From Arthrobacter sp. MYb214 (GTDB taxonomy: Bacteria; Actinomycetota; Actinomycetes; Actinomycetales; Micrococcaceae), in contig NZ_PCPZ01000004.1 in the NCBI RefSeq assembly GCF_002979865.1, forward strand, positions 186,001 through 250,000: a stretch of DNA of 64,000 nucleotides, given 5' to 3'. Below, piece by piece: positions 1-64,000 of this stretch (position 1 is the first letter of the stretch; each line of letters starts with the position of its first letter). Both the position numbers and the translations under genes were made by a program. A model generated the notes under the pieces. The model made no database searches. It saw only the letters and a list, made by a program, of their open reading frames with translations, and was not told the DNA's origin.

Positions 1-153
1 AAGGACGCCAAGGCCGCAGTCAAAGCCGCGGTGATGTGCGAGGAAGTGGCACGAACCGTGCACATCTCGCGCCAGCTAGGCAACCCGGTCGCGATCGACC
101 AGAAGCATATCGACTCGCTCTACGAGCGCTACCAGAACGTCTACGGACAGTAA
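1..153 (+). CDS. araD: L-ribulose-5-phosphate 4-epimerase, C-terminal end (partial)
   Basis: The window opens inside this frame and shows only the last 50 residues, ending in YQNVYGQ before TAA. AraD epimerises L-ribulose 5-phosphate to D-xylulose 5-phosphate in the cytoplasm, the last step of bacterial L-arabinose breakdown. The visible helix with [16 protein letters not shown] and the C-terminal YGQ resemble the ends of class II aldolase-fold AraD proteins. The stop lies 7 bp before the araA start, so the two genes are surely cotranscribed. The zinc-binding histidines lie outside the window, so the call rests on the short tail plus the araA neighbour. Confidence 0.8.
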
Positions 154-160
154 GGACATC

Positions 161-1672
161 ATGGCCAAGGCATATAACACCCAAGAAATCTGGTTCTTCA
201 CCGGCAGCCAGGACCTGTACGGCGAAGAGACGCTGCGCCAGGTGGCGCAGCAGTCCACCGAGGTCGCGCAGGCGCTGGATGCGTCCGCCGACGTTCCGGC
301 AAGGATCGTGTGGAAGCCGGTCCTGAAGGACTCCGAATCGATCCGCCGCGCAATGCTGGAAGCAAACTCGGATGACAAAGTGCTGGGCGTCATCACCTGG
401 ATGCACACCTTCAGCCCGGCCAAGATGTGGATCAACGGCCTGAAGGCCCTGCAGAAGCCGCTGCTGCACCTTCACACCCAGGCCAATGTCGAACTGCCCT
501 GGGATTCGATCGACTTCGACTTCATGAACCTGAACCAGGCCGCCCACGGCGACCGCGAGTACGCCTACCTGGCCACCCGCCTGGGCGCGGCCCGCACCAC
601 CGTGGTCGGCCATGTCTCCAACCCGGCCGTATCCCGCCGCGTGGGCACCTGGATCCGCGGCGCTGCCGGCTTCAACGCCGTGCAAAACCTGAACCTGGTC
701 CGCTTCGGCGACAACATGCGCAACGTCGCGGTGACCGAGGGGGACAAGACCGAGGCGGAGATCCGCTTCGGCGTCTCGGTGAACACCTGGGCCGTCAACG
801 ACCTGGTCGAAGCGGTCCAGGCCGTGGCCGAGGCCGACATCGATGCGCTGGTCGCCGAGTACGAGCGCGAATACGAAGTCGTGCCCGAACTGCGCGCCGG
901 CGGTGCCCGCCACGAGTCGCTGCGCTATGCCGCATCCCAGGAAATTGCGCTGGAAGCCTTCCTGTCCAAGGCCGGCGCCATGGCGTTCACGACCAACTTC
1001 GAGGACCTGGGCGGGCTCAAGCAGCTGCCGGGCCTGGCTGTGCAGCGCCTGATGGGCAAGGGCTACGGCTTCGGCGCCGAAGGCGACTGGAAGACCGCGG
1101 TACTGGTGCGTGCCGCCAAGGTCATGGGCGAGGGCCTGCCGGGCGGCGCCTCGCTGATGGAGGACTACACCTACGACCTGACTCCCGGCAAGGAGCTGAT
1201 CCTCGGCGCCCACATGCTCGAGGTCTGCCCGTCGCTGACCACCTCCAAGCCGCGGGTTGAAATCCACCCGCTGGGCATCGGCGGCCGCGAGGATCCGGTG
1301 CGCATGGTCTTCAACGCGGACGTTGCCGAAGGTGCGGTGGTCGTGTCCATGGCCGATATGCGCGAGCGCTTCCGCCTGACTGCCAATGTGGTGGATGTGG
1401 TCACCCCGCCGGCGGACCTGCCGAACCTGCCGGTGGCGCGCGCGGTGTGGAGCCCGCGGCCGGACTTCAATATTTCCGCCGAGTCCTGGCTGGCTGCCGG
1501 CGGTGCGCACCACACGGTGATGTCCACGGCCGCGGGGATCGAGGCTTTCGAGATCTTCGCTGAAATCGCAGGCACCGAGCTGCTGGTTATCGATGAGGAA
1601 ACCACCCGCCGGAACTTCGCGCAGCAGATTCGCGTGAACCAGAGCTACTACCGCTTGGCGCAGGGTTTCTAG
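161..1672 (+). CDS. araA: L-arabinose isomerase
   Basis: This 503-residue protein converts L-arabinose to L-ribulose, the first intracellular step of arabinose catabolism. Length matches the family (about 500 residues), and the N-terminus ([19 protein letters not shown]) and the segments [20 protein letters not shown] and GAHMLEVCP are typical of AraA. The start ATG follows a TAAGGA ribosome-binding site that overlaps the araD stop, which supports translational coupling. The kinase gene araB and an AraR regulator are expected to the left of the window. A hairpin follows the stop. Confidence 0.96.
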
Positions 1673-1694
1673 CGGTTCGAAGGACACCTGCCCA

Positions 1695-1729
1695 GGTAAT
1701 GCGCGCCCCGTGGCGGGGCGTGCATTACC
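1695..1729 (+). terminator. Hairpin after araA
   Basis: Arms at 1695-1710 and 1714-1729 form a 16-bp stem with one G-U pair and a TGG loop. No T-run follows, so it may act as a partial terminator or 3' end stabiliser between araDA and the transporter genes rather than a full stop. Confidence 0.6.
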
Positions 1730-1775
1730 AATGAGTAAGGAATCTTAATTTATTTACATAGAGGGTGGCTGAAAT

Positions 1776-1799
1776 CACTGTGTTAGCGCTAACATAGTG
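1776..1799. promoter_or_regulatory. LacI-family operator (probably AraR-type) before the sugar transporter
   Basis: A 24-bp palindrome with one mismatched pair contains the perfect core TGTTAGCGCTAACA (1781-1794). The central GCGC and the TGTTA/TAACA arms are typical of LacI-family operators. It lies 48 bp before the transporter start, where a bound repressor would block transcription. The gene for the regulator is not in the window; a LacI-type AraR beside araB is the natural candidate, which is inference. Confidence 0.75.
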
Positions 1800-1847
1800 T
1801 GAGTCCAGTCTCACTCGCAGATATGGCAACCTTTCAAGGAGGAAAAG

Positions 1848-3017
1848 ATGGCATGGAATAATTGGACCCGCAAGGCCGCGGCGACCATGGGATCGCTGGC
1901 ACTGGTCGGCGCATTGGCAGCGTGCAGCGGCGGTGGCGCTGGCGGCGGAGCAGGAGCCGGCGAAGGCGAGTCGACTGCACCTGAGGACATCCAGGTGGGC
2001 GTGGCAATGCCAACCGAGACTTCCGAGCGCTGGATTGCCGACGGCGAAGCCGTCAAGTCCCAGCTGGAAGCCGCTGGCTTCGAAGTCGACCTGCAGTTCG
2101 CGAATGACGACATCCCCACCCAGCAGCAGCAGATCGACCAGATGATCACCAAGGGCAGCGACATCCTGGTAGTCGCCTCCATCGACGGCACCGCGCTGTC
2201 CACCCAGCTGCAGGCCGCAGCGGACCAGAACATCCCGATCATCTCCTACGACCGCTTGATCAACGGCACCGAGAACGTCGACTTCTACGTCACCTTCGAC
2301 AACTACAACGTCGGCGTCCAGCAGGCAACCTCGCTGCTGACCGGCATGGGCCTGGCCGATGAGGAAGGCAAGCGCACCAGCAAGGAGGGCAAGTTCAACG
2401 TCGAGCTCTTCGCCGGTTCGATCGACGACAACAACGCGCACTTCTTCTGGAAGGGCGCCATGGATACCCTCAAGCCCTACCTGGATGACGGCACCCTGAC
2501 GGTCAAGTCCGGGCAGACCAAGATCGAGCAGGCAGCTACCCTGCGCTGGAGCCAGGAAGAAGCCCAGTCGCGCATGGAAGACCTGATCACCGCCCACTAC
2601 CAGGGCGGCAAGACCAAGATCGACGGCATCCTCTCGCCATTCGACGGCATCTCCCGCGGCATCATCACCGCACTGTCCAACGCCGGCTACGGCAAGACCA
2701 TCGAGGCCGGCCTGCCGATCATCTCGGGCCAGGATGCAGAAATCGCTTCGGTGAAGCTGATCGACGATGGCGTGCAGTACGCAACCATCTTCAAGGACAC
2801 CCGCAAGCTGGCTACCCAGGCTGTCGAGGCAGTGAAGTCCTACGCAGGCGGCGGCGAGCCGGAAGCCAATGACACCGAAACCTACGACAACGGCAAGAAG
2901 GTTGTTCCTTCCTACCTGCTGGATTCGGACATCGTCGTCAAGGACAACATCACCTCCCTGCTGGTCGACTCCGAGTACTACACGGCCGAGGAAGTCAAGG
3001 CCGGCCAGACCAAGTAG
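1848..3017 (+). CDS. chvE: Sugar ABC transporter substrate-binding lipoprotein, ChvE/multiple-monosaccharide type
   Basis: This 389-residue protein is the extracytoplasmic receptor of a monosaccharide ABC importer. The N-terminus is a lipoprotein signal peptide with lipobox LAAC and the lipidated cysteine at residue 26, followed by a Gly/Ala-rich linker. The body is a periplasmic-binding fold of the ribose/xylose class (VGVAMPTETSERWIADGE near the start, then IISYDRLI in the first hinge region) as in ChvE, which binds arabinose, galactose and related sugars. A strong AAGGAGG site (1836-1842) sets the start. It lies between araA and the gal genes, so both L-arabinose and D-galactose are plausible ligands. 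It is followed by a long hairpin before its ATPase gene. Confidence 0.9.
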   Translation: MAWNNWTRKAAATMGSLALVGALAACSGGGAGGGAGAGEGESTAPEDIQVGVAMPTETSERWIADGEAVKSQLEAAGFEVDLQFANDDIPTQQQQIDQMITKGSDILVVASIDGTALSTQLQAAADQNIPIISYDRLINGTENVDFYVTFDNYNVGVQQATSLLTGMGLADEEGKRTSKEGKFNVELFAGSIDDNNAHFFWKGAMDTLKPYLDDGTLTVKSGQTKIEQAATLRWSQEEAQSRMEDLITAHYQGGKTKIDGILSPFDGISRGIITALSNAGYGKTIEAGLPIISGQDAEIASVKLIDDGVQYATIFKDTRKLATQAVEAVKSYAGGGEPEANDTETYDNGKKVVPSYLLDSDIVVKDNITSLLVDSEYYTAEEVKAGQTK

Positions 3018-3031
3018 TCTCCCAGGCCGCA

Positions 3032-3074
3032 ATCCGGTGGGCGGGAGGGCAAGCCGCCCTCCCGCCCACCGGAT
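3032..3074 (+). other. Perfect 19-bp intra-operon hairpin between binding protein and ATPase genes
   Basis: Arms 3032-3050 and 3056-3074 pair perfectly over 19 bp around a 5-nt loop (AAGCC). There is no T-run. Such stems after binding-protein genes can protect the upstream message from 3' exonucleases or cause partial termination, giving more receptor than membrane complex. That role is inferred from other operons. Confidence 0.7.
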
Positions 3075-3110
3075 GCACCGCTCACAGCACACACCAAGGA
3101 CGTCTGCACT

Positions 3111-4649
3111 ATGGACACCACGATCCTGCACATGCAGGACATCACCAAGACTTTTCCCGGAGTCAAGGCGCTGGACGGCGTCAACCTTTCGGTTAGCAAG
3201 GGCGAAATCCACGCTATCTGCGGAGAGAACGGCGCCGGAAAATCCACCCTCATGAAGGTGCTCTCCGGGGTCTACCCGCACGGCAGCTACGAGGGCCAGA
3301 TCATTTTCGAAGGCGAAGAGCTCAAGGCCTCGAACATCAAGGACTCCGAAGCCCAGGGCATCGTGATCATCCACCAGGAGCTGGCGCTGGTGCCGTACCT
3401 GTCGGTGGCCGAGAACATCTTCCTCGGCAACGAAACCGCGCGCGGCGGCTTCATCGACTGGAACGAGACCAACCACCGCGCCGCGGACCTGCTGGCCCGC
3501 GTGGGCCTGGACGAACTGCCGGTCACCCCGGTAGGCCAGCTGGGCGTGGGCAAGCAGCAGCTGGTGGAAATCGCCAAGGCGCTGAGCAAGAACGTCAAGC
3601 TGCTGATCCTGGACGAACCGACCGCCGCGCTGAATGACGACGACTCCGAGCACCTGCTGAACCTGCTGCGCGGACTGCGCGAACAGGGCATCACCTCGAT
3701 CATCATTTCGCACAAGCTCGGCGAGATCGAGGACATTGCCAACACCACCACGATCATCCGCGATGGCCAGTCCATCGAGGCGCTGGACATGGCCGATCCC
3801 GAGTCCAACCAGAACCGCATCATCCGCGGCATGGTGGGCCGCGAACTGTCCTCCCGCTACCCGGAACGCGTACCGCAGATCGGCGACGTGGTCTTCGAGG
3901 TCCAGGACTGGTCGGTCCAGCACCCGGTCCAGCAGGACCGCACCGTGGTGGAAGGCGCCAACCTGGAGGTCCGCGCCGGCGAAATCGTCGGCATTGCAGG
4001 ACTGATGGGCGCCGGGCGCACCGAATTGGCGATGAGCATCTTCGGCCACAGCTATGGCCGGAACATCACCGGCACGGTCAAGATGGACGGCAAGCCGGTG
4101 GACACCTCCACCGTGGGCAAGGCCATCAAGGCCGGCATCGCCTACGTTTCCGAGGACCGCAAGAAGTTCGGGCTGAACCTGATCGAGGACATCCGCGTGA
4201 ACACCACCGCGGCCGGCCTGGACAAGATCTCCTCCAAGGGCTTCGTGGACGGCAACAAGGAGATCCAGATTGCCGAGCACTACCGCAAGTCCATGCGCAT
4301 CAAGACCCCGAACGTGATGGCGAAGGTCGGGAACCTATCGGGCGGCAACCAGCAGAAGGTCGTGCTGGGCAAATGGCTGCACACCGCACCCGAGCTGCTG
4401 ATCCTCGACGAGCCCACCCGCGGCATCGACGTCGGCGCCAAATACGAGATCTACACCATCATCAACGAGCTGGCGGCTGCCGGCAAGGCCGTGCTGGTGA
4501 TCTCCTCCGAACTGCCAGAGCTCTTGGGCATCTGCGACCGCATCTACACCCTGGCCTACGGCCGAATGACCGGCCAGCTGCCCAGCAGCGAAGCCACCCA
4601 GGAACGCCTCATGGAACTCATGACCATCGAGAAGGAAAGCACCCGATGA
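3111..4649 (+). CDS. gguA: Sugar ABC transporter ATP-binding protein (duplicated ATPase), GguA/MmsA type
   Basis: This 512-residue cytoplasmic ATPase has two fused nucleotide-binding domains, as in RbsA/XylG/GguA. Domain 1 has Walker [10 protein letters not shown] (residues 38-46) and Walker [12 protein letters not shown]. Domain 2 has the usual degenerate P-loop (GLMGAGRTE), the signature LSGGNQQKV and [14 protein letters not shown]. It powers sugar uptake with the lipoprotein encoded before it and the permease encoded after it, whose ATG overlaps its TGA (ATGA). Specificity is not readable from the ATPase; arabinose/galactose is inferred from neighbours. Confidence 0.93.
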
Positions 4650-5827
4650 CCATCACAAGCGAGCTGAAGGATATCTTCACCAAGAACCTGCGCACCTCGG
4701 GCATTTACATTGCCTTCGTGCTCATCGTGGTGCTGTTCACCATCCTGACCAACGGGCTGCTGCTCAGCCCGATCAACATCACCAACATCATCTTGCAGTA
4801 CTCCTACGTGCTGATCCTCGCCCTGGGCATGATCCTGGTGATCGTCGCCGGGCACATCGACCTGTCGGTCGGCTCCCTCGTGGCGCTGACCGGTGCGGTC
4901 TCCGCGGTCATTGTCATCAAGGGGGATCTGCCCTGGTGGGTCGGCATGCTCGCCGGCATCGCCGTGGGCGCCCTGTGCGGCCTGTGGCAGGGCTTCTGGG
5001 TGGCGTACGTGGGCATTCCCGCGTTCATCGTGACCCTGGCCGGCATGCTGCTCTTCCGCGGCCTGACCTACGAAGTGCTGAGCAATGTGTCGCTCTCGCC
5101 GTTCCCCGGCGAATACGGCCAGATCGCCGGCGGTTTCCTCAACGGGCTGCTGGGCGGCAACGGATTCGACCTGTTCACCGTGATCATCGGCGTGATCGCC
5201 GTGGCCGGACTGTTCGTTTCGCAGTGGCGCAACCGCGCTGGACGCGCCAAGTACGGCCAGAGCGTTGAATCCATGGCCATGTTCCTGGCCAAGAACATCA
5301 TCTCGGGCATCATCATCCTCTGGTTCTTCTGGCAGATCGCCACCAGCCGCGGCATGCCGATCGTGCTGATCATCCTGGCTGCCCTGATCCTGGGCTACCA
5401 CGTGCTGACCACCAAGACCGTTTTCGGCCGCCACGTCTACGCCATCGGCGGCAACCTGTCCGCCGCGAAGCTTTCGGGCGTGAACGTGAAGAAGATCAAC
5501 ATGTGGATCTTCATCAACATGGGCCTGCTTTCGGGCGTGGCCGGCGTGGTCTTCTCCTCGCGTTCCAACGGCGCCCAGCCGGGTGCCGGCAACATGTTCG
5601 AGCTGGACGCCATTGCGGCCTGCTTCATCGGCGGCGCTTCGACCACCGGCGGCGTGGGCCGGGTGACCGGCGCGATCGTCGGCGGCCTGGTGATGGCGGT
5701 GCTCTCCAACGGCATGCAGCTGATGGGCGTGGGCGCCTCCACCCAGCAGATCGTCAAGGGCGTTGTGCTGCTTCTGGCAGTCGCCTTCGACATCTACAAC
5801 AAGCGCCGCGCGGGCGCCGGCAACTAG
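4646..5827 (+). CDS. gguB: Sugar ABC transporter permease, GguB type
   Basis: This 393-residue inner-membrane permease of the ribose/xylose class (BPD_transp_2) has around ten hydrophobic segments starting at [16 protein letters not shown]. The conserved [20 protein letters not shown] stretch typical of this family follows. It forms the channel of the GguA/ChvE importer. Its start overlaps the ATPase stop by ATGA, giving translational coupling. A perfect hairpin lies 14 bp after the stop, before galM. Confidence 0.92.
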
Positions 5828-5841
5828 CCTGCCACTGGTGC

Positions 5842-5879
5842 CATGGGCCCTCCCGCACGCGATTGCGGGAGGGCCCATG
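5842..5879 (+). terminator. Perfect hairpin between gguB and galM
   Basis: Arms 5842-5857 and 5864-5879 pair perfectly over 16 bp with loop CGCGAT. No T-run follows, so read-through into galM is likely. It could set the ratio of transporter to Leloir enzymes. Confidence 0.6.
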
Positions 5880-5921
5880 CGTGCCCGACGTTTTCGATGG
5901 CCCAGCAAGAAGGATGAAGAC

Positions 5922-6866
5922 ATGGACCGCCTCGCACTGCCCCTGAAGGACACCGCCAATGGAACGGTGCTGACGCTGCAAGCCCATGGCTTCACCGCGC
6001 AAGTGGCCACGGTGGGCGCCACCCTGGTTTCCCTCCAGTACGGCTCCCGCCCGCTGGTGCGCGCTTTCGACCCGCACGGGCCGCGCCCGGTTTTCGCCGG
6101 CGCCATCCTGGCCCCGTGGCCCAACCGGGTGATCGACGGGGCCTACAGCTGGGAAGGCCAAGAGCTGCAGCTGCCGGTCACCGAGCCGGAGCGCGGCCAT
6201 GCCCTGCACGGCCTGGTGATCGATACCGGCTTCGAGATCATCGAGCACCGTGCCGACTTCGCCCAGCTGCGCACCGTCATCGCCCCGAGCGCCGGCTATC
6301 CGTACGAGGTGCAGCTGGTGATCGGCTACCGGCTGGAGGCCGGCGGGCTGCGCACCGTCGCTGCCGCCACCAACCTCGGGACGGGCACCGCGCCCTTCGG
6401 CTGGGGTTCGCACGCCTACCTGGTCGCCCCGGGCAAGAAGGCGGATGAATGGACCTTCACCCTGCCAGCTGGCAAGGTGCAGCTGACCGAAGGCCCGCGC
6501 CTGCTGCCGCGCGACACGGTTCAGGCCGCCGGCACCGAGCTGGATTTCCGCACCCCGAAGCCCATCGGGGATCTCTTCATCGACCATGCCTACACTGGCC
6601 TGGCTGCCCGCGCGGACGGTTCTTTCCGCGCGGAGATCACCGACGCCGGGGGCGTCGGATCGCACATCACCTGGGACGAAGCCTGCCCGTGGGTCCAGAT
6701 ACACACCGCCGACCGCGATGATCCGGCCCTGGACCGCACCGGCCTGGCCATCGAGCCGATGACCTGCCCGCCGGGCGGCTACAACTCCGGCCAGGACGTC
6801 ATCGCCCTGGCACCGGGCGCCAGCCACGAAGCCAGCTGGCTGATCGGCCCGGTCCAGCCGCGCTAG
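5922..6866 (+). CDS. galM: Aldose 1-epimerase (mutarotase)
   Basis: This 314-residue cytoplasmic enzyme interconverts alpha and beta anomers of galactose and related aldoses, supplying alpha-D-galactose to GalK. The GalM fold is recognised by the catalytic-region histidines in ERGHALHGLV and FGWGSHAYLV, FIDHAYTG, and the late acidic segment LAIEPMTCPPGGYNSG that carries the glutamate base. The ATG at 5922 is preceded by AAGGA at a suitable distance; an earlier in-frame extension would run into the gguB region. It is the first of four gal genes in one direction. Confidence 0.92.
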   Translation: MDRLALPLKDTANGTVLTLQAHGFTAQVATVGATLVSLQYGSRPLVRAFDPHGPRPVFAGAILAPWPNRVIDGAYSWEGQELQLPVTEPERGHALHGLVIDTGFEIIEHRADFAQLRTVIAPSAGYPYEVQLVIGYRLEAGGLRTVAAATNLGTGTAPFGWGSHAYLVAPGKKADEWTFTLPAGKVQLTEGPRLLPRDTVQAAGTELDFRTPKPIGDLFIDHAYTGLAARADGSFRAEITDAGGVGSHITWDEACPWVQIHTADRDDPALDRTGLAIEPMTCPPGGYNSGQDVIALAPGASHEASWLIGPVQPR

Positions 6867-6921
6867 CATCCCAGGCGCCACCCACCTTTGGAACCACCAC
6901 GAGTCAACTGGAGAGATTGCA

Positions 6922-8031
6922 ATGCCGCAGGGCTCCGCAGCACATGAACCGACCCACCGGGTCCATCACCTGGCCGATGGCCGCGAGGCGATCTTCTTCG
7001 CCGACGCCAATGCCGCCGTGCCCGAACCGGTGGCCGACACCCGGCCGCTGGATCCGCGCGGGGAGCCTGGCGAACTGCGCTACGACCGGCTGACCGGGGA
7101 CTGGGTGGCCGTAGCGGCCCACCGCCAGTCGCGCACCTACCTCCCGCCCAAGGAAGAATGCCCGCTGTGCCCCAGCGTCCACGGGCGGCAGAGCGAAATC
7201 CCTGCCGAGGACTTCAACGTGGTGGTTTTCGAGAACCGCTTCCCGTCCCTGGGCCCGGCACTGGGCCGGATTCCAGCGGCCGCACCGGTGCAGCAGCCGG
7301 CCCCGGCCTACGGGCGCTGCGAGGTCGTGGTGTTCACCCCCGAGCACACCGGTTCCTTCGCATCGCTGGATGATGCCCGGGCGCGCACCGTCATCGAGGC
7401 CTGGGCGCAGCGCACCGCCGCCCTGTCCGCCATGGAGGGCATTGCGCAGGTGTTCGTGTTCGAGAACCGCGGCCAGGATATCGGCGTGACCCTGCACCAC
7501 CCGCATGGGCAGATCTACGCCTACCCGTACCTCGCGCCAACCGCCGCCAAGATGGCCGGCCAGGGCATCGCGCACCTGGAGAAAACCGGGCGCACCCTGA
7601 TGGGCGACATCCTGGACTTCGAGCGCAAGGAGGGCACGCGCATGGTCGCCGAGGGCGAGCACTTCTCCGTGTTCGTGCCCTACGCGGCCCGCTGGCCGCT
7701 GGAAGCGCACCTGGTGCCGCACCGCCACGTGCCGGACTTCGCCGCGCTCAATGCGGACGAAAAAGCCGAGCTGGCCGTGATGTACCGGGACCTGCTGCGC
7801 GGATTCGACGCACTGTACCCGACGCCCACCCCGTACATCGCCGCCTGGCACCAGGCTCCGCTGGAGCCCGGGGCCCGCAAGGCCTCACGGCTGCACCTGC
7901 AGCTGACCAGCCCGCGCCGGGCCGCTGACAAATTGAAGTTCCTGGCCGGATCGGAAGCTGCCATGGGCGCTTTCATCAACGACGTCCCGGCCGAGCAGAC
8001 TGCTGCACGGCTGCGCGAGGTCATGCCATGA
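6922..8031 (+). CDS. galT: Galactose-1-phosphate uridylyltransferase
   Basis: This 369-residue enzyme transfers UMP from UDP-glucose to galactose 1-phosphate in the Leloir pathway. The active-site HPHGQ motif of the GalT/HIT superfamily is at residues 193-197, with His195 as the expected uridylylated nucleophile. The zinc-type cysteine pair ECPLCPS and the segment NVVVFENRFPSL are also typical. A GGAGA ribosome-binding site precedes ATG 6922. The stop overlaps the galK start (ATGA). Confidence 0.95.
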   Translation: MPQGSAAHEPTHRVHHLADGREAIFFADANAAVPEPVADTRPLDPRGEPGELRYDRLTGDWVAVAAHRQSRTYLPPKEECPLCPSVHGRQSEIPAEDFNVVVFENRFPSLGPALGRIPAAAPVQQPAPAYGRCEVVVFTPEHTGSFASLDDARARTVIEAWAQRTAALSAMEGIAQVFVFENRGQDIGVTLHHPHGQIYAYPYLAPTAAKMAGQGIAHLEKTGRTLMGDILDFERKEGTRMVAEGEHFSVFVPYAARWPLEAHLVPHRHVPDFAALNADEKAELAVMYRDLLRGFDALYPTPTPYIAAWHQAPLEPGARKASRLHLQLTSPRRAADKLKFLAGSEAAMGAFINDVPAEQTAARLREVMP

Positions 8032-9224
8032 GCCGCAGCGGAACGAAGGAAACCGCGGCGCGCGTCAACGCCCTGCGCGAGAAGTTCACCAAGGCCTACG
8101 GCCACCACCCGGAAGGCATCTGGCGGGCCCCGGGACGGGTGAACCTGATCGGCGAGCACACCGACTACAACATGGGCTATGTGCTGCCCTTCGCCATCGA
8201 CAAGAACGCGCTGGTGGCCGTGCGCCGCAAGTCGCAGCTGGAGCCGGGCAGCCAGGTGCTGGATTTCGCCTCCACCTACGGGGCGGGCGACGAACCGCCG
8301 GTCACCTCCATTACCCTCGATGAGCTGGTGCCCCGCGCGGTGCCCGGCTGGGCCGCCTACCCGGCCGCCGTGCTGTGGGCGCTGAGCCAGCTCGATGGCG
8401 TGCACATTGGCGGGCTGGAGCTGATGGTGGACTCCGATGTCCCGGTGGGCTCGGGCTTGTCCTCTTCGCATGCCCTGGAAGTGGCGACCATCGTGGCGCT
8501 GGACGATCTCTACGGCCTGGGCCTGTCCAAGGTGCAGATGGCCCAGCTGACCCAGCGTGCCGAGAACGAATTCGTGGGTGCTCCGACCGGGATCATGGAC
8601 CAGAGCGCCTCGCTGATGTCCCATGCCCAGCATGCGCTGTTCCTGGATTGCCGATCCATGGAATCCCAATCCGTGCCGCTGCCGCTGGCGCAGCATGACG
8701 CGGTGGTCCTGGTCATGGACACCCGCGTAGAGCATTCGCACGTGGATGGCGGCTACGCCGCCCGTCGCACCAGCTGCGAGCAGGCCGCCGCGGTGCTGGA
8801 GGTAGCATCGCTGCGCGAGGTGCACAGCATCGAAGAGCTGGAGGCCATTGGGGACCCGGTAGCCAAGCGCCGCGCCAAGCACATCGTGACCGAGAACCGC
8901 CGCGTCCTGGATACTGTCCTCGCGCTGCGCGAAGGCGACCTGCCCGCGGTGGGCAAGCTGCTTTGCCAGTCGCACGAATCCATGCGCGACGACTACGAGA
9001 TTTCCAGCGAGGAACTGGACGCCGCCGTGGAAGCGGCCATGGCGGCCGGGGCGATCGGAGCCCGGATGACCGGTGGCGGTTTTGGCGGCAGCGCCATTGC
9101 CTTGGTCAAGCGCGAGCAGATCGAACCGGTCTGCCAGGCCGTCCGCGAAGCCTTTGACCAGGCCGGCTATGTCGAGCCGGCCATTTTCACCGTAATTGCA
9201 GACGAAGGAGCAGGCCGGGCATGA
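8028..9224 (+). CDS. galK: Galactokinase
   Basis: This 398-residue GHMP kinase phosphorylates alpha-D-galactose at O1 with ATP. Family motifs are present in order: the galactokinase signature GRVNLIGEHTDYN near residue 40, the ATP-binding loop VPVGSGLSSSHALE in the middle, and the C-terminal GARMTGGGFGGSAIAL. Length is normal for bacterial GalK. Its start overlaps galT and its stop overlaps galE, both by ATGA, so galTKE form a tightly coupled unit. Confidence 0.96.
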   Translation: MSRSGTKETAARVNALREKFTKAYGHHPEGIWRAPGRVNLIGEHTDYNMGYVLPFAIDKNALVAVRRKSQLEPGSQVLDFASTYGAGDEPPVTSITLDELVPRAVPGWAAYPAAVLWALSQLDGVHIGGLELMVDSDVPVGSGLSSSHALEVATIVALDDLYGLGLSKVQMAQLTQRAENEFVGAPTGIMDQSASLMSHAQHALFLDCRSMESQSVPLPLAQHDAVVLVMDTRVEHSHVDGGYAARRTSCEQAAAVLEVASLREVHSIEELEAIGDPVAKRRAKHIVTENRRVLDTVLALREGDLPAVGKLLCQSHESMRDDYEISSEELDAAVEAAMAAGAIGARMTGGGFGGSAIALVKREQIEPVCQAVREAFDQAGYVEPAIFTVIADEGAGRA

Positions 9225-10183
9225 GTTGGCTAGTGACCGGCGGAGCCGGATATATCGGATCCCACGTGGTGCGTTCGCTGTCCGCGGCAGGCCTTGAGCC
9301 GGTCGTCGTGGACTCGATGTCCAGCGGGGTGCACGGCTTCGTTCCCGAACAGGTGCCGTTCTACCAGCTGAACATCCTGCAGACCGAAAAGCTCGTGGAA
9401 ATCATGAAGCGCCACGAGGTCACCGGGGTCATCCACTTGGCCGGCTACAAGTATGCCGGCGAATCGGTGAAGCACCCGCTGCTGGCCTTCGAGCAGAATG
9501 TCACCGGCACCGCGCACCTGCTCGAAGCCATGGCGTCCTCCCGCGTGCACAACATGGTCTTCTCCTCCTCGGCAGCCGTCTACGGCACCCCGGACGAAGA
9601 TGTGGTGACCGAATCCACCGGCACCTTCCCCGAATCCCCGTACGGACAGAGCAAGCTCGTGGGGGAATGGCTGATCCGCGACCAGGCGGTGGCTACCGGG
9701 CTGAAGCACACCTCGCTGCGCTACTTCAACGTGGTCGGCTCGGGCAGCGAAGAACTCTACGATGCCAGCCCGCACAACCTGTTCCCGCTGGTGTTCCAGG
9801 CGCTGAATGCCGGAAAGACGCCGAAGATCTTCGGCACCGACTACGACACCGAGGACGGCACCTGCGTGCGCGACTACGTGCACGTCGCCGACCTGGCGCT
9901 GGCGCACGTGGAGGCGGCCAGGAAACTGGAAGCCGGCGAGGTATTGGAGCCGGTCTACAATTTGGGCTCCGGCGATGGCGTCTCGGTGCGCCAGATCATG
10001 GATGCGGTAGCGAAGGCCACCGGCATCGGTTTCACCGCGGTGGAAGAAGCGCGCCGCCCGGGCGACCCGGCGCGCATTGTCGCCGACGGGAAGCTGGCCG
10101 CCCGCGACCTTGATTGGCAGATGCGCCATAGCCTGCAGCAGATGGTCCACAGCGCCTGGAAGGCTTCGGCCCAGCGCGGCTGA
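9221..10183 (+). CDS. galE: UDP-glucose 4-epimerase
   Basis: This 320-residue extended SDR enzyme interconverts UDP-galactose and UDP-glucose, closing the Leloir cycle. It has the NAD-binding GGAGYIGSHVV at the N-terminus, VIHLAGYKYAGESV, the serine-containing FSSSAAVYGTP and the catalytic YGQSK. The ATG overlaps the galK stop. It is the last gene of the left-hand sugar cluster; the next gene is convergent and 33 bp away, with no clear terminator between. Confidence 0.95.
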   Translation: MSWLVTGGAGYIGSHVVRSLSAAGLEPVVVDSMSSGVHGFVPEQVPFYQLNILQTEKLVEIMKRHEVTGVIHLAGYKYAGESVKHPLLAFEQNVTGTAHLLEAMASSRVHNMVFSSSAAVYGTPDEDVVTESTGTFPESPYGQSKLVGEWLIRDQAVATGLKHTSLRYFNVVGSGSEELYDASPHNLFPLVFQALNAGKTPKIFGTDYDTEDGTCVRDYVHVADLALAHVEAARKLEAGEVLEPVYNLGSGDGVSVRQIMDAVAKATGIGFTAVEEARRPGDPARIVADGKLAARDLDWQMRHSLQQMVHSAWKASAQRG

Positions 10184-10216
10184 TTGCGCCAAGCTGAAGC
10201 GCAGCGGCCTGGAAAA

Positions 10217-11245
10217 CTAGCTGGTGCGCAGCGTGGCCGCGATCTGGTCCATGGTCTGCGCAATCGCCAGCGATTCAGCCAGCGGCATGACCGGGGATTC
10301 GGCCAGGCCCAGGGCAATGCACTGGGCCACGTGGGCCGCTTCCCAGCCCAAACCGGCAGTAGGCGAGGTTTCCGTGAACTCGCGGCTGTCGGCGATCTTG
10401 CCGTCGGCACTGCGCAGCACCAGCCCGGAACCGCAGCAAATCGGGCGCTGGAGTTCCAAGGTGCCCTGCGTGCCGGCAATCCATGCGCCCTGCGGCGAAT
10501 CGGTTTCGATGCTGCTGAAGACCATTGCCGTGGAACCGTCTACATTGGAAAGGACCGCGGTGAAGGTAGCGTCAACCCCGGTTTTGGCCATGCGTCCCGA
10601 AGCGTGCAGGAGCTGCTTGGCAGGGGAGACCATGGCGCTGAAGGCAATAGGGTAGACGCCGACATCCAGCAGGGCCCCGCCGCCGAGCGCCGGGTCGTAG
10701 ATGCGCGAGTCGTAGTCGACCTCGAACTTGGCGCCGAAATCAGCCTGGACGGTGATGATCTGCCCCAGGATTCCGGACTTGACGACCTGTGAAACCACAT
10801 TGCCGATGGGCAGGAATCGTGACCACATGGCTTCCATGGCGAAAACTCCGGCAGCCTTGGCCGCCTCGATGATCCGGGAAGTTTGCCCGGCGTCCAGGCT
10901 CATTGGCTTCTCCACCAGGACATGCTTGCCCGCGGCGATCGCCTCGAGCGCAAGTTCCGCGTGGCCGCTGTGCGGGACGGCGATGTAGACGACATCCACC
11001 CCAGGGTCCCCGAGCACCTCGGCATAGGAGCCGAAGGCCCGGGTTCCGGCGTCTCCGTAGGTGCGTGCGAACTGCTCGGAGCGGGCCAAGGTGCGCGAGC
11101 CGACTGCTGCGAGCCGGCTGGCGGTCAAGTCGTTCAGCGATGCGGCAAACTGCGAGGCGATCCACCCCGGCCCGAGGATGCCCCAATTCAGCGCAGGAGC
11201 CGAGGAGGGATGGGGCAGCGTGGATTCGGGTAAGGCTAGTGGCAC
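10217..11245 (-). CDS. Gfo/Idh/MocA-family NAD(P)-dependent oxidoreductase
   Basis: This 342-residue cytoplasmic dehydrogenase has an N-terminal Rossmann fold (WGILGPGWIASQFA), the family hallmark EKP in GKHVLVEKPMSLD and the following MEAMWSRFLP typical of the dihydrodiol/trans-1,2-dihydrobenzene-diol dehydrogenase-like subgroup. The start is a GTG preceded by GGAG at 6 nt. Substrate cannot be read from the sequence; sugars or polyols are usual for the family. It is convergent with galE and is probably a single-gene unit. Confidence 0.85.
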   Translation of the reverse strand: MPLALPESTLPHPSSAPALNWGILGPGWIASQFAASLNDLTASRLAAVGSRTLARSEQFARTYGDAGTRAFGSYAEVLGDPGVDVVYIAVPHSGHAELALEAIAAGKHVLVEKPMSLDAGQTSRIIEAAKAAGVFAMEAMWSRFLPIGNVVSQVVKSGILGQIITVQADFGAKFEVDYDSRIYDPALGGGALLDVGVYPIAFSAMVSPAKQLLHASGRMAKTGVDATFTAVLSNVDGSTAMVFSSIETDSPQGAWIAGTQGTLELQRPICCGSGLVLRSADGKIADSREFTETSPTAGLGWEAAHVAQCIALGLAESPVMPLAESLAIAQTMDQIAATLRTS

Positions 11246-11777
11246 TGAAGGCTCCGATGGCAGGCAAAATTCATGGTGGATCCTAATCAGACTAGTGGAA
11301 GGCGCAAGGCGGGGGAAGAGCAGTATTCCAACGACTATTCACCGATCAGCAGCATCTGGGGTTAGCGGTATGCGGCCCCAGGGCATCCTCGGTTAATCAG
11401 TGTGCATCCTCGTGACCGCCAAGGGCAGCGTCCGGGCCACGGTTGGCAGGCCGGCAGGCGGGCCGCGAGTAGTGCTGGCGATTCATCTGGCGACCGCAAC
11501 ACCGCTACGCTTCTGCCTCGCTTTCGCTGAATTCGCGACTAGATCCAGCGGAATATCCCTGCTATCGCGCAGCGGGCGGGCGGTAGCCTCGCGGGCTTCT
11601 CGCACTTAGCGGTGGGCCATGGCATCGAAAAGCGCACGGGCGGAAACTCGGATTGGGCGAGCACATCCCCTCAAGGGTCCTGCTGGAAGCGCGCAGTAAT
11701 ATCCGGGATCCCATCCTCGCCGCCGGCGCCAGCGATGGGCTGGCTGGTAAGCCTCAATTGCTGAGCCAACCGCCTGG
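11246..11777. other. 532-bp stretch without a supported gene
   Basis: The gap lies upstream of the leftward oxidoreductase (so it holds that promoter) and downstream of the leftward amidase gene. Short open frames exist on both strands, but none has a ribosome-binding site together with recognisable protein character. It is unusually long for this gene-dense window and might hold decayed coding sequence or an RNA gene; I see no clear hairpin or repeat. Confidence 0.5.
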
Positions 11778-12572
11778 CTACAGGTCGACCGCGTTGGCCA
11801 GCACCGGCAGCTGCTTGCGAGCGGCCTGGACCTGACTGAGATCCAGATCGACTACCAGCAGCTCGGGTTCTGCACCGGCCCGGGCAATAATGCGTCCTAG
11901 CGGATCAACCACCACCGAATGCCCGACGCCCAAAGGCGCGGTACCGGTGATCTTGCGTCCAATGCTTTCAGGATCAGCCTGGTCCACTGCCACCACGAAC
12001 GTCGTCGCGTCCAAGGCGCGGGCCTGCGCAAGGGTGGTCCACTGCTCGGCCTTGCCCTCGCCCTGGCCCCACGAAGCGCTGACGATATTGACCGCTGCAC
12101 CAGCCTTCGCATGGCGGGTGAACAAGCGCGGGAACCGCAAGTCGTAGCAGGTGGCCAAACCGATCGTCGTTCCCTCATGCTCGAACTGCACCGGAGAAGT
12201 TCCGGGCGTCACCGAATCCGACTCGGCATAGCCGAAGGCATCGTAGAGGTGGATCTTGTCATAGTGGGTATCTACGCCTTCACCGGCGACCAGCAAGGTG
12301 TTGCGTACCCGGCCGCCTTCACCGGGGGTGAACATGCCCACGGCAATGGTGATGCCTATATCCCGCGCCTGCTGGCGGATCAGTGTAGCCCAGGGCCCAT
12401 CCAGGGGTTGCGCGTACTTGGCGAGATCGTGGCCGAAGGAAACCTGCATGGCCTCGGGGAAGACCACCAGCGAGGCGCCTGCTTCCTTTGCCCGGCGCGC
12501 ATGATCGCGCACTGTTACCAGATTGCGCTGCGGATCAGCGGTGCTCAGAACCTGCGCCAAAGCGATTCTCAT
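11778..12572 (-). CDS. Carbon-nitrogen hydrolase (nitrilase superfamily, Nit/omega-amidase-like)
   Basis: This 264-residue protein has the complete nitrilase-superfamily triad: Glu in VVFPEAMQVSF, Lys in THYDKIHLYDAFGY and the nucleophilic Cys in LATCYDLRFPRLF. The motif contexts resemble the Nit1/omega-amidase branch that hydrolyses small amides such as deaminated glutathione or alpha-ketoglutaramate, though the exact substrate is inference. I chose the ATG at 12572 (MRIALAQVL) because an AAAGGA site precedes it and the family begins there; a longer frame to 12620 has no support. Confidence 0.85.
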   Translation of the reverse strand: MRIALAQVLSTADPQRNLVTVRDHARRAKEAGASLVVFPEAMQVSFGHDLAKYAQPLDGPWATLIRQQARDIGITIAVGMFTPGEGGRVRNTLLVAGEGVDTHYDKIHLYDAFGYAESDSVTPGTSPVQFEHEGTTIGLATCYDLRFPRLFTRHAKAGAAVNIVSASWGQGEGKAEQWTTLAQARALDATTFVVAVDQADPESIGRKITGTAPLGVGHSVVVDPLGRIIARAGAEPELLVVDLDLSQVQAARKQLPVLANAVDL

Positions 12573-12647
12573 GGGATAGTCCTTTCCTGCTGCCAGCTGC
12601 TGGCTATGCGCTACCTTCACGACTCTACGCAGTAGCGATCAGCGAAG

Positions 12648-13676
12648 CTACATCCGGGCCATCTGCACCTCTTCACGGCCCTTGGACACCGACATCACGT
12701 CCTTTTGGCGCTCACCGTCCACCTGGGCAGCCAAGGCATCCAGCTGCGACATTGATTCCAGGGATAAGCGGACATCCAGCGCCCCCAGATTATCCTCGAA
12801 GTGCGCGCTGAAGCGGGTCCCCGGAATCGGGGAGACGGCCACATTGAATGCGCGTGCTTTTTCATAAACCCACGCCAGTGACACCTGGGCGGTTGAAACA
12901 CCTTCGCGCTGGGCCACCTCCGCGATGACTTGCCGCAATGGATGGTTGTGCTGCATGCGGGCCGCTTCGAAGCGCGGGAAGTTATGGCGGATGTCGTTGG
13001 CTTCAAGCTGCTGCAGGGAATCAACTTCTCCGGTGAAGTACCCGCGACCCAGCGACGCGTAGGTCACCAGGCCCACGCCGAGTTCACTGGCGGCTGGCAA
13101 GAGCCATCTTTCGATGTCCCGGCTGAAAATCGAGTACTCCATCTGGATCGCGGAAATTGGATGCACCTTGTGGGCTCGGCGCAGCTCCTCGGAAGTCACT
13201 TCGGACAAGCCGATGTGCCGGGCCTTCCCTGCTTCGACTAGCTCCTTGTAGGCTCCGACAGTCTCCTCGATTGGCACCCGGGAATCCACCCGGTGGTAGT
13301 AGTACAGGTCAACGTGGTCTACGCCCAGCCGCTGCAGGCTCGCATCCATGCATTTCTTGATGAAGTCCGGGTCGCCATTAGCGCGTGGGTCTCCCGGATT
13401 CTTCGGACGCACGATGCCCGCCTTGGTTGCCAGGGTGACTTCGCCGCGACGGGTTTTGAGCACCTGCGAGAGCAGGGTTTCGTTGTGCCCTTCGCCGTAG
13501 ATGTTGGCGGTATCCAGGAACGTGACGCCGCGATCAAGAACATGGTTCAAGGTGCGCAGGGATTCGGCATCGTCGGCCGATCCGTAGGGCCCGCTCAGGG
13601 ACATGCAACCAAAACCCTGCGAGGTGGCTTCCAACCCCTGGCCGAGGTCGATGCTGTTTGCGATCTGCTGTGCCAT
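12648..13676 (-). CDS. Aldo/keto reductase
   Basis: This 342-residue NADPH-dependent reductase has the AKR catalytic tetrad: Asp and Tyr in FLDTANIYGEG, Lys in TLATKAGI and His in LYYYHRVDSRVPIEETVG. The last segment is typical of the AKR13/YajO-like group. An AAGGACC site precedes ATG 13676. It is divergent from a TetR gene with an operator-like palindrome between them, suggesting local control. Physiological substrate unknown; detoxification of carbonyl compounds is typical. Confidence 0.9.
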   Translation of the reverse strand: MAQQIANSIDLGQGLEATSQGFGCMSLSGPYGSADDAESLRTLNHVLDRGVTFLDTANIYGEGHNETLLSQVLKTRRGEVTLATKAGIVRPKNPGDPRANGDPDFIKKCMDASLQRLGVDHVDLYYYHRVDSRVPIEETVGAYKELVEAGKARHIGLSEVTSEELRRAHKVHPISAIQMEYSIFSRDIERWLLPAASELGVGLVTYASLGRGYFTGEVDSLQQLEANDIRHNFPRFEAARMQHNHPLRQVIAEVAQREGVSTAQVSLAWVYEKARAFNVAVSPIPGTRFSAHFEDNLGALDVRLSLESMSQLDALAAQVDGERQKDVMSVSKGREEVQMARM

Positions 13677-13820
13677 GGTGGTCCTTCGAGTAGTCAGTTT
13701 CTCTCTTCTTGAGCCTAGCGAAGCAGGATTCAGCGGTCATCATGTTCCGTGATTTATTGAGTTCCGTGAACTGCGGCCGAAACGACACACCGTAGCTAAA
13801 GTGGCAATGACCAGCATAAA

Positions 13821-13862
13821 GAGACTGTGTCTCACTTCTGCCCTTGAATCTCAGAGTAAAAT
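13821..13862 (+). promoter_or_regulatory. TetR-type operator and -10 for the rightward TetR gene
   Basis: A 13-bp palindrome GAGACTGTGTCTC (13821-13833) lies between the aldo/keto reductase and the TetR gene. A -10-like TAAAAT at 13857-13862 ends 7 bp before ATG 13870, which would give a leaderless transcript, with the palindrome just upstream of the -35 region. Autorepression is inferred. Confidence 0.5.
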
Positions 13863-13869
13863 TCTTGCC

Positions 13870-14466
13870 ATGGGAAGCGTGGTTCGCGATCGAGTGCGCG
13901 AAAAGATGAAAGCCGAGTTGGCGGAACAGGTTTATGCCGTGTTCGCCGAACGCGGCATGGAGAACGTCACCGCCCAGCAGGCAGCCCAGGCAATCGGAAT
14001 ATCCCGTGCCACGTTCTTCCGGTACTTCTCGTCAAAAGAGGACGCGGTAGTTACTGCGTTGCGTTCCATGACCGCGCACTTCTCCGACATGGCCAGCTCC
14101 ATGTCTTCGCATCCGGGCGAGAGCTTGTTGGAGCTTTTGCGCCGCAGCTTTGAATCGGCAGTAGTATTCGCTGAGCAGGATCCGGTGGCGATGCAGGGCC
14201 GCATTGAGCTGGTCAGGAGCACCCCTGCGCTCCGGGCCAGCTGGCAGGAATCCCGGCGAGAGCAGCAGGTAGCGCTGGCCCAGGCGCTGTCGCCGTTCTG
14301 CGCGAACCAGCGGCTGGCTGAAACCGCCGCGTTGCTGGGTCTGGCCCTTTACGACCATGCACTGACCCGTTGGGTTGGGACGGCGGGCAGTACACTTCGC
14401 GAGATCCTCGATGAAGCCTTCGACTTCGCGGCCATGATCGATGACAACTGGGCGGAGAAGCGCTAG
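13870..14466 (+). CDS. TetR/AcrR-family transcriptional regulator
   Basis: This 198-residue regulator has an N-terminal TetR helix-turn-helix (TAQQAAQAIGISRATFFRYF at about residues 37-56) and a helical ligand-binding C-terminal half resembling TetR_C. I chose ATG 13870 because the DNA-binding domain begins right after it and a -10 box sits 7 bp upstream; ATG 13807 would add 21 residues without a good ribosome-binding site. It probably controls itself and the divergent aldo/keto reductase. It is convergent with the next TetR gene, with 13 bp between stops. Confidence 0.88.
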   Translation: MGSVVRDRVREKMKAELAEQVYAVFAERGMENVTAQQAAQAIGISRATFFRYFSSKEDAVVTALRSMTAHFSDMASSMSSHPGESLLELLRRSFESAVVFAEQDPVAMQGRIELVRSTPALRASWQESRREQQVALAQALSPFCANQRLAETAALLGLALYDHALTRWVGTAGSTLREILDEAFDFAAMIDDNWAEKR

Positions 14467-14479
14467 CAACCGCTACAGG

Positions 14480-15067
14480 CTACGGCAAGCGAAGCACCTT
14501 GATCGCCTCGGCCAAGTACGGTTCCGGGCTGGGGTCAGCAGATTGCGCCCAGCTGATCCATGCTGCAAAAGTCACCGTGCCGAAGGCCAGCGCCAGATAG
14601 GGCGCCGTCTGCGCGCTGACCCCGCCTTCCGAGAAATGCCGCAGCACCCGCTCGTTGTCCTTGCCCATCCGCATCGAGGCCTGGGCCAGGAGCTCGGGCT
14701 GGTCAGCGATAAGCCGCAGGCGTCCTCGCGTGACCTCCGGATCCGGCAGCGAATCGAAAGCTGCCACCGCAGCAGCGTGCATGGCACCCACCAGGTCGTG
14801 GCCCTCCTGCTTCGCCGAGGCGAAGGCGCCGTCTGAAATGGCCGAAGCTTCCAGCAGGCCGCCCCACACCAAATCCGCCTTGGAAGCGAAATAGCGGTAG
14901 AGGCTCTTGCGTCCGATTCCCGCTTCTTCGGCAATTTGCGCCATCGAGACTTCGCCATAGCCATGCTTGGCGAAGAGCGCCAGGGCGGTGCGGGCCACGG
15001 AGTCGGGATCAATGGACTGCGGGCGCCCAGGCAGGTGCGTGGCAACGGAATCTCGGGTGTCAGGCAT
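14480..15067 (-). CDS. TetR-family transcriptional regulator, divergent from an SDR dehydrogenase
   Basis: This 195-residue TetR protein has the HTH SMAQIAEEAGIGRKSLYRYF followed by SKADLVWGGL. The start at MPDTRDSV (15067) fits the domain; the frame is open further upstream, but that region carries the operator. The divergent SDR gene begins 84 bp away with a near-perfect palindrome between, the classic arrangement for a repressor of a neighbouring enzyme gene. Ligand unknown. Confidence 0.88.
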   Translation of the reverse strand: MPDTRDSVATHLPGRPQSIDPDSVARTALALFAKHGYGEVSMAQIAEEAGIGRKSLYRYFASKADLVWGGLLEASAISDGAFASAKQEGHDLVGAMHAAAVAAFDSLPDPEVTRGRLRLIADQPELLAQASMRMGKDNERVLRHFSEGGVSAQTAPYLALAFGTVTFAAWISWAQSADPSPEPYLAEAIKVLRLP

Positions 15068-15089
15068 ATCCCAATTATGGCCCATTGAG

Positions 15090-15110
15090 TTAAGACACAG
15101 TGTGTCATAA
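15090..15110. promoter_or_regulatory. TetR-type operator in the TetR/SDR divergent promoter
   Basis: A 21-bp palindrome is centred on G15100, with core GACACAGTGTGTC (15094-15106) and outer TTA/TAA triplets; one A/A pair is mismatched. Its position between divergent starts suits repression of both genes by the leftward TetR protein. Confidence 0.75.
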
Positions 15111-15150
15111 CATGAAACTACCAATTCATCGGCAACCAGAAGGAACGGTT

Positions 15151-15927
15151 ATGGGCATGGAAAACGCATGGCAGGAAAAGGTCACCGCAGAACGTTTTGC
15201 CGGCAAGACAGTGGTGGTCACTGGCGCCGGTTCGGGCATCGGCAAGGCCACCGCGCTGCGCGTGGCCAAGGAAGGCGGCAAGGTGATCGCCGCGGACATC
15301 AGCCGCGAACGGCGCGATGAGCTTGTTGCCGAGAACCCGGATCTGGACGTTGCCGTTGTGGCCGGCGACATCACCGACCAAGCGGTAGTGGACCAGGTAG
15401 TGGCAGCTGGCGAGGGGCGGATCGATGCGCTGGCCAACGTCGCCGGCATTATGGACAAGTTCGAGCCGATCCACGAGATCGAGGACTCGACCTGGGAACG
15501 GGTCATGAATGTGAACGTCAATTCCGTTCTGAAGCTGACCCGTTCGGTGGTCCCGCTGATGCTCGAGGCCGGCCAGGGCAACGTGGTCAATGTGGCTTCG
15601 GAAGCTGGCCTGCGCGGCTCGGCCGCCGGCGTCGCATACACGGCCTCGAAGCACGCGGTCATCGGCATGACCAAGAACTCGGCTGTCATGTACGGCAAGA
15701 AGGGGCTGCGTTTCAACGCAGTGGCTCCGGGTGCGGTGCAGACCAATATCGAGGCTCCAATGGCCTCCGAATTTGCCCAGCAGGTAATCCCTCCGCTGAT
15801 GGGCATCATTCCGGGCATGGCTACCGCAAGCCAGCTCGCCGCCTCGATCACCTTCCTGCTCAGCGAGGACAGCACCAACATCAACGGCGTGGTCCTGGCT
15901 TCAGATACCGGCTGGAGCGCCATCTAG
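15151..15927 (+). CDS. SDR-family NAD(P)-dependent oxidoreductase
   Basis: This 258-residue classical short-chain dehydrogenase has the cofactor motif TGAGSGIGKA, NVAGI in the central sheet, and the Ser/Tyr/Lys catalytic set in VNVASEAG and YTASKHA. ATG 15151 is preceded by AGAAGGAACGG, so I prefer it over an earlier in-frame ATG at 15100 that lies inside the operator. Substrate unknown; control by the divergent TetR repressor suggests an inducible role. A strong hairpin follows. Confidence 0.9.
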   Translation: MGMENAWQEKVTAERFAGKTVVVTGAGSGIGKATALRVAKEGGKVIAADISRERRDELVAENPDLDVAVVAGDITDQAVVDQVVAAGEGRIDALANVAGIMDKFEPIHEIEDSTWERVMNVNVNSVLKLTRSVVPLMLEAGQGNVVNVASEAGLRGSAAGVAYTASKHAVIGMTKNSAVMYGKKGLRFNAVAPGAVQTNIEAPMASEFAQQVIPPLMGIIPGMATASQLAASITFLLSEDSTNINGVVLASDTGWSAI

Positions 15928-15974
15928 CAAGGCCTGCCTGGAGACGAGTTTCCCTGCCAGCAGGTGGAACGGCC

Positions 15975-16018
15975 ATCGGCCGGGGTGCACTGGAAAGCTC
16001 CAGTGCACCCCGGCCGAT
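15975..16018. terminator. Bidirectional hairpin between SDR gene and dctA
   Basis: Arms 15975-15994 and 15999-16018 form a perfect 20-bp stem with a 4-nt loop (AAGC). It lies between convergent genes, so it can serve both. T-runs are absent on either side. Confidence 0.7.
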
Positions 16019-16063
16019 TAGCTCTCAAGGTCCCCGCAGTTTTCCGTGCGGCAACCGCCTGAC

Positions 16064-17581
16064 TCAGCTGCGCGCTTCTGCGCGTTCCTCATCGGGGTAG
16101 CTTTTTTGCGTGGCCGCAGCTGCTTCGGCTTCGGTTGCCGGGCTCATATCGAACTTGAGCAGGGCCTCCGGGGTGGGGCCACCGCCGAACTTCGGTGAAG
16201 GCTGGCCGCCGTTGGCTACGCGTTCGGCCTCCATGGCTTCCCATTCCTCATCGCGTCCGAGCATGCGGGCCGAGTCCTCATTGGTGATTTCCCCGGCGAA
16301 GGCGCGCTTCATTGCCTCGCGGTCGAACTGCCCTTCCCATTTGGCGACCACGAAGGTGGCCACGCAGTTGCCCAGCAGGTTCACGGCAACGCGCATCGAA
16401 TCCATGATGCGGTCCGCGCCCAGCAACAGGGCCACGCCGGCCACCGGGAAGATGCCCAGGGCGGCTGCCGTCGCCGATAGGGCCAAGAACGAGGATCCAG
16501 GGACGCCGGCCATGCCCTTGGAAGTCAGCAGCAGGATGCCCAGGGCGGCAAGCTGCTGGCCAAAGCTGAGATTGTGGCCGAACGCCTGGGCCAGGAACAG
16601 CAGCGAGATGGACAAGTAGATGGCCGCACCGTCGAGGTTGAAGGAATATCCGGTCGGGACCACCAAGCCGGTGGTGGCGCGGGAGCATCCGGCGTTGGTC
16701 AGCTTGGTCATGATGCGAGGCATCACCGACTCGGTTGATGCGGTGCCCAGGGCCAGCAGGAATTCCTCGCGGGTGTACTTGATGAATTGCCACAGCGGAA
16801 CCCGCGCAAATCCCCAGGCGATCAGGAAGAGGATGCCGATGAACAGCAGGGCCGCGGCGTAGCAGGCGAGAATTAATTTCGCATAGGTGCCCAGTGTCTC
16901 GATGCCGTATTGGCCGATGATGAAGCCCATGGCGCCGAAGGCACCCAGGGGTGCGACCCGCATGACCCAGCTCATGACCTTGAAGATCAGCTCCAGGACG
17001 TTCTCGAACACCGCGAGCAGTGGTGCGCAGCGTTCCTGGCCGACCACCACGATGGCTGCGCCGAAGAAGACCGAGAAGAACAACACCTGCAGCAAGTTAT
17101 TATCCGCGAAGGCGCCGATGACGCTGACCGGGATGATTCCCAGGATGAAGTCGGCGGCCCCCTTGGCCTCTCCGGATTTCTCTTCGATGGCCCCGGCGTC
17201 GAGGGATGACGGGTCGATGTTCAACCCGGCGCCTGGCTGGAAGAGGTTGGCAATGATCAGGCCGAAGACCAGGGCGAAGAGTGTGGCGCAGGTGAAGTAG
17301 ACCAATGCCTTGACGCCAACGCGTCCCACTGCCTTGACATCGCCCACCGCCGCAATGCCGGTGACAATCACCAGGAAGATCAGCGGGGCGATGATCATCT
17401 TGATCAGCATGATGAATCCGTCGCCCAGCGGGCGCAACTCGGATCCGACCTTCGGCAGGAAGTGGCCGATCAAGACGCCGGCGACGATTGCGACGCCAAG
17501 CTGGAAGAACAGGGAAGTGTAGAAAGGTTTCTTGGGGGTTGGCTCAGCGACCCGGAAGTCGTCTGCGGATTTGATTTTCAT
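16064..17581 (-). CDS. dctA: Dicarboxylate/amino acid:cation symporter (DctA family)
   Basis: This 505-residue membrane protein of the SLC1/DAACS family imports C4-dicarboxylates (or glutamate) with H+ or Na+. The Ser-rich re-entrant motif TASTESVMP and the cation/substrate segment YSFNLDGAAIYL are visible, with about eight membrane spans beginning at FFQLGVAIVAGVLIGHFLP. An AGGAGC site sets ATG 17581. The C-terminus carries a hydrophilic tail of roughly 85 residues beyond the last transport helix, longer than in typical DctA. Dicarboxylate specificity fits the nearby malic enzyme and malate synthase, but glutamate cannot be excluded. Confidence 0.9.
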   Translation of the reverse strand: MKIKSADDFRVAEPTPKKPFYTSLFFQLGVAIVAGVLIGHFLPKVGSELRPLGDGFIMLIKMIIAPLIFLVIVTGIAAVGDVKAVGRVGVKALVYFTCATLFALVFGLIIANLFQPGAGLNIDPSSLDAGAIEEKSGEAKGAADFILGIIPVSVIGAFADNNLLQVLFFSVFFGAAIVVVGQERCAPLLAVFENVLELIFKVMSWVMRVAPLGAFGAMGFIIGQYGIETLGTYAKLILACYAAALLFIGILFLIAWGFARVPLWQFIKYTREEFLLALGTASTESVMPRIMTKLTNAGCSRATTGLVVPTGYSFNLDGAAIYLSISLLFLAQAFGHNLSFGQQLAALGILLLTSKGMAGVPGSSFLALSATAAALGIFPVAGVALLLGADRIMDSMRVAVNLLGNCVATFVVAKWEGQFDREAMKRAFAGEITNEDSARMLGRDEEWEAMEAERVANGGQPSPKFGGGPTPEALLKFDMSPATEAEAAAATQKSYPDEERAEARS

Positions 17582-18025
17582 GGCTGCTCCTGAGGATGGA
17601 CTCGCTCCGAGGTATGTGCCCGTGGCTTGGATGGTGTCAACTGTAAGGCACGTCACAATATTCCGCAATGAAAAAAGATAATTTCGTTATGCGGAATGGA
17701 TTCCTTCTGGATTATGGAATTAATCCGTGTTTGATAGGCATTTATCTGGCTCCGAGTACCGCTGTGCCGATGGCGGCAGCGTTGGGCGTGTCACGCGCCA
17801 TCGGGGGCTCGTGCTGTGCCGCGCGGGGCCGGCGAGGAATGAACCCGGGGGTACCGCTGTTCTTGATGCAGGGATCCCGGTTATTGCGCGTCGGGCAATC
17901 GGGCTGTGTCGCCCGGGCTGGCCGCCGTAAGCTGACCCTACCTGGAAGTCGCGGATGGCTTACTGGGATCATGGACAAAGGTGGAACCCACCGATTACTT
18001 CCAGCAGGATTGAGAGCACTCACTT
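17582..18025. other. 444-bp divergent promoter region, dctA / ABC exporter
   Basis: No gene is supported here. The dctA-proximal part is AT-rich and carries repeated TTCCGCA/TGCGGAA half-sites (see 17660-17697). The exporter-proximal part is GC-rich without a clear promoter. An open frame from 17668 has no ribosome-binding site or recognisable protein character. Confidence 0.5.
17660..17697. promoter_or_regulatory. Inverted TTCCGCA repeat upstream of dctA
   Basis: ATTCCGCA (17660-17667) and TGCGGAAT (17690-17697) are perfect inverted half-sites 22 bp apart, in the dctA upstream region. The right-hand 17 bases (17681-17697) match the IclR-like site before malic enzyme at 10 of 17 positions, concentrated in the TATrCGGAA half. 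A regulator site is likely; which protein binds is unknown. Confidence 0.45.
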
Positions 18026-19879
18026 ATGAGCATGGAAAGCGCCGCCTGGCATTCGCTATGGAAGCTGTCAGGAGACAAGGGCAAGGCCTACGCTCCAACC
18101 ACGCCTAAGCGAGTGCTGAAGTTCGCAGCCAGCTACAAGTCCCGGCTGCTGGTCTTCGTCGTCTTCTCCATCTTCGCCGCAGTCCTGGCCGTGATCACCC
18201 CGGTGCTCGCTGGACGGGTGGTCGACGAAGTCGTCGCGCAATCCGGGGTGCGGACGATCATCAACTTGGCTCTGGTCATGGCGGGGATCGCGATCCTGGA
18301 TGCGGTGGTGTCCGTAGTGGTCCGCTGGTTCTCCTCGCGCTTGGGCGAGGGCATCATCTATGACCTGCGCACCGCAGTCTTCGACCATGTGCAGAAGATG
18401 CCGGTGGCATTCTTCTCGCGCACCAGGACCGGTGCGCTGGTCAGCCGCTTGAACAACGATGTCATCGGCGCGCAATCCGCCTTCGCCGGAACCCTTTCCG
18501 GGCTGGTCTCCAATACCGTGGCGCTGGTGCTCACCGCTGCGGTCATGTTCACCACCTCGTGGCAGGTCACGCTGATCGCTCTGGTGCTGCTGCCGATTTT
18601 CCTCTTGCCCGCCCGCCATTTCGGCAGGTCCGTGGCCCTGCTGCGCCGTGAATCCGCGGACCTGAACGCGACCATGGGCAACCAGATGACCGAGCGCTTC
18701 TCCGCCCCCGGCGCCACCTTGATCAAGCTTTTCGGCCGTCCCAAGGACGAGTCCGAGCAGTTCGCGCTGCGTGCCGGCAAGGTGCGGGATATCGGCGTCA
18801 AGATGGCCATGCGCCAGTTCTACTTCGTCGCCGCACTGACCCTGGTTGCGGCCCTGGCACTCGCCCTGGTCTACGGTCTGGGCGGCATGTACGCGGTACG
18901 TGGCGATCTGGCCGCCGGCGACGTGGTGGTCCTGGGCATGCTGCTCACCCGCCTCTACACGCCGCTGACCGCACTGGCCAACGCGCGCGTGGAAATCACC
19001 AGCGCGCTGGTCAGCTTCGACCGGGTCTTCGAGGTGCTGGACTTGGAGCCGCTGATTGCCGATGCCCCGAACGCCCGCCGCCTCGAGGCCGGGGCGGTGC
19101 CGGTGAGATTCAACCACGTGAGCTTCTCCTACCCGAGCGCCGACAAGGTCTCGCTGGCTTCGCTGGAAGAAGTCGCCATCCTGGACACCCGCGGCGGCGA
19201 AGAGGTCCTGCACGATATCGACTTCGAGATCCCCGCGGGCCAAACCTACGCGCTGGTCGGCTCCTCGGGTGCGGGCAAGTCCACCATCGCCTCGCTGCTG
19301 GCGCGCCTGTACGACGTGGATTCGGGCAGTGTTGAACTGGCCGGCGAGGATATCCGCCAGCTTGAGCTCGATTCGCTGCGTTCGACGGTGTCCATGGTGA
19401 CCCAGGACGGGCACCTCTTCCACGAGAGCATCCGCTCCAACCTGACGCTGGCCCGGCCCGAAGCGACCGAAGAGCAGATCTGGGAGGCGCTGGAGCGTGC
19501 CCGGCTGAAGCCGGTGATCGCTTCCTTGCCCGATGGCCTGGATACCGTGGTGGGCGAGCGGGGCTACCGGCTTTCCGGTGGCGAACGCCAGCGCATGACC
19601 ATTGCCCGTCTGCTGCTGGCAGCACCCCAGGTAGTCATCCTGGATGAGGCGACGGCGGCCCTGGACTCGTCGAATGAAGCGACGGTGCAAGCGGCGCTGG
19701 GCGAGGCGCTGGCAGACCGCACGGCGCTGATCATTGCCCACCGCCTGTCGACCATCCGCTCGGCGGACCAGATCCTGGTCGTGGAGGGCGGGCGCATCGT
19801 CGAGCGCGGAACCCACAGCGAGCTGCTGGCCTTTGGCGGACGCTATAGCGAGCTGCACGAAACCCAGTTCGCGCAGTAG
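18026..19879 (+). CDS. ABC transporter, fused membrane and ATPase domains (multidrug/lipid exporter type)
   Basis: This 617-residue half-transporter has a six-helix exporter domain (about residues 35-320) and a C-terminal ATPase. ATPase motifs are Walker A VGSSGAGKST, signature LSGGERQRM, Walker B VVILDEATAALDS and the H-loop in LIIAHRLSTI. Such proteins work as homodimers or with a partner half; no partner is adjacent, so homodimer is the simpler reading. The substrate is not readable. A strong hairpin with a short T-run follows its stop. Confidence 0.92.
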   Translation: MSMESAAWHSLWKLSGDKGKAYAPTTPKRVLKFAASYKSRLLVFVVFSIFAAVLAVITPVLAGRVVDEVVAQSGVRTIINLALVMAGIAILDAVVSVVVRWFSSRLGEGIIYDLRTAVFDHVQKMPVAFFSRTRTGALVSRLNNDVIGAQSAFAGTLSGLVSNTVALVLTAAVMFTTSWQVTLIALVLLPIFLLPARHFGRSVALLRRESADLNATMGNQMTERFSAPGATLIKLFGRPKDESEQFALRAGKVRDIGVKMAMRQFYFVAALTLVAALALALVYGLGGMYAVRGDLAAGDVVVLGMLLTRLYTPLTALANARVEITSALVSFDRVFEVLDLEPLIADAPNARRLEAGAVPVRFNHVSFSYPSADKVSLASLEEVAILDTRGGEEVLHDIDFEIPAGQTYALVGSSGAGKSTIASLLARLYDVDSGSVELAGEDIRQLELDSLRSTVSMVTQDGHLFHESIRSNLTLARPEATEEQIWEALERARLKPVIASLPDGLDTVVGERGYRLSGGERQRMTIARLLLAAPQVVILDEATAALDSSNEATVQAALGEALADRTALIIAHRLSTIRSADQILVVEGGRIVERGTHSELLAFGGRYSELHETQFAQ

Positions 19880-19927
19880 CACGCCTGTTCGCCGGCTCCA
19901 TAGGTGTTCCGGCACCAGCGCGAACTG

Positions 19928-19976
19928 AGATGCCCGCCTGGGCGGTCGATGCCATCGACTGCCCAGGCGGGCATCT
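19928..19976. terminator. Bidirectional terminator between ABC exporter and IclR gene
   Basis: Arms 19928-19943 and 19961-19976 (AGATGCCCGCCTGGGC and its complement) pair perfectly over 16 bp, with an inner GTCGA/TCGAC stem. TTT follows on the plus strand. It sits between convergent genes. Confidence 0.75.
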
Positions 19977-20006
19977 TTGCTTGCGTGCCGGAATCGCCAA
20001 GCGCGG

Positions 20007-20780
20007 CTAGTCCGCCGCGGCCACCAGCTGGCGTCCCAGCTCGCGGGCCGCCTCCTGCAATACCGGCACCGCGCTGTCGATGAAGGCCTCGTCAACGCGG
20101 GTCACCGGCCCGGAAACCGAGATGGCCATCGGCGTTGGCGCGCCCGGTACTGGCACGGCGATGCAGCGAACCCCTAGTTCCTGCTCTTCCTCGTCGATGG
20201 CGTAGCCGCGTTCGCGGGTGGCCTCGACATCGGTGAACAGCTTGCCCAGGGTGGTGATGGTGTTCGCGGTCTTCGGGGGCATGCCCGCCTGCGAGACCAA
20301 ACGCTGCACGCGCTCGTCATCCAGCACCGAGAGCACGGCCTTGCCGACCCCGGAATTGTGCAGCATGGCGCGGCGTCCGACTTCGGTGATCATGCGCATC
20401 GAGTGGGCTGACTGCACCTGGGCGATGTAGGTGACCATGTCTCCGTCGAGCACCGCGATATTCGCCGATTCGCCCAGCTTCGCGACCAGATCCTTCAGCG
20501 CAGGGGAGGCCAAGGCGCCCAGCTGGCGGTTGGCTACCTCGCCCAGCCGGATCAGCCGCGGGCCCAGTGAATAGCGGCGGTTGGGCAGCTGGCGCACGTA
20601 GCCCACTCCGACCAGGGTGCGCAGCAGGCGGTGGATGGTCGGCAATGGCAGGGGAGTATCGGCGGCAAGCTCGCTGAGCGCGGCTTCTCCGCCGGCACGG
20701 GCGATGACTTCCAGGAGCTCGAAAGCACGTTCGACGGACTGGACGCCGCCGGTGGTGGACTTGCTGGAAGTCTGCGTCAT
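20007..20780 (-). CDS. IclR-family transcriptional regulator (AllR-like by context)
   Basis: This 257-residue regulator has an N-terminal winged HTH (VQSVERAFELLEVIA, then LPLPTIHRLLRTLVGVGYV) and an IclR effector-binding domain. ATG 20780 is preceded by TTAGGAGC, and the protein begins MTQTSSKST. It is divergent from the malic enzyme - malate synthase - ureidoglycine aminohydrolase operon. In other actinomycetes an IclR protein, AllR, represses allantoin genes and a linked malate synthase and responds to glyoxylate-type ligands, so the same role is inferred here. Confidence 0.88.
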   Translation of the reverse strand: MTQTSSKSTTGGVQSVERAFELLEVIARAGGEAALSELAADTPLPLPTIHRLLRTLVGVGYVRQLPNRRYSLGPRLIRLGEVANRQLGALASPALKDLVAKLGESANIAVLDGDMVTYIAQVQSAHSMRMITEVGRRAMLHNSGVGKAVLSVLDDERVQRLVSQAGMPPKTANTITTLGKLFTDVEATRERGYAIDEEEQELGVRCIAVPVPGAPTPMAISVSGPVTRVDEAFIDSAVPVLQEAARELGRQLVAAAD

Positions 20781-20960
20781 CTTTGCTCCTAATAAAGGCA
20801 CTGGTTTCGGAAGAGGGCTACGCATTACTTCTACGATGCGAAATCCTAGTCCCAAGAATAGCGCAGAATCAGGCTTTTCTTCCACGATCCGATATTAACT
20901 CGGCAAAAATCGTGCCGGGCGCCACAAAACACTCTTGCATTTTCATTTTGAGGATAATAG

Positions 20961-20977
20961 TATCCACTATACGGAAA
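20961..20977. promoter_or_regulatory. IclR-type operator before malic enzyme
   Basis: TATCCACTATACGGAAA is a 17-bp near-palindrome (TwTCC / GGAAA arms) typical of IclR-family sites. It lies 18 bp before the malic enzyme start, directly in front of the ribosome-binding site, where the divergent IclR protein could block expression. A second, overlapping GGATA/TATCC inverted repeat lies at 20952-20965. Confidence 0.6.
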
Positions 20978-20995
20978 CTTTTACAGGAGGATCAG

Positions 20996-22381
20996 ATGGC
21001 AGCACCAAGCCCGGGATATTCACTCACGCTTCGCGTCCAGACACCTGCGTCGATTACCGCTACCAGCGAGCTGGCCGGCGCGGTCGGTTCGGCCGGCGCG
21101 CACATCACCGCCCTGGATGTCACCGAGTCCAACCACACCCACATGGTGGTGGACGTTTCCTGCAACACCACCGACGTGGCCCACGGCGAGACCGTGCGCG
21201 CGGCGCTGGATAACCTCGATGGCGTAAGCGTGCGCAACGTCTCGGACCGCACCTTCCTGATGCACCTTGGCGGCAAGCTCTCGGTGACCCCCAAGGTCGC
21301 CCTGCGCAACCGCGATGACCTCTCCCGCGCCTACACCCCGGGTGTCGCCCGCGTCTGCATGGCCATCGCCGAGAACCCTGCCGATGCGCGCAACCTGACG
21401 GTCAAGCGCAACACCATCGCCGTGGTCACCGACGGCTCGGCCGTGCTGGGGCTGGGCAATATCGGCCCGGCCGCAGCCCTGCCGGTCATGGAAGGCAAGG
21501 CGGCGCTGTTCAAGCAGTTCGCCGATGTCGATGCCTGGCCGGTCTGCCTGGACACCCAGGACACCGAGGAGATCATCATGATCGTCAAGGCGCTGGCACC
21601 GGTCTACGGCGGGGTGAACCTCGAAGACATCGCCGCCCCGCGCTGCTTCGAAATCGAGGCCCGGCTGCGCGAAGAACTGGACATCCCGGTCTTCCACGAC
21701 GACCAGCACGGCACCGCAATTGTCACCCTGGCCGCGCTGCTCAACGCGGTGAAGGTCGTGGACAAGAAGATCGAGGACCTGCGCATCGTGGTCTCCGGGG
21801 TCGGCGCGGCCGGCAACGCGATCATCCAGCTGCTCATGGCCCGCGGCGCGCAGAACATCATCGCCTGCGGACGCAGTGGCGCGATCACCCGCAACGAAGC
21901 CTACGCCGATGCGCACCGCACCTGGCTGGCGGAAAACACCAATCCGCAGAACTTCACCGGCACCCTGAAGGAAGCCATCGCCGGCGCGGATGTCTTCATC
22001 GGCGTCTCGGCCCCGAACGTGCTGGACGAAGCCGATATCGCAGCCATGAACGAGCGCGCCATCGTCTTCGCCATGGCCAACCCGGATCCCGAGGTGGACC
22101 CGGAACTGGCCGGCCGCCACGCGGCGGTGGTCGCCACCGGGCGCAGCGACTTCCCCAACCAGATCAACAACGTCCTGGCATTCCCAGGTTTCTTCCGCGG
22201 GCTGCTGGATGCAGGCGTCACCGAGATCACCGACGCCATGCTCCTGGCCGCCGCGGACGCCATTGCCGCGCGGGTCAGCGAATCAGAGCTGAACCCCGGA
22301 TTCATCATCCCGTCGGTATTCGACCCACAGGTCGCCTCCGATGTGGCCATGGCAGTGCAGGACGCAGCCGCCGCCAAGTAG
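20996..22381 (+). CDS. NAD(P)-dependent malic enzyme with N-terminal ACT domain
   Basis: This 461-residue enzyme oxidatively decarboxylates malate to pyruvate. Residues about 8-85 form an ACT-like regulatory domain ([12 protein letters not shown]...), often amino-acid-sensing. The catalytic part has the Tyr in [11 protein letters not shown] (Tyr113), the Lys segment [19 protein letters not shown], the metal-binding [11 protein letters not shown] and the NAD loop GVGAAGNAI. The strong AGGAGG at 20985-20990 fixes the start. Next to malate synthase it would complete a route glyoxylate to malate to pyruvate. NAD versus NADP preference is not determined. Confidence 0.92.
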
Positions 22382-22460
22382 GCGCTGCGCAGCAAGACCT
22401 TAGGGTGCATGTCAACGCACCCTTCATTGGAACAGAGCACAAGAAGTTAAGGAACAACCC

Positions 22461-24092
22461 ATGAGTATTGAAATCACCAGCATCCCCGACGTCGCCGATG
22501 CCCAGCAGATCCTCTCGGGCGAAGCGCTGGCCTTCATCGAGAAGCTGCACCAGAAGTTCGCTGGCACCCGCGATCAGCTGCTGGCCGCACGCGGCGTGCG
22601 CCGCCAGCAGTTCTCCGATGCCAAGTCCATCGACTTCGATCCGCAGACCGAATCCGTGCGCACCGGCGACTGGAAGGTCGCCGAAGCCCCAGAGGCGCTG
22701 CGCGACCGCCGCGTGGAGATCACCGGCCCGGCCTCCCCGGCCAAGATGGCCATCAACGCGCTGAACTCCGGCGCCAAGGTCTGGCTGGCCGACCTGGAAG
22801 ATGCTTCCACTCCGAGCTGGTTCAATGTCATCGATGCGATCTCCAATCTCTCGGCCGCCGCCCGGGGCACCTTGGCCTTCACCGATGCGAAAACCGGCAA
22901 GTCCTACGCACTGCGCACCGACGCCCCGCGCGCGGTCGTGGTGGTCCGCCCCCGCGGCTGGCACCTGCCGGAGAACAATGTGCTCATCGACGGCAAGCCG
23001 GCGGTCGGTGCACTGGTCGACTTCGGCCTGCACTTCTTCCACAATGCCAAGGTGCTCGCCGAATCGGGACAGGGCCCGTTCTACTACCTGCCGAAGATGG
23101 AGCACTACCTGGAATCGCGCCTGTGGAACGAGGTCTTCACCTTCGCCCAGGCCGAGCTGGGCATCGCCCACGGAACCGTGCGCGCCACCATGCTCATCGA
23201 GACCATCCCGGCCGCCTTTCAGATGGAGGAATTCCTCTACGAGCTGCGCGAGCACGCCTCTGGCCTGAACGCGGGCCGCTGGGACTACCTGTTCTCCATC
23301 ATCAAGACCTTCCGCGAAGCCGGCGAAGCGTTCATCATGCCCGACCGCTCGGCCGTGTCGATGACCGCGCCGATGATGCGCGCCTACACCGAGCTGCTGG
23401 TCAAGACCTGCCACAAGCGCGGGGCTTTCGCCATGGGCGGCATGGCGGCGTTCATCCCGAACCGCCGCGAACCAGAAGTTACCGCCGCCGCCTTCGACAA
23501 GGTCCGCGAGGACAAGTCCCGTGAGGCCAACGACGGATTCGACGGCTCCTGGGTCGCCCACCCTGACCTGGTTGAGCTGTGCAAGGAGATTTTCGACGCG
23601 AAGCTCGGTGAGAAGCCGAACCAGATCGACCGCCAGCGCCCGGAGGTCGAGGTCACCGCGGCCCAGCTGCTGGACGTGGCCAGCGCTCCTGGCGATGTCA
23701 CCGAGGCCGGCGTGCGCGCCAACCTCTACGTGGCCGTGAACTACGTGGCCGTGTGGCTCTCGGGCAACGGCGCGGTCGCCATCCACAACCTGATGGAAGA
23801 CGCCGCCACCGCGGAGATCTCGCGCTCGCAGATCTGGCAGCAGATCCGCAACCAGGTGGTCGCCGCCGACACCGGCAACACCATCACCGCCGAACTGGTT
23901 GCTGGCATTCTCGCCGAAGAGGTTGAACGCCTGCGCGCGGAGGTCGACAATGAAGAGCACTTCAACGCCTACTACCAGCCGGCAGCGGAACTGATCGCGA
24001 AACTGACCAGCGGCAAGGACGAGGATTTCGCGGACTTCCTCACCACCCCAGCCTACGAACTCTTGGAAAAGGAATACGTGACCAAGCCATGA
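22461..24092 (+). CDS. aceB: Malate synthase A
   Basis: This 543-residue enzyme condenses glyoxylate with acetyl-CoA to form malate. The malate synthase signature REHASGLNAGRWDYLFSI and the segment DRSAVSMTAPMMRAY are clear, and length fits the short A isoform. AAGGAA precedes ATG 22461. Isocitrate lyase is not adjacent; instead the neighbours are an allantoin-pathway enzyme and an IclR gene, so this copy probably serves glyoxylate from ureide breakdown rather than only the glyoxylate shunt. Its stop overlaps the next start (ATGA). Confidence 0.96.
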   Translation: MSIEITSIPDVADAQQILSGEALAFIEKLHQKFAGTRDQLLAARGVRRQQFSDAKSIDFDPQTESVRTGDWKVAEAPEALRDRRVEITGPASPAKMAINALNSGAKVWLADLEDASTPSWFNVIDAISNLSAAARGTLAFTDAKTGKSYALRTDAPRAVVVVRPRGWHLPENNVLIDGKPAVGALVDFGLHFFHNAKVLAESGQGPFYYLPKMEHYLESRLWNEVFTFAQAELGIAHGTVRATMLIETIPAAFQMEEFLYELREHASGLNAGRWDYLFSIIKTFREAGEAFIMPDRSAVSMTAPMMRAYTELLVKTCHKRGAFAMGGMAAFIPNRREPEVTAAAFDKVREDKSREANDGFDGSWVAHPDLVELCKEIFDAKLGEKPNQIDRQRPEVEVTAAQLLDVASAPGDVTEAGVRANLYVAVNYVAVWLSGNGAVAIHNLMEDAATAEISRSQIWQQIRNQVVAADTGNTITAELVAGILAEEVERLRAEVDNEEHFNAYYQPAAELIAKLTSGKDEDFADFLTTPAYELLEKEYVTKP

Positions 24093-25342
24093 GCAACACC
24101 TTCGATGAGTCCACGCTTGCCAGCGTAGAAGCAAAGCTGGCCGCCACCGACCGGCTGCTGGAAACCTCCTACCCGGGGGATACCGGAGCCCGCCAGCCGA
24201 TCCATACCGTGTACGTCCCCGGGGACAAGTACACCGTGGACCTCCCAGAACGTTGGGGCCACAACGCAGTAGCCACTGCCGGAGGACTGATTGGCCTATC
24301 CGCCTTGGCGGCCAAGCTCAAGCTGGCCGAACCAGAGCGCTTGGCGGAACTGGTTGGCGCGAAGCTGGCAAGCGAACCCATCGAAGATCTGCGCCTCGAT
24401 TTCGAGGACGGCTACGGCAACCGCACGGATGCCGAGGAGGACGCCGCAGTGCTTGCCGCGGCCGACTCGGTATCCGCCGCGGTGGCCGCCGGCAAAGCCC
24501 CGGCCTGCATCGGCATCCGCTTCAAATGCTTCGAAGCACCCACCCGGGCCCGCGGGATCCGCACCCTGGACCTGTTCATCACCCGGCTTCTGGCCAACGG
24601 TCCGCTGCCCGAGGGCCTGCGCCTGACCCTGCCCAAGGTGACCACCGTGGCCCAGGTCGAGTCCATGGTCTACCTGGCCGAGAAGCTGGAAGAAGCCCAC
24701 GGGCTGGAAGCCGGACGCATCCGCTTCGAAGTGCAGGTGGAAACCCCGCAGGTCATCCTGGCCGCCAACGGAACCCATCCGGTGGCCCAGCTGATCGCCT
24801 CGGGCAAGGGCCGGGTATCCTCGCTGCACTACGGAACCTACGACTACTCCGCGTCGCTGGGCGTGGCCGCCGGATACCAGTCCATGGAGCACCCGGTAGC
24901 GGACTTCGCCAAGGACGTCATGCAGGTGGCCGTAGCCGGCACCGGGGTGGAACTGTCCGACGGCTCCACCAACATCATCCCGGCCGGCGACCCGGAGAAC
25001 ATTGCGGCCGCCTGGGAACTGCACGCCCGCCTGGTCTCCCGCCACCTGTCCCGCGGCATCTACCAGGGCTGGGACATGCACGAGAATCAGCTGGTCACCC
25101 GTTACCTGGCCACCTTCGCCTTCTTCCGCGAAGGCCTGCAGGCAGCCGGAACCCGGTTGCGCAACTACGTCCACCAGATCAACTCGGCCATCATGGACGA
25201 GCCGGCCACCGCACGGGCCCTGGCCCGCTACATCCACCGCGGGGTGGCCTGCGGTGCGGTCAGCGCCGACGAGGTCACCGAACTAGCCCAGATCACCCTG
25301 CCCGAACTCGAGGCGATCGCCTTGAACCGCTCCCACGCCTAA
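24089..25342 (+). CDS. HpcH/HpaI aldolase / citrate lyase-like protein (DUF6986 type)
   Basis: This 417-residue protein resembles CitE/HpcH-type TIM-barrel lyases: LRLDFEDGYGNR carries the acidic metal-binding residues and RIRFEVQVETPQVILA a second acidic strand, and LHYGTYDYSASLGV is characteristic of the actinobacterial group I recall as DUF6986. No member has a function I can name. Translational coupling to malate synthase (ATGA overlap) and the ureidoglycine aminohydrolase start 10 bp after it suggest a step on glyoxylate or a ureido/oxo acid. Class II metal-dependent C-C lyase chemistry is inferred from the fold. Confidence 0.75.
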   Translation: MSNTFDESTLASVEAKLAATDRLLETSYPGDTGARQPIHTVYVPGDKYTVDLPERWGHNAVATAGGLIGLSALAAKLKLAEPERLAELVGAKLASEPIEDLRLDFEDGYGNRTDAEEDAAVLAAADSVSAAVAAGKAPACIGIRFKCFEAPTRARGIRTLDLFITRLLANGPLPEGLRLTLPKVTTVAQVESMVYLAEKLEEAHGLEAGRIRFEVQVETPQVILAANGTHPVAQLIASGKGRVSSLHYGTYDYSASLGVAAGYQSMEHPVADFAKDVMQVAVAGTGVELSDGSTNIIPAGDPENIAAAWELHARLVSRHLSRGIYQGWDMHENQLVTRYLATFAFFREGLQAAGTRLRNYVHQINSAIMDEPATARALARYIHRGVACGAVSADEVTELAQITLPELEAIALNRSHA

Positions 25343-25352
25343 GGACAACACC

Positions 25353-26189
25353 ATGACTGTTCCAGCCATCCAGAACTCCTCGTCGTACTACTCGGACTTC
25401 GGCGGCCACCCGCCGCAGAGCGATCTGCTCACCGACCGGGCCATCGTCACCGAGGCCTATACCGTGATCCCCAAGGGCGTGCTGCGCGACATCGTCACCA
25501 GCGTCTTCCCCGAGTGGACCAACACCCGTGCCTGGGTGCTCAACCGCCCGGTCGCCGGCGGGGCCACCACCTTCTCCCAAGCCATCGTGGAAGTTGCCCC
25601 GGGCGGCGGCGCCACCAAGCCGGAGCCGCAGGCCCAGGTGCAGGGATTCATCTTCGTGCTCACCGGGCAGCTGACCCTTCTCATCGAGGGCACCGAACAT
25701 GTGCTGGTGGACGGCGGCTTCGCCTACCTGCCAGCCGGCGCTACGTGGTCCGCCCGCAATGACGGCACCGAGACCACCAGCTTCCACTGGCTGCGCAAGC
25801 GCTACGAAGTGCTTGAAGGCGTCGCCGCACCGGCTCCCGTGGTGGGCAATGAGCGCGACATCGAACCTGGCCCGATGCCGGGCACCGATGGCAAGTGGCG
25901 CACCACCCGCATGCTCGATCCCAACGACGTGGCCTTCGACTTCGGCGTGAATATCGTGACCTTCGAACCGGGCGCATCCATCCCGTTCGCCGAAACCCAC
26001 GTCATGGAGCATGGCCTGTACGTGCTTGAAGGCAAGGGCGTGTACCGGATGAATGGCGACTGGGTCGAGGTCGAAGCCGGGGACTACATGTCACTGCGCG
26101 CCTTCTGCCCGCAGGCTTGCTACGCCGGCGGCCCGGAGAACTTCCGGTACCTGCTCTACAAGGACCAGAACCGCCAGATCGCGTTGTAA
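25353..26189 (+). CDS. allE: (S)-ureidoglycine aminohydrolase
   Basis: This 278-residue bicupin releases ammonia from (S)-ureidoglycine to give (S)-ureidoglycolate in allantoin degradation. The N-terminal cupin covers about residues 50-150, and the C-terminal cupin holds the likely manganese ligands Glu/His/His in FAETHVMEHGLYVLEGKG and Gln in FCPQACYAGG, as in AllE/YlbA and plant UGLYAH. It closes the IclR-controlled operon. Allantoinase, allantoate amidohydrolase and a ureidoglycolate lyase are absent from the window, so the rest of the pathway must be elsewhere. Confidence 0.9.
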   Translation: MTVPAIQNSSSYYSDFGGHPPQSDLLTDRAIVTEAYTVIPKGVLRDIVTSVFPEWTNTRAWVLNRPVAGGATTFSQAIVEVAPGGGATKPEPQAQVQGFIFVLTGQLTLLIEGTEHVLVDGGFAYLPAGATWSARNDGTETTSFHWLRKRYEVLEGVAAPAPVVGNERDIEPGPMPGTDGKWRTTRMLDPNDVAFDFGVNIVTFEPGASIPFAETHVMEHGLYVLEGKGVYRMNGDWVEVEAGDYMSLRAFCPQACYAGGPENFRYLLYKDQNRQIAL

Positions 26190-26648
26190 GCGTTCATTTC
26201 CAGAGACTGCCGGGGCCGCACCCCGCGCTGACCCGCCGGCCATCGGCGCACCGTGTCCATTTCATGTTCCAGTGATGTTTCTTTTGCTCGGACATGGTGG
26301 GCTGACGGCAGGGTCGCGCGGGATGCGGCCTTCGGTTTTGGCGACCCGGGGCTGTTTCGTGAAGATCCAAGGATCACTTGGAACCGCTCATCGAAACCAT
26401 CGGCAATACCGGGCGTCATCCCGGCAATCGCGGGGAGCACGGAATCGTCCAACGTTGGACGGGTTGGAATTGGGACTCATCACTGGAGTCGCGGGCAGCA
26501 CTTGAGTTATTTCCGAAGGCTTGGCCTGTTTGGGACGTGCCCCTATGCACCGGGCGCGAACTGGATGCGAACGCGGCTCGATGTTGCAGGTCGAGACGGG
26601 GCAGCGGATGCCCTCGTTGCCAACTCGCAGGCATCAGTGCCGCAGCAG
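26190..26648. other. 459-bp stretch without a supported gene
   Basis: This lies between the convergent allE and CobW-type genes. I see no gene with a ribosome-binding site and protein-like composition. It holds a perfect 14-bp palindrome GTCCAACGTTGGAC (26447-26460) and a weak hairpin CGGGG-CCGCA-CCCCG shortly after the allE stop that might end that transcript. Confidence 0.45.
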
Positions 26649-27704
26649 CTAGAACTCTTCAGCGTCAACCTTGGCCGGAGCATCTGCTGCATCGCTGCTC
26701 AAAATCAACCGCCGTTCCAAACGGGTGAGATTTCCCGGCGAAGGATCAAGTCGTGCTGGTTCCAAGGCGGCCGCTAATGCCGCGCCAACCGCTTCCTCGT
26801 CCAAGTTCATTCCCACGGCGACCAGCGCGTCATTGGCCGGATCGCTGTGGGCCGCTGCTTTCGCGAAATGGATCTGCCGGCCCACCATATTGACCAGGAA
26901 ACGCTGCGTGCCGCGATCGGTGCGCAGTTTTACATGCCCCTTGAGCCGGTAGGCCGCAACCGGCGGGTGCTCCAGCAGGTCCAAGAGGGCACCCGGATCC
27001 GCCGCTTCGGGGCAGCGCACCGTCACCGCGTTGGCGTGCGGAGCATGCTCGTGGTCGTGGTGCGGGCGGGAGGCAGCCGCCAACGGCAACTCGTCGATCG
27101 GGTCTTCGTTCAGGGCGATGTCGAAGACCAGCTCGGGGTCTATGGCGGCGTGCGACGCCGGGATGATGGCAACGTGCGGGTTGATTTCGCGGATCCGTCC
27201 GCTGATCCTGGCCAGGACCGCGTCGCGGTGTTCCGGGGCAATGCGGTCCAGCTTGTTGACCACCGCCATGCTGGTGGCGCTGAAGCGGGCCGGGGCCATC
27301 GCCGCGGTATCCACGGTGTGCTCATGCTCCACCGCGTCGATCACGTCGATGATGCCGCCGAAGCGTACCCCGTGGGCCTTGCCGAAACGCAGCAGCCGAT
27401 CCACGTTCAGCGGGTCGGCCGCGCCGCTGGCCTCCACGATGATGGCATCCAGGCGCAGCTTCGGCTGGCCCAGCTTCTCCAGCAGCTCGTCCAGGCCGCT
27501 GCTATCGGACAGGCAGCAAACGCAGCCGCCGGCAATGGATTCGGCCGCATCGATCTGGCCGGTGATCAGCCCGGTATCCACGTTGACCTTGCCGATGTCG
27601 TTGATGATGACCCCGACGCGGGTACCCGGGCGGGTCAGCAAGCGGTTGAGCAGGCTGGTCTTGCCTGCACCCAGATATCCGGTGAGCACGATGACAGGGA
27701 TCAA
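26649..27704 (-). CDS. CobW/COG0523-family GTPase (metal chaperone type)
   Basis: This protein has the P-loop GYLGAGKTSLLNRLL at its very N-terminus, the metal-binding CxCC motif in GGCVCCLSD, the GTPase NKLD motif and a His-rich loop RPHHDHEHAPHAN before the CobW C-terminal domain. Family members deliver zinc, cobalt or nickel to target enzymes using GTP. I prefer a TTG start at 27704 (351 residues) because AGGAG precedes it at 7 nt and the protein then begins directly with the P-loop strand; an ATG at 27761 would add 19 unlikely residues. I see no Zur-type box upstream. Metal and client unknown. Confidence 0.88.
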   Translation of the reverse strand: MIPVIVLTGYLGAGKTSLLNRLLTRPGTRVGVIINDIGKVNVDTGLITGQIDAAESIAGGCVCCLSDSSGLDELLEKLGQPKLRLDAIIVEASGAADPLNVDRLLRFGKAHGVRFGGIIDVIDAVEHEHTVDTAAMAPARFSATSMAVVNKLDRIAPEHRDAVLARISGRIREINPHVAIIPASHAAIDPELVFDIALNEDPIDELPLAAASRPHHDHEHAPHANAVTVRCPEAADPGALLDLLEHPPVAAYRLKGHVKLRTDRGTQRFLVNMVGRQIHFAKAAAHSDPANDALVAVGMNLDEEAVGAALAAALEPARLDPSPGNLTRLERRLILSSDAADAPAKVDAEEF

Positions 27705-27797
27705 TGCCGGCTCCTTTTCACTTCGACAAGCGGGCCGAATCCATTCTCCTTGCAGGGCCAACCGTTGCCGCGTGCTGACACGCCTGCCAGAAGATGG

Positions 27798-28496
27798 TTA
27801 CCAGGAAGGCAAAACCGGAATCGGGCCATCGGCCTCGATATGCCGGGCCTGGCCGCGGGCCAGCCATTCGATCAAGCCTTCGCGGTCCGAGCGCACCTTC
27901 AGCGCGCCATCGCCGATGACCCATTCGTCGCCCTCTTCGGTCACCAGCGTCATGCCCGGAGCGTTCTTCACGCGCATAGTCCGCACGGCGGCCTCGACGG
28001 CGTTCTCCTGGGAATCCGGATCGGCTTCCTCGATGGTCCACGCGGTATCCAGATCATGGTGGTGGATGACCACCTCTGAGATGCGCAGGGCCACGATGGA
28101 GGTCGCCGGAATGATCTTGCCGTGAAGGTCCACCTCTTCCACGGCCAGTTCGCCGCTGAGCCGTTCGCACTGCTCGGCGAAGTATGCGGCGGCGTCCTGG
28201 AACTTCTTGACCAGTTCCTCGCGCGGCAGGGCCGCCAGCTCGTCGATCTCCGCGTCGCGGGCCTCGCGCGAGGCGTAGAGCTCCTGCGGTTCTCCGCTGG
28301 TGGCCCAGTCGATGAGCTTGACCAGGCTCCGGCCGTTGGAGGCCAAGTGCGCAATGACCTGCGCCCGGCTCCAGCCTTCGCACAGCGAGGCGGCGGCCAT
28401 TTCTTCGGTGGACAGGGTTTCGATCGTGGCCGACATCATCGCGGTTTCGCGGTTGAGTCGTGACAGGTCCGAGTGCAAACGAGCAGTATTGATCAT
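27798..28496 (-). CDS. Maleylpyruvate isomerase-family mycothiol-dependent enzyme (DinB-like)
   Basis: This 232-residue protein matches the actinobacterial MDMPI/TIGR03083 family: a four-helix DinB-like N-terminal domain with metal-site histidines in RAQVIAHLASNGRSL and SEVVIHHHDLDTAW, then a small C-terminal domain. Family members use mycothiol as cofactor for isomerisation or detoxification, but most are uncharacterised, so no reaction is assigned. ATG 28496 has AGGG at a usable distance. It lies 93 bp upstream of the CobW-type gene on the same strand and may be cotranscribed with it. Confidence 0.82.
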   Translation of the reverse strand: MINTARLHSDLSRLNRETAMMSATIETLSTEEMAAASLCEGWSRAQVIAHLASNGRSLVKLIDWATSGEPQELYASREARDAEIDELAALPREELVKKFQDAAAYFAEQCERLSGELAVEEVDLHGKIIPATSIVALRISEVVIHHHDLDTAWTIEEADPDSQENAVEAAVRTMRVKNAPGMTLVTEEGDEWVIGDGALKVRSDREGLIEWLARGQARHIEADGPIPVLPSW

Positions 28497-28710
28497 GAAG
28501 TCACCCTACCAACGCGGGCGCTCCAGCAGTACGGGTTACGCCATAGATATCGAAAGCGACTCGATTCATATCCGCGCCGTGCGGGCCCTGGCGGTGCCTG
28601 GCTGCGACGGCAGGAAGCTGTCCAGCAGAACACGTGCCAGGCATGCTTCTTCAGGAACCAGCAGCCACGTAGCCTAGGGGGGAGAAGCAAACGACCAGGA
28701 AAGCAGTCCG

Positions 28711-30495
28711 ATGGCGAAGAAAAAGAAGAAGCAGAAGCCCAAGCAGGGGCATCCGGCACGCCTGCAAGAGGGCGTCGTCTCCCTGGACCGGGTGAAGGTG
28801 GGGCGCGGCCTGGACGCGCTCACGCCGCAGTTCGTACGCTGGTTCTCCGAGAACCGCGATGACCCAGAACTGGCCCTGATGGTCCTTGCCGCAGTGCGCG
28901 AAACCCTGGGCATCTACGCCGAAGTCGTCGGCCTGGACAAGGTTACCGATTTTGATCCGCCCAAACTGCTGGCAGTGCTCAGCTCGATGATTGAATTCGA
29001 AGAGGCCGAGAATCCCGATGCCGCCGATAATGGGCTGGGAACCATGATCTATATGGCCTGGGCGGATTACGTCGAGTTCTTGCGCGATGCCGGTCTGTGG
29101 GAGCGCGAGGCCGAAAGCCTGGAGTGGTTCCGGAAGTCGCTGGAAGCCCAGGATCCATTCGCCGGTGATGACGGCATCGATGAAAACGATGAAATTGACG
29201 AGATCATGGCATCTGACGAGGCCTCTCAAGCGGCCCTGGCTGAAATCGCCGCCATGCCGATCAGCAAGCTGGGCCGTGCCTTCTTGGCTTGGACCCTCAC
29301 CGAGGGCAAGAATCTGTGGGCCAGCTTGCCGGCGTCTGAATTCTTGGAAACGGCCGCAATAGCGCTCGCCGACCAGCTGCCTCCGGAAGTCCACGAATCG
29401 CGCAGGGGCCTGATGGTTGCGGTCGTGCTCTCGGCACTGGAATCGGTCAGCGCCATCAAGCTGCCCGAACAGGGCAAGCCGGAGCGCGGCGTGACGTACG
29501 AAGACATCATGCAGCATGAAGACGCCGACTCCTTCGAGCCGAACTTCTACTTCATCCAGGCCTGCCTGGACTCGTTGCTGGAAAAGCCGGAAGGCGGCGA
29601 TGACGCCAGCCTTGAAGCCTGGGGGCTGGCAGCGTTCTGGATCGTCGAGGGGATCGAAGGCAACCCGCATCGCGTGGCTGACCCGCGAGATGATCAATGG
29701 TCGCCAAAGGTATGGGAAACCGCGCATGTGCGCATGCATGAACTGCGCGTACTTGGCCTTATCGAAGATGGCGAAGCGTACTCGGTGCCCACTATCGTCC
29801 GCCTGGCGATTACCGACGTTGAACAGGACCTGCTCGATGAGGATGAATTCGACGACACCGATCTCGATGCGATGTTCGGGCCGGACGATGACGAGCCGAA
29901 ACGCCTGAAGCGCGAAACACCGTATACCGGCAAGGTGCTGCAGCTGAAGCTGACCCTCAAGGACGCCAAGCCGCCGATCTGGCGTCGCGTGCTGGTGCCC
30001 ATGGACCTGAACCTTGGCGACCTGCACGACATCATCCAAGCGAGCTTCGACTGGTACGACGGGCACCTGCACAGCTTCTACGAGGGTGGCTTCGGCGGCA
30101 CTTCATATGGTCCAGAGATTGACGACATGGACTACCAGAAGAACGAAGCGGAAACCCTGGTTTCCTCGTTGCTGCAGCAGGAAAAAGACCGCCTGGATTA
30201 CCTGTACGACTTCGGGGACAACTGGGAAGTGCGCATCGACGTCGAGAAGATCCTGGATGCCGATGGCGGCCAGCTGCCGCGATGCACCGGCGGCCGGCGC
30301 ATGGCTCCGATGGAGGACAGCGGCGGGATCGGTGGCTGGGAAGCCAAGCTGGATATTCTCGATGATCCGACGGACCCGGAGTACGAGGAAGTGCAAGACT
30401 GGCTTTCGAACTTCGGTTACGAAGAGGAATACGAGATCGATCCGGCGTATTTCAACAAGGACGAAGTCAATGCCCACCTGGAGTTCGAGTTCTAG
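28711..30495 (+). CDS. Plasmid pRiA4b ORF-3 family protein with large N-terminal domain
   Basis: This 594-residue protein starts with a lysine-rich segment (MAKKKKKQKPKQG), has a helical unnamed domain to about residue 365, an acidic linker (DLLDEDEFDDTDLDAMFG) and a C-terminal pRiA4b ORF-3 domain (about 405-590) with the IWRR motif at 423-426 and DRLDYLYDFGDNWEV. This domain is also found in IS1096 TnpR-type passenger proteins, but no transposase is nearby. The N-terminal domain aligns colinearly with the protein at 43386-44495 (residues 118-130 and 349-360 here). Function unknown. Confidence 0.85.
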   Translation: MAKKKKKQKPKQGHPARLQEGVVSLDRVKVGRGLDALTPQFVRWFSENRDDPELALMVLAAVRETLGIYAEVVGLDKVTDFDPPKLLAVLSSMIEFEEAENPDAADNGLGTMIYMAWADYVEFLRDAGLWEREAESLEWFRKSLEAQDPFAGDDGIDENDEIDEIMASDEASQAALAEIAAMPISKLGRAFLAWTLTEGKNLWASLPASEFLETAAIALADQLPPEVHESRRGLMVAVVLSALESVSAIKLPEQGKPERGVTYEDIMQHEDADSFEPNFYFIQACLDSLLEKPEGGDDASLEAWGLAAFWIVEGIEGNPHRVADPRDDQWSPKVWETAHVRMHELRVLGLIEDGEAYSVPTIVRLAITDVEQDLLDEDEFDDTDLDAMFGPDDDEPKRLKRETPYTGKVLQLKLTLKDAKPPIWRRVLVPMDLNLGDLHDIIQASFDWYDGHLHSFYEGGFGGTSYGPEIDDMDYQKNEAETLVSSLLQQEKDRLDYLYDFGDNWEVRIDVEKILDADGGQLPRCTGGRRMAPMEDSGGIGGWEAKLDILDDPTDPEYEEVQDWLSNFGYEEEYEIDPAYFNKDEVNAHLEFEF

Positions 30496-30515
30496 GCGGC
30501 TGATTCAAGCCAGTG

Positions 30516-30567
30516 AAAATGCCCGTGGGTTGCCAAACTTTCAAACTTGGCAACCCACGGGCATTTT
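30516..30567. terminator. Strong bidirectional intrinsic terminator
   Basis: Arms 30516-30536 and 30547-30567 pair perfectly over 21 bp around a 10-nt loop, with A-run on the left and TTTTT on the right, so it works in both directions. It separates the pRiA4b-type gene from the convergent small gene at 30595-30747. It is the best terminator in the window. Confidence 0.92.
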
Positions 30568-30594
30568 TGGTTTTCGGCTGGTTGGCCCTCTGGC

Positions 30595-30747
30595 CTAGTC
30601 GTCGTCTAGCGCGGCTCCATGCGGCGTCGCTCCGCCTTCATCGGTCCAGTCCTGGCCAACTTCATCATTCAAAGCAGGGTCGGAAATGGTATCGGGCTCT
30701 TCGGCCTCTGCCTTGTGCAGTCGGGCTTCAGGGTTGTTCTCGCTCAT
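30595..30747 (-). CDS. Small acidic hypothetical protein (50 residues)
   Basis: The frame MSENNPEARLHKAEAEEPDT... ends in GAALDDD-TAG and encodes 50 residues, strongly acidic and without hydrophobic segments, so a soluble, probably disordered protein. A GAGAGGGA ribosome-binding site lies just before the ATG, and the gene ends 28 bp from the shared bidirectional terminator, both signs of a real gene. No family recognised. Confidence 0.7.
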   Translation of the reverse strand: MSENNPEARLHKAEAEEPDTISDPALNDEVGQDWTDEGGATPHGAALDDD

Positions 30748-30845
30748 AAATCCATCCCTCTCGTTGCTTGGAATGCCAACCTAGCAAGAACCGCTGGGCA
30801 TCAGAAGCTGCAGAACCCGCTTTTCAGGAACCCCTAAGGTAAACG

Positions 30846-31868
30846 TCAGCGCGCTTGGCTCGGGGCCACAGTCGATGCACGGATAACGAGCTTGGGAGTG
30901 AAAACGAATTGCTCGCGGACCGCTTGATCGCCCGCTTCTGCTTCGCGCAGCAAGACGTCGACAGCGGTTCGCCCGATTTCTTCTGCTGGCTGGCGCACGG
31001 TGGTAATCGGGATGACGGCCGACTCGGCGAAGTCGATATTGTCGTATCCCACCAGAGCAATATCCTCGGGAACACTGAGTTCGCCGGACATCACCAGGGC
31101 CTGCAGTATGCCCAACGCGAGCAGGTCGTTGGCCGCAAAGATCCCGTCGGGGCGCTGTGCAGGATCCATGGCAAGAATACGCTCTCCGGCTGCCCGTCCT
31201 TCCAGCACAGTCAGGTTCTTGGTAGGCATGTGCTCCAGCACGGCATCCGGGGCTTGGGCCAATACCGATTGGGCTCCCGTTAATCGGTGCTGGACCTGTT
31301 CGATGCTCTGCGGTCCGCCGACGAAGGTGATCCGCTTTCTGCCAATGTCCAGCAGGTGCCGTACGGCAATTCTTCCGCCTTCCACATCGTCCACGGAGAC
31401 CGATGAAAAGCTGCGGTCGCCACTTCCGCGGTCCACCAGCACCACTGGCGTGCCCGCTTCGCGGATCCGCCAGAGCCGGCTCAAGTCGCTGTGCAAGGGG
31501 GAGATGAGTACTCCGGCGACGCGTTGCTCTTCGAAGAGATCCAGCAGTTGCTGTTCGGTGCTCAGGGAATTGTCGCTGGCTCCCATCAGCACGGTGTAGC
31601 CGTTGTCCAGGGCACGATGCTGGGCGCCCTGGGTGACGTCCATGAAGAACGGGTTGCGTGCATCGAGGACGACGAGCCCGAAGCTCCGGCTGCGGCCGGC
31701 ACGCAGTTGCCTGGCCGCATCGTTGCGGACAAAGCCGAGCTTCTCGATGGCTGCGGTGACCTTGGAAACGGTGTGTTCGGAAACAACCTGGGGCCGGTTG
31801 AGCACGTTGGAGACGGTGCCTACGGAAACGCCCGCCTCGGCGGCAACTTCCTTGACGCTGACGGCCAC
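30846..31868 (-). CDS. rhaR: LacI-family transcriptional repressor of the rhamnose operon
   Basis: This 340-residue regulator has an N-terminal LacI HTH (VSVKEVAAEAGVSVGTVSNVLNRP) and a periplasmic-binding-like effector domain. I place the start at GTG 31868, preceded by AGGAAA and directly before the HTH; the frame is open to 32003, but those 45 extra residues are not LacI-like and cover operator DNA. It is divergent from rhaM-rhaI and very likely binds the two TGAAAsGATTCA sites in between, with rhamnose or a phosphorylated intermediate as inducer. The symbol follows its context. Confidence 0.88.
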   Translation of the reverse strand: MAVSVKEVAAEAGVSVGTVSNVLNRPQVVSEHTVSKVTAAIEKLGFVRNDAARQLRAGRSRSFGLVVLDARNPFFMDVTQGAQHRALDNGYTVLMGASDNSLSTEQQLLDLFEEQRVAGVLISPLHSDLSRLWRIREAGTPVVLVDRGSGDRSFSSVSVDDVEGGRIAVRHLLDIGRKRITFVGGPQSIEQVQHRLTGAQSVLAQAPDAVLEHMPTKNLTVLEGRAAGERILAMDPAQRPDGIFAANDLLALGILQALVMSGELSVPEDIALVGYDNIDFAESAVIPITTVRQPAEEIGRTAVDVLLREAEAGDQAVREQFVFTPKLVIRASTVAPSQAR

Positions 31869-31947
31869 AGAGCTTTCCTGTTCTTCGGTGAGTTGTTCTT
31901 CTGCGAGTATAACTGGCGCACGGATGGGAACTGGAATCCCGACAGCT

Positions 31948-31965
31948 TTTTGAAAGGATTCAAAA
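31948..31965. promoter_or_regulatory. LacI-type operator, repressor-proximal
   Basis: An 18-bp palindrome TTTTGAA-AGGA-TTCAAAA with core TGAAAGGATTCA (31951-31962). The core differs by one base from the second site at 32039. It lies 80 bp before the repressor start and can serve autoregulation or looping. Confidence 0.75.
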
Positions 31966-31992
31966 GAATGCGGCATTCGATCGACCGACCGC

Positions 31993-32022
31993 TTGCAATT
32001 CAAGTGTGACCTGCTCTACACT
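31993..32022 (+). promoter_or_regulatory. Putative rha operon promoter
   Basis: A -35-like TTGCAA (31993-31998) and -10-like TACACT (32017-32022) are separated by 18 bp. Transcription would start near 32030, just before the operator at 32039-32050 and 90 bp before rhaM. Confidence 0.55.
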
Positions 32023-32038
32023 CGAATTTCGAAGCGAT

Positions 32039-32050
32039 TGAAACGATTCA
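32039..32050. promoter_or_regulatory. LacI-type operator, rha operon-proximal
   Basis: TGAAACGATTCA sits just downstream of the predicted start of transcription, a classic repressor position. It matches the site at 31951-31962 in 11 of 12 bases; their centres are 88 bp apart. Confidence 0.75.
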
Positions 32051-32120
32051 TTTTTGTGCAAAGCGAATCGGATCGCACAGTTTTGCCCACCCAGTTCCAG
32101 CGCTCCGGAAGAGTAGTACG

Positions 32121-32468
32121 ATGCGAGTTTGCTTTCAATTGCAGGTCAATCCCGACCTGATCGACGAGTATGTGTCGCGCCACCGGGAAGTGTGGCCGCA
32201 GATGCTCCAAGCCATCGAAGAAGCCGGGCGTCGCAACTACTCACTCTTTCTGCGCGAGGACGGGTTGCTGATCGGCTATTACGAAACCGATGACGACAGC
32301 GCTGCCCAGGCCGCCTTGGACTCCGACCCGCGCACCGCAGCGTGGGAAGCGGAAATGAGCCGATTCTTCCTCAGCCTGGGCGGCCGGCCAGATCAGCAAG
32401 CGCCGCGTCTGCGCGAGGTCTTCAATCTCGAAAACCAGCTGGCCGCACTTGCCGCATCCCAGCAGTAG
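32121..32468 (+). CDS. rhaM: L-rhamnose mutarotase
   Basis: This 115-residue protein interconverts alpha- and beta-L-rhamnose anomers. It shows the RhaM pattern: MRVCFQLQVNPDLIDEYVSRH with the conserved histidine region (RHREVWPQML), NYSLFLREDGLLIGYYE and a C-terminal RLREVFNLE. Its length is close to that of the E. coli protein. It is the first gene of the rha operon, 21-33 bp before rhaI. Confidence 0.92.
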   Translation: MRVCFQLQVNPDLIDEYVSRHREVWPQMLQAIEEAGRRNYSLFLREDGLLIGYYETDDDSAAQAALDSDPRTAAWEAEMSRFFLSLGGRPDQQAPRLREVFNLENQLAALAASQQ

Positions 32469-32501
32469 TAGCCCGCAGAATTACTAGAAATGGAGAGTTC
32501 C

Positions 32502-33674
32502 ATGAGCTCGAAGCTGAGCCCTGAGCACCTGCAAATCCTTGACCGCCTTGCCATCGAAGTCCCTTCCTGGGCCTATGGAAATTCGGGCACTCGCTTCAAG
32601 GTCTATTCGACCCCCGGGACCCCGCGCGATCCCTTCGAAAAAATCGCCGATGCGGCTGAAGTCAACCGATTGACCGGACTGGCTCCCTCGGTGGCCCTGC
32701 ACATTCCGTGGGACAAGGTCGAGGACTTCACCGTGCTGCGCGAGCATGCAGAAGGCCTGGGCGTCAGCCTCGGAACCATCAATTCGAATACCTTCCAAGA
32801 TGACGATTACAAGTTCGGCGCCTTGACCCATGAGGATCCGAAGATCCGCCGCAAGGCAATCGACCACCACCTCGAATGCATCGACGTAATGGATGCCACC
32901 GGAAGCCAGGATCTGAAAATCTGGCTGGCAGAGGGCTCGAACTATCCAGGCCAAGCGGATATGCGCGGGCGCCAGGACCGGCTAGGCGATTCGCTGGCCG
33001 AAATATATGCGCGGCTTTCCGGAGAGCAGCGCCTGGTGCTGGAGTACAAGTTCTTCGAACCGTCCTTCTACCACACCGACGTGCCCGACTGGGGAACGTC
33101 CTATGCCCAGGTTGCGGCCTTGGGGGATCGGGCCATGGTTTGCCTGGACACCGGGCACCATGCGCCAGGCACCAATATCGAGTTCATCGTGATGCAGCTG
33201 CTGCGGCTTGGCAAGCTCGGATCCTTCGACTTCAATTCCCGCTTCTACGCGGATGACGACTTGATCGTTGGCTCGGCAGACCCGTATCAGCTGTTCCGCA
33301 TCATGGCCGAGGTGATCCGCGGTGGCGGACTGGACCAGGACACGCCTGTGGCCTTCATGCTCGATCAGTGCCACAACGTGGAGAACAAGATCCTGGGCCA
33401 GATCAGAAGCGTCCAGAACGTGCAGGAAATGACGGCCCGGGCGTTGCTGATCGACCGCGTAGCGCTGACTGAAGCACAGATTTCCGGTGATGTCCTGGCC
33501 GCCAACGAGATCTTCATGGATGCCTTCTACACCGACGTGCGGGCCGACCTGGAAGCATGGCGCGCAACGCGCGGCCTGCCAGCCGATCCGATGCAGGCCT
33601 TCCGCACCTCCGATTACCAGAGCCGAATCGAAGCATCGCGCGCTGGTGGCGTGCAAGCAGGATGGGGAGCCTGA
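32502..33674 (+). CDS. rhaI: L-rhamnose isomerase (RhaI type)
   Basis: This 390-residue TIM-barrel isomerase converts L-rhamnose to L-rhamnulose. It resembles the Pseudomonas-type RhaI rather than E. coli RhaA: metal-site regions LVLEYKFFEPSFYHTD, VCLDTGHHAPGTNIE and FDFNSRFYADDDL supply Glu, Asp and His ligands. I prefer ATG 32502 (MSSKLSPEHL) because GGAG lies 6 nt before it; an ATG at 32490 would add four residues. It is followed 2 bp later by the transporter gene. Confidence 0.92.
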   Translation: MSSKLSPEHLQILDRLAIEVPSWAYGNSGTRFKVYSTPGTPRDPFEKIADAAEVNRLTGLAPSVALHIPWDKVEDFTVLREHAEGLGVSLGTINSNTFQDDDYKFGALTHEDPKIRRKAIDHHLECIDVMDATGSQDLKIWLAEGSNYPGQADMRGRQDRLGDSLAEIYARLSGEQRLVLEYKFFEPSFYHTDVPDWGTSYAQVAALGDRAMVCLDTGHHAPGTNIEFIVMQLLRLGKLGSFDFNSRFYADDDLIVGSADPYQLFRIMAEVIRGGGLDQDTPVAFMLDQCHNVENKILGQIRSVQNVQEMTARALLIDRVALTEAQISGDVLAANEIFMDAFYTDVRADLEAWRATRGLPADPMQAFRTSDYQSRIEASRAGGVQAGWGA

Positions 33675-33676
33675 TC

Positions 33677-34984
33677 ATGAACACCGCAGCAAAGAAGCGC
33701 GGCATCTCCGGGTGGAAAGCCACCATTGCCGTAGCCATGAGCAATTACATAGAAGCCGGAGCCATCATTGCGCTGGCCACCAGCCTCAGCCTGTGGCAGG
33801 GCGCGTTCGGATTCGACGACGCGCTGGTCGGTGTCATCGCTGCCGTGTCGGCCAACGCGTTCGGCGCGGCCCTGGGTGCACTGATCGGCGGACCGCTCTG
33901 CGACCGTCTGGGCCGCAAGTTCATCTATACCTACGACCTGATCGTGTTCATGGTCGGCGCCCTGATGATCACCTTCTCCTCCGGTACGAGCCTGCTGATC
34001 ATCGGCGTGGTCCTCATGGGCATTGCCGTGGGCGCAGGCGTTCCAGCCTCCTGGACCTACATTGCCGAGGAGGCTCCGCAGGAATCGCGTGCTGCGCACG
34101 TGGGCACCGCTCAGCTGGCGTGGTCGATTGGCCCAGCCATCGGTTTCGCGCTGGCGATCCTGGTTGAGCCTTGGGGCGTGAACGGCTCCCGGGCAATCTT
34201 CTTCCATCTTTTCCTGATCGCCGCTGTCACTTGGTGGGTCCGCCGCGGATTGCCCGAGTCCAGGAGGTGGAAGGAGCAACGTGCCGCGGAAACGGCTGCT
34301 GGCGTGAAAGCCTCGTTCTTCTCCGGCATGCGCGGGCTGCTGGCCGACCGCCGCAACTGGAGCGCGCTCTTCTTCCTGCTCGGCGTCTATGGGCTATGGA
34401 ATACCGTGGCAGGGCAGGCTGGCATTTTCCAGCCTCGCGTCTATGCTGCCGCTGGCGTTGAATCCGCTACCCAGCAGAACCTGCTCCAGGTGCTGGTCTG
34501 GGTGCTGACCGCCGCCGCAACCTATTTCGGATTCATGAAATACGGAGACCAGGTCTCGCGGCGTTGGCTCTACTTCGGTGGCGCCCTGCTGGGTGTTGCG
34601 GCCTGGACCGTGCTGATCTTCGCTCCTCCAGGTGCCTTCTCCCTGCTGTTCTACGCAGTGGCCTGGGGCATCTCGGCGGGTATCGGCGCGCAGGCTTTCT
34701 ACGGGCTATGGACCGCGGAGCTCTTCGCCACGCGCTACCGCGCCAGTGCACAGGGCGTGCTGTTCATGCTTGCCCGGGTGCTTGTCGGCCTGCTCTCGTT
34801 GGTGTTCCCGGTACTGCTCACCAACCTGGGCTTGGAAAAGCTTGGCCTCCTGATCATCGGCCTGCTGGTCGTCGCGTTGCTGATCGGCACCATTTGGGCG
34901 CCGGAAACGCGAGGCAAGTCGCTGGAAGAGATCGAACTGGAGCGCTATGGATATGAAACCAGGGCCACCAAAGTCGACGCCTGA
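33677..34984 (+). CDS. MFS transporter, probable L-rhamnose permease
   Basis: This 435-residue protein has about 12 membrane spans and the MFS loop motif GGPLCDRLGRKF after the second span, with a related LFATRYR segment in the second half. It belongs to the sugar/metabolite:H+ symporter side of the family. The start ATG 33677 follows GGGAG and lies 2 bp after the rhaI stop. Its place inside the rha operon makes rhamnose uptake the likely job; there are no rhamnose ABC genes here. Confidence 0.85.
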   Translation: MNTAAKKRGISGWKATIAVAMSNYIEAGAIIALATSLSLWQGAFGFDDALVGVIAAVSANAFGAALGALIGGPLCDRLGRKFIYTYDLIVFMVGALMITFSSGTSLLIIGVVLMGIAVGAGVPASWTYIAEEAPQESRAAHVGTAQLAWSIGPAIGFALAILVEPWGVNGSRAIFFHLFLIAAVTWWVRRGLPESRRWKEQRAAETAAGVKASFFSGMRGLLADRRNWSALFFLLGVYGLWNTVAGQAGIFQPRVYAAAGVESATQQNLLQVLVWVLTAAATYFGFMKYGDQVSRRWLYFGGALLGVAAWTVLIFAPPGAFSLLFYAVAWGISAGIGAQAFYGLWTAELFATRYRASAQGVLFMLARVLVGLLSLVFPVLLTNLGLEKLGLLIIGLLVVALLIGTIWAPETRGKSLEEIELERYGYETRATKVDA

Positions 34985-35031
34985 GAACCACTGCCCCCAT
35001 GCACATTAACGAGTCGGAAGACAAGAACACC

Positions 35032-37083
35032 ATGAGCAACACCATCGCGACACGCACCACCGCACAGGAACTGATTCAACGATCCAACCGGTTGGGTGCA
35101 GACAAGAAGAACACCAACTACGCCGGTGGAAACACCTCGGCCAAGGGCACCGCGAAAGACCCGGTCACCGGTGAGCAAATTGAGCTGCTCTGGGTCAAGG
35201 GATCGGGCGGGGACCTCGGCACGTTGACCGAAAAGGGGCTGTCGACCCTGCGCCTGGACCGCATGCGCTCGCTGGTGGACGCCTACCCGGGCGTGGAGCG
35301 CGAAGACGAGATGGTCGCGGCCTTCGATTACTGCCTGCACGGCAAGGGAGGCGCCGCGCCATCCATTGATACCGCAATGCATGGGCTGGTCAACGCAAAC
35401 CACGTCGACCACTTGCACCCGGACTCCGGCATTGCCATTGCCACTGCCAAGGACGGCCGGGAGCTGACCGCAAGGATCTTCGGCGACAAGGTGGCTTGGG
35501 TTGACTGGCGCCGCCCCGGATTCCAGCTGGGACTGGATATTGCCGCGATCAAGGACGCCAATCCGCAGGCCGTGGGCTGCATCCTCGGCGGCCATGGCAT
35601 CACCGCCTGGGGAGATACCTCCCAGGAATCCGAGTCCAACTCGCTGTGGATCATCGACACCGCCGCTGCCTACCTTGACGAGCACGGCGCACCGGAGCCC
35701 TTCGGTCCTGTGGTTCCAGGATTCGAGCCGCTGGACGAGGAGGAACGCCGGACCCGCGCCGCCGCATTGGCCCCGAGCATCCGCGGCCTGGCCAGCACCG
35801 ACAAGCCCATGGTGGGGCACTTCAGCGATGACCAGCGAGTCCTGGATTTCCTCTCGCGCCAGAAGCTGGCGCAGCTGGCGGCCCTGGGCACCAGCTGCCC
35901 GGACCACTTCCTGCGCACCAAGATCAAGCCGATGGTGCTGGATCTTCCCGCTACCGCAGGCGTATCGGAGCAGATCGCTCGCCTGGAAGAACTGCATGCG
36001 CAGTACCGTGCTGACTACCAGGCCTACTACGAGGCCCACAAGGACCTGGACTCTCCGGCGATGCGCGGGGCCGACCCGCTGATCGTGCTGGTCCCGGGCG
36101 TCGGGATGTTCTCCTATGGGGCGAATAAGCAGACCGCACTGGTTGCTGGCGAGTTCTACCTTAATGCCATCAACGTCATGCGCGGCGCCGAAGCGGTCTC
36201 CAGCTATACGCCGATTTCCGATGTCGAGAAGTTCCGCATCGAATACTGGGCGCTGGAGGAAGCCAAGCTGCAGCGCATGCCCAAGCCCAAGTCCCATGCC
36301 GGGCGCATCGCCCTGGTCACCGGTGCCGCGTCGGGCATCGGCAAGGCCGTGGCGCAGCGGCTGGCAGCCGAGGGAGCCTGCGTGGTCATCGCAGACCTGG
36401 ATCTGGACAAGGCGCAGGCCGCCGCGGCGGAGCTGGGCACCGCAGATGTGGCCGTTGGCGTCGCCGCCAACGTGGCCGATGCGCACGCCGTGCAACGTGC
36501 CATCGATGAGGCGGTGCTGGCATTTGGCGGATTGGACCTGGTGGTGAACAACGCGGGCCTCTCGCTTTCGAAGCCCTTGCTGGAAACCACCGAGGCCGAC
36601 TGGGACCTGCAGCATGATGTGATGGCCAAGGGATCGTTCCTGGTTTCCAAGGCCGCGGCCAAGGTGCTGATCGAGCAGAAGCTCGGCGGCGATATCATCT
36701 ATATTTCCTCCAAGAACTCGGTCTTCGCAGGTCCGAACAATATTGCCTACTCGGCCACGAAGGCCGACCAGGCGCATCAGGTGCGCTTGCTGGCCGTAGA
36801 ATTGGGCGAGCATGGCGTGCGCGTGAACGGCATCAATCCCGATGGCGTAGTGCGCGGCTCCGGGATCTTCGCCTCCGGCTGGGGTGCCCAGCGTGCGGCG
36901 ACCTATGGCGTGGCAGAGGAGGATCTGGGGCAGTTCTACGCAAACCGCACGATCCTGAAGCGCGAGGTCATCCCGGAGAACATTGCCGATGCCGTGTTCG
37001 TGCTGACCGGGCCGGAACTGACCCGGACCACCGGATTGCACATTCCGGTGGATTCCGGAGTGGCGGCAGCCTTCCTGCGATGA
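35032..37083 (+). CDS. rhaEW: Bifunctional L-rhamnulose-1-phosphate aldolase / L-lactaldehyde dehydrogenase
   Basis: This 683-residue fusion has an N-terminal class II aldolase domain (zinc-type histidines in NHVDHLHPDSG and GGHGITAWGDT) and a C-terminal SDR domain from about residue 420 (LVTGAASGIGKAVA, VNNAGLSLSK, YSATKAD). The aldolase half splits L-rhamnulose 1-phosphate into DHAP and L-lactaldehyde; the SDR half oxidises lactaldehyde to lactate. This RhaEW arrangement is known from Bacillus and other Gram-positives. I use ATG 35032 (MSNTIATRT); an in-frame ATG at 34999 is possible. Its stop overlaps the kinase start. Confidence 0.9.
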   Translation: MSNTIATRTTAQELIQRSNRLGADKKNTNYAGGNTSAKGTAKDPVTGEQIELLWVKGSGGDLGTLTEKGLSTLRLDRMRSLVDAYPGVEREDEMVAAFDYCLHGKGGAAPSIDTAMHGLVNANHVDHLHPDSGIAIATAKDGRELTARIFGDKVAWVDWRRPGFQLGLDIAAIKDANPQAVGCILGGHGITAWGDTSQESESNSLWIIDTAAAYLDEHGAPEPFGPVVPGFEPLDEEERRTRAAALAPSIRGLASTDKPMVGHFSDDQRVLDFLSRQKLAQLAALGTSCPDHFLRTKIKPMVLDLPATAGVSEQIARLEELHAQYRADYQAYYEAHKDLDSPAMRGADPLIVLVPGVGMFSYGANKQTALVAGEFYLNAINVMRGAEAVSSYTPISDVEKFRIEYWALEEAKLQRMPKPKSHAGRIALVTGAASGIGKAVAQRLAAEGACVVIADLDLDKAQAAAAELGTADVAVGVAANVADAHAVQRAIDEAVLAFGGLDLVVNNAGLSLSKPLLETTEADWDLQHDVMAKGSFLVSKAAAKVLIEQKLGGDIIYISSKNSVFAGPNNIAYSATKADQAHQVRLLAVELGEHGVRVNGINPDGVVRGSGIFASGWGAQRAATYGVAEEDLGQFYANRTILKREVIPENIADAVFVLTGPELTRTTGLHIPVDSGVAAAFLR

Positions 37084-38564
37084 GCAAGCAAGCAGAGAGC
37101 GCGCCGGTCGCAGCTATCGACCTCGGCGCCACCAGCGGACGTGTCATGATCGGCCAGATGGTGGACGGGAAGCTCCAGCTCACTGCCGTCCACCGTTTCG
37201 CCAACGGACCGGTTCCGCTGTCGAGCCTGGAACCAGGGGCGCGGCAAGAAGCGCTGGCCTGGGATATCGATGAGCTCTGGGCGCAAATTCGCCACGGCCT
37301 CTCGCTGGCTTTCGCGCAGCGCGGGGATATCGCCAGCATCGGGGTGGACTCCTGGGCGGTGGACTATGCGTTGCTCAAGGACGGCAAGCGCCTGGGAGAA
37401 GTGCGGCATTACCGGGATCCGCGCAATGAGCGCGCGGTTGCTGCGCTGGAACAGAAATTCAGCCGGCGCGAGTTGTTTGCACGCAATGGGCTGCAATTCC
37501 TTCCGTTCAACACCGTGTACCAGCTGCAAGCCGAGAAGTTGGAAAACCGGTTGGCGGACGCCGAGGCGCTGCTGCTGGTTCCCGACTATTTCAACTGGAT
37601 GCTCACAGGGCAGCGGCGCAGCGAGTGGACGAACGCTTCCACCACCGGGTTGCTGAACCACAGCACCGGTACATGGGACGAGGATCTGGTTGCTGAACTG
37701 GGGCTTTCGGGAAAGCTCGCGCAGCTTGTGCACCCTGGCCAGCCGGTGGGCGCCCTGCTGCCCGAGCTGGCTGCGGAATTCGGTGCCAGCCACGAAGTCC
37801 AGGTAGTGGCGGTCGCTTCCCACGACACGGCCAGCGCAGTGGTTGCGACCCCGCTCTCCAGCGGGAAATCCGCCTATATCTCTTGCGGAACGTGGGGATT
37901 GGTTGGTGTGGAGCTGGACCGCCCGGTACTCACCGAGCAAGCGCATCAAGCGGGATTCACCAACGAGCTGGGGCTGGATTCCAGTGTCCGGTTCCTGAAG
38001 AACGTCGCCGGAACCTTTCTGCTCAGCGAGTCGATCCGCCAATGGAACGACGACGCGGAAGCCGCCGGAAGGGAAGAAACCAGCTTGGAGCAGCTCCTTG
38101 CCGAGGCCGCGGAATTGCCTGTTCCCCAGATGCTGATCGATCCTCAAAGCGAGCGGTTCCTGGCTCCTGGCCAGATGGCCCAGCGCATCTGCGATGCGGT
38201 GGAAGCCGCCGGCGGGCAGCGCCCGTGCTCACCTGCCGAAGTGATCAGGGTGGTCGTCGAGTCGCTGGCTCAGAGTTTCGCCCGCCAAGCTGCAGAAGCC
38301 GCGCGGTTGGGAGGATTCGAGCTGGAGAACATCCATATTGTCGGAGGCGGCTCGCAAGGCCAGCTGCTGTGCCAGCGCACTGCAGACCATGCGCGCGTGC
38401 CGGTCATTTCCGGACCCGTGGAATGCACCGCCCTGGGCAACGTGCTCGTGCAGTTGCAAGCGGCTATGCCTGCGGGTGGTGATGCATTGAACCTGCGCGA
38501 CGTGGTGCGCGACTCGGTGCCGCTAGGCGCCTACACCCCGTCGCAGGCCCTGAAGCTGGTCTAG
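37080..38564 (+). CDS. rhaB: L-rhamnulokinase
   Basis: This 494-residue FGGY-family kinase phosphorylates L-rhamnulose at O1. The phosphate-binding AIDLGATSGRVMIG near residue 12, SIGVDSWAVDYALL, YISCGTWGLVGVE and NIHIVGGGSQGQLLCQRTAD are typical RhaB segments. ATG 37080 overlaps the preceding stop (ATGA). It is the last gene of the operon, so all enzymes for rhamnose to DHAP plus lactate are together; an intrinsic terminator follows. Confidence 0.94.
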   Translation: MSKQAESAPVAAIDLGATSGRVMIGQMVDGKLQLTAVHRFANGPVPLSSLEPGARQEALAWDIDELWAQIRHGLSLAFAQRGDIASIGVDSWAVDYALLKDGKRLGEVRHYRDPRNERAVAALEQKFSRRELFARNGLQFLPFNTVYQLQAEKLENRLADAEALLLVPDYFNWMLTGQRRSEWTNASTTGLLNHSTGTWDEDLVAELGLSGKLAQLVHPGQPVGALLPELAAEFGASHEVQVVAVASHDTASAVVATPLSSGKSAYISCGTWGLVGVELDRPVLTEQAHQAGFTNELGLDSSVRFLKNVAGTFLLSESIRQWNDDAEAAGREETSLEQLLAEAAELPVPQMLIDPQSERFLAPGQMAQRICDAVEAAGGQRPCSPAEVIRVVVESLAQSFARQAAEAARLGGFELENIHIVGGGSQGQLLCQRTADHARVPVISGPVECTALGNVLVQLQAAMPAGGDALNLRDVVRDSVPLGAYTPSQALKLV

Positions 38565-38590
38565 ATCCGTGTGGGATATCTAGGCCGTCG

Positions 38591-38631
38591 TCGACCCTTC
38601 AGCCCGATGGGGCTGGAGGGTCGAACTTTTT
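38591..38631 (+). terminator. Intrinsic terminator of the rha operon
   Basis: Arms 38591-38605 and 38610-38624 form a 15-bp stem with one G-U pair and a GATG loop, followed by TTTTT (38627-38631). The T-run touches the stop codon of the convergent methyltransferase gene. Confidence 0.85.
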
Positions 38632-39286
38632 ACACCTTGCGCTGCACGAATACCACGGCATCCTCCAGGGTCGCCGGATTGCCATCGGGACCGATGATGG
38701 TGCGTTCGCGGACCTCGGCGCACAGCACCTCCCACTGCGCCGGATCCAGAGCCAAAGCTTCCAGTTCTTCTTCGGGGCTGGGGAACACTGGCATCTGGTG
38801 ATCGGGCTTGCTGGCGAAGGACGGCATCGATGCATGGGACAGGGCCAGCAGGTGGCCGCCGGGTGCGACCAGGGTCGCTGCCTTGCGCAGGAAGCTGGCG
38901 CGAGGGAATTCAAAGGGTGCCTGGAAGAAGCTCAAGGTCACCAGGTCGAAGGTTTCCCCGGTATTCCACGCAGCCAGATCCGAGGCGATGAAGCGAGTCT
39001 GCCCCGCGTCCAGGCCGTGCTTGGCCGCTTCTTCCTGCGCGCGCTTCACCGCGGTGGGCGAGATGTCGACTCCGGTAGCCTTCCAGCCGTGGGTGGCCAG
39101 CCACAGCGCATCGCCTCCCTCCCCGCAGCCGATATCCAGCGACGTGCCGGGGGCCAGCGGGGCGACAAGGTTCTCGATGACCTGGTTGACCTTGCCTGAC
39201 CAGACCCGCTCGGACTGGCCGTAGTGGTTCTCCCAGAAGGCGACATCATCATGTTCTTTGGTGTGGTGTTCGTGGTGGTGGCTCAT
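38630..39286 (-). CDS. SAM-dependent class I methyltransferase
   Basis: This 218-residue protein has SAM motif I SLDIGCGEGGDALWLA, the acidic motif II region ATGVDISP and the post-motif FDLVTLSFFQAPFEFPR. A His-rich N-terminus (MSHHHEHHTKEHDD) is unusual and might bind metal. I use ATG 39286 with GGGGA upstream; a longer frame to 39349 is not supported. Similar proteins are annotated as thiopurine/tellurite-type or unspecified methyltransferases; the substrate is unknown. Confidence 0.85.
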   Translation of the reverse strand: MSHHHEHHTKEHDDVAFWENHYGQSERVWSGKVNQVIENLVAPLAPGTSLDIGCGEGGDALWLATHGWKATGVDISPTAVKRAQEEAAKHGLDAGQTRFIASDLAAWNTGETFDLVTLSFFQAPFEFPRASFLRKAATLVAPGGHLLALSHASMPSFASKPDHQMPVFPSPEEELEALALDPAQWEVLCAEVRERTIIGPDGNPATLEDAVVFVQRKV

Positions 39287-39388
39287 TTTCGTTGTTCCCC
39301 ATTCGTCAGTAAGGCCGTTGTTATCGACCCTACTGACGATCGACCCCATGCGCGATCAGTTTTGCGCCAGAGGCAAGAATCGCTGCTC

Positions 39389-41206
39389 CTACCTTGCACT
39401 GACCTTGCCGAAGAGCCGGGCTATGGATGCGAGGATCATTGGCCGGCAGGCCAGCCAGGCGCCGGCGATTACGAGCAGCGAGAGCGCGAAGAAGAGCAGT
39501 CCGGTCCAGTTATCCGCGTACGCGGCTGGATCCGTGGAACCCTGGGCCGCGTACATGTGGTTCAGGTTGCGCAGCGCCCCGGTGGAGAACACCAGGATCA
39601 CGTGCACGAGGATGAACACAGCGAAGTACAGCATGGTTGGGAAGTGCAGCGCGCGGGCAACCTCGATCGGGTACTTCGCGGTCAATGCTGGCATGTTCTT
39701 CGGCCAGAAGGCGCTGAGCCGGAAGCCGGTGATCGCCGCGACCGGGGCCGCGATGAACACGGTGGTGAAGTAGGCCAGCTGCTGCAGCGAGTTGTAATTC
39801 ACCCAGCCGTTTTCGGTGGGCCAATCCAGCGTCAGGTACTGCAAGGCCGCCGAAATCGCGTTGGGGAAGACCTCCCACGACGTCGGGACGATGCGCATCC
39901 AGTGGCCTGTGGCGAACAGCAGCACGAGGAACACCAGGCCATTGATGATCCACAGCAGGTCAAGACCCTGATGCAGCCAGAGGTTGATGCTCACCTTCGG
40001 GCTGCGCTTCGACGACCAATAGGCAGGCGGCTTCTTCTGGTGCCTGACCAGCATGCCAGAACGGATGATCAGGACCATCAGGAAGAAGTTGAAGAAGTGG
40101 TTCCATGCCAGCCAGCCAGGGAACCCGAGAGGTGCCGAGTCCGGCAGGTGGTACTCACCCGGGTAGCGTTCCATGAATGACTCCACGGCATCGATGCCGG
40201 CAATGCCGCGGGCAACGAGCACCACGGCGGTGGCGATGCCCAAGGCGCAGAATGCGCCAAGGATTCCAGCCAGCACCCACTGCTTGGTCGTCATCGGGCC
40301 ATGCTTGGCCGCTTCTTTCTTGCTCTTCGCCGCTGCCTGGGGTGCCGGCTTGCTCGCGCGCCCGGCGGTCGACGCGTTACTTGCCGCGGCTGCTGGCGCG
40401 GCAGGTTCCTGCGCACCCATGCGGGTACGGGCAGGAGCAGCCTGCACCTCGGCGGCCGCAGGCTCCGAGACCAGCGCGGCGCCGGATGCCTGGCCCACCG
40501 GATCCGCGGGTGCTGCCTCTGCCCTCGGCGGGATGGCCGGTGCGGCCTGGGCCTGGGCAGCTTCCGCAACCGGTGCCGGCGGGAGCGCAGGCGCTGGAGC
40601 CGCTGGAGCTGCGGCAACAACGGGAGCTGCCACGAATGAACTTGGCGGCCACGGTTCTGCACCGGCGGTGCGCGGCAGGCCACGGCGAACTGCTGGTGCC
40701 CCGGCACTGGAAACCGCTGTGGCCGGGGCGGTACCCGCGGTGGCAACTGGTTCGGGGGCCGCCGGCGCTGATTCAGCTACCGGTTCGGCAACCGGTTCGC
40801 CAACTAGCTCGGCAACCGGCTCAGGTGCTGGTGCAGCGGAAGCGTTCTGCGATGCGGCTGGAGCGTTCGCGGCGACCGGCGTTCCCGCAGGCGGCCACGG
40901 CCCGCCGCCGGCAACCCGTGGCAGGCCCTGGCGAAGAAGCCCGGCAACCGCGCCCTGATCTGCAACAGGTTCCGCGGCCGGTGCGCTGGCTGCGGAACTA
41001 GCAGATGCTTGGCCAGGCGTTGGTTCCGCAGGCACCGACGGGCCAACGGGCTGGTCGAGAACTGGTTCTGCAGCATCCTCGACCGCGCTAGGCCCTGCCG
41101 GGACCGCGGCGCCTGCAGCGGGAGCGAACAGCTCGGCTGGCGGCCAGGGATCGCCGCCGGCCACGCGCGGCAGCCCCTGGCGGATGGATTGGTTTGGTGC
41201 GTTCAT
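39389..41206 (-). CDS. Cytochrome b/b6-domain membrane protein with repeated N-terminal motif, linked to EtfAB
   Basis: This 605-residue protein has two very different parts. Residues 1 to about 300 form a low-complexity Ala/Pro/Glu-rich arm with three copies of an RQGLPRVAGGDPWPP-like motif at residues 9-23, 92-106 and 174-188. From about residue 310 there are 5-6 membrane helices with cytochrome b561/formate dehydrogenase gamma-like character and possible haem histidines (NHFFNFFLMVLIIRSG, LWLHQGLDLLWIING, ARALHFPTMLYF). It starts 5 bp after etfA in an etfB-etfA-cytochrome operon. It probably passes electrons from reduced ETF to the quinone pool and the arm may dock ETF; both are inference. 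Confidence 0.8.
   Translation of the reverse strand: MNAPNQSIRQGLPRVAGGDPWPPAELFAPAAGAAVPAGPSAVEDAAEPVLDQPVGPSVPAEPTPGQASASSAASAPAAEPVADQGAVAGLLRQGLPRVAGGGPWPPAGTPVAANAPAASQNASAAPAPEPVAELVGEPVAEPVAESAPAAPEPVATAGTAPATAVSSAGAPAVRRGLPRTAGAEPWPPSSFVAAPVVAAAPAAPAPALPPAPVAEAAQAQAAPAIPPRAEAAPADPVGQASGAALVSEPAAAEVQAAPARTRMGAQEPAAPAAAASNASTAGRASKPAPQAAAKSKKEAAKHGPMTTKQWVLAGILGAFCALGIATAVVLVARGIAGIDAVESFMERYPGEYHLPDSAPLGFPGWLAWNHFFNFFLMVLIIRSGMLVRHQKKPPAYWSSKRSPKVSINLWLHQGLDLLWIINGLVFLVLLFATGHWMRIVPTSWEVFPNAISAALQYLTLDWPTENGWVNYNSLQQLAYFTTVFIAAPVAAITGFRLSAFWPKNMPALTAKYPIEVARALHFPTMLYFAVFILVHVILVFSTGALRNLNHMYAAQGSTDPAAYADNWTGLLFFALSLLVIAGAWLACRPMILASIARLFGKVSAR
40643..41182 (-). repeat. Three copies of a LPRxAGGxPWPP-type motif in the cytochrome-like protein
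   Basis: Copies are encoded at 41138-41182 (RQGLPRVAGGDPWPP), 40889-40933 (RQGLPRVAGGGPWPP) and 40643-40687 (RRGLPRTAGAEPWPP). Spacing is 83 and 82 residues. The DNA between them is Ala/Pro/Glu-rich with degenerate short VAEP-like repeats near 40745-40825. The conserved, regularly spaced motif on a disordered arm suggests a repeated docking site. Confidence 0.85.
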
Positions 41207-41211
41207 GGCGA

Positions 41212-42192
41212 TCAGGCCTTGCGTGCTTCCAAGGCGGAAATCAGTTGGGGCACGACCTTGAAGACATCCCCCACCACGCCGAAGTCGGCGATCTCGAAGA
41301 TCGGTGCATCGGCATCCTTGTTGATGGCGATGATGGTCTTGGCGGTCTGCATGCCCGCCTTGTGCTGGATGGCTCCGGAAATGCCCAGTGCCACGTACAG
41401 CTGGGGAGAAACTGCCACGCCGGTCTGGCCCACCTGGGCGGCATGCTCGACGTATCCGGCATCCACCGCCGCACGCGACGCGCCCACGGCAGCACCCAAG
41501 GCATCGGCCAGCTGGTGCACCAGGTCGAACTGCTCCGCGCTGCCCAACCCGCGGCCACCGGAGACCACGCGTGCCGCGGAACGCAGCTCGGGACGGGTGG
41601 ATGCCGTTTCGGCCGTTCTCAGTTCCTTGACCTCGACCTCCGGCTTGCCGCTGGCGGCTACCTCCAGCGGGATCGCGCTCGCCGGTTGGGCCTGGGCACG
41701 CTCTTCGATGCTGCCCACGCGCACGGTGATCACCGGCGCGCCGAAGGTCGGGGCGCTGTGGGTCGAATACGCGCCGCCGTAGATCGAGTGGGCTGCGATG
41801 ATTCCCTGGTCATCACGCGAAACACCGAGCGCATCGACGCTCAGCGCCAAGCGGTGGCGCACCGCGAAGCGTGCGGCCACTTCGCGCGAAGCCAGGGTAT
41901 GCCCCAGCAGTACGGCTTGTGGCTGGATTTGCGCGAAGGCCTGCTGCAGCGCGTCAGCCATCGGCGCGGTCAGCACCGGAGAATCGACGGCGGCGGTGAG
42001 TACCTGCGCGGCGCCAGACTCGCTGGCTTGCGCCGCCAGGGTATCAAGGGATCCGGCCGGAGCGGCGACAAGCGCTACCGGGGTGCCCACGGCAGAGGCG
42101 GCGCCGAGCAGTTCCTCGTGGTTCTTGGCCAGCGTTCCAGTGGCCGTGGTCTCGAGGAAAACAAGAATTGAATCAGAAGCAAAGGAAGTCAT
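41212..42192 (-). CDS. etfA: Electron transfer flavoprotein alpha subunit
   Basis: This 326-residue protein is the FAD-binding alpha subunit of ETF, which collects electrons from acyl-CoA and other flavin dehydrogenases. The C-terminal FAD domain signature is clear: VSGGRGLGS, then [20 protein letters not shown] and [21 protein letters not shown] use ATG 42192 with GGAAAG upstream. It lies 14 bp after etfB and 5 bp before the membrane cytochrome-like gene, so the three are one transcription unit. Confidence 0.95.
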
Positions 42193-42206
42193 GGTTTTCT
42201 TTCCGC

Positions 42207-42983
42207 TCACACCAGGTTGTTCTTGACGAGGAATTCGGCCACTGCGTTACCGGCATCGCCGTCATCGGCAATGACAGTTCCAGCGGTGCGGGGCGGGCGC
42301 TGGGCCACCGAAACCATGATGGAACGCGCAGTATCCGCAGGCAGGGACTCGACGCCCAAATCGGCCAGGGACAGGGACTCGACCGGTTTCTTCTTCGCGG
42401 CCATGATGCCCTTGAAATTCGGGAAGCGGGCATCCGGCAATGCCTCGGTGATCGAAGCGACCGCTGGCAATGGAGCGCTGATCTGGGCGGCAGCGCCATC
42501 CAGCTCGCGCAATCCGCTGATCGCGCCGTCGGCAATTTCTACCGAGGACAACGAAGTCGCCGCCGGAAGATCAAGCAGCTCGGCCAGCATGACCGGGAGC
42601 ATGCCCGCGGAGCCGTCGGTGGACATGTTGCCGGTGAGGACCAGATCGTAGCTGCCTCGGCGCAAAGCCGCCGCCAGGACCTGCGCGGTGAGGACCAGAT
42701 CGGCGCCGAGAAGCTCCTCGTCGCTGATATGCACGGCGCTGGCAGCGCCCATGGCCAAGCCCTTGCGCAGGGTGGCCTGAGCTGAATCCGGGCCCATGGT
42801 CAGCACGGTGATTTCAGTTCCAGGGTTCGCATCAGCATGCTTCAGCGCAACTTCCAAGGTCCGCTCGCCGATTTCATCGAGCACCACTTCTGAAGCGGCA
42901 CGGTCAGCCAGGCCGGTCTCCAGATCCAGCAGGCGGTCCTCTCCGGTATCTGGGACTTCTTTGATCAAAACCGCGATCTTCAT
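42207..42983 (-). CDS. etfB: Electron transfer flavoprotein beta subunit
   Basis: This 258-residue protein pairs with EtfA and binds AMP in canonical ETFs. It has the EtfB pattern: [15 protein letters not shown] at the N-terminus, [27 protein letters not shown], and [23 protein letters not shown], the family signature. AGGGAG precedes ATG 42983. It is the first gene of the leftward operon. No NADH- or lactate-dehydrogenase partner for bifurcation is adjacent, so an ordinary housekeeping ETF is likelier. Confidence 0.95.
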
Positions 42984-43385
42984 TATTTTCTCCCTCTTAT
43001 CGCAGTAGCATCTGCCAGGACAGCCGATGGCCGGAAATCACCAATGATCCGGGGCTTCGCGGACCACTGAAGCGGCCCCCGCCGAAACTACTAGGAAATC
43101 CAAGTTCATTAATAGGCCACGGCGCAGATTTTCTGCAGAGCTGAAAGCATTGTGTCGCAGGCTACGTCTGTCTTTGCTGTTCATCTTGTCGGATTCAGCG
43201 CCATTGGTCAATGAAAGTGGACAAGAAAACAGCAAGTGAGCACCTTGAACACCAAAGGTCCACGATCCGGCGGGGTCATCCGGGCATGCTTCCACGCAGG
43301 TGAGCCGCATCGCGCTATTCGCCCGGCTTCGGGCGGGCACCGTAGGCTTTAACCAGAGACCAATTTCGGAACCAAAGGACGGCTC
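42984..43385. other. 402-bp divergent promoter region, etfB / unknown gene
   Basis: No gene is supported. It must hold the etfB promoter (left) and that of the gene at 43386 (right). A 6-bp hairpin CGCCCG-GCTT-CGGGCG lies near 43323-43338. A leftward open frame spanning the whole region has no ribosome-binding site and reads across the neighbouring gene. Confidence 0.45.
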
Positions 43386-44495
43386 ATGGCCAGCAAAAAG
43401 CGTCAAGGCAAGAAGAACTCGGGCGCAGGAAATCCTGCCAAGGCGGCAGCGCGCGGCCGCAGCGTGTTCCTGATCCAGGCTGAACAGCAGATCAATGCGC
43501 TTCGCCAGGACTACACAACTTGGGTAGCGCAGCAGGTTCCTGCCTTTTCGTCTGAACAGGCGGCGCAGGCAGCGGGCATGCAGCTGGACGTCATCGGGCA
43601 GATCGCCGGCCAGTACGCCGAGAACGCCCGCAGCTCGAACCTGTTCGACCTGGACATCGATGTCTTCGGCGAGACTCTGGCCGAGCACCTGGGCAACCTG
43701 CCGGAATCCTTGGCTCCGGAGCCGATCTTCACCACATGGCTGGAATACTTCAGCTTCATCGAGCAGCGCATGCTCTGGCAGGGCCCTGCGGAGAACCTCG
43801 AAGCCCTGCGCGAGATGCTGGAAGATACGCTCAATGGTTTTGCCGAGGGCGACGCGGAGCTATGCGGATTGCTGCGCGAAACCAGGTTGTTCAGCCAGGT
43901 CAAGGCCTATGCCCAGGCAGTGGCCGAAGGCGTGGACATGGAGGACTTCAGTGCAGCAGCCGAAGCGCCGCGCGCCAAGGTATTGACTGCCGTTGGCCTG
44001 GATGCCGAAACCTTCGACCCGGAAGGCCCGGCGCCACTAGCCTTCAACTACATCTGGAGCGCCGGCCGGATGTCCGTCGTGGAGTCGGAAGGATCGGTGT
44101 TGCGCACGGATCCGGACGCCTACGAATTGCTGGTTGCCGGCGAGGAAGCGGGCAGCGCGCAGCTGCTCTTCGAGATGGCTGTCGGCTGCGTCCAGGCGCA
44201 CCTGAACCCGACCTTCGATGTCACCTTGCGGGATGAAGCCCATTACCTGGTGCTGCGCAACCTGCTGGTCACCGCATCCACCGGCCGCGAAGGGGACTTG
44301 GAGGGCCTGCGCCGCAACTGCGGTCCGAAGATCTACGATGCCGTGCTTCCAGAAGCCCGCATCGCCATGGATTCCTTGGTCGGCTACGGTCTGATTTCCA
44401 AGGACGGCGAGCACTACAGCATCGACGAGCGCCTGGTTCCGGTCATCTCCGCCGGCATCTCAGAGGTCGAGGCCTTCTTCGAAGAAGCCGAATAA
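43386..44495 (+). CDS. Hypothetical protein sharing a domain with the 28711-30495 protein
   Basis: This 369-residue soluble protein begins with a lysine/alanine-rich segment (MASKKRQGKKNSG) and is otherwise helical and acidic. I recognise no family, but it aligns colinearly with the N-terminal domain of the pRiA4b-type protein: LEYFSFIEQRMLW (119-131) with ADYVEFLRDAGLW (118-130), and GLISKDGEHYSID (335-347) with GLIEDGEAYSVP (349-360). It lacks the C-terminal pRiA4b domain. An AAAGGA site precedes the ATG. Function unknown. Confidence 0.85.
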   Translation: MASKKRQGKKNSGAGNPAKAAARGRSVFLIQAEQQINALRQDYTTWVAQQVPAFSSEQAAQAAGMQLDVIGQIAGQYAENARSSNLFDLDIDVFGETLAEHLGNLPESLAPEPIFTTWLEYFSFIEQRMLWQGPAENLEALREMLEDTLNGFAEGDAELCGLLRETRLFSQVKAYAQAVAEGVDMEDFSAAAEAPRAKVLTAVGLDAETFDPEGPAPLAFNYIWSAGRMSVVESEGSVLRTDPDAYELLVAGEEAGSAQLLFEMAVGCVQAHLNPTFDVTLRDEAHYLVLRNLLVTASTGREGDLEGLRRNCGPKIYDAVLPEARIAMDSLVGYGLISKDGEHYSIDERLVPVISAGISEVEAFFEEAE

Positions 44496-44501
44496 GGCAG
44501 G

Positions 44502-44541
44502 GGATGATACCCGCAGAGGCACCAGTCTGCGGGTATCATCC
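44502..44541 (+). terminator. Perfect hairpin after the unknown gene
   Basis: Arms 44502-44517 and 44526-44541 pair perfectly over 16 bp around an 8-nt loop. There is no T-run. It lies 7 bp after the stop codon. Confidence 0.65.
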
Positions 44542-44583
44542 AACCTAGGAAGATATTCGCTAGTAGCAAGCAGGCAATCGCTA

Positions 44584-45021
44584 ATGGGCAAGAAAATCAG
44601 TTGGCCAATGAGCTGGCTGGCTGCAGCCAGCGGGATCCTCTTTGCGGTGCTGCTGCTGATCGTGGATCCGCTGATCGCGGATGCCCCATGGTGGTCCGAA
44701 CCCGACCTGTGGGTGCCCTTGGCGTTCCCGCTGCTTCCATGGCTGGCAGTTGCCGGCGTGATGGCATGGCTGGGAAGCGCAACCGAGCGCTGGCTGCACG
44801 CTCTGGTGTTCAGCTTCAGCGCCCTGGCCGCCGGGGTGATTCCCGGCCTTTTCTGGACGCTACTGCTCTTTGACGCTTTCCCGGATTCCGCCAGCCCGCA
44901 GCTTCCCATGGCCGTCTCGCTATTCTCGGGTGCGGTGGCAATTGTGCTGGGTGCAGTTGCAGGCGGGCGGGCAATTTTCAGGCGTTTCAGGAAGGCCCGG
45001 CTGGCCGCAGTGGCGAACTAG
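44584..45021 (+). CDS. Hypothetical membrane protein
   Basis: This 145-residue protein has about four hydrophobic segments (WLAAASGILFAVLLLIV, PLAFPLLPWLAVAGVMAWL, LVFSFSALAAGVIPGLFWTLLLF, SLFSGAVAIVLGAVAGG) and a basic C-terminus (RRFRKARLAAVAN), giving an inner-membrane topology with the tail inside. No family recognised. The ribosome-binding site is weak. It lies downstream of the 43386 gene behind a hairpin and may be a separate unit. Confidence 0.65.
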   Translation: MGKKISWPMSWLAAASGILFAVLLLIVDPLIADAPWWSEPDLWVPLAFPLLPWLAVAGVMAWLGSATERWLHALVFSFSALAAGVIPGLFWTLLLFDAFPDSASPQLPMAVSLFSGAVAIVLGAVAGGRAIFRRFRKARLAAVAN

Positions 45022-45045
45022 GCGGCGGAGCGAAGCCCCTGGAGG

Positions 45046-45471
45046 CTATCGAGCCTGGTCGTCCTGCCGCGAGGCAGCGATGGAGATCAGTTTCCGCAGC
45101 ACCTCCAGGTCGATGTCCTCCAGCTTTTTCACGTACACGCAACCGGCTCCCTCGGTGTATTTGCCCAGCTGCGGCAAGAGCTGGGCGCCCTCGGGAAGGT
45201 CCTTCAGCCCGTAGAGCGAGAGCTGGGCCTTGCGCGGCGAGAAACCGGTCTTAGGCCAGATGCCCGTGGTGCGCGCATTGGCAGGGGAGATGTAGGTGTA
45301 GCTTCCGTAGCCCACCATGCTCGGTCCCCACATCACCGGCTGCTCGCCGGTGGCTTCGCGGAAGATGCGGTCCAGTTCGTGGCCGTCAACCCGGCGCTTG
45401 GCCGGGGTTGCCGCCTCAATGAATTCCTCCACGCTGGCCTCAGTTGGAAGGGTCTTCTGACTTGTTGGCAA
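45046..45471 (-). CDS. DUF1801-domain protein
   Basis: This 141-residue protein shows the DUF1801/YdhG-like pattern: PVMWGPSMVGYGSYTY, then GFSPRKAQLSLYGL and a Leu-rich C-terminal helix. The function of the family is unknown. A TTG start at 45471 is preceded by GAGGAGG at ideal spacing, which places the start inside the end of the upstream MFS gene (32-bp overlap), so translation is coupled. A second DUF1801 gene lies at 58385. Confidence 0.82.
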   Translation of the reverse strand: MPTSQKTLPTEASVEEFIEAATPAKRRVDGHELDRIFREATGEQPVMWGPSMVGYGSYTYISPANARTTGIWPKTGFSPRKAQLSLYGLKDLPEGAQLLPQLGKYTEGAGCVYVKKLEDIDLEVLRKLISIAASRQDDQAR

Positions 45472-46858
45472 GTGATGCCTCCTCGGGTGCTCCAGGTGAT
45501 TCGGCCTGGAAAATTGTCGACAGCTTGCGGTACTGGCTGGTGCCCATGGCCAGCAGCGCCACCACAATCATGATCAGCCCGCCGGCCAGGAATATCAAGG
45601 CGATGCCGCGCGCCTGGCCTTGCCCCACCAGCCAGCCGAATCGGTCGTCGCCCGCTGGCGAGCGCATGAAGGGGATGACCAGGTACTGGGCAATCGGCGC
45701 GATCAGGAAAGCGGTAATCGGCGCCGCGGCGGCTTCCATCATCTGGGCGAAGCCGAACACCCGGCCCTGGCGGCGGAAGGTGACCACCTTCTGGATCACC
45801 GTTTGCTCCGAGGCTTCCACCGCCGGGATCAGCATCATGTAGAGCCAGATGCCCAGCACATAGAGCCACGTCCATTCGCGGATGGTGAAGATCGCGCCGA
45901 GGAATCCCATGACGGCAACCAGCAGGAGCATGGTGCGGATCGGGTTGGGCCCCAGACCGAACTTGGCGATGGCCAAGCCGCCGATGATGAAGCCGGTGGA
46001 TGCCAGCCCGAAGGTGATGCCCCAGGCTTCGACCGGCATGATGGTCAGCCCGTAGGGATCCATCAGCGCCATGTAGGTGCCGCCGATGAAGTTGTTGAAC
46101 ATCGAGAAGATGATCAGCGCGAATAGGCCAGGGATGGCCATCACTGTAGTGAAGCCCAGGCGCAGGTCGCTGGTCTTGGTCCGCCCCTCCTCCTTTTCCG
46201 GTTCCTCCTCCGGGATGGAGATGCCCAAAAGGTGCAGCATCGTGACCACGACCATCACGATGGCAATGGCCAGCGTCCATCCCATCCCCAGCAGTCCGAT
46301 GGACAGCCCGGAGAACACGCTGGTGATGATGAAGGCGATGCCCTGCACCGTGCCCACCAGCCCGTTGGCGTTGGCATGGCGCTCGACCGGGATCAGCAAG
46401 GTGACCGTCGTGGACAGCGCGATGCCTCGCATCTGCTCCACGATCGCGCCGAACAGGATGACCAGGCAGAAGATCCAGAACTGCCATCCGCCGATATCCA
46501 GGATGTCCTTCGTGGGCAGCCAGAGGTAGATCAGCCCAGCCAGGGAAAAGGCCACAGCGGTGATCATCGCGGAGAAGACGAAGACCGATTTCTTACGGTG
46601 GTTGTCCACGATCGTCCCGAAAACCATGGAGAACACGGAGATCAGCAGCATGAATGCGCCGCCGATGATGCCGGTGGCCATGACGTTCTCGGTCTCCAGG
46701 TACACCCAGAAGGTCAGCGCGAACCACAGGTAGCTGGTGGTGAGGTTCGCGACGGCGGTGTTGACCAGGATGTGCATGAAAGAGCGCTGGCCCTGCGGCG
46801 GAACTTCGGGGTTCTGGCCGTGGGCCGGCGGGAGATCAGGGGGTCCTTCATCGCGCAT
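45440..46858 (-). CDS. MFS transporter
   Basis: This 472-residue membrane protein has about 12 spans and the MFS-type loop FGTIVDNHRKKSVFVFS between early spans, with an N-terminal hydrophilic stretch (MRDEGPPDLPPAHGQNPE) and an acidic central loop (PEEEPEKEEGRTK). It resembles the drug/macrolide-efflux-like branch; the substrate is unknown. I use ATG 46858; longer frames exist. Its 3' end overlaps the DUF1801 gene. It is divergent from benA by 237 bp. Confidence 0.85.
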   Translation of the reverse strand: MRDEGPPDLPPAHGQNPEVPPQGQRSFMHILVNTAVANLTTSYLWFALTFWVYLETENVMATGIIGGAFMLLISVFSMVFGTIVDNHRKKSVFVFSAMITAVAFSLAGLIYLWLPTKDILDIGGWQFWIFCLVILFGAIVEQMRGIALSTTVTLLIPVERHANANGLVGTVQGIAFIITSVFSGLSIGLLGMGWTLAIAIVMVVVTMLHLLGISIPEEEPEKEEGRTKTSDLRLGFTTVMAIPGLFALIIFSMFNNFIGGTYMALMDPYGLTIMPVEAWGITFGLASTGFIIGGLAIAKFGLGPNPIRTMLLLVAVMGFLGAIFTIREWTWLYVLGIWLYMMLIPAVEASEQTVIQKVVTFRRQGRVFGFAQMMEAAAAPITAFLIAPIAQYLVIPFMRSPAGDDRFGWLVGQGQARGIALIFLAGGLIMIVVALLAMGTSQYRKLSTIFQAESPGAPEEASLANKSEDPSN

Positions 46859-46966
46859 GGGCAAGCCTGCTTCGAAAAAGTGGCTGGTGGTCGTAGCAAA
46901 AGAATACGCCGATGCATTGATAGGCAACAGGTGTGAATTCAGACGATCGAAAACATAGTAGTCAGA

Positions 46967-46987
46967 TGCCTAGCCCAAGCCTAGGCA
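46967..46987. promoter_or_regulatory. Palindrome upstream of benA
   Basis: TGCCTAG (46967-46973) and CTAGGCA (46981-46987) are perfect 7-bp arms 7 bp apart, about 110 bp before benA. It is a candidate activator or repressor site in the MFS/benA divergent region. Binding by the LuxR/LAL protein downstream is possible but unproven. Confidence 0.5.
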
Positions 46988-47095
46988 TAACCCTAGTGTG
47001 ACCGCCCGCACTTTCTGCCAAGGTTGAATCCATGCAAACCGGCTGCAGCGGTTTCCCCTTTAAACGAGCATTGAATGGACGGAGCACACCACGCC

Positions 47096-48454
47096 ATGAC
47101 CGAGACCCTGAACGAGGTATCCAGCCTGCTGGATAACGCGCTGGTTGACAGCCCGGAAACCGGAGAGTTCCGCGCCAACCGAAATATCTTCACCGACGAA
47201 GAGATTTTCGAGATGGAAATGAAGCACATCTGGGAAGGCAACTGGGTGTACCTGGCCCACGAGTCCCAGATCCCGAACATCGGCGACTACTACACCACCA
47301 ACATCGGCCGCCAGCCCATCATCATCTCGCGCAACAAGCAGGGCGAACTCAATGCGCTGATCAACGCCTGCAGCCACCGCGGAGCCATGCTCTGCCGGCG
47401 CAAGACCGATAACCGCACCACCTTCACCTGCCCGTTCCATGGCTGGACCTTCAACAACTCCGGCAAGCTGCTCAAGGTCAAGGATTCGCGGGGAGCTGGC
47501 TACCCGGAGCAGTTCAACAAGGACGGCTCCCACGATTTGACCAAGGTTGCCCGTTTCGAGAACTACCGCGGTTTCCTCTTCGGCTCGCTGAACGCCGATG
47601 CCCTGCCGCTGGAAGAGCACCTGGGCGAGGCCACGAAGATCATCGACATGATGGTTGACCAGTCCGAAGAAGGCCTGGAAGTGCTGCGCGGCGCCTCGAC
47701 CTACACCTATGACGGCAACTGGAAGCTGCAGGCGGAGAACGGCGCCGACGGCTACCACGTCTCGGCCACCCACTGGAACTACGCCGCCACCCAGGCCCGC
47801 CGCGCCAACGGCGAATCCTCCAACGACACCAAGACCATGGACGCCGGCGGCTGGGACAAGCAGAAGGGCGGCTACTACTCCTTCGAGCACGGCCACCTGC
47901 TGCTGTGGACCGAATGGCTGGACCCGGCCAACCGCCCGCTGGCCGAGAAGCGCGACGAGCTGGTTGCCAAGTTCGGCGAAGCCAAGGCCGACTGGATGAT
48001 CGGCATTTCGCGCAACCTGTGCCTGTACCCGAACGTGTACCTGATGGACCAGTTCGGCTCGCAGATCCGCGTCTTCCGGCCGGTGGCAGTGGACAAGACC
48101 GAGGTGACCATCTACTGCTTCGCCCCGGTGGGCGAGTCGGACACCGCGCGCGCGGCCCGCATCCGCCAGTACGAGGACTTCTTCAACGCCTCGGGCATGG
48201 CCACCCCGGATGACCTGGAAGAATTCCGCTCCTGCCAGAAGACCTACCTGGCCACCTCGGCGCAGTGGAATGACCTCTCGCGCGGCCAGGCCCACCAGAT
48301 CACCGGACCGGATGAGAACGCGGACAAGGTGGGCCTGAAGCCCATCTCCTCCGGGGCGCGCACCGAGGACGAGGGCCTGTACCCGATCCAGCACGGCTAC
48401 TGGCTGCAGACCATGCGCCAAGCCGTGGACAACGAACGCGAAGCACAGAACTAA
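47096..48454 (+). CDS. benA: Benzoate 1,2-dioxygenase, large (alpha) subunit
   Basis: This 452-residue oxygenase subunit turns benzoate into the cis-1,2-dihydrodiol with BenB and BenC. The Rieske [2Fe-2S] motif is Cys92-x-His94 ... Cys112-x2-His115 ([19 protein letters not shown]), and the mononuclear iron site is in [10 protein letters not shown] (Asp218, His221, His226). I prefer ATG 47096 ([10 protein letters not shown]); ATG 47075 is in frame but lacks a ribosome-binding site. First gene of the ben operon. A close toluate-type dioxygenase cannot be excluded, but the BenD, BenK and cat neighbours favour benzoate. Confidence 0.94.
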
Positions 48455-48473
48455 GGCCGAAGGGACAAGACAG

Positions 48474-49004
48474 ATGAGCACCATCGCACTGACCGAGGCG
48501 CCGACTTCCAACGGCGCAGTCACCACCGCGGATATCGCGCAGTTCCTCTACCAGGAAGCCCGCTTCCTCGATGACCGCGACTTCGACCGTTGGCTGGACT
48601 GCTACCACCCGGAAGCCACCTTCTGGATGCCGGCCTGGGCCGACGACGAGCAGCTGACCGAAGATCCGCAGCGCGAAATCTCGCTGATCTACTACGCTAA
48701 CCGCGGCGGCCTGGAAGACCGCGTCTTCCGCATCAAGACCGACCGCTCCTCGGCCACCTCGCTGCCCGAGCCGCGCACCGGGCACAACATCACCAACGTG
48801 GAGATCGTTGCAGTGGACGGCGACAAGGTGGACATCCGCTTCAACTGGTTCACCCTGTACTACCGCTACCAGAACGTGGACACCTACTTCGGCACCTCGT
48901 TCTACACGATCGACTACTCCGGCACCGCGCCGGTGATCACCGCGAAGAAGGTCGTCCTGAAGAACGACTACATCCACCACGTCGTGGACATCTACCACAT
49001 TTAA
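48474..49004 (+). CDS. benB: Benzoate 1,2-dioxygenase, small (beta) subunit
   Basis: This 176-residue protein has the cone-shaped beta-subunit fold of ring-hydroxylating oxygenases (QFLYQEARFLDDRDFDRWLDCY near the N-terminus, FNWFTLYYRYQNVDTYFGTSFY later). It forms the structural core of the alpha3beta3 enzyme with BenA. Its start lies 19 bp after benA, with GAAGGGA upstream. A 78-bp gap with a hairpin separates it from benC. Confidence 0.94.
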   Translation: MSTIALTEAPTSNGAVTTADIAQFLYQEARFLDDRDFDRWLDCYHPEATFWMPAWADDEQLTEDPQREISLIYYANRGGLEDRVFRIKTDRSSATSLPEPRTGHNITNVEIVAVDGDKVDIRFNWFTLYYRYQNVDTYFGTSFYTIDYSGTAPVITAKKVVLKNDYIHHVVDIYHI

Positions 49005-49020
49005 GCGACACCCATTGGGC

Positions 49021-49044
49021 GGCGGGGCCAGTGCAGGCCCCGCC
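49021..49044 (+). other. Hairpin between benB and benC
   Basis: GGCGGGGCC (49021-49029) and GGCCCCGCC (49036-49044) form a perfect 9-bp stem with loop AGTGCA. Outer TGGGC/GCCCA bases can extend it around a bulge. It may set the oxygenase to reductase ratio; no T-run follows. Confidence 0.55.
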
Positions 49045-49082
49045 GAATCGCCCATCCCCGAATCCTGTGAAATGAGCATGCC

Positions 49083-50618
49083 ATGTCCCACCAGGTAGCC
49101 CTCGCCTTTGAAGACGGAATCACCCGCTTCATCAAGGTCGGCGCGAACGAAACCGTCGCCGATGCCTCCTACAAAGCCCGCATCAACATCCCGCTGGACT
49201 GCCGCGACGGCGCCTGCGGCACCTGCAAGGCCTTCTGCGAGTCGGGCAAGTACGACGGCGGCGACTACATCGAAGAAGCCTTGACCGACGACGAGGCAGA
49301 GGCCGGATACTGCTTGCCCTGCCAGATGGTCCCCGAATCCGACCTCGTGCTGCAGATCCCGACCACGTCGGATGTCGCCAAGACCTCGGCCGCCTCCTTC
49401 GAATCCACGCTGAGCGAGATCCGCCGCATCTCCGAAACCACCTACGCCTTCAGCCTCGAGGTGGACAAGCGCGAAGACCTCTCCTTCCTGCCGGGCCAGT
49501 ACGTGAACATCGAGGTCCCCGGCTCCGGTGGGCAAACCCGTTCCTACTCCTTCAGCTCGGGCCCGGAAGTGGACATCGTCTCCTTCCTGATCCGCATCAC
49601 CGACGGCGGTCTGATGTCCACCTACATGCGCGATACCGCGCAGGTGGGCGACCGCATCACCTTCACCGGCCCGATGGGCAGCTTCTTCCTGCGCGAACCC
49701 AAGCGCCAATCGCTGCTGCTCGCCGGCGGCACCGGCCTGGCCCCGCTGCTGGCCATCCTGGAGAAGCTGGCCGGCATGGACAACCCGCACCCGGTGCACC
49801 TGATCTACGGCGTGAACACTGACATCGACCTGGTCGAACTCGATGTGCTGCAGGACTACACCCAGCGCATCGCGGGCTTCAGCTTCGACACCGTGGTGGG
49901 TGACCCGGACAGCGCTTCACAGAAGAAGGGCTACGTCACCAACCACTTCGAGCCGCAGCACCTGGCCGAGGGCGACGTGGATATCTACCTTTGCGGCCCG
50001 CCTCCGATGGTGGAGGGCGTGCGCCGCCACCTGGAAGCCGAAGGCCTCAAGCCGCAGAATTTCTACTACGAGAAGTTCGCGCTGGCCGTCGTTCCGGACG
50101 CCGAGCCTGCCGCCCCGGCTGCCGAGGCGCCCGCCGCGCAAGCCGCCGCCGACCAGGGCTACGAAATCGGCGAGGAGCACGCCAGCTTCGAGGCCCAGTT
50201 CGATGCGCGCATGGCCTTGGAACTGGCCGTCGTCGAGCTGACCATGGGCAAGCTGGCCGAGGGCCAGCTGGGCGAATTCAAGGTCCTGGCCGAACTGGCC
50301 GGCAAGACCCTGGACGGCGAGAAGTTCATCAACGCCGAGGAATTCACCGTCACCAATGACGCCTTCCACGAATTCCTGTTCAAGGCCGTGGGCAACGAGC
50401 ACCTGCTGCAGGCCTACCGCCGCCTGGACGTGCCGGCGCTGATGGCCGCCGTGCTGCGCCAGGAGCACTGGATCGACGGGGCCGTGGACGCCGACCACCT
50501 GGGCATCGTCGCCGCTTTCGAGAAGCAGGACATCGCCGCTGCCCGCGCAGCGATCACCGCGCACAACCAGCACGCCAAGGCCACCATGGCCGCCGCTTCC
50601 AAGGCAGCGGCCCAGTGA
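49083..50618 (+). CDS. benC: Benzoate 1,2-dioxygenase reductase fused to an FCD-like C-terminal domain
   Basis: Residues 1-337 are a complete BenC reductase, which passes electrons from NADH to BenAB: plant-type [2Fe-2S] site Cys40, Cys45, Cys48, Cys80; FAD motif RSYSFSS (153-159); NAD motifs GGTGLAP (215-221) and CGPPPMV (304-310). After an Ala/Pro linker (338-357) comes a helical domain of about 140 residues that resembles the FCD effector domain of GntR regulators, with the expected metal ligands Asp426, His429 (NDAFH), His472 and His494. Single-domain BenC proteins are about 340 residues. The FCD part may bind a carboxylate such as benzoate, which is inference. The stop overlaps benD (GTGA). 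Confidence 0.9.
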   Translation: MSHQVALAFEDGITRFIKVGANETVADASYKARINIPLDCRDGACGTCKAFCESGKYDGGDYIEEALTDDEAEAGYCLPCQMVPESDLVLQIPTTSDVAKTSAASFESTLSEIRRISETTYAFSLEVDKREDLSFLPGQYVNIEVPGSGGQTRSYSFSSGPEVDIVSFLIRITDGGLMSTYMRDTAQVGDRITFTGPMGSFFLREPKRQSLLLAGGTGLAPLLAILEKLAGMDNPHPVHLIYGVNTDIDLVELDVLQDYTQRIAGFSFDTVVGDPDSASQKKGYVTNHFEPQHLAEGDVDIYLCGPPPMVEGVRRHLEAEGLKPQNFYYEKFALAVVPDAEPAAPAAEAPAAQAAADQGYEIGEEHASFEAQFDARMALELAVVELTMGKLAEGQLGEFKVLAELAGKTLDGEKFINAEEFTVTNDAFHEFLFKAVGNEHLLQAYRRLDVPALMAAVLRQEHWIDGAVDADHLGIVAAFEKQDIAAARAAITAHNQHAKATMAAASKAAAQ

Positions 50619-51421
50619 GCGCCGGGCTGCCCGAGTCCTTCCATCCGGGACGCTTTGCCGGCAAGGTCGTCATGGTCACCGGCGCCGCCCAGGGCATCGG
50701 CTGGTCCGTGGCCCGGCGCATCGCCGCCGAGGGCGGGGAAATGGTGCTCGTGGACCGCGCGGCGCTGATCCACGAGGTGGCCGGGGCCCTGCGCGCCGAC
50801 GGCGCCACCGCGCTGAGCGTGACCGCCGACCTGGAAACCTACGAGGGCGCGCTGGCTGCGGTCACCGCCGCGAAGGACCAGTTCGGACGCATCGATGTGC
50901 TGGTCAACAACGTGGGCGGAACCATTTGGGCCAAGCCCTACGAGCACTACGCGCCCGAGGAGATCGAAAAGGAAATCCGGCGATCGCTGTTCCCGACCTT
51001 GTGGATGTGCCGTGCGGTCTTCGAGGAAATGGTCCAGGCCCGATCCGGAACCATCGTGAACGTCTCCTCGGTCGCCACCCGCGGCATGAACCGCGTCCCG
51101 TACGCGGCGGCCAAGGGCGGGGTCAAGGCCATCACCTCGGCGCTGGCCATGGAGGGCGCCGAGTTGGGCATCCGCGTGGTCGCCACCGCGCCGGGCGGCA
51201 CCGAAGCCCCTGAACGGGTAGTCAAGCGCGGGCCGGCGCCCACCGGCGAGCAGGAAAAAGCCTGGTACAAGGCCATCGTGGACCAGACCGTGGACTCAAC
51301 CTTGCTCAAGCGCTACGGCACCTTGGACGAGCAGTCGGCGCCCATCGTGTTCCTGGCCTCGGATGAGGCCTCCTACATCACCGGTTCCACCCTCGCGGTG
51401 GCCGGAGGAGACCTCGGCTAG
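50615..51421 (+). CDS. benD: cis-1,6-dihydroxycyclohexadiene-1-carboxylate dehydrogenase
   Basis: This 268-residue SDR enzyme oxidises and decarboxylates the benzoate dihydrodiol to catechol with NAD+. The cofactor motif TGAAQGIGWS, VLVNNVGGTIWAKPYEHY and the catalytic set in VNVSSVATRG and YAAAKGG are present, as in BenD/XylL. The GTG start at 50615 overlaps the benC stop. Two hairpins separate it from benK. Catechol leaves this step for CatA, encoded 8-9 kb to the right. Confidence 0.93.
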   Translation: MSAGLPESFHPGRFAGKVVMVTGAAQGIGWSVARRIAAEGGEMVLVDRAALIHEVAGALRADGATALSVTADLETYEGALAAVTAAKDQFGRIDVLVNNVGGTIWAKPYEHYAPEEIEKEIRRSLFPTLWMCRAVFEEMVQARSGTIVNVSSVATRGMNRVPYAAAKGGVKAITSALAMEGAELGIRVVATAPGGTEAPERVVKRGPAPTGEQEKAWYKAIVDQTVDSTLLKRYGTLDEQSAPIVFLASDEASYITGSTLAVAGGDLG

Positions 51422-51451
51422 CGGCAGTCCCGGCACCGCAAACGCACCACC

Positions 51452-51491
51452 ATGGAACAAACGGCTCGTGATCACGGGCCGTTTGTTCCAT
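51452..51491 (+). terminator. 40-bp palindrome after benD
   Basis: Outer arms 51452-51465 and 51478-51491 (14 bp) pair perfectly, then one mismatch, then CGTGA/TCACG meet at the centre. There is no T-run. It may be a partial terminator between benABCD and benK or a large regulatory site. Confidence 0.6.
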
Positions 51492-51535
51492 CCAGCACCA
51501 ACCCGGCCGTGCTTCCAGCGCCGGGCACGTATTTT

Positions 51536-51559
51536 CCGGGGAACAACGAGGTTCCCCGG
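51536..51559 (+). other. Second hairpin in the benK leader
   Basis: CCGGGGAAC (51536-51544) and GTTCCCCGG (51551-51559) form a perfect 9-bp stem with a 6-nt loop, 25 bp before the benK start. It could affect benK expression or processing. Confidence 0.5.
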
Positions 51560-51584
51560 TCACCGCAAACGAACGGAAAAACAC

Positions 51585-52934
51585 GTGAATACCAGCCCAA
51601 TGACATCCAGCAATGCCGCCAATGGCGCCGTGCGCTGGGTGGTGGTGATCGCCGCCATCGCCCTGATCTTCGACGGCTACGACCTGGTGGTTTTCGGAAC
51701 CATCGTCTCCACGCTGCTGGCGGACCCCAGCCAGCTCGGCCAGCTCGATGAAGCCGCCGCCGGATTGCTGGGCAGCTACGCGCTGCTCGGCGTGATGGTC
51801 GGTGCGCTGTCCACCGGCGCGATCGGCGACTACATCGGCCGGCGCAAGGCGATGATCACCGGCATCATCTGGTTCTCCGTCGGCATGGGCCTGACCGCGC
51901 TGGCCTCCGACACCCTGTGGTTCGGCATCCTGCGCTTCCTCACCGGCATGGGCGTGGGCGCGATCGTGGCCACCGCTGGCGCGGTGGTGGCCGAGTTCGC
52001 CCCGAAGAACAGTCGCAACTACTACAACGCGATCGTCTACTCGGGCGTGCCGGCCGGAGGCGTGCTCGCCTCGCTGCTGGCCATGGTGCTCAGCGACGTG
52101 ATCGGCTGGCGCGGGCTGTTCCTCATCGGCGCGCTGCCGCTGCTGTTCCTGCTGCCGATGGCCTGGTTCAAGCTGCCCGAATCCCCGCAGTGGCTGCTCT
52201 CCCGCGGCCGCGTGGCCGAAGCCCGCGAGGTGGCTGCGCGCACCGGAATGCTGCTGGAACTTCCCAGCGACGCCGATGCCGGGCAGCTGAAGGCCGAACG
52301 TGTCGGCTTCGCCGCGCTGGCCACCAGGCGCTACGCGCTGCCTACCGCACTGCTGGGCATGATGAGCTTCGCCGGACTGCTGCTGACCTATGGGCTGAAC
52401 ACCTGGATGCCGGAAATCATGCAGCAGGCAGGCTACGGCAAGTCCCATTCGCTGCTCTTCTTGCTGGTGCTGAACCTCGCCGCGGTCTTCGGCGGGCTGC
52501 TGGCTTCGGTGGCCGCCGACCGCGTCGGCCCCAAGCAGGTCGTGGCGCTGACCTTCTTCCTGGCCGCGCTGGCAATGGTGCTGCTGACCCTCAAGCTCCC
52601 GCTGGGCTTGCTGCTGTCCCTGGTGGCAGTGGCAGGTGTGGGAACCATCGGCACGCAGGTGCTGATCTACGGCTTTGTGTCGAACTACTACCACAGTGCC
52701 GCCCGCGGGGCCGGGGTGGCCTGGTGCGCCGGATTCGGCAGGCTGGGCGGGATCTTCGGCCCGCTGCTGGGCGGAGTGCTGCTTTCGGCGGGAGTTTCCC
52801 CGGGAACCGCATTCTATGTCTTCGCCGCAGTTGCTATCGTTGGAACGCTGGTCACCACCTGCGTCCCGATGACCCGTTCGGCCGCGCAGCGCAGCGCGCA
52901 AGAAGAGCTGGCTGCCGCGGGAGCAGGGAAGTAG
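51585..52934 (+). CDS. benK: Benzoate/aromatic acid:H+ symporter (MFS, AAHS family)
   Basis: This 449-residue protein has 12 predicted spans and the AAHS hallmark Asp in IFDGYDLVVFG of the first span, the loop motif GDYIGRRKA after the second and ESPQWLLSRGR in the central loop, as in BenK/PcaK/MhpT. It imports benzoate for the neighbouring enzymes. I use GTG 51585 with GGAAAA upstream; an ATG at 51600 would remove five residues and has no ribosome-binding site. Confidence 0.9.
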   Translation: MNTSPMTSSNAANGAVRWVVVIAAIALIFDGYDLVVFGTIVSTLLADPSQLGQLDEAAAGLLGSYALLGVMVGALSTGAIGDYIGRRKAMITGIIWFSVGMGLTALASDTLWFGILRFLTGMGVGAIVATAGAVVAEFAPKNSRNYYNAIVYSGVPAGGVLASLLAMVLSDVIGWRGLFLIGALPLLFLLPMAWFKLPESPQWLLSRGRVAEAREVAARTGMLLELPSDADAGQLKAERVGFAALATRRYALPTALLGMMSFAGLLLTYGLNTWMPEIMQQAGYGKSHSLLFLLVLNLAAVFGGLLASVAADRVGPKQVVALTFFLAALAMVLLTLKLPLGLLLSLVAVAGVGTIGTQVLIYGFVSNYYHSAARGAGVAWCAGFGRLGGIFGPLLGGVLLSAGVSPGTAFYVFAAVAIVGTLVTTCVPMTRSAAQRSAQEELAAAGAGK

Positions 52935-52973
52935 CAGCACATCGAAACGCAACGCGGCGACGCAGGAAGGCTG

Positions 52974-55667
52974 GTGAACGCCATGCTCAGTGCCCAGCAG
53001 GGCCAGGATGCGCTCATCGGCCTTTCCCGCGAAGTCCAGCAAACTGGCAGTACCCTGGCCGTGCTGAAGGGTCCGCGCGGCAGCGGCAAGAGCACGATCA
53101 TCAAGGCGCTGCTAACCCGGTTGGCCAGCCAATCGGTGCAGCTGGTGACCGCTTCGCGCTGGGAAACCGCGCAGCCCGGAGCCGCCTTGGGCCCGTTGCT
53201 GCAACGCAGCCACGCAGGCTCGGCCGGGGCGCTGGGCGAGGCCTTGCTGGAATACCTGCGCAGGGAGGCGCCGCAACCCCGTGTGCTGGTGCTGGAAAAT
53301 GCGCAATGGGTCGATGACCTGAGCTTCCAGGCGCTGCACTACGCCTGGCGCCGCTTGCGCAATGAACCGGTACTCATCGTGCTGGTGATGCGCGACCAGA
53401 ACCTGGCCAGGCTTTCACCGGAAACCCGGGAATTCCTGGCCGACAGCCAATTGAAGATCCTGCAGCTTCAAGTGCCCGATCCAACGCATGCGCGCGAGAT
53501 TATCTGCGCCAGGACGGGGATCGACCTGCCGCCCATGGCCGTCGAGCAGCTGGTGGACTACACCGAGGGCAACCTGCAGGTGGTCATCGAGCTGGCCCAG
53601 GAGAATCCGGAGCACAGCTGGGAGCAGTTCGACCGCTGGCCGCCTGCCCCTCACGCCCTGTCCTTGCACGTCATCGAGCTATTGGAGGGGTTGGAACCGC
53701 GGGCGCGGGCGCTGCTGGAAGCGGCCGCGGTGCTCGGCGCGCAGGCCCGGATCGACAATATCGCCAAGCTGGTGGGCGAGGATAATCCGCTGCTGCCGAT
53801 CCAGCAGATTCTCGACTCCTCGCTGGCGCAAACCCACGGCCATAGCGGGAAGGTGCGGCTCGGGTTCGAGAACGCATTGACCCAAATGGCTGTCTACCAT
53901 CAGATCCCGCTGAGCACCCGCATCCGGTTGCATGCTTGCGCCGCGGACATCGTCGAGGACCAGGGGGCCAAGCTGGGCCATCGGGCCGATGCGAGCATCC
54001 TGCCCGATGGCAGCTTGTCGATGGAACTGCAAGACTACGCGCGGTCCCAAGGCAAGCGGGGCGAGTGGTCTTCGGCCGCTACCGCGTACTTCAGGGCCAT
54101 GCACTTGTCCCCGGAACCGATGCGCCGCGACTCCCTGCTGCTCAACGCAGTGGATGCGATTGTCGCCGCCGGCGAGCTGCCGCGGGCGCAAACCTTCGCG
54201 CATCAGCTTTCGAGCTTGGAAAGCAGTCCGGAACGGGACGTGCTTTCCGGATACATCTCGATCCTGCAAGGCCGCGCCAACACCGCGCAGCGCTGGCTGT
54301 CCAGTGCCTGGCAGAACGCGGTCCAGCATCAGGACAACGATGTGATGGCCGCGATCGCCCAACGCCAAGTCCTCGATTCGCTGTGCCGTTTGAAGGGGCA
54401 GAAGATCATTGACTGGGCTGAGCAATCGCTGCGCCTTGCCCAGGTGGGCAGCCCGCTGGCCATTGAGAACGCAGCCATCCAAGGGCTCGGCCTGGCAATG
54501 ATGGGCCGGGCTGATGAGGGGGAACAGGTCTTGATGGACCTGCTGGCCACCCTTCCGGCGGGAGCACAGCGCCAGCGCGCGGAAATGTCACTGGGCTGGG
54601 TCTACCTCGCGACCGATCGCGTGGAGCTAGCCCGGCACGAGCTCTCCGCAGCCAGCTCCACGGACTTCAGCGATGGTTCCCTGCGCATCTCGCTGTGGGC
54701 CAAAGCCTGGTCGGCGCGCGCTGAATTCCTCATGGGCGACTGGGACCAAGCGCTGGAGACGGTTCGATCCGCGCAGTCCCTGCAAGAGCGTTCTGAAATC
54801 CAGATCCTGCGTCCGCTGATCCAGCTGACCGCGGTGCAGATTCACGCATTGCGCGGCAATTGGGAGCAGGCGGATCTGCACCTACGCAAGTCGTGGGCAC
54901 GCACCGGCAGCTATGCCATTATGGAGATGCCTTACCGGATGGCGCGGGCCGAGATTGCCCGGGCGCAGGCAAACCATGAAGAGGTTGTGCGGACGCTGGA
55001 ACCATTGCTTCGGCTGGACCGTACGCAGGGCATCGACCAAGCAGGTTTCTGGACCTGGCAGGATACATACGCCATGGCGCTAATCCGTTGCGAACGCCTG
55101 GATGAAGCAGAAAAATTCGTACAGCCGTTGCTGGAGAGTGCTCTCGCTTCAGGCCACCAGAGCGGAGGCGCTCGATTCCTGAGCGTGCAAGGCACCTTGC
55201 TGGCAGCCCGCGGTGATATCGACGCAGCCCGTTTGGCCTTTGAAGATGCCATCCGCCGTTTGGAAGGCATCGGGTCGGTCTACCACCGGGCAAAAATTGA
55301 TTTCTACTACGGGCAATGCCTGCGCCGAGCCGGCAAGCGAGCCGAATGCGTTGCGCCGTTGACCCGCGCGCTGGCGATTTTCGCGCACTTCGATGCATCC
55401 GTGTACATCGACCGCTGCACTCGTGAGCTCCAGGCAAGCGGAACCGGGATGCTGCGCAGGGAGAGTGCTGACTGGTCGACGCTGACGGCGCAGGAACAAG
55501 CCGTGGCCAAGCTGGTTTGCGAAGGTGCAAGCAATCGACGTGTCGCTGAAGAGCTGTATATAGGCACCAAGACAGTGCAGTACCACCTGACCAAGATCTA
55601 CACGAAGCTGGCGGTCTCAAACCGTACTGAGCTTGCTGCGCTGGCGCGTTTCGACCTTGAGGGATAG
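52974..55667 (+). CDS. benR: LuxR-family regulator of LAL/MalT type, probable ben activator
   Basis: This 897-residue protein has an N-terminal AAA-like ATPase (P-loop GPRGSGKST, residues 33-41; Walker B-like RVLVLENAQWVDD), a long TPR-like helical middle and a C-terminal LuxR HTH (LTAQEQAVAKLVCEGASNRR, then YIGTKTVQYHLTKIY). In Corynebacterium glutamicum a LuxR-type BenR in the ben cluster activates benABCD; position next to benK makes the same role likely. A GTG start follows AGGAAGG. ATP and an inducer probably switch it, as in MalT. Confidence 0.85.
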   Translation: MNAMLSAQQGQDALIGLSREVQQTGSTLAVLKGPRGSGKSTIIKALLTRLASQSVQLVTASRWETAQPGAALGPLLQRSHAGSAGALGEALLEYLRREAPQPRVLVLENAQWVDDLSFQALHYAWRRLRNEPVLIVLVMRDQNLARLSPETREFLADSQLKILQLQVPDPTHAREIICARTGIDLPPMAVEQLVDYTEGNLQVVIELAQENPEHSWEQFDRWPPAPHALSLHVIELLEGLEPRARALLEAAAVLGAQARIDNIAKLVGEDNPLLPIQQILDSSLAQTHGHSGKVRLGFENALTQMAVYHQIPLSTRIRLHACAADIVEDQGAKLGHRADASILPDGSLSMELQDYARSQGKRGEWSSAATAYFRAMHLSPEPMRRDSLLLNAVDAIVAAGELPRAQTFAHQLSSLESSPERDVLSGYISILQGRANTAQRWLSSAWQNAVQHQDNDVMAAIAQRQVLDSLCRLKGQKIIDWAEQSLRLAQVGSPLAIENAAIQGLGLAMMGRADEGEQVLMDLLATLPAGAQRQRAEMSLGWVYLATDRVELARHELSAASSTDFSDGSLRISLWAKAWSARAEFLMGDWDQALETVRSAQSLQERSEIQILRPLIQLTAVQIHALRGNWEQADLHLRKSWARTGSYAIMEMPYRMARAEIARAQANHEEVVRTLEPLLRLDRTQGIDQAGFWTWQDTYAMALIRCERLDEAEKFVQPLLESALASGHQSGGARFLSVQGTLLAARGDIDAARLAFEDAIRRLEGIGSVYHRAKIDFYYGQCLRRAGKRAECVAPLTRALAIFAHFDASVYIDRCTRELQASGTGMLRRESADWSTLTAQEQAVAKLVCEGASNRRVAEELYIGTKTVQYHLTKIYTKLAVSNRTELAALARFDLEG

Positions 55668-55786
55668 TGCCTTCGGACTGAGAAAAATTTTCATTCCCGA
55701 GGGCAGCAAAACCATGCGGAGTTCGAGTTGACCTGCGCGCTGTGACTGTAGATTTTTTTCATTCAGCACGAATCGCTTGAATCGAA

Positions 55787-55815
55787 CGCGGCCGGGATTC
55801 TTGATTCAGGCCGCG
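55787..55815 (+). terminator. Weak hairpin downstream of benR
   Basis: CGCGGCC (55787-55793) and GGCCGCG (55809-55815) can pair around a 15-nt loop in an otherwise AT-rich 258-bp gap between convergent genes. No T-run follows. Low confidence. Confidence 0.3.
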
Positions 55816-55925
55816 GCCAGCATTGCAACCAGACTCAAAGCCGTTGCTCCTGCGAAGTATGGGTGGTGTGGTGGTGCTAGTGACTGAAAAAATTTGTCAC
55901 TCGAAATCCAAATCAGGTACTGGCT

Positions 55926-57485
55926 CTAGCTGGTTCCGGTTCCGGGCAGGCCCTCATCTTGGCCGAGCCCCAGTACTCGCCGCACTTCGGGGGTCAATTG
56001 CACCTCGCAGGCCGCAGCCTCCTGGGGACGTTGAGGACAATGATCGTTGACATGATCAAATTTCTCCACGTTGTCCACGCTCTCGGGAACCGTGATTGAC
56101 CGCAGCCCGTGCGGAGATACCCACGTCTTGGAGCCATCCGGGCAAGCGAAGACCTTCCAGCCAAGCGCGTGCTTGTACATCTGATGCTGCTTGCACAAGA
56201 GATGAGTGTTCTGCCGGGTAGTGTGGCCGCCCTGTCCATATGCTTCGATGTGATCAATTTCCGAACGATCGGGCAGGCGGCGGCAACCAGGGAAACCGCA
56301 ATGCTGGTCGCGGTATCGCAGCAAATCGCGCAACCCCTGGGAAGGCCGATATTTCTTGGGCTCCACATCAATTGCGGCTCCCGTCCACGGGTCGGTCAGA
56401 ACGCGCTGGAACGACGGAGCATCCGCGGCGATTTCCAACGCTACGCCGATTGGGATCGGCCCGTAACCTTCCAAATCAGCGAGGGCGCGAGCGGGATTCG
56501 CGAGCATTTCAATGGCTGGGATCGTGATGGCAACCCGTGGCTTCAGCGGCATGCCTTCCATTCCGGGCCAGCCATGCAGATACACGTCCGCAAGCAAATC
56601 GGCTTCAACCTGCGTTTGCGTGCGCAGATCCTTGGAATCAGTGATCTGGGCGGCTGCCTGCTTTATCGAGTTGCGAATCGAATGGATGACATCAGCGCGG
56701 TGATGCAGCTGCAAGGTTGCCATGCCATTCTCCTCATTCCACACCTTGAGATTACGGGCTGCGAATGCGTTCTTCTGCCGGTTCTCTGCCGAATTGGGAT
56801 TCATCCGGTCGTGAAAGCGACGGGCCCGCTGGTAGACGGTCTCGTCGCAGGCTGTTCTTGCCAGAGGCAGCAAATTTTCCTCCATGCGGCCGACCTGCTC
56901 CGGGGAAAGGTCTTGCGAGTATTTGACGATGTCGTGGGCGGCCTTAACGGTAATCTCACCTGCAGCGAGCGCGGCAAGGGTGGCTTTGCAGGCGTGGCGC
57001 AAGCCCTTGGCATGGAACATCCGCTTGCTGGCTTTACGGACGGATTCGCGCAATGCGACAGCTGACTCAGCTACGAAATTGGAGTTGATGACCTGCTCGC
57101 TGCCACGGTCTATGCCATAGTATTCGGCACTCTTGCTGGCTTCGGCTTCCTCGTCTGGGGTGTGGGCATGCTCGGTGGCAATCAGGTCATTGAAGGACGC
57201 GCTGACCTGCTCGACTCCGTCTGCCAGTAAAACGCAGATAGCGGCTTCAGCGCTGCTCATCAGGCGTTGGAGTTTCTTCAGGCGTTCCAATGCGTCTCCG
57301 GGCCCATCCACGGGGCCCGCATTGAATAGTTCGTCGGCAACCTGCTTGATGGGTCCGAAGAACAACTGGTGCTCGCGATGGGCGTCGAGCGCTGACGCTC
57401 TGTGCGACTCCATGCGGGTGCCCGGCGGGCGCAGTGGAAGGCGATGTTCATCGTCGTGATCGTCTAGATATGCGGGAATAGTCAT
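55926..57485 (-). CDS. DUF222 / HNH endonuclease-domain protein (13E12-like)
   Basis: This 519-residue protein has an actinobacterial DUF222 domain over most of its length and a C-terminal HNH nuclease module (HCGFPGCRRLPDRSEIDHIEAY, then GHTTRQNTHLLCKQHQMYKH) with the expected Cys and His metal ligands. Such proteins occur in many copies in actinobacterial genomes, often in variable regions, and resemble the mycobacterial 13E12 family; their role is unknown. DNA around it is visibly more AT-rich than its neighbours. It separates the ben and cat genes. Confidence 0.87.
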   Translation of the reverse strand: MTIPAYLDDHDDEHRLPLRPPGTRMESHRASALDAHREHQLFFGPIKQVADELFNAGPVDGPGDALERLKKLQRLMSSAEAAICVLLADGVEQVSASFNDLIATEHAHTPDEEAEASKSAEYYGIDRGSEQVINSNFVAESAVALRESVRKASKRMFHAKGLRHACKATLAALAAGEITVKAAHDIVKYSQDLSPEQVGRMEENLLPLARTACDETVYQRARRFHDRMNPNSAENRQKNAFAARNLKVWNEENGMATLQLHHRADVIHSIRNSIKQAAAQITDSKDLRTQTQVEADLLADVYLHGWPGMEGMPLKPRVAITIPAIEMLANPARALADLEGYGPIPIGVALEIAADAPSFQRVLTDPWTGAAIDVEPKKYRPSQGLRDLLRYRDQHCGFPGCRRLPDRSEIDHIEAYGQGGHTTRQNTHLLCKQHQMYKHALGWKVFACPDGSKTWVSPHGLRSITVPESVDNVEKFDHVNDHCPQRPQEAAACEVQLTPEVRRVLGLGQDEGLPGTGTS

Positions 57486-57629
57486 AGTTAACGTTCGCGC
57501 AGATTATCGACAGTATCTTCTGGTTCGAAACCAATTGTGGATAAGTTCTAGAAAGTTTATACGAATGCGCTTAAGCGTGGTTCTGGCGCGAAAATCGCTG
57601 GACCAGGGGAGGCAGTGATGGGTGCCGTG

Positions 57630-58130
57630 CTAGTTGCTAGTTGGATGCAGGGGGCGCGGCGGGCGGGTGAAGGCAGTTCGGATGCCAAGGGCTGCCATGG
57701 CTGCGAGTATGGCAAAGGCGAGGACGCTGGCCATGTACAGGGGTGCGGCTAGATCCGCGGCGGCATCGGCGTTCCAATCGGCAAAGGTGTCGCCCACCGA
57801 GTTCATATTGGCGAAGGAAGCGAAGAAATAAGCCGGTGCGCCTAAGGCAATGATCAGGCTCCAAGCTCCGATAGCCGCCCAGGCGGGCAGCTTGCGTCCG
57901 GCAGAAACTACCGGAACGAGCCAAGAAATGGCGAGGGCGGTTCCAGTGGCTGCGAAGACCCACCCTCCAAGCGAGTCGTAATTCTGGTCCATTGAGGCCA
58001 TCTCGGAAATGGTTTCATCGAGGGAGAGTCCACTTGCTGCGGTCACGGCCCAATTGTTCATGAGCAGTGAGCCGTAAGCCGCGTAAGCCACGATCATGGC
58101 GAACCCGGAGATGGCTAGAAGTTTACGCAT
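57630..58130 (-). CDS. Hypothetical membrane protein (about four spans)
   Basis: This 166-residue protein has hydrophobic segments LLAISGFAMIVAYAAYGSLL, WVFAATGTALAISWLVPVV, WAAIGAWSLIIALGAPAYFF and APLYMASVLAFAILAAMAAL, and a Pro-rich C-terminus (TRPPRPLHPTSN). No family recognised. The ribosome-binding site is weak (TTAGG). It follows the HNH gene region on the same strand but not in an evident operon. Confidence 0.65.
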   Translation of the reverse strand: MRKLLAISGFAMIVAYAAYGSLLMNNWAVTAASGLSLDETISEMASMDQNYDSLGGWVFAATGTALAISWLVPVVSAGRKLPAWAAIGAWSLIIALGAPAYFFASFANMNSVGDTFADWNADAAADLAAPLYMASVLAFAILAAMAALGIRTAFTRPPRPLHPTSN

Positions 58131-58384
58131 GTCAGTAGCCTAACAGTGCACTAGTCAACTCGGTGGGATAACCAATACGCGTATGAGTTGGGCGTCCATG
58201 CTACTTCCTTGCACGATCAAGCTGTCCTGAGGCCAGCTGCCTGTATTCCAGCTGCAAGAATCCGTGAATCAGATGCCCTTAGTCGGTAAGGTGGATTATG
58301 GGCCGATCGGGCGCCAAAAGCGATCGCGCGAGCGACATCACCCAGCGCCGCAATGCAGCGCCAACCGTTAGAAGGAGACTAGGG

Positions 58385-58726
58385 ATGATCTTCACCAAAA
58401 AAGGCGACGCCGCAGTTCTGGCCAAGCTCAGCACAGCTCCAGCACCCTATCGCGAGATTGCCGAACGGCTTCACGCCATAATCATGCAGAGCGCACCATC
58501 ACTGGAGCCGATCGTCCGCTGGGGACTTCCGTTCTACGTCCGGGATGGCAAAGACGTCTGCTACATCAAGCCTGACAAGGACTTCGTAGCTTTCGGTTTT
58601 GGAGAAGTCGTGAATCCTGCCTACGAGGAAGGCTCCCACATGCATCCAGTTGCATGGACTATCACCTCGCTGGATTCTGCAACGGAAGACAGGATCCGGG
58701 ACCTGGTGAAGAAGGCCGCGGGCTGA
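58385..58726 (+). CDS. DUF1801-domain protein
   Basis: This 113-residue protein has the DUF1801 core LEPIVRWGLPFYVRDGKDVCYI followed by DFVAFGFGE. ATG 58385 is preceded by AAGGAG at 7 nt, so I exclude the open frame upstream. Role unknown. It is only distantly like the DUF1801 protein at 45046. Confidence 0.82.
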   Translation: MIFTKKGDAAVLAKLSTAPAPYREIAERLHAIIMQSAPSLEPIVRWGLPFYVRDGKDVCYIKPDKDFVAFGFGEVVNPAYEEGSHMHPVAWTITSLDSATEDRIRDLVKKAAG

Positions 58727-58879
58727 TCCCGAGCAAGCTAGCTGGCCGCAAGATGAACAGTGCGCCCGCTGCAGGCAGCCGCATTGCCTGGAGTCCGTCC
58801 TCAAGTGCGCCGAAGGCCCCGGCAGCGTCATTGCTGTCGGGACCTTCCGCTTCGCGTCGGTAGTACTGAGGGCAAAAGC

Positions 58880-59032
58880 CTAGGCGGCAAGCATCGAGAT
58901 GCCGTGCTCCTCTTCTGGTATCCATCCGGTCCAGGCCCAGTGGTTCTGGGGTTCGCTGGTATCGGCAGCTCGGTGCGCGATGGATTGGGGTTGGAACTTC
59001 CCGGCTGGATCGTTCAGTGTTGAAGCATTCAT
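58880..59032 (-). CDS. Small hypothetical protein downstream of catA (50 residues)
   Basis: The frame begins MNASTLNDPAGKFQPQ and ends NHWAWTGWIPEEEHGISMLAA. GGGAG lies 6 nt before the ATG, which supports translation. It is polar with a Trp-rich WAWTGWIPEEE segment; no family recognised. It lies 117 bp after the catA stop on the same strand, behind a hairpin, and may be expressed by read-through. Confidence 0.6.
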   Translation of the reverse strand: MNASTLNDPAGKFQPQSIAHRAADTSEPQNHWAWTGWIPEEEHGISMLAA

Positions 59033-59091
59033 GCTGCGCTCCCATTGGATTGGCGGGTGTTCGCCCGTTCGTCGAGGTTCCGGGTACGGCA

Positions 59092-59131
59092 ACGGCGGGG
59101 GTCCGGCCAATGCTGCCGGGACCCCCGCCGT
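59092..59131 (-). terminator. Hairpin downstream of catA
   Basis: Arms 59092-59104 and 59119-59131 pair over 13 bp, and an inner GGC/GCC pairing extends the stem. No T-run in either direction. It lies 18 bp after the catA stop. Confidence 0.65.
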
Positions 59132-59149
59132 GTTGAGGCGCGCTGGGGC

Positions 59150-60007
59150 TTACTTCACAGGGTCGAGCACGAAGTCGTAGGTGACCTGCTTGCCGTTGCC
59201 CGATGCTGCTGGGTGCACGTCGAGCATCAGTTCCGGCTTCACCGCGGTGGCGATGTCGTCGTCGTTGTGCGCATCGCCCGGGAAGTACAGCTGGGCGGTG
59301 AGCAACTCGTGGCCCTCGGCGGAGACCTTCAGGTGCAGGTGCGCTGGGCGCCACGCGTGCCAGCCGGCGGCGGCGATCAGCTGGCCGCAGGCGCCGTCGG
59401 TCGGGATCTGGTACGGGGCTGGCTGCATGGTGTTGATCTGGAAGTTGCCTTCCTCGTCAGCAATGAAGGTGCCGCGCAGGTTCCACTCGGGGATGCCAGG
59501 GGCGAACTGCGAGTAGAAGCCCTCTTCGTCTGCGTGCCACAGCTCGATCTTGGCGTTCTTCAGCGCCGAGCCGTCGGTGGAGCGGACCTGGCCCTGGAAG
59601 AGCAGGTTGGTGCCCTTCTCGTCCTCGCGCATCGAGATGGTGGCAGGGGTGTTCTGCGAAGGCGCTTCGGGCACGTAGTAAGGGCCTTCGATCGAGCCCT
59701 TGTTACCTTCGCGGTGGTCGGTGGCGACCTCTTCCACCGAGTGCTCCAGCCACACGTCCAGGAACAATGGCCATTCGCCGTCGTCGCCAACCTTGATCAA
59801 CCATGCCTTCAGGGCATTGAACTCGTCGTAGCTCACGCGCTCTTCGAGGATGATGTCGTTGGCGGCCTTGACGAGCTTGGAAGCAAGCATGTTCACGCGC
59901 TCGGTGGAGGTCGCGATGCTGCCGAGCTTGCCGGAGTTGCGGAAGCTGTCGGTGGCGGCGTTGCCGGACTTGGCTGCAGTTGCGTCTGCTGGAGTTTCAG
60001 TGGTCAT
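59150..60007 (-). CDS. catA: Catechol 1,2-dioxygenase
   Basis: This 285-residue intradiol dioxygenase cleaves catechol to cis,cis-muconate. The Fe(III) ligands are visible: Tyr111 (EGPYYVPEAP), a second Tyr near residue 199 (APYQIPTDG), and His223 and His225 (RPAHLHLKV). The N-terminal helical dimerisation domain spans about residues 30-100. GGGGAG precedes ATG 60007. A 193-bp gap with paired TTGATATTCAA-type sites separates it from catC, so it probably has its own promoter despite sharing strand with catBC. Confidence 0.95.
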   Translation of the reverse strand: MTTETPADATAAKSGNAATDSFRNSGKLGSIATSTERVNMLASKLVKAANDIILEERVSYDEFNALKAWLIKVGDDGEWPLFLDVWLEHSVEEVATDHREGNKGSIEGPYYVPEAPSQNTPATISMREDEKGTNLLFQGQVRSTDGSALKNAKIELWHADEEGFYSQFAPGIPEWNLRGTFIADEEGNFQINTMQPAPYQIPTDGACGQLIAAAGWHAWRPAHLHLKVSAEGHELLTAQLYFPGDAHNDDDIATAVKPELMLDVHPAASGNGKQVTYDFVLDPVK

Positions 60008-60075
60008 GGTGACTCCCCTAAATTATGTGGTGTGGCGGATGCGGATCCATACTGTGACCCCCATCATCCCGGGTG

Positions 60076-60154
60076 ATTGATATTCAATGTAGTGCAGCGT
60101 CTATGCCAAGTGAAATACTCATTTGTCGGCCATTGGAACGTTTTGAATATCAAT
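60076..60154. promoter_or_regulatory. Inverted ATTGATATTCAAT / TTGAATATCAAT pair and GTGAAATACT box before catA
   Basis: ATTGATATTCAAT (60076-60088) and its inverted counterpart (60142-60154) have centres 66 bp apart. Between them GTGAAATACTCATT (60110-60123) matches GTGAAATACTTATT upstream of catR (62582-62595) in 13 of 14 bases. The shared box suggests both promoters respond to one regulator, probably CatR. Confidence 0.6.
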
Positions 60155-60200
60155 GCTTGTGGGCTGGGACACGGAGGGAATCCGCCGGTCCGGAAAAGTC

Positions 60201-60479
60201 CTAGGCCAGCGAATTCGGATGCCTGGCCAGCGCGGTGACCTTGATCTTCATGTACGGGTACATCGGGAAGCCGCTGAGGATTTCGTGCAGTTCGTCGTTG
60301 GATTCGACGTTGTACAGCGAGTGGTTCGCGTACTCGCCGACCACGCGCCAGATGCCCTGCATCTTGCCGCTGCGCTGCAGGCTTGCGGAGTACTCCTTTT
60401 CCCGGGCCTGGAAGTCAGCGACTTGCTCATTGGTCAGGTGGTCCGGGAAAACAACGTCCATACGGGCGAGGAACAACAT
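60201..60479 (-). CDS. catC: Muconolactone delta-isomerase
   Basis: This 92-residue protein converts muconolactone to beta-ketoadipate enol-lactone. MLFLARMDVVFPDHL, the Glu-rich helix and GIWRVVGEYANHSLYNVESNDELHEIL followed by GFPMYPYMKIKVTAL are typical of CatC at its usual length. It starts 11 bp after catB with a good GGAGAT site. Confidence 0.95.
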   Translation of the reverse strand: MLFLARMDVVFPDHLTNEQVADFQAREKEYSASLQRSGKMQGIWRVVGEYANHSLYNVESNDELHEILSGFPMYPYMKIKVTALARHPNSLA

Positions 60480-60490
60480 GGGGATCTCCT

Positions 60491-61612
60491 TTAGTTCGAG
60501 GTGGAAAGCACGTGGTCCTGGCGGTAGCGCGCCAGCTTGGATTCGTCGATGGCGGCGCCCACGCCGGGCACGGTGCGCACCGGAATGCGGCCGTTGACGA
60601 TCTGCAGCGGCTCGGCGAGCAGGTCATCGGCCATGTCCAGGAAATTGGACAGTTCACCGGCGCGGCGGCTGGTGGCTTCGAAGGCCGCGCCGAAGGTCAC
60701 CGTGGCCAGCGAGCCGACCTGGGTGTCGATCTGGTTGCCCATGGTGACATCCACGCCCAGTCCGGTGCACAGGCCCAGGATTTCGGTGGCTTCGGTGAAG
60801 CCCGAGCGGGCGGTCTTGATGCAGATTGCGTTCGCGCCGCCGGAGAGCAGTTCGCGCGAGGCATCGCCCGCGGTGGGCGCGGACTCGTCGGCGACGATCG
60901 GGATCGGGGAGCGTTCGACCAGGCGGCGTCGGCTCATCGCTTCCTTGGCATCGCACGGCTCTTCGAGCATGGTCAGGCCAAGGCCCTCGGTCTGGCGCAG
61001 CACCTCCATGGACTCGTTCGCGCTCCAGCCGCGGTTGGCGTCCAGGTAGAGCTCCACGTCCTCGCCCAGCCCTTCGCGCAGCACGCGGCAGGCCTCGATG
61101 TCCAGGGCGAGCGGGCGGCGGCCGACCTTGAGCTTGAAGGTGGTGATGCCGTACTGCTCGACGAAGCGCAGGGCCTCGTCGAGCAGCGCCTGGGCGGGCT
61201 TGAAGCCGAGCATGTGGCTCACGCGCATCGAGTCGGTGAAGCCGCCGAGCAGCTTGTGCACCGGCGTGCCCAGCGCCTGGCCGATGGCGTCCCAGACGGC
61301 GATGTCGATCGCGCCCTTGGCCACCTGGTTGTGGATGGTCCTATCCAGCACCTGGCGGATCTTGGCGCGGTCCATGATCTCCAGGCCGATCAGCTGCGGG
61401 GCGAAGACATCCTGCACGATCGCGACGATGGACTTCTGCGTCTCGCCGTAGGTGTACGGGCGCGGCGGGGCGTCGGCGGTGCCGATCACGCCTTCGTCGG
61501 TGTGCACGCGGATGAGCACGTGCTCGGCGGTGTGCACCTCGCCGCTGGCAAAGCGCAGCGGGTGGTTGTAGGGGATGGCGTAGGGGATTGTTTCAATCCG
61601 CTGGATTCGCAT
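60491..61612 (-). CDS. catB: Muconate cycloisomerase
   Basis: This 373-residue enolase-superfamily enzyme cyclises cis,cis-muconate to muconolactone using Mn2+. Catalytic-region motifs are present: ITTFKLKVGRR (Lys-x-Lys), LYLDANRGWS, MLEEPCDAKE and IVADESAPTAGDA, giving the Asp/Glu/Asp metal ligands. Its start overlaps the end of catR by 20 bp, and catC follows, so catR-catB-catC read as one unit. A chloromuconate cycloisomerase is less likely because no chlorocatechol genes are near. Confidence 0.95.
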   Translation of the reverse strand: MRIQRIETIPYAIPYNHPLRFASGEVHTAEHVLIRVHTDEGVIGTADAPPRPYTYGETQKSIVAIVQDVFAPQLIGLEIMDRAKIRQVLDRTIHNQVAKGAIDIAVWDAIGQALGTPVHKLLGGFTDSMRVSHMLGFKPAQALLDEALRFVEQYGITTFKLKVGRRPLALDIEACRVLREGLGEDVELYLDANRGWSANESMEVLRQTEGLGLTMLEEPCDAKEAMSRRRLVERSPIPIVADESAPTAGDASRELLSGGANAICIKTARSGFTEATEILGLCTGLGVDVTMGNQIDTQVGSLATVTFGAAFEATSRRAGELSNFLDMADDLLAEPLQIVNGRIPVRTVPGVGAAIDESKLARYRQDHVLSTSN

Positions 61613-62504
61613 CGGGGTCCAGCCTTTCTAGGGGGTTGAGCAATGTGCAAAGTTCCAGGAAGTTGCGCACCAGCGCAGACTCGTTGCCGGCCTTCCAGGC
61701 GATCGCCAGGTCGACGGCCGGTGCGTTGCGCAGCGGCCGGAAGGTGATCCGGGTGCTGTGCGGCAGGTAGTGTGTGGTGGGCAGCAACCCGATGCCCAGG
61801 CCCGCGGCGACGAAGGTGAGCAGGGTGGAAGTCTCGCTGGCCACCTGCGCGATCTGCGGGGCGAAGCCCACTCGGCGGCAGGAGTCCATGATGATGTTGT
61901 TCACCGCGGAGGATGGCGGGTAGCAGATGAACTTCTCGCCAGCCAGCTGTTCCAGGTCCAGCTCATCGTGGGCGGCGAGCGGGTGGCCCAGCGGCAGCGC
62001 CACGGCCAGGTGGTCGCGGTCCAGCAGCATGTAGTCCACCTCGGTGCCGCGCACCGGCGGGCGCAGGATGGCCAGGTCCAGGCGTCCCTCGACCAGTCCC
62101 TCGACCATCTGCGGGGTGAGCATTTCGCCCTGCACATTCAGCTGCAGGCCCGGCATCTGCTGGGAGCTGGCTTCGATGAGCTTGGGCATGATGCGCGAGG
62201 TGGCGCTGCCGGTGGAACCCAGTCGCAGCACGCCCAGCGCGCCTTGGCCCACGGTGCGCACATCGCGGGAGAGCTGGTCGAGCTCTGCAAGCAGGATGCG
62301 CCCGCGGCGCAGCAGCAGCTCACCGGCGTTGGTCAGTTCCACCTTGCGCGTGGTGCGGATCAGCAGCTGGGTATCCAGGGTCTCTTCGAGCTGCTTGATC
62401 TGCTGGGAGAGCGGGGGCTGCGCGATATGCAGGCGCGCCGCTGCGCGGCCGAAATGGCGTTCTTCGGCGACGGCGACAAAGTAGCGAAGTAGTCTCGTGT
62501 CCAT
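61593..62504 (-). CDS. catR: LysR-family regulator of the catechol genes
   Basis: This 303-residue LysR protein has the N-terminal HTH (MDTRLLRYFVAVAEERHFGR, RLHIAQPPLSQQIKQLE) and a C-terminal effector domain. CGGAGC precedes ATG 62504. CatR-type regulators activate cat genes with cis,cis-muconate or repress them. Here the gene is in the same direction as catB and overlaps it, instead of the usual divergent layout. Candidate sites are the GTGAAATACT box at 62582 and its copy before catA. Confidence 0.88.
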   Translation of the reverse strand: MDTRLLRYFVAVAEERHFGRAAARLHIAQPPLSQQIKQLEETLDTQLLIRTTRKVELTNAGELLLRRGRILLAELDQLSRDVRTVGQGALGVLRLGSTGSATSRIMPKLIEASSQQMPGLQLNVQGEMLTPQMVEGLVEGRLDLAILRPPVRGTEVDYMLLDRDHLAVALPLGHPLAAHDELDLEQLAGEKFICYPPSSAVNNIIMDSCRRVGFAPQIAQVASETSTLLTFVAAGLGIGLLPTTHYLPHSTRITFRPLRNAPAVDLAIAWKAGNESALVRNFLELCTLLNPLERLDPDANPAD

Positions 62505-62855
62505 GGTGCTCCGATCGTCGGACCGCGCGTCGAATGCGCAGAAGACGCTTGCTGGCAACTCTAACGCGGCGGTCCAAGAGGGTGAAATACTTATTCTGGG
62601 TCGATTGAGAGTCTACAAGTATGAATGACTGGGCCGCACTGTATTCAACGATTGATTTCCAGGGTTGAATTATGCCGGGAGGCACTGGACTGCCACGGGC
62701 CCCATGTTGCCCCATGCCGCCACTTGGCCACCGGCGCGGCTCCTTCCTGGCGCTTGGCAGCGGGACAGCTCGCGGCTAGGGTGTGAATGTGACGCTGGGC
62801 ACATGTTTCGTGTCCCCGCCAATTCCGACGAGGCGATCCATGAAGGGGTACGCAG
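62505..62855. promoter_or_regulatory. Divergent catR / acyl-CoA synthetase promoter region
   Basis: These 351 bp hold no supported gene. They contain GTGAAATACTTATT (62582-62595), the 13-of-14 match to the box before catA, and ATACTT (62587-62592) with inverted AAGTAT (62617-62622) 24 bp apart, a spacing that LysR tetramers can span. Additional TTCAA/TTGAA half-sites lie near 62645-62670. Confidence 0.5.
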
Positions 62856-64000
62856 ATGAAGGCTTATGCCCAGGGCGAGAGCGGACCGCAGCTGATCGAA
62901 GAGACGATCGGAGCGAACTTCGAACGCACCACTGCCCGCTTCGGGCCGGCAGAAGCACTGGTCGAAGCGGCCAGCGGACGGCGTTGGTCATGGAGTGAAC
63001 TGGATGCGCAGATCAACTCCCTGGCCAAGGGCCTGCTGGCCGCCGGCCTGGAGGCGGGAGACCGGGTGGGCATCTGGGCACCTAACTGCGCGGAATGGGT
63101 ATTCGCGCAGTACGCCACCGCGAAGATCGGCGTCATCCTGGTCAATGTCAATCCTGCCTACCGCACCCACGAATACGCCTACGCGGTCAACCACTCCGGG
63201 GTGCGCCTGCTGCTGGCGGTCTCCGAATTCAAGACCAGCAACTACCGTTCGATGGTGGAGGCGACCCGCGCCGACACCCCGAGCCTCGAACGCGTGGTCT
63301 ACGTGGACACCGGGGACTTCGCCCAATTGCTGGGCGAGGGCGAGCAGGTCAGCGACGAGGAGCTGGCCCGGCATCTGGCGGCCACCAAGCCCGGGGACCC
63401 GATCAACATCCAGTACACCTCGGGCACCACCGGCTACCCCAAGGGCGCGGTGCTCAGCCACCGCAACATCCTGAATAACGGCTACCAGGTCACCGGCATG
63501 ATCGATCTGGACGAGCATGACCGGCTGTGCATCCCGGTACCGTTCTACCACTGCTTCGGCATGGTGATGGGCAACCTGGGCTGCACCTCCCGGGGCGCGA
63601 CCATCGTCATCCCGGCCCCGGGCTTCGACGCCGAAACCACGCTGCGGGTGGTGGCGGAGGAGAAATGCACGGGCCTGTACGGGGTGCCCACGATGTTCAT
63701 CGCCATGCAGAACCTCTCCAATTTCAAGGACTACGACCTTTCGTCGCTGCGCACCGGCATCATGGCCGGATCCATCTGCCCGGTCGAGGTGATGCGCCGC
63801 TGCATCGACGAGATGGGCATGGACGGGGTGTCCATCGCCTACGGCATGACCGAGACCTCGCCGGTCTCCTGCCAGACCCGCAGCGACGACGATATCGAGC
63901 GCCGCACCTCCACCATCGGCCGGGTGCACCCGCATGTGGAAATCAAGGTGGTGGACCCGGTGAGCGGCGAAACCCTGCAGCGCGGGGAAACCGGCGAATA
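62856..64000 (+). CDS. AMP-binding acyl-CoA synthetase (partial, runs off the window)
   Basis: At least 381 residues of an adenylate-forming enzyme that activates a fatty or other carboxylic acid as CoA thioester. The P-loop motif [16 protein letters not shown] and the A5-type [10 protein letters not shown] motif are present, with [13 protein letters not shown] and [11 protein letters not shown] typical of medium/long-chain FadD-like enzymes. AAGGGG lies 6 nt before ATG 62856. The C-terminal subdomain is beyond the window. Position beside cat genes might suggest an aromatic substrate, but motifs favour fatty acids; undecided. Confidence 0.9.

Follow-up and report, generated by a model that had tools for sequence, protein, structure and literature searches.

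A b561-type cytochrome with a repeat-bearing N-terminal arm as the probable membrane partner of an actinobacterial electron transfer flavoprotein

The window, a 64-kb stretch of the Arthrobacter sp. MYb214 genome, contains three tightly packed genes on the minus strand. They run in the order etfB, etfA and a gene for a 605-residue cytochrome, with gaps of 14 and 5 bp. Their features are as follows.

42207..42983, minus strand: etfB, ETF beta subunit, 258 amino acids (PF01012, 3.4e-32)
41212..42192, minus strand: etfA, ETF alpha subunit, 326 amino acids, ATG start (PF00766, 3.7e-33)
39389..41206, minus strand: b561-type cytochrome linked to etfBA, with an arm at its N-terminus, 605 amino acids (Pfam PF01292)
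40331..41206, minus strand: arm rich in Ala (32%) and Pro (18%), residues 1-292, predicted from charge bias to be cytoplasmic
41138..41182, minus strand: motif copy 1, RQGLPRVAGGDPWPP, residues 9-23
40889..40933, minus strand: motif copy 2, RQGLPRVAGGGPWPP, residues 92-106
40643..40687, minus strand: motif copy 3, RRGLPRTAGAEPWPP, residues 174-188
40409..40429, minus strand: RTRMGAQ, residues 260-266, which may be a fourth, degenerate copy
39392..40330, minus strand: membrane domain, residues 293-605, six predicted transmembrane helices
40097..40099, minus strand: His370, candidate ligand of a putative outer haem with His535, present in 101/101 rows
39971..39973, minus strand: His412, candidate ligand of a putative inner haem with His521, 101/101 rows
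39644..39646, minus strand: His521, candidate haem ligand, 101/101 rows
39602..39604, minus strand: His535, candidate haem ligand, 101/101 rows

EtfB contains an ETF domain and EtfA, encoded next to it, contains ETF and FAD-binding ETF_alpha domains, as expected for EtfAB. A GTG at 42210 is a possible alternative start of etfA. The C-terminal PPRTAG of EtfB looks like LPRTAG in the arm motif. The genome also holds a second ETF, and one other protein in it matches the whole cytochrome (L002, 31%, E 0.006); this protein has no motif copy.

The six predicted helices of the membrane domain span residues 307-336, 363-389, 407-433, 473-496, 514-541 and 568-586. The whole protein matches PF01292 (Ni_hydr_CYTB) at 8.3e-7 and 29.4 bits, just below the cut-off of 30.1, and the membrane domain alone scores 31.0 bits, just above it. 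All 37 members of set A5 match this family at E<=1e-3. The four invariant histidines, His370, His412, His521 and His535, are located on predicted helices 2, 3, 5 and 5. They would match the four membrane histidines that form two bis-His haem sites in PF01292 b561-type cytochromes, and the protein probably carries two haems. The 101 rows, also used for a tree, are a selection: they comprise 18 loci out of the 63 in L020-L082, together with L003-L019 and later loci, and exclude cut loci and the genome's own duplicates. Most armed rows fall in a single group with weak support (88/83), with L211 and L216 outside it. L207 is armless, L213 has a broken frame (N), and L101-L103 are molybdopterin-fused.

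The quinone-linked cytochromes FdnI, HyaC and PhsC belong to the same Pfam family and share the four membrane histidines. A ligand pair is 14 residues apart in both FdnI and the present protein, and three of the four FdnI ligands fall on the conserved histidines in the two localpair runs alone, out of six alignments. No useful alignment came from comparing profiles with FdnI and HyaC. The sequence profile found no PDB match, the best being an Alternative Complex III subunit (E 0.08, 53 positions). A Foldseek comparison of the confident domain model with the PDB, which in our view has little power where membrane proteins are helical, likewise found none (best E 1.2, TM 0.20), including among solved PF01292 members; the b561 structure 4o7g appeared at E 2.9 only. 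Unlike FdnI, HyaC and PhsC, the cytochrome has one extra N-terminal helix, and its proposed partner is a cytoplasmic flavoprotein. Because of this helix, the core is predicted to be inverted in the membrane relative to b561-type cytochromes.

Among the 80 nearest relatives (genome_contigs), etfA is directly upstream of the cytochrome gene in 71, and eight are cut by a contig end. L048, considered as a natural EtfB-EtfA fusion, was rejected since it reads as a frameshift. Across 110 genomes in the family of G218, Microbacteriaceae by inference, the cytochrome family is present in all 29 genomes with ETF and in 21 of the 81 without (Fisher p 2e-13, ignoring kinship). The cytochrome domain follows etfA on the same strand at 37 of 40 etfA places, in 27 of the 29 ETF genomes, and starts 144-1383 bp past the ETF_alpha match; it was not found nearby at the other three places. 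In family f4 of a class sample (13 genomes), the eight genomes with ETF are exactly the eight with the armed form (p 0.0008). Acyl-CoA dehydrogenase matches are also more numerous in genomes with ETF (median 7 vs 3, p 4e-9, 110 genomes), and such a gene lies within 10 kb of at least 21 of the 40 ETF places.

The known ETF dehydrogenases appear to be missing from these genomes. ETF-QO is a FAD and 4Fe-4S protein. Its domain PF05187 was found in none of 296 genomes, none of the 110 family genomes and not in the 605-residue protein; 3 of 14 control genomes were positive in this search. EtfD (EMO) contains two CCG domains (PF02754) and 4Fe-4S domains. These gave no match in the cytochrome and did match the controls L190 and L191. 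CCG was absent from the 13 f4 genomes and was matched in 7 of the 110 genomes: two strong matches in a 316-residue frame (G357), two moderate matches in a 599-residue frame (G301) and five single weak ones. Judged by score and frame length alone, none of these proteins is EtfD-like. The only two CCG matches in the MYb214 genome share one 304-residue frame, which is too short for EtfD. With neither ETF-QO nor an EtfD-like CCG protein found in the 110 genomes, the best candidate there for an ETF:menaquinone oxidoreductase is the cytochrome. Three genomes, G002, G258 and G274, have ETF, and no EtfD-size CCG protein, ETF-QO or armed form was found in them, so ETF must have another partner there. 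In the largely open-access literature searched, no paper describes this cytochrome as a partner of ETF.

The arm carries a 15-residue motif three times, at spacings of 83 and 82 residues. The strict pattern GLPRx5PWPP matches three times in the real arm and in none of 20000 arm shuffles, and GLPRx5PWP has no further match in the six frames of the window. Relatives were compared in a set of 71 full-length close ones, including the window's own protein; they are mostly Microbacterium and therefore not independent. Cores of the form [RQK][GS][LM][PA]R occur three times in 65, twice in 4 and four times in 2 of them, and the complete motif including PWP occurs three times in 44, twice in 20, once in 5 and not at all in 2. 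Across these species the motif is kept and the spacers drift; where three cores are present (65 proteins), the motif Trp is conserved in 95% of first copies and in 97% of both second and third copies. Between species, the mean identity is 0.517 when the same copy is compared and 0.498 when different copies are; within one species, different copies reach 0.522. Label shuffles reached a maximum of 0.507, versus 0.515. An ancient ordered triplication is hardly favoured, because different copies within a species are as similar (0.522) as the same copy between species. RTRMG is present in L003 too, and the arm of L216 has RTRMGG/RARMGA repeats. The first-pass annotation had described tight gene packing, a triplicated motif with drifted spacers, and a membrane half with the helices and histidines of b-type cytochromes, and all of this is borne out by the coordinates, the domains and the alignments above.

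The composition, and the model of a relative, suggest that the arm is disordered. The bias of Lys and Arg places the N-terminus inside in 37/37 cases, and therefore the arm on the cytoplasmic side, where ETF is. The armed form coincided with ETF linkage in f4 (8/8 vs 0/5), but 12 of the 37 linked loci in the larger sample are armless, which rules the arm out as a strict mark of linkage. Pairing with ETF therefore needs no arm, and the arm is an addition, not the engine.

The repeat had also been proposed to dock EtfAB, or a flavin dehydrogenase. Besides the armless loci, what speaks against docking of EtfAB is an AlphaFold model of a relative, built as one artificially fused chain, in which the ten-residue mean pLDDT is 30-39 at all three motifs. 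The model gave no signal of contact between arm and ETF; half of EtfA was poorly modelled too, so this is a weak negative. Both observations fit a possible alternative, in which the motif would have a different partner, such as acyl-CoA dehydrogenases or another molecule of the cytochrome, or would seed the clustering of enzymes of beta-oxidation. Against it, repeat tails also occur on some unrelated EtfD proteins, and contact of the EtfD tail with ETF is predicted in a published study (PMC13083937). Together with the cytoplasmic location and the strong conservation of the motif, the EtfD tails lead us to favour docking of ETF, although we give binding itself an even chance. Most likely the arm acts as a tether, on which several docking sites, each weak, would hold ETF close to the membrane.

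Some homologs of the cytochrome would fit a different partner. Homologs unlinked to etfBA exist, and the domain is also present where a genome lacks ETF, which means that it serves other purposes too. In more distant homologs there is a fusion to a molybdopterin oxidoreductase domain, identified as PF00174 in two of them. L068, the sole one of the 80 nearest relatives with room upstream yet without etfA, follows a gene reading as enoyl-CoA hydratase, and there is no etfBA there. The cytochrome could thus exchange electrons with another soluble partner, the etfBA neighbourhood reflecting a shared pathway of fatty-acid or branched-chain acid breakdown with no direct contact. This appears unlikely, given its position downstream of etfA at 37 of 40 places and the lack of a further known ETF dehydrogenase in the 110 genomes. 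For the arm, functionless low-complexity drift would agree with its Ala/Pro richness, variable length and absence from some lineages, but is made highly improbable by the conserved Trp and the three cores in 65 of 71 relatives.

Our preferred reading is the cytochrome as the membrane partner of EtfAB, a likely two-haem b561-type ETF:menaquinone oxidoreductase, with the arm most likely as its tether. Gene order and phylogenetic profile support the first proposal of a b-type cytochrome that is linked to ETF and differs from both ETF-QO and EtfD. We have good confidence in its ETF-oxidising role; it probably feeds electrons from ETF into the respiratory chain, and in one bacterial group it may stand in for the ETF-oxidising enzymes known elsewhere. 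Acyl-CoA dehydrogenases would reduce ETF, whose FAD would pass electrons to the haem nearer the cytoplasm (His412/His521), then to the outer haem (His370/His535) and presumably to menaquinone. The cytochrome itself appears to lack both a flavin domain and an iron-sulphur domain. Many relatives would have gained a long arm on the cytoplasmic side, bearing at most three [RQ]GLPRxxGG[ED]PWPP motifs.

The proposed system resembles others in part. With ETF-QO of the mitochondrial type (ETFDH) and FixCX the likeness is of role, ETF being oxidised and quinone reduced. Mycobacterial EtfD (Rv0338c / MSMEG_0690) is described in PMC13083937 as a membrane ETF partner with menaquinone, a b haem and a disordered region with interspersed repeats, features that the present protein is proposed to share. 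In EtfD, an iron-sulphur wire of CCG and 4Fe-4S domains accompanies the b haem, whereas here there are four candidate ligand histidines and no iron-sulphur domain. The repeats lie on an N-terminal arm here and a C-terminal tail in EtfD, and their sequences differ. The repeat unit is VKGLGxAxGAKxPG in tails of the mycobacterial type and GGSLFD, APSWE or DPWD in other EtfD tails. RRGLG is found on the arms of L208 and L211. A motif common to arm and tails was rejected: a shared core as short as [KR]GL could arise by chance, and the GGSLFD, APSWE and DPWD tails do not match. Two-haem succinate:menaquinone oxidoreductase works alike (cytosolic donor, two b haems, menaquinone) but is unrelated, and the present system has no FAD or Fe-S subunit. 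The uphill reaction of the succinate enzyme is proposed in PMC7447783 to be driven by the proton potential.

More speculatively, and in our view doubtfully, the cytochrome would represent a third class of ETF dehydrogenase that arose independently, in which ETF FAD passes electrons directly to haem without an iron-sulphur relay. Because the extra first helix would invert the b561 core, electrons would flow from the cytoplasm to the outer face, spending proton-motive force to move uphill onto menaquinone. Disordered arms on which a short motif for docking ETF is repeated would be a point of convergence between unrelated ETF dehydrogenases of actinobacteria.

Actinobacteria of this group have ETF and many acyl-CoA dehydrogenases, with neither known kind of ETF dehydrogenase in the genomes sampled, and the cytochrome is the candidate for the missing link. 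If so, it would be a simple haem-only ETF:menaquinone oxidoreductase. It would provide a clean system for ETF electron transfer to a membrane partner, and for asking how acyl-CoA oxidation drives reduction of low-potential menaquinone. The natural series of no arm, one motif and three motifs opens the role of repeat arms, which are also found on some EtfD proteins, to direct testing.

The three genes of the locus are separated by 14 bp (etfB to etfA) and 5 bp (etfA to the third gene):

42983-42207, minus strand: etfB
42192-41212, minus strand: etfA
41206-39389, minus strand: third gene, 605 residues

In the third protein, a 292-residue arm (32% Ala, 18% Pro) precedes a membrane domain. The arm carries the motif RQGLPRVAGGDPWPP and two near copies of it, beginning at residues 9, 92 and 174. 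Shuffling the arm sequence 20000 times never gave the strict motif pattern. The first-pass annotation had described the gene order, both gaps and the three motif copies accurately. A 369-residue ORF at 43386-44492 is divergent from etfB and has no Pfam match at E<=1e-3. The C-terminal PPRTAG of EtfB (42210-42983) resembles LPRTAG in the motif (40643-40687), and the likeness could possibly reflect mimicry of the EtfB segment.

Each of the 37 proteins in a broad alignment of the membrane domain has a match to Pfam domain PF01292. AlphaFold2 predicted six long helices (mean pLDDT 87.2, pTM 0.80). For this domain, Foldseek against the PDB gave no significant match and PDB sequences searched with a profile gave none; the b561-type assignment therefore depends on Pfam and the histidines. 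His370, His412, His521 and His535 are kept in 101/101 rows, among them armless, unlinked and molybdopterin-fused relatives, and His550 is kept in 95 of the 101. Modelled on FdnI-type cytochromes, these histidines may pair as bis-His haem ligands. Three of the four FdnI ligands fall on them in only two of six MAFFT alignments, both localpair runs. Loops assigned to the inside are richer in Lys and Arg in 37/37 rows (mean 14.0 versus 2.9). This bias places the arm and the C-terminus in the cytoplasm, with His412 and His521 towards the inner side of the membrane and His370 and His535 towards its outer side. Distant homologs (L100-L111) read as molybdopterin oxidoreductase fusions, with PF00174 shown for L100 and L102; in them the membrane module may serve a different donor.

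A scan of the membrane domain against genome_contigs gave 266 relatives. The best 80 of these are mainly from Microbacterium, and also from Glutamicibacter, Arthrobacter, Agromyces, Agrococcus and Microcella; they include one Pseudarthrobacter, family- and class-level records and one MAG labelled Corynebacterium. The closest to the window's membrane domain is that of Glutamicibacter nicotianae (94%). Among these 80, etfA is upstream of the cytochrome in 71, and 8 others end at a contig edge first. The remaining locus, L068 from a MAG, has room upstream but no etfA; its armed cytochrome lies without adjoining etfBA, 3' of enoyl-CoA hydratase-like and 2-methylcitrate-cycle-like genes. For 71 full-length cases, which include the window's own, omit L048 and have start codons of our choosing, the spacing from etfA to the cytochrome gene is -1 to 14 bp. 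In L048 (3478-5172), etfB seems to read through a frameshift into the etfA frame, apparently a damaged gene or a sequencing error.

Among 296 class genomes, ETF_alpha is found in 282, proteins with the EtfD mark CCG (PF02754) in 278 and ETF-QO in none. The 18 CCG-less genomes include all 13 of family f4, which is probably Microbacteriaceae, as named Microbacteriaceae rows nest with f4 rows in the tree. Within f4, ETF and the armed cytochrome occur in precisely the same 8 genomes (Fisher p 0.0008); the 5 without ETF have an armless copy only. A second sample comprised 110 genomes from the same family, 4 of them shared with the first; 29 of the 110 have ETF. The cytochrome family is present in 29/29 genomes with ETF versus 21/81 without (p 2e-13, kinship ignored); judged by match shape, 5 of these 21 have only the molybdopterin-fused kind. 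The cytochrome is downstream of etfA at 37/40 etfA places. ETF-QO was found in 0/110 genomes. CCG matches occur in 7/110: two strong ones in G357, which lacks ETF (316-residue frame), two moderate ones in G301 (599-residue frame), and single weak ones in the other five. From score and frame length, these proteins were judged unlike EtfD. Acyl-CoA dehydrogenase matches have a median of 7 in genomes with ETF versus 3 without, and one lies within 10 kb of at least 21 of the 40 etfA places. Three genomes (G301, G373, G379) have three etfBA-cytochrome loci each, some close to acyl-CoA dehydrogenases.

Exactly three [RQK][GS][LM][PA]R cores are present in 65/71 full-length relatives, and 58 have the first of them at residue 10. 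Copies of the motif complete with PWP number three in 44 proteins, two in 20, one in 5 and none in 2, counts dominated by the nearest relatives. Core spacing in the 65 three-core proteins ranges widely (40-127 and 33-110; medians 82 and 76), so spacing is loose and the motif fixed. RGLPR is retained where PWPP has decayed in Pseudarthrobacter (L082) and Agrococcus (L080), thus the basic half is more durable. Armless cytochromes make up 12/37 ETF-linked loci in the family-wide sample (L197-L207 and L227, the last 979 bp from etfA); 36 of the loci were read, and the remaining G301 copy, with the profile score of L221, was scored armed. Others carry one short core (L209, L210), two RRGL cores (L208, L211), four R-x-RMG-like repeats (L216) or up to three full motifs. 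The arm of L213 is frame-broken, partly N and not judgeable. Because linked cytochromes form this series, the arm looks like a later addition, although the deeper forks of the tree are weak.

The repeated and conserved motif, on an arm predicted to be cytoplasmic, may dock ETF. ETF-linked cytochromes without an arm exist, however, and in an AlphaFold model of an artificially fused chain from a relative, pLDDT was not raised at the motifs; this is a weak negative, since EtfA too was poorly modelled there in its C-terminal half. EtfD, an unrelated ETF partner, also bears repeat tails in some proteins, which favors docking; contact between such a tail and ETF has been predicted (PMC13083937). These C-terminal repeats differ by group: GGSLFD in nine EtfD-like frames of ~1100-1300 residues (L113-L116, L118, L120, L124, L130, L141), DPWD in L129, NAAPSWE in L188 and VKGLGxAxGAKxPGAKK-like repeats in L190 and L191. 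The remaining EtfD-like tails inspected are short. Disordered regions of FadF and DgcB are reported to be short or absent (PMC13083937), and EtfB of M. tuberculosis is reported to co-precipitate with EtfD (PMC8593149).

The window's genome has a second etfBA (L182:8546-10369, contig C1; EtfA 44% identical), and neither an EtfD-size CCG protein nor ETF-QO to serve it was found there. It adjoins a PIG-L deacetylase gene; a gene that by eye is cysteine-desulfurase-like lies some kb off. Three genomes of the window's family (G002, G258, G274) have ETF, and no EtfD-size CCG protein, ETF-QO or armed cytochrome was found in them, which argues for a further ETF partner. In two of them, G002 and G258, a cytochrome without the arm lies ~7.5 kb from etfA.

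The ETF profile, the gene order, the finding of no ETF-QO and no EtfD-like protein in the sampled family, and the acyl-CoA dehydrogenase counts make acyl-CoA dehydrogenase to ETF to cytochrome to quinone the simplest chain. The FAD of ETF would reduce haem directly, with no iron-sulphur step. This is unusual for ETF; direct flavin-to-haem transfer is established chemistry in flavocytochromes and NADPH oxidases. Should the core be inverted with respect to FdnI, electrons would cross the membrane outward. For two-haem succinate:menaquinone oxidoreductase, the proton potential is proposed to drive the uphill reaction (PMC7447783); this cytochrome might work likewise, a step we regard as less likely than not. 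The acceptor would be menaquinone, since it is the known quinone of this bacterial group.
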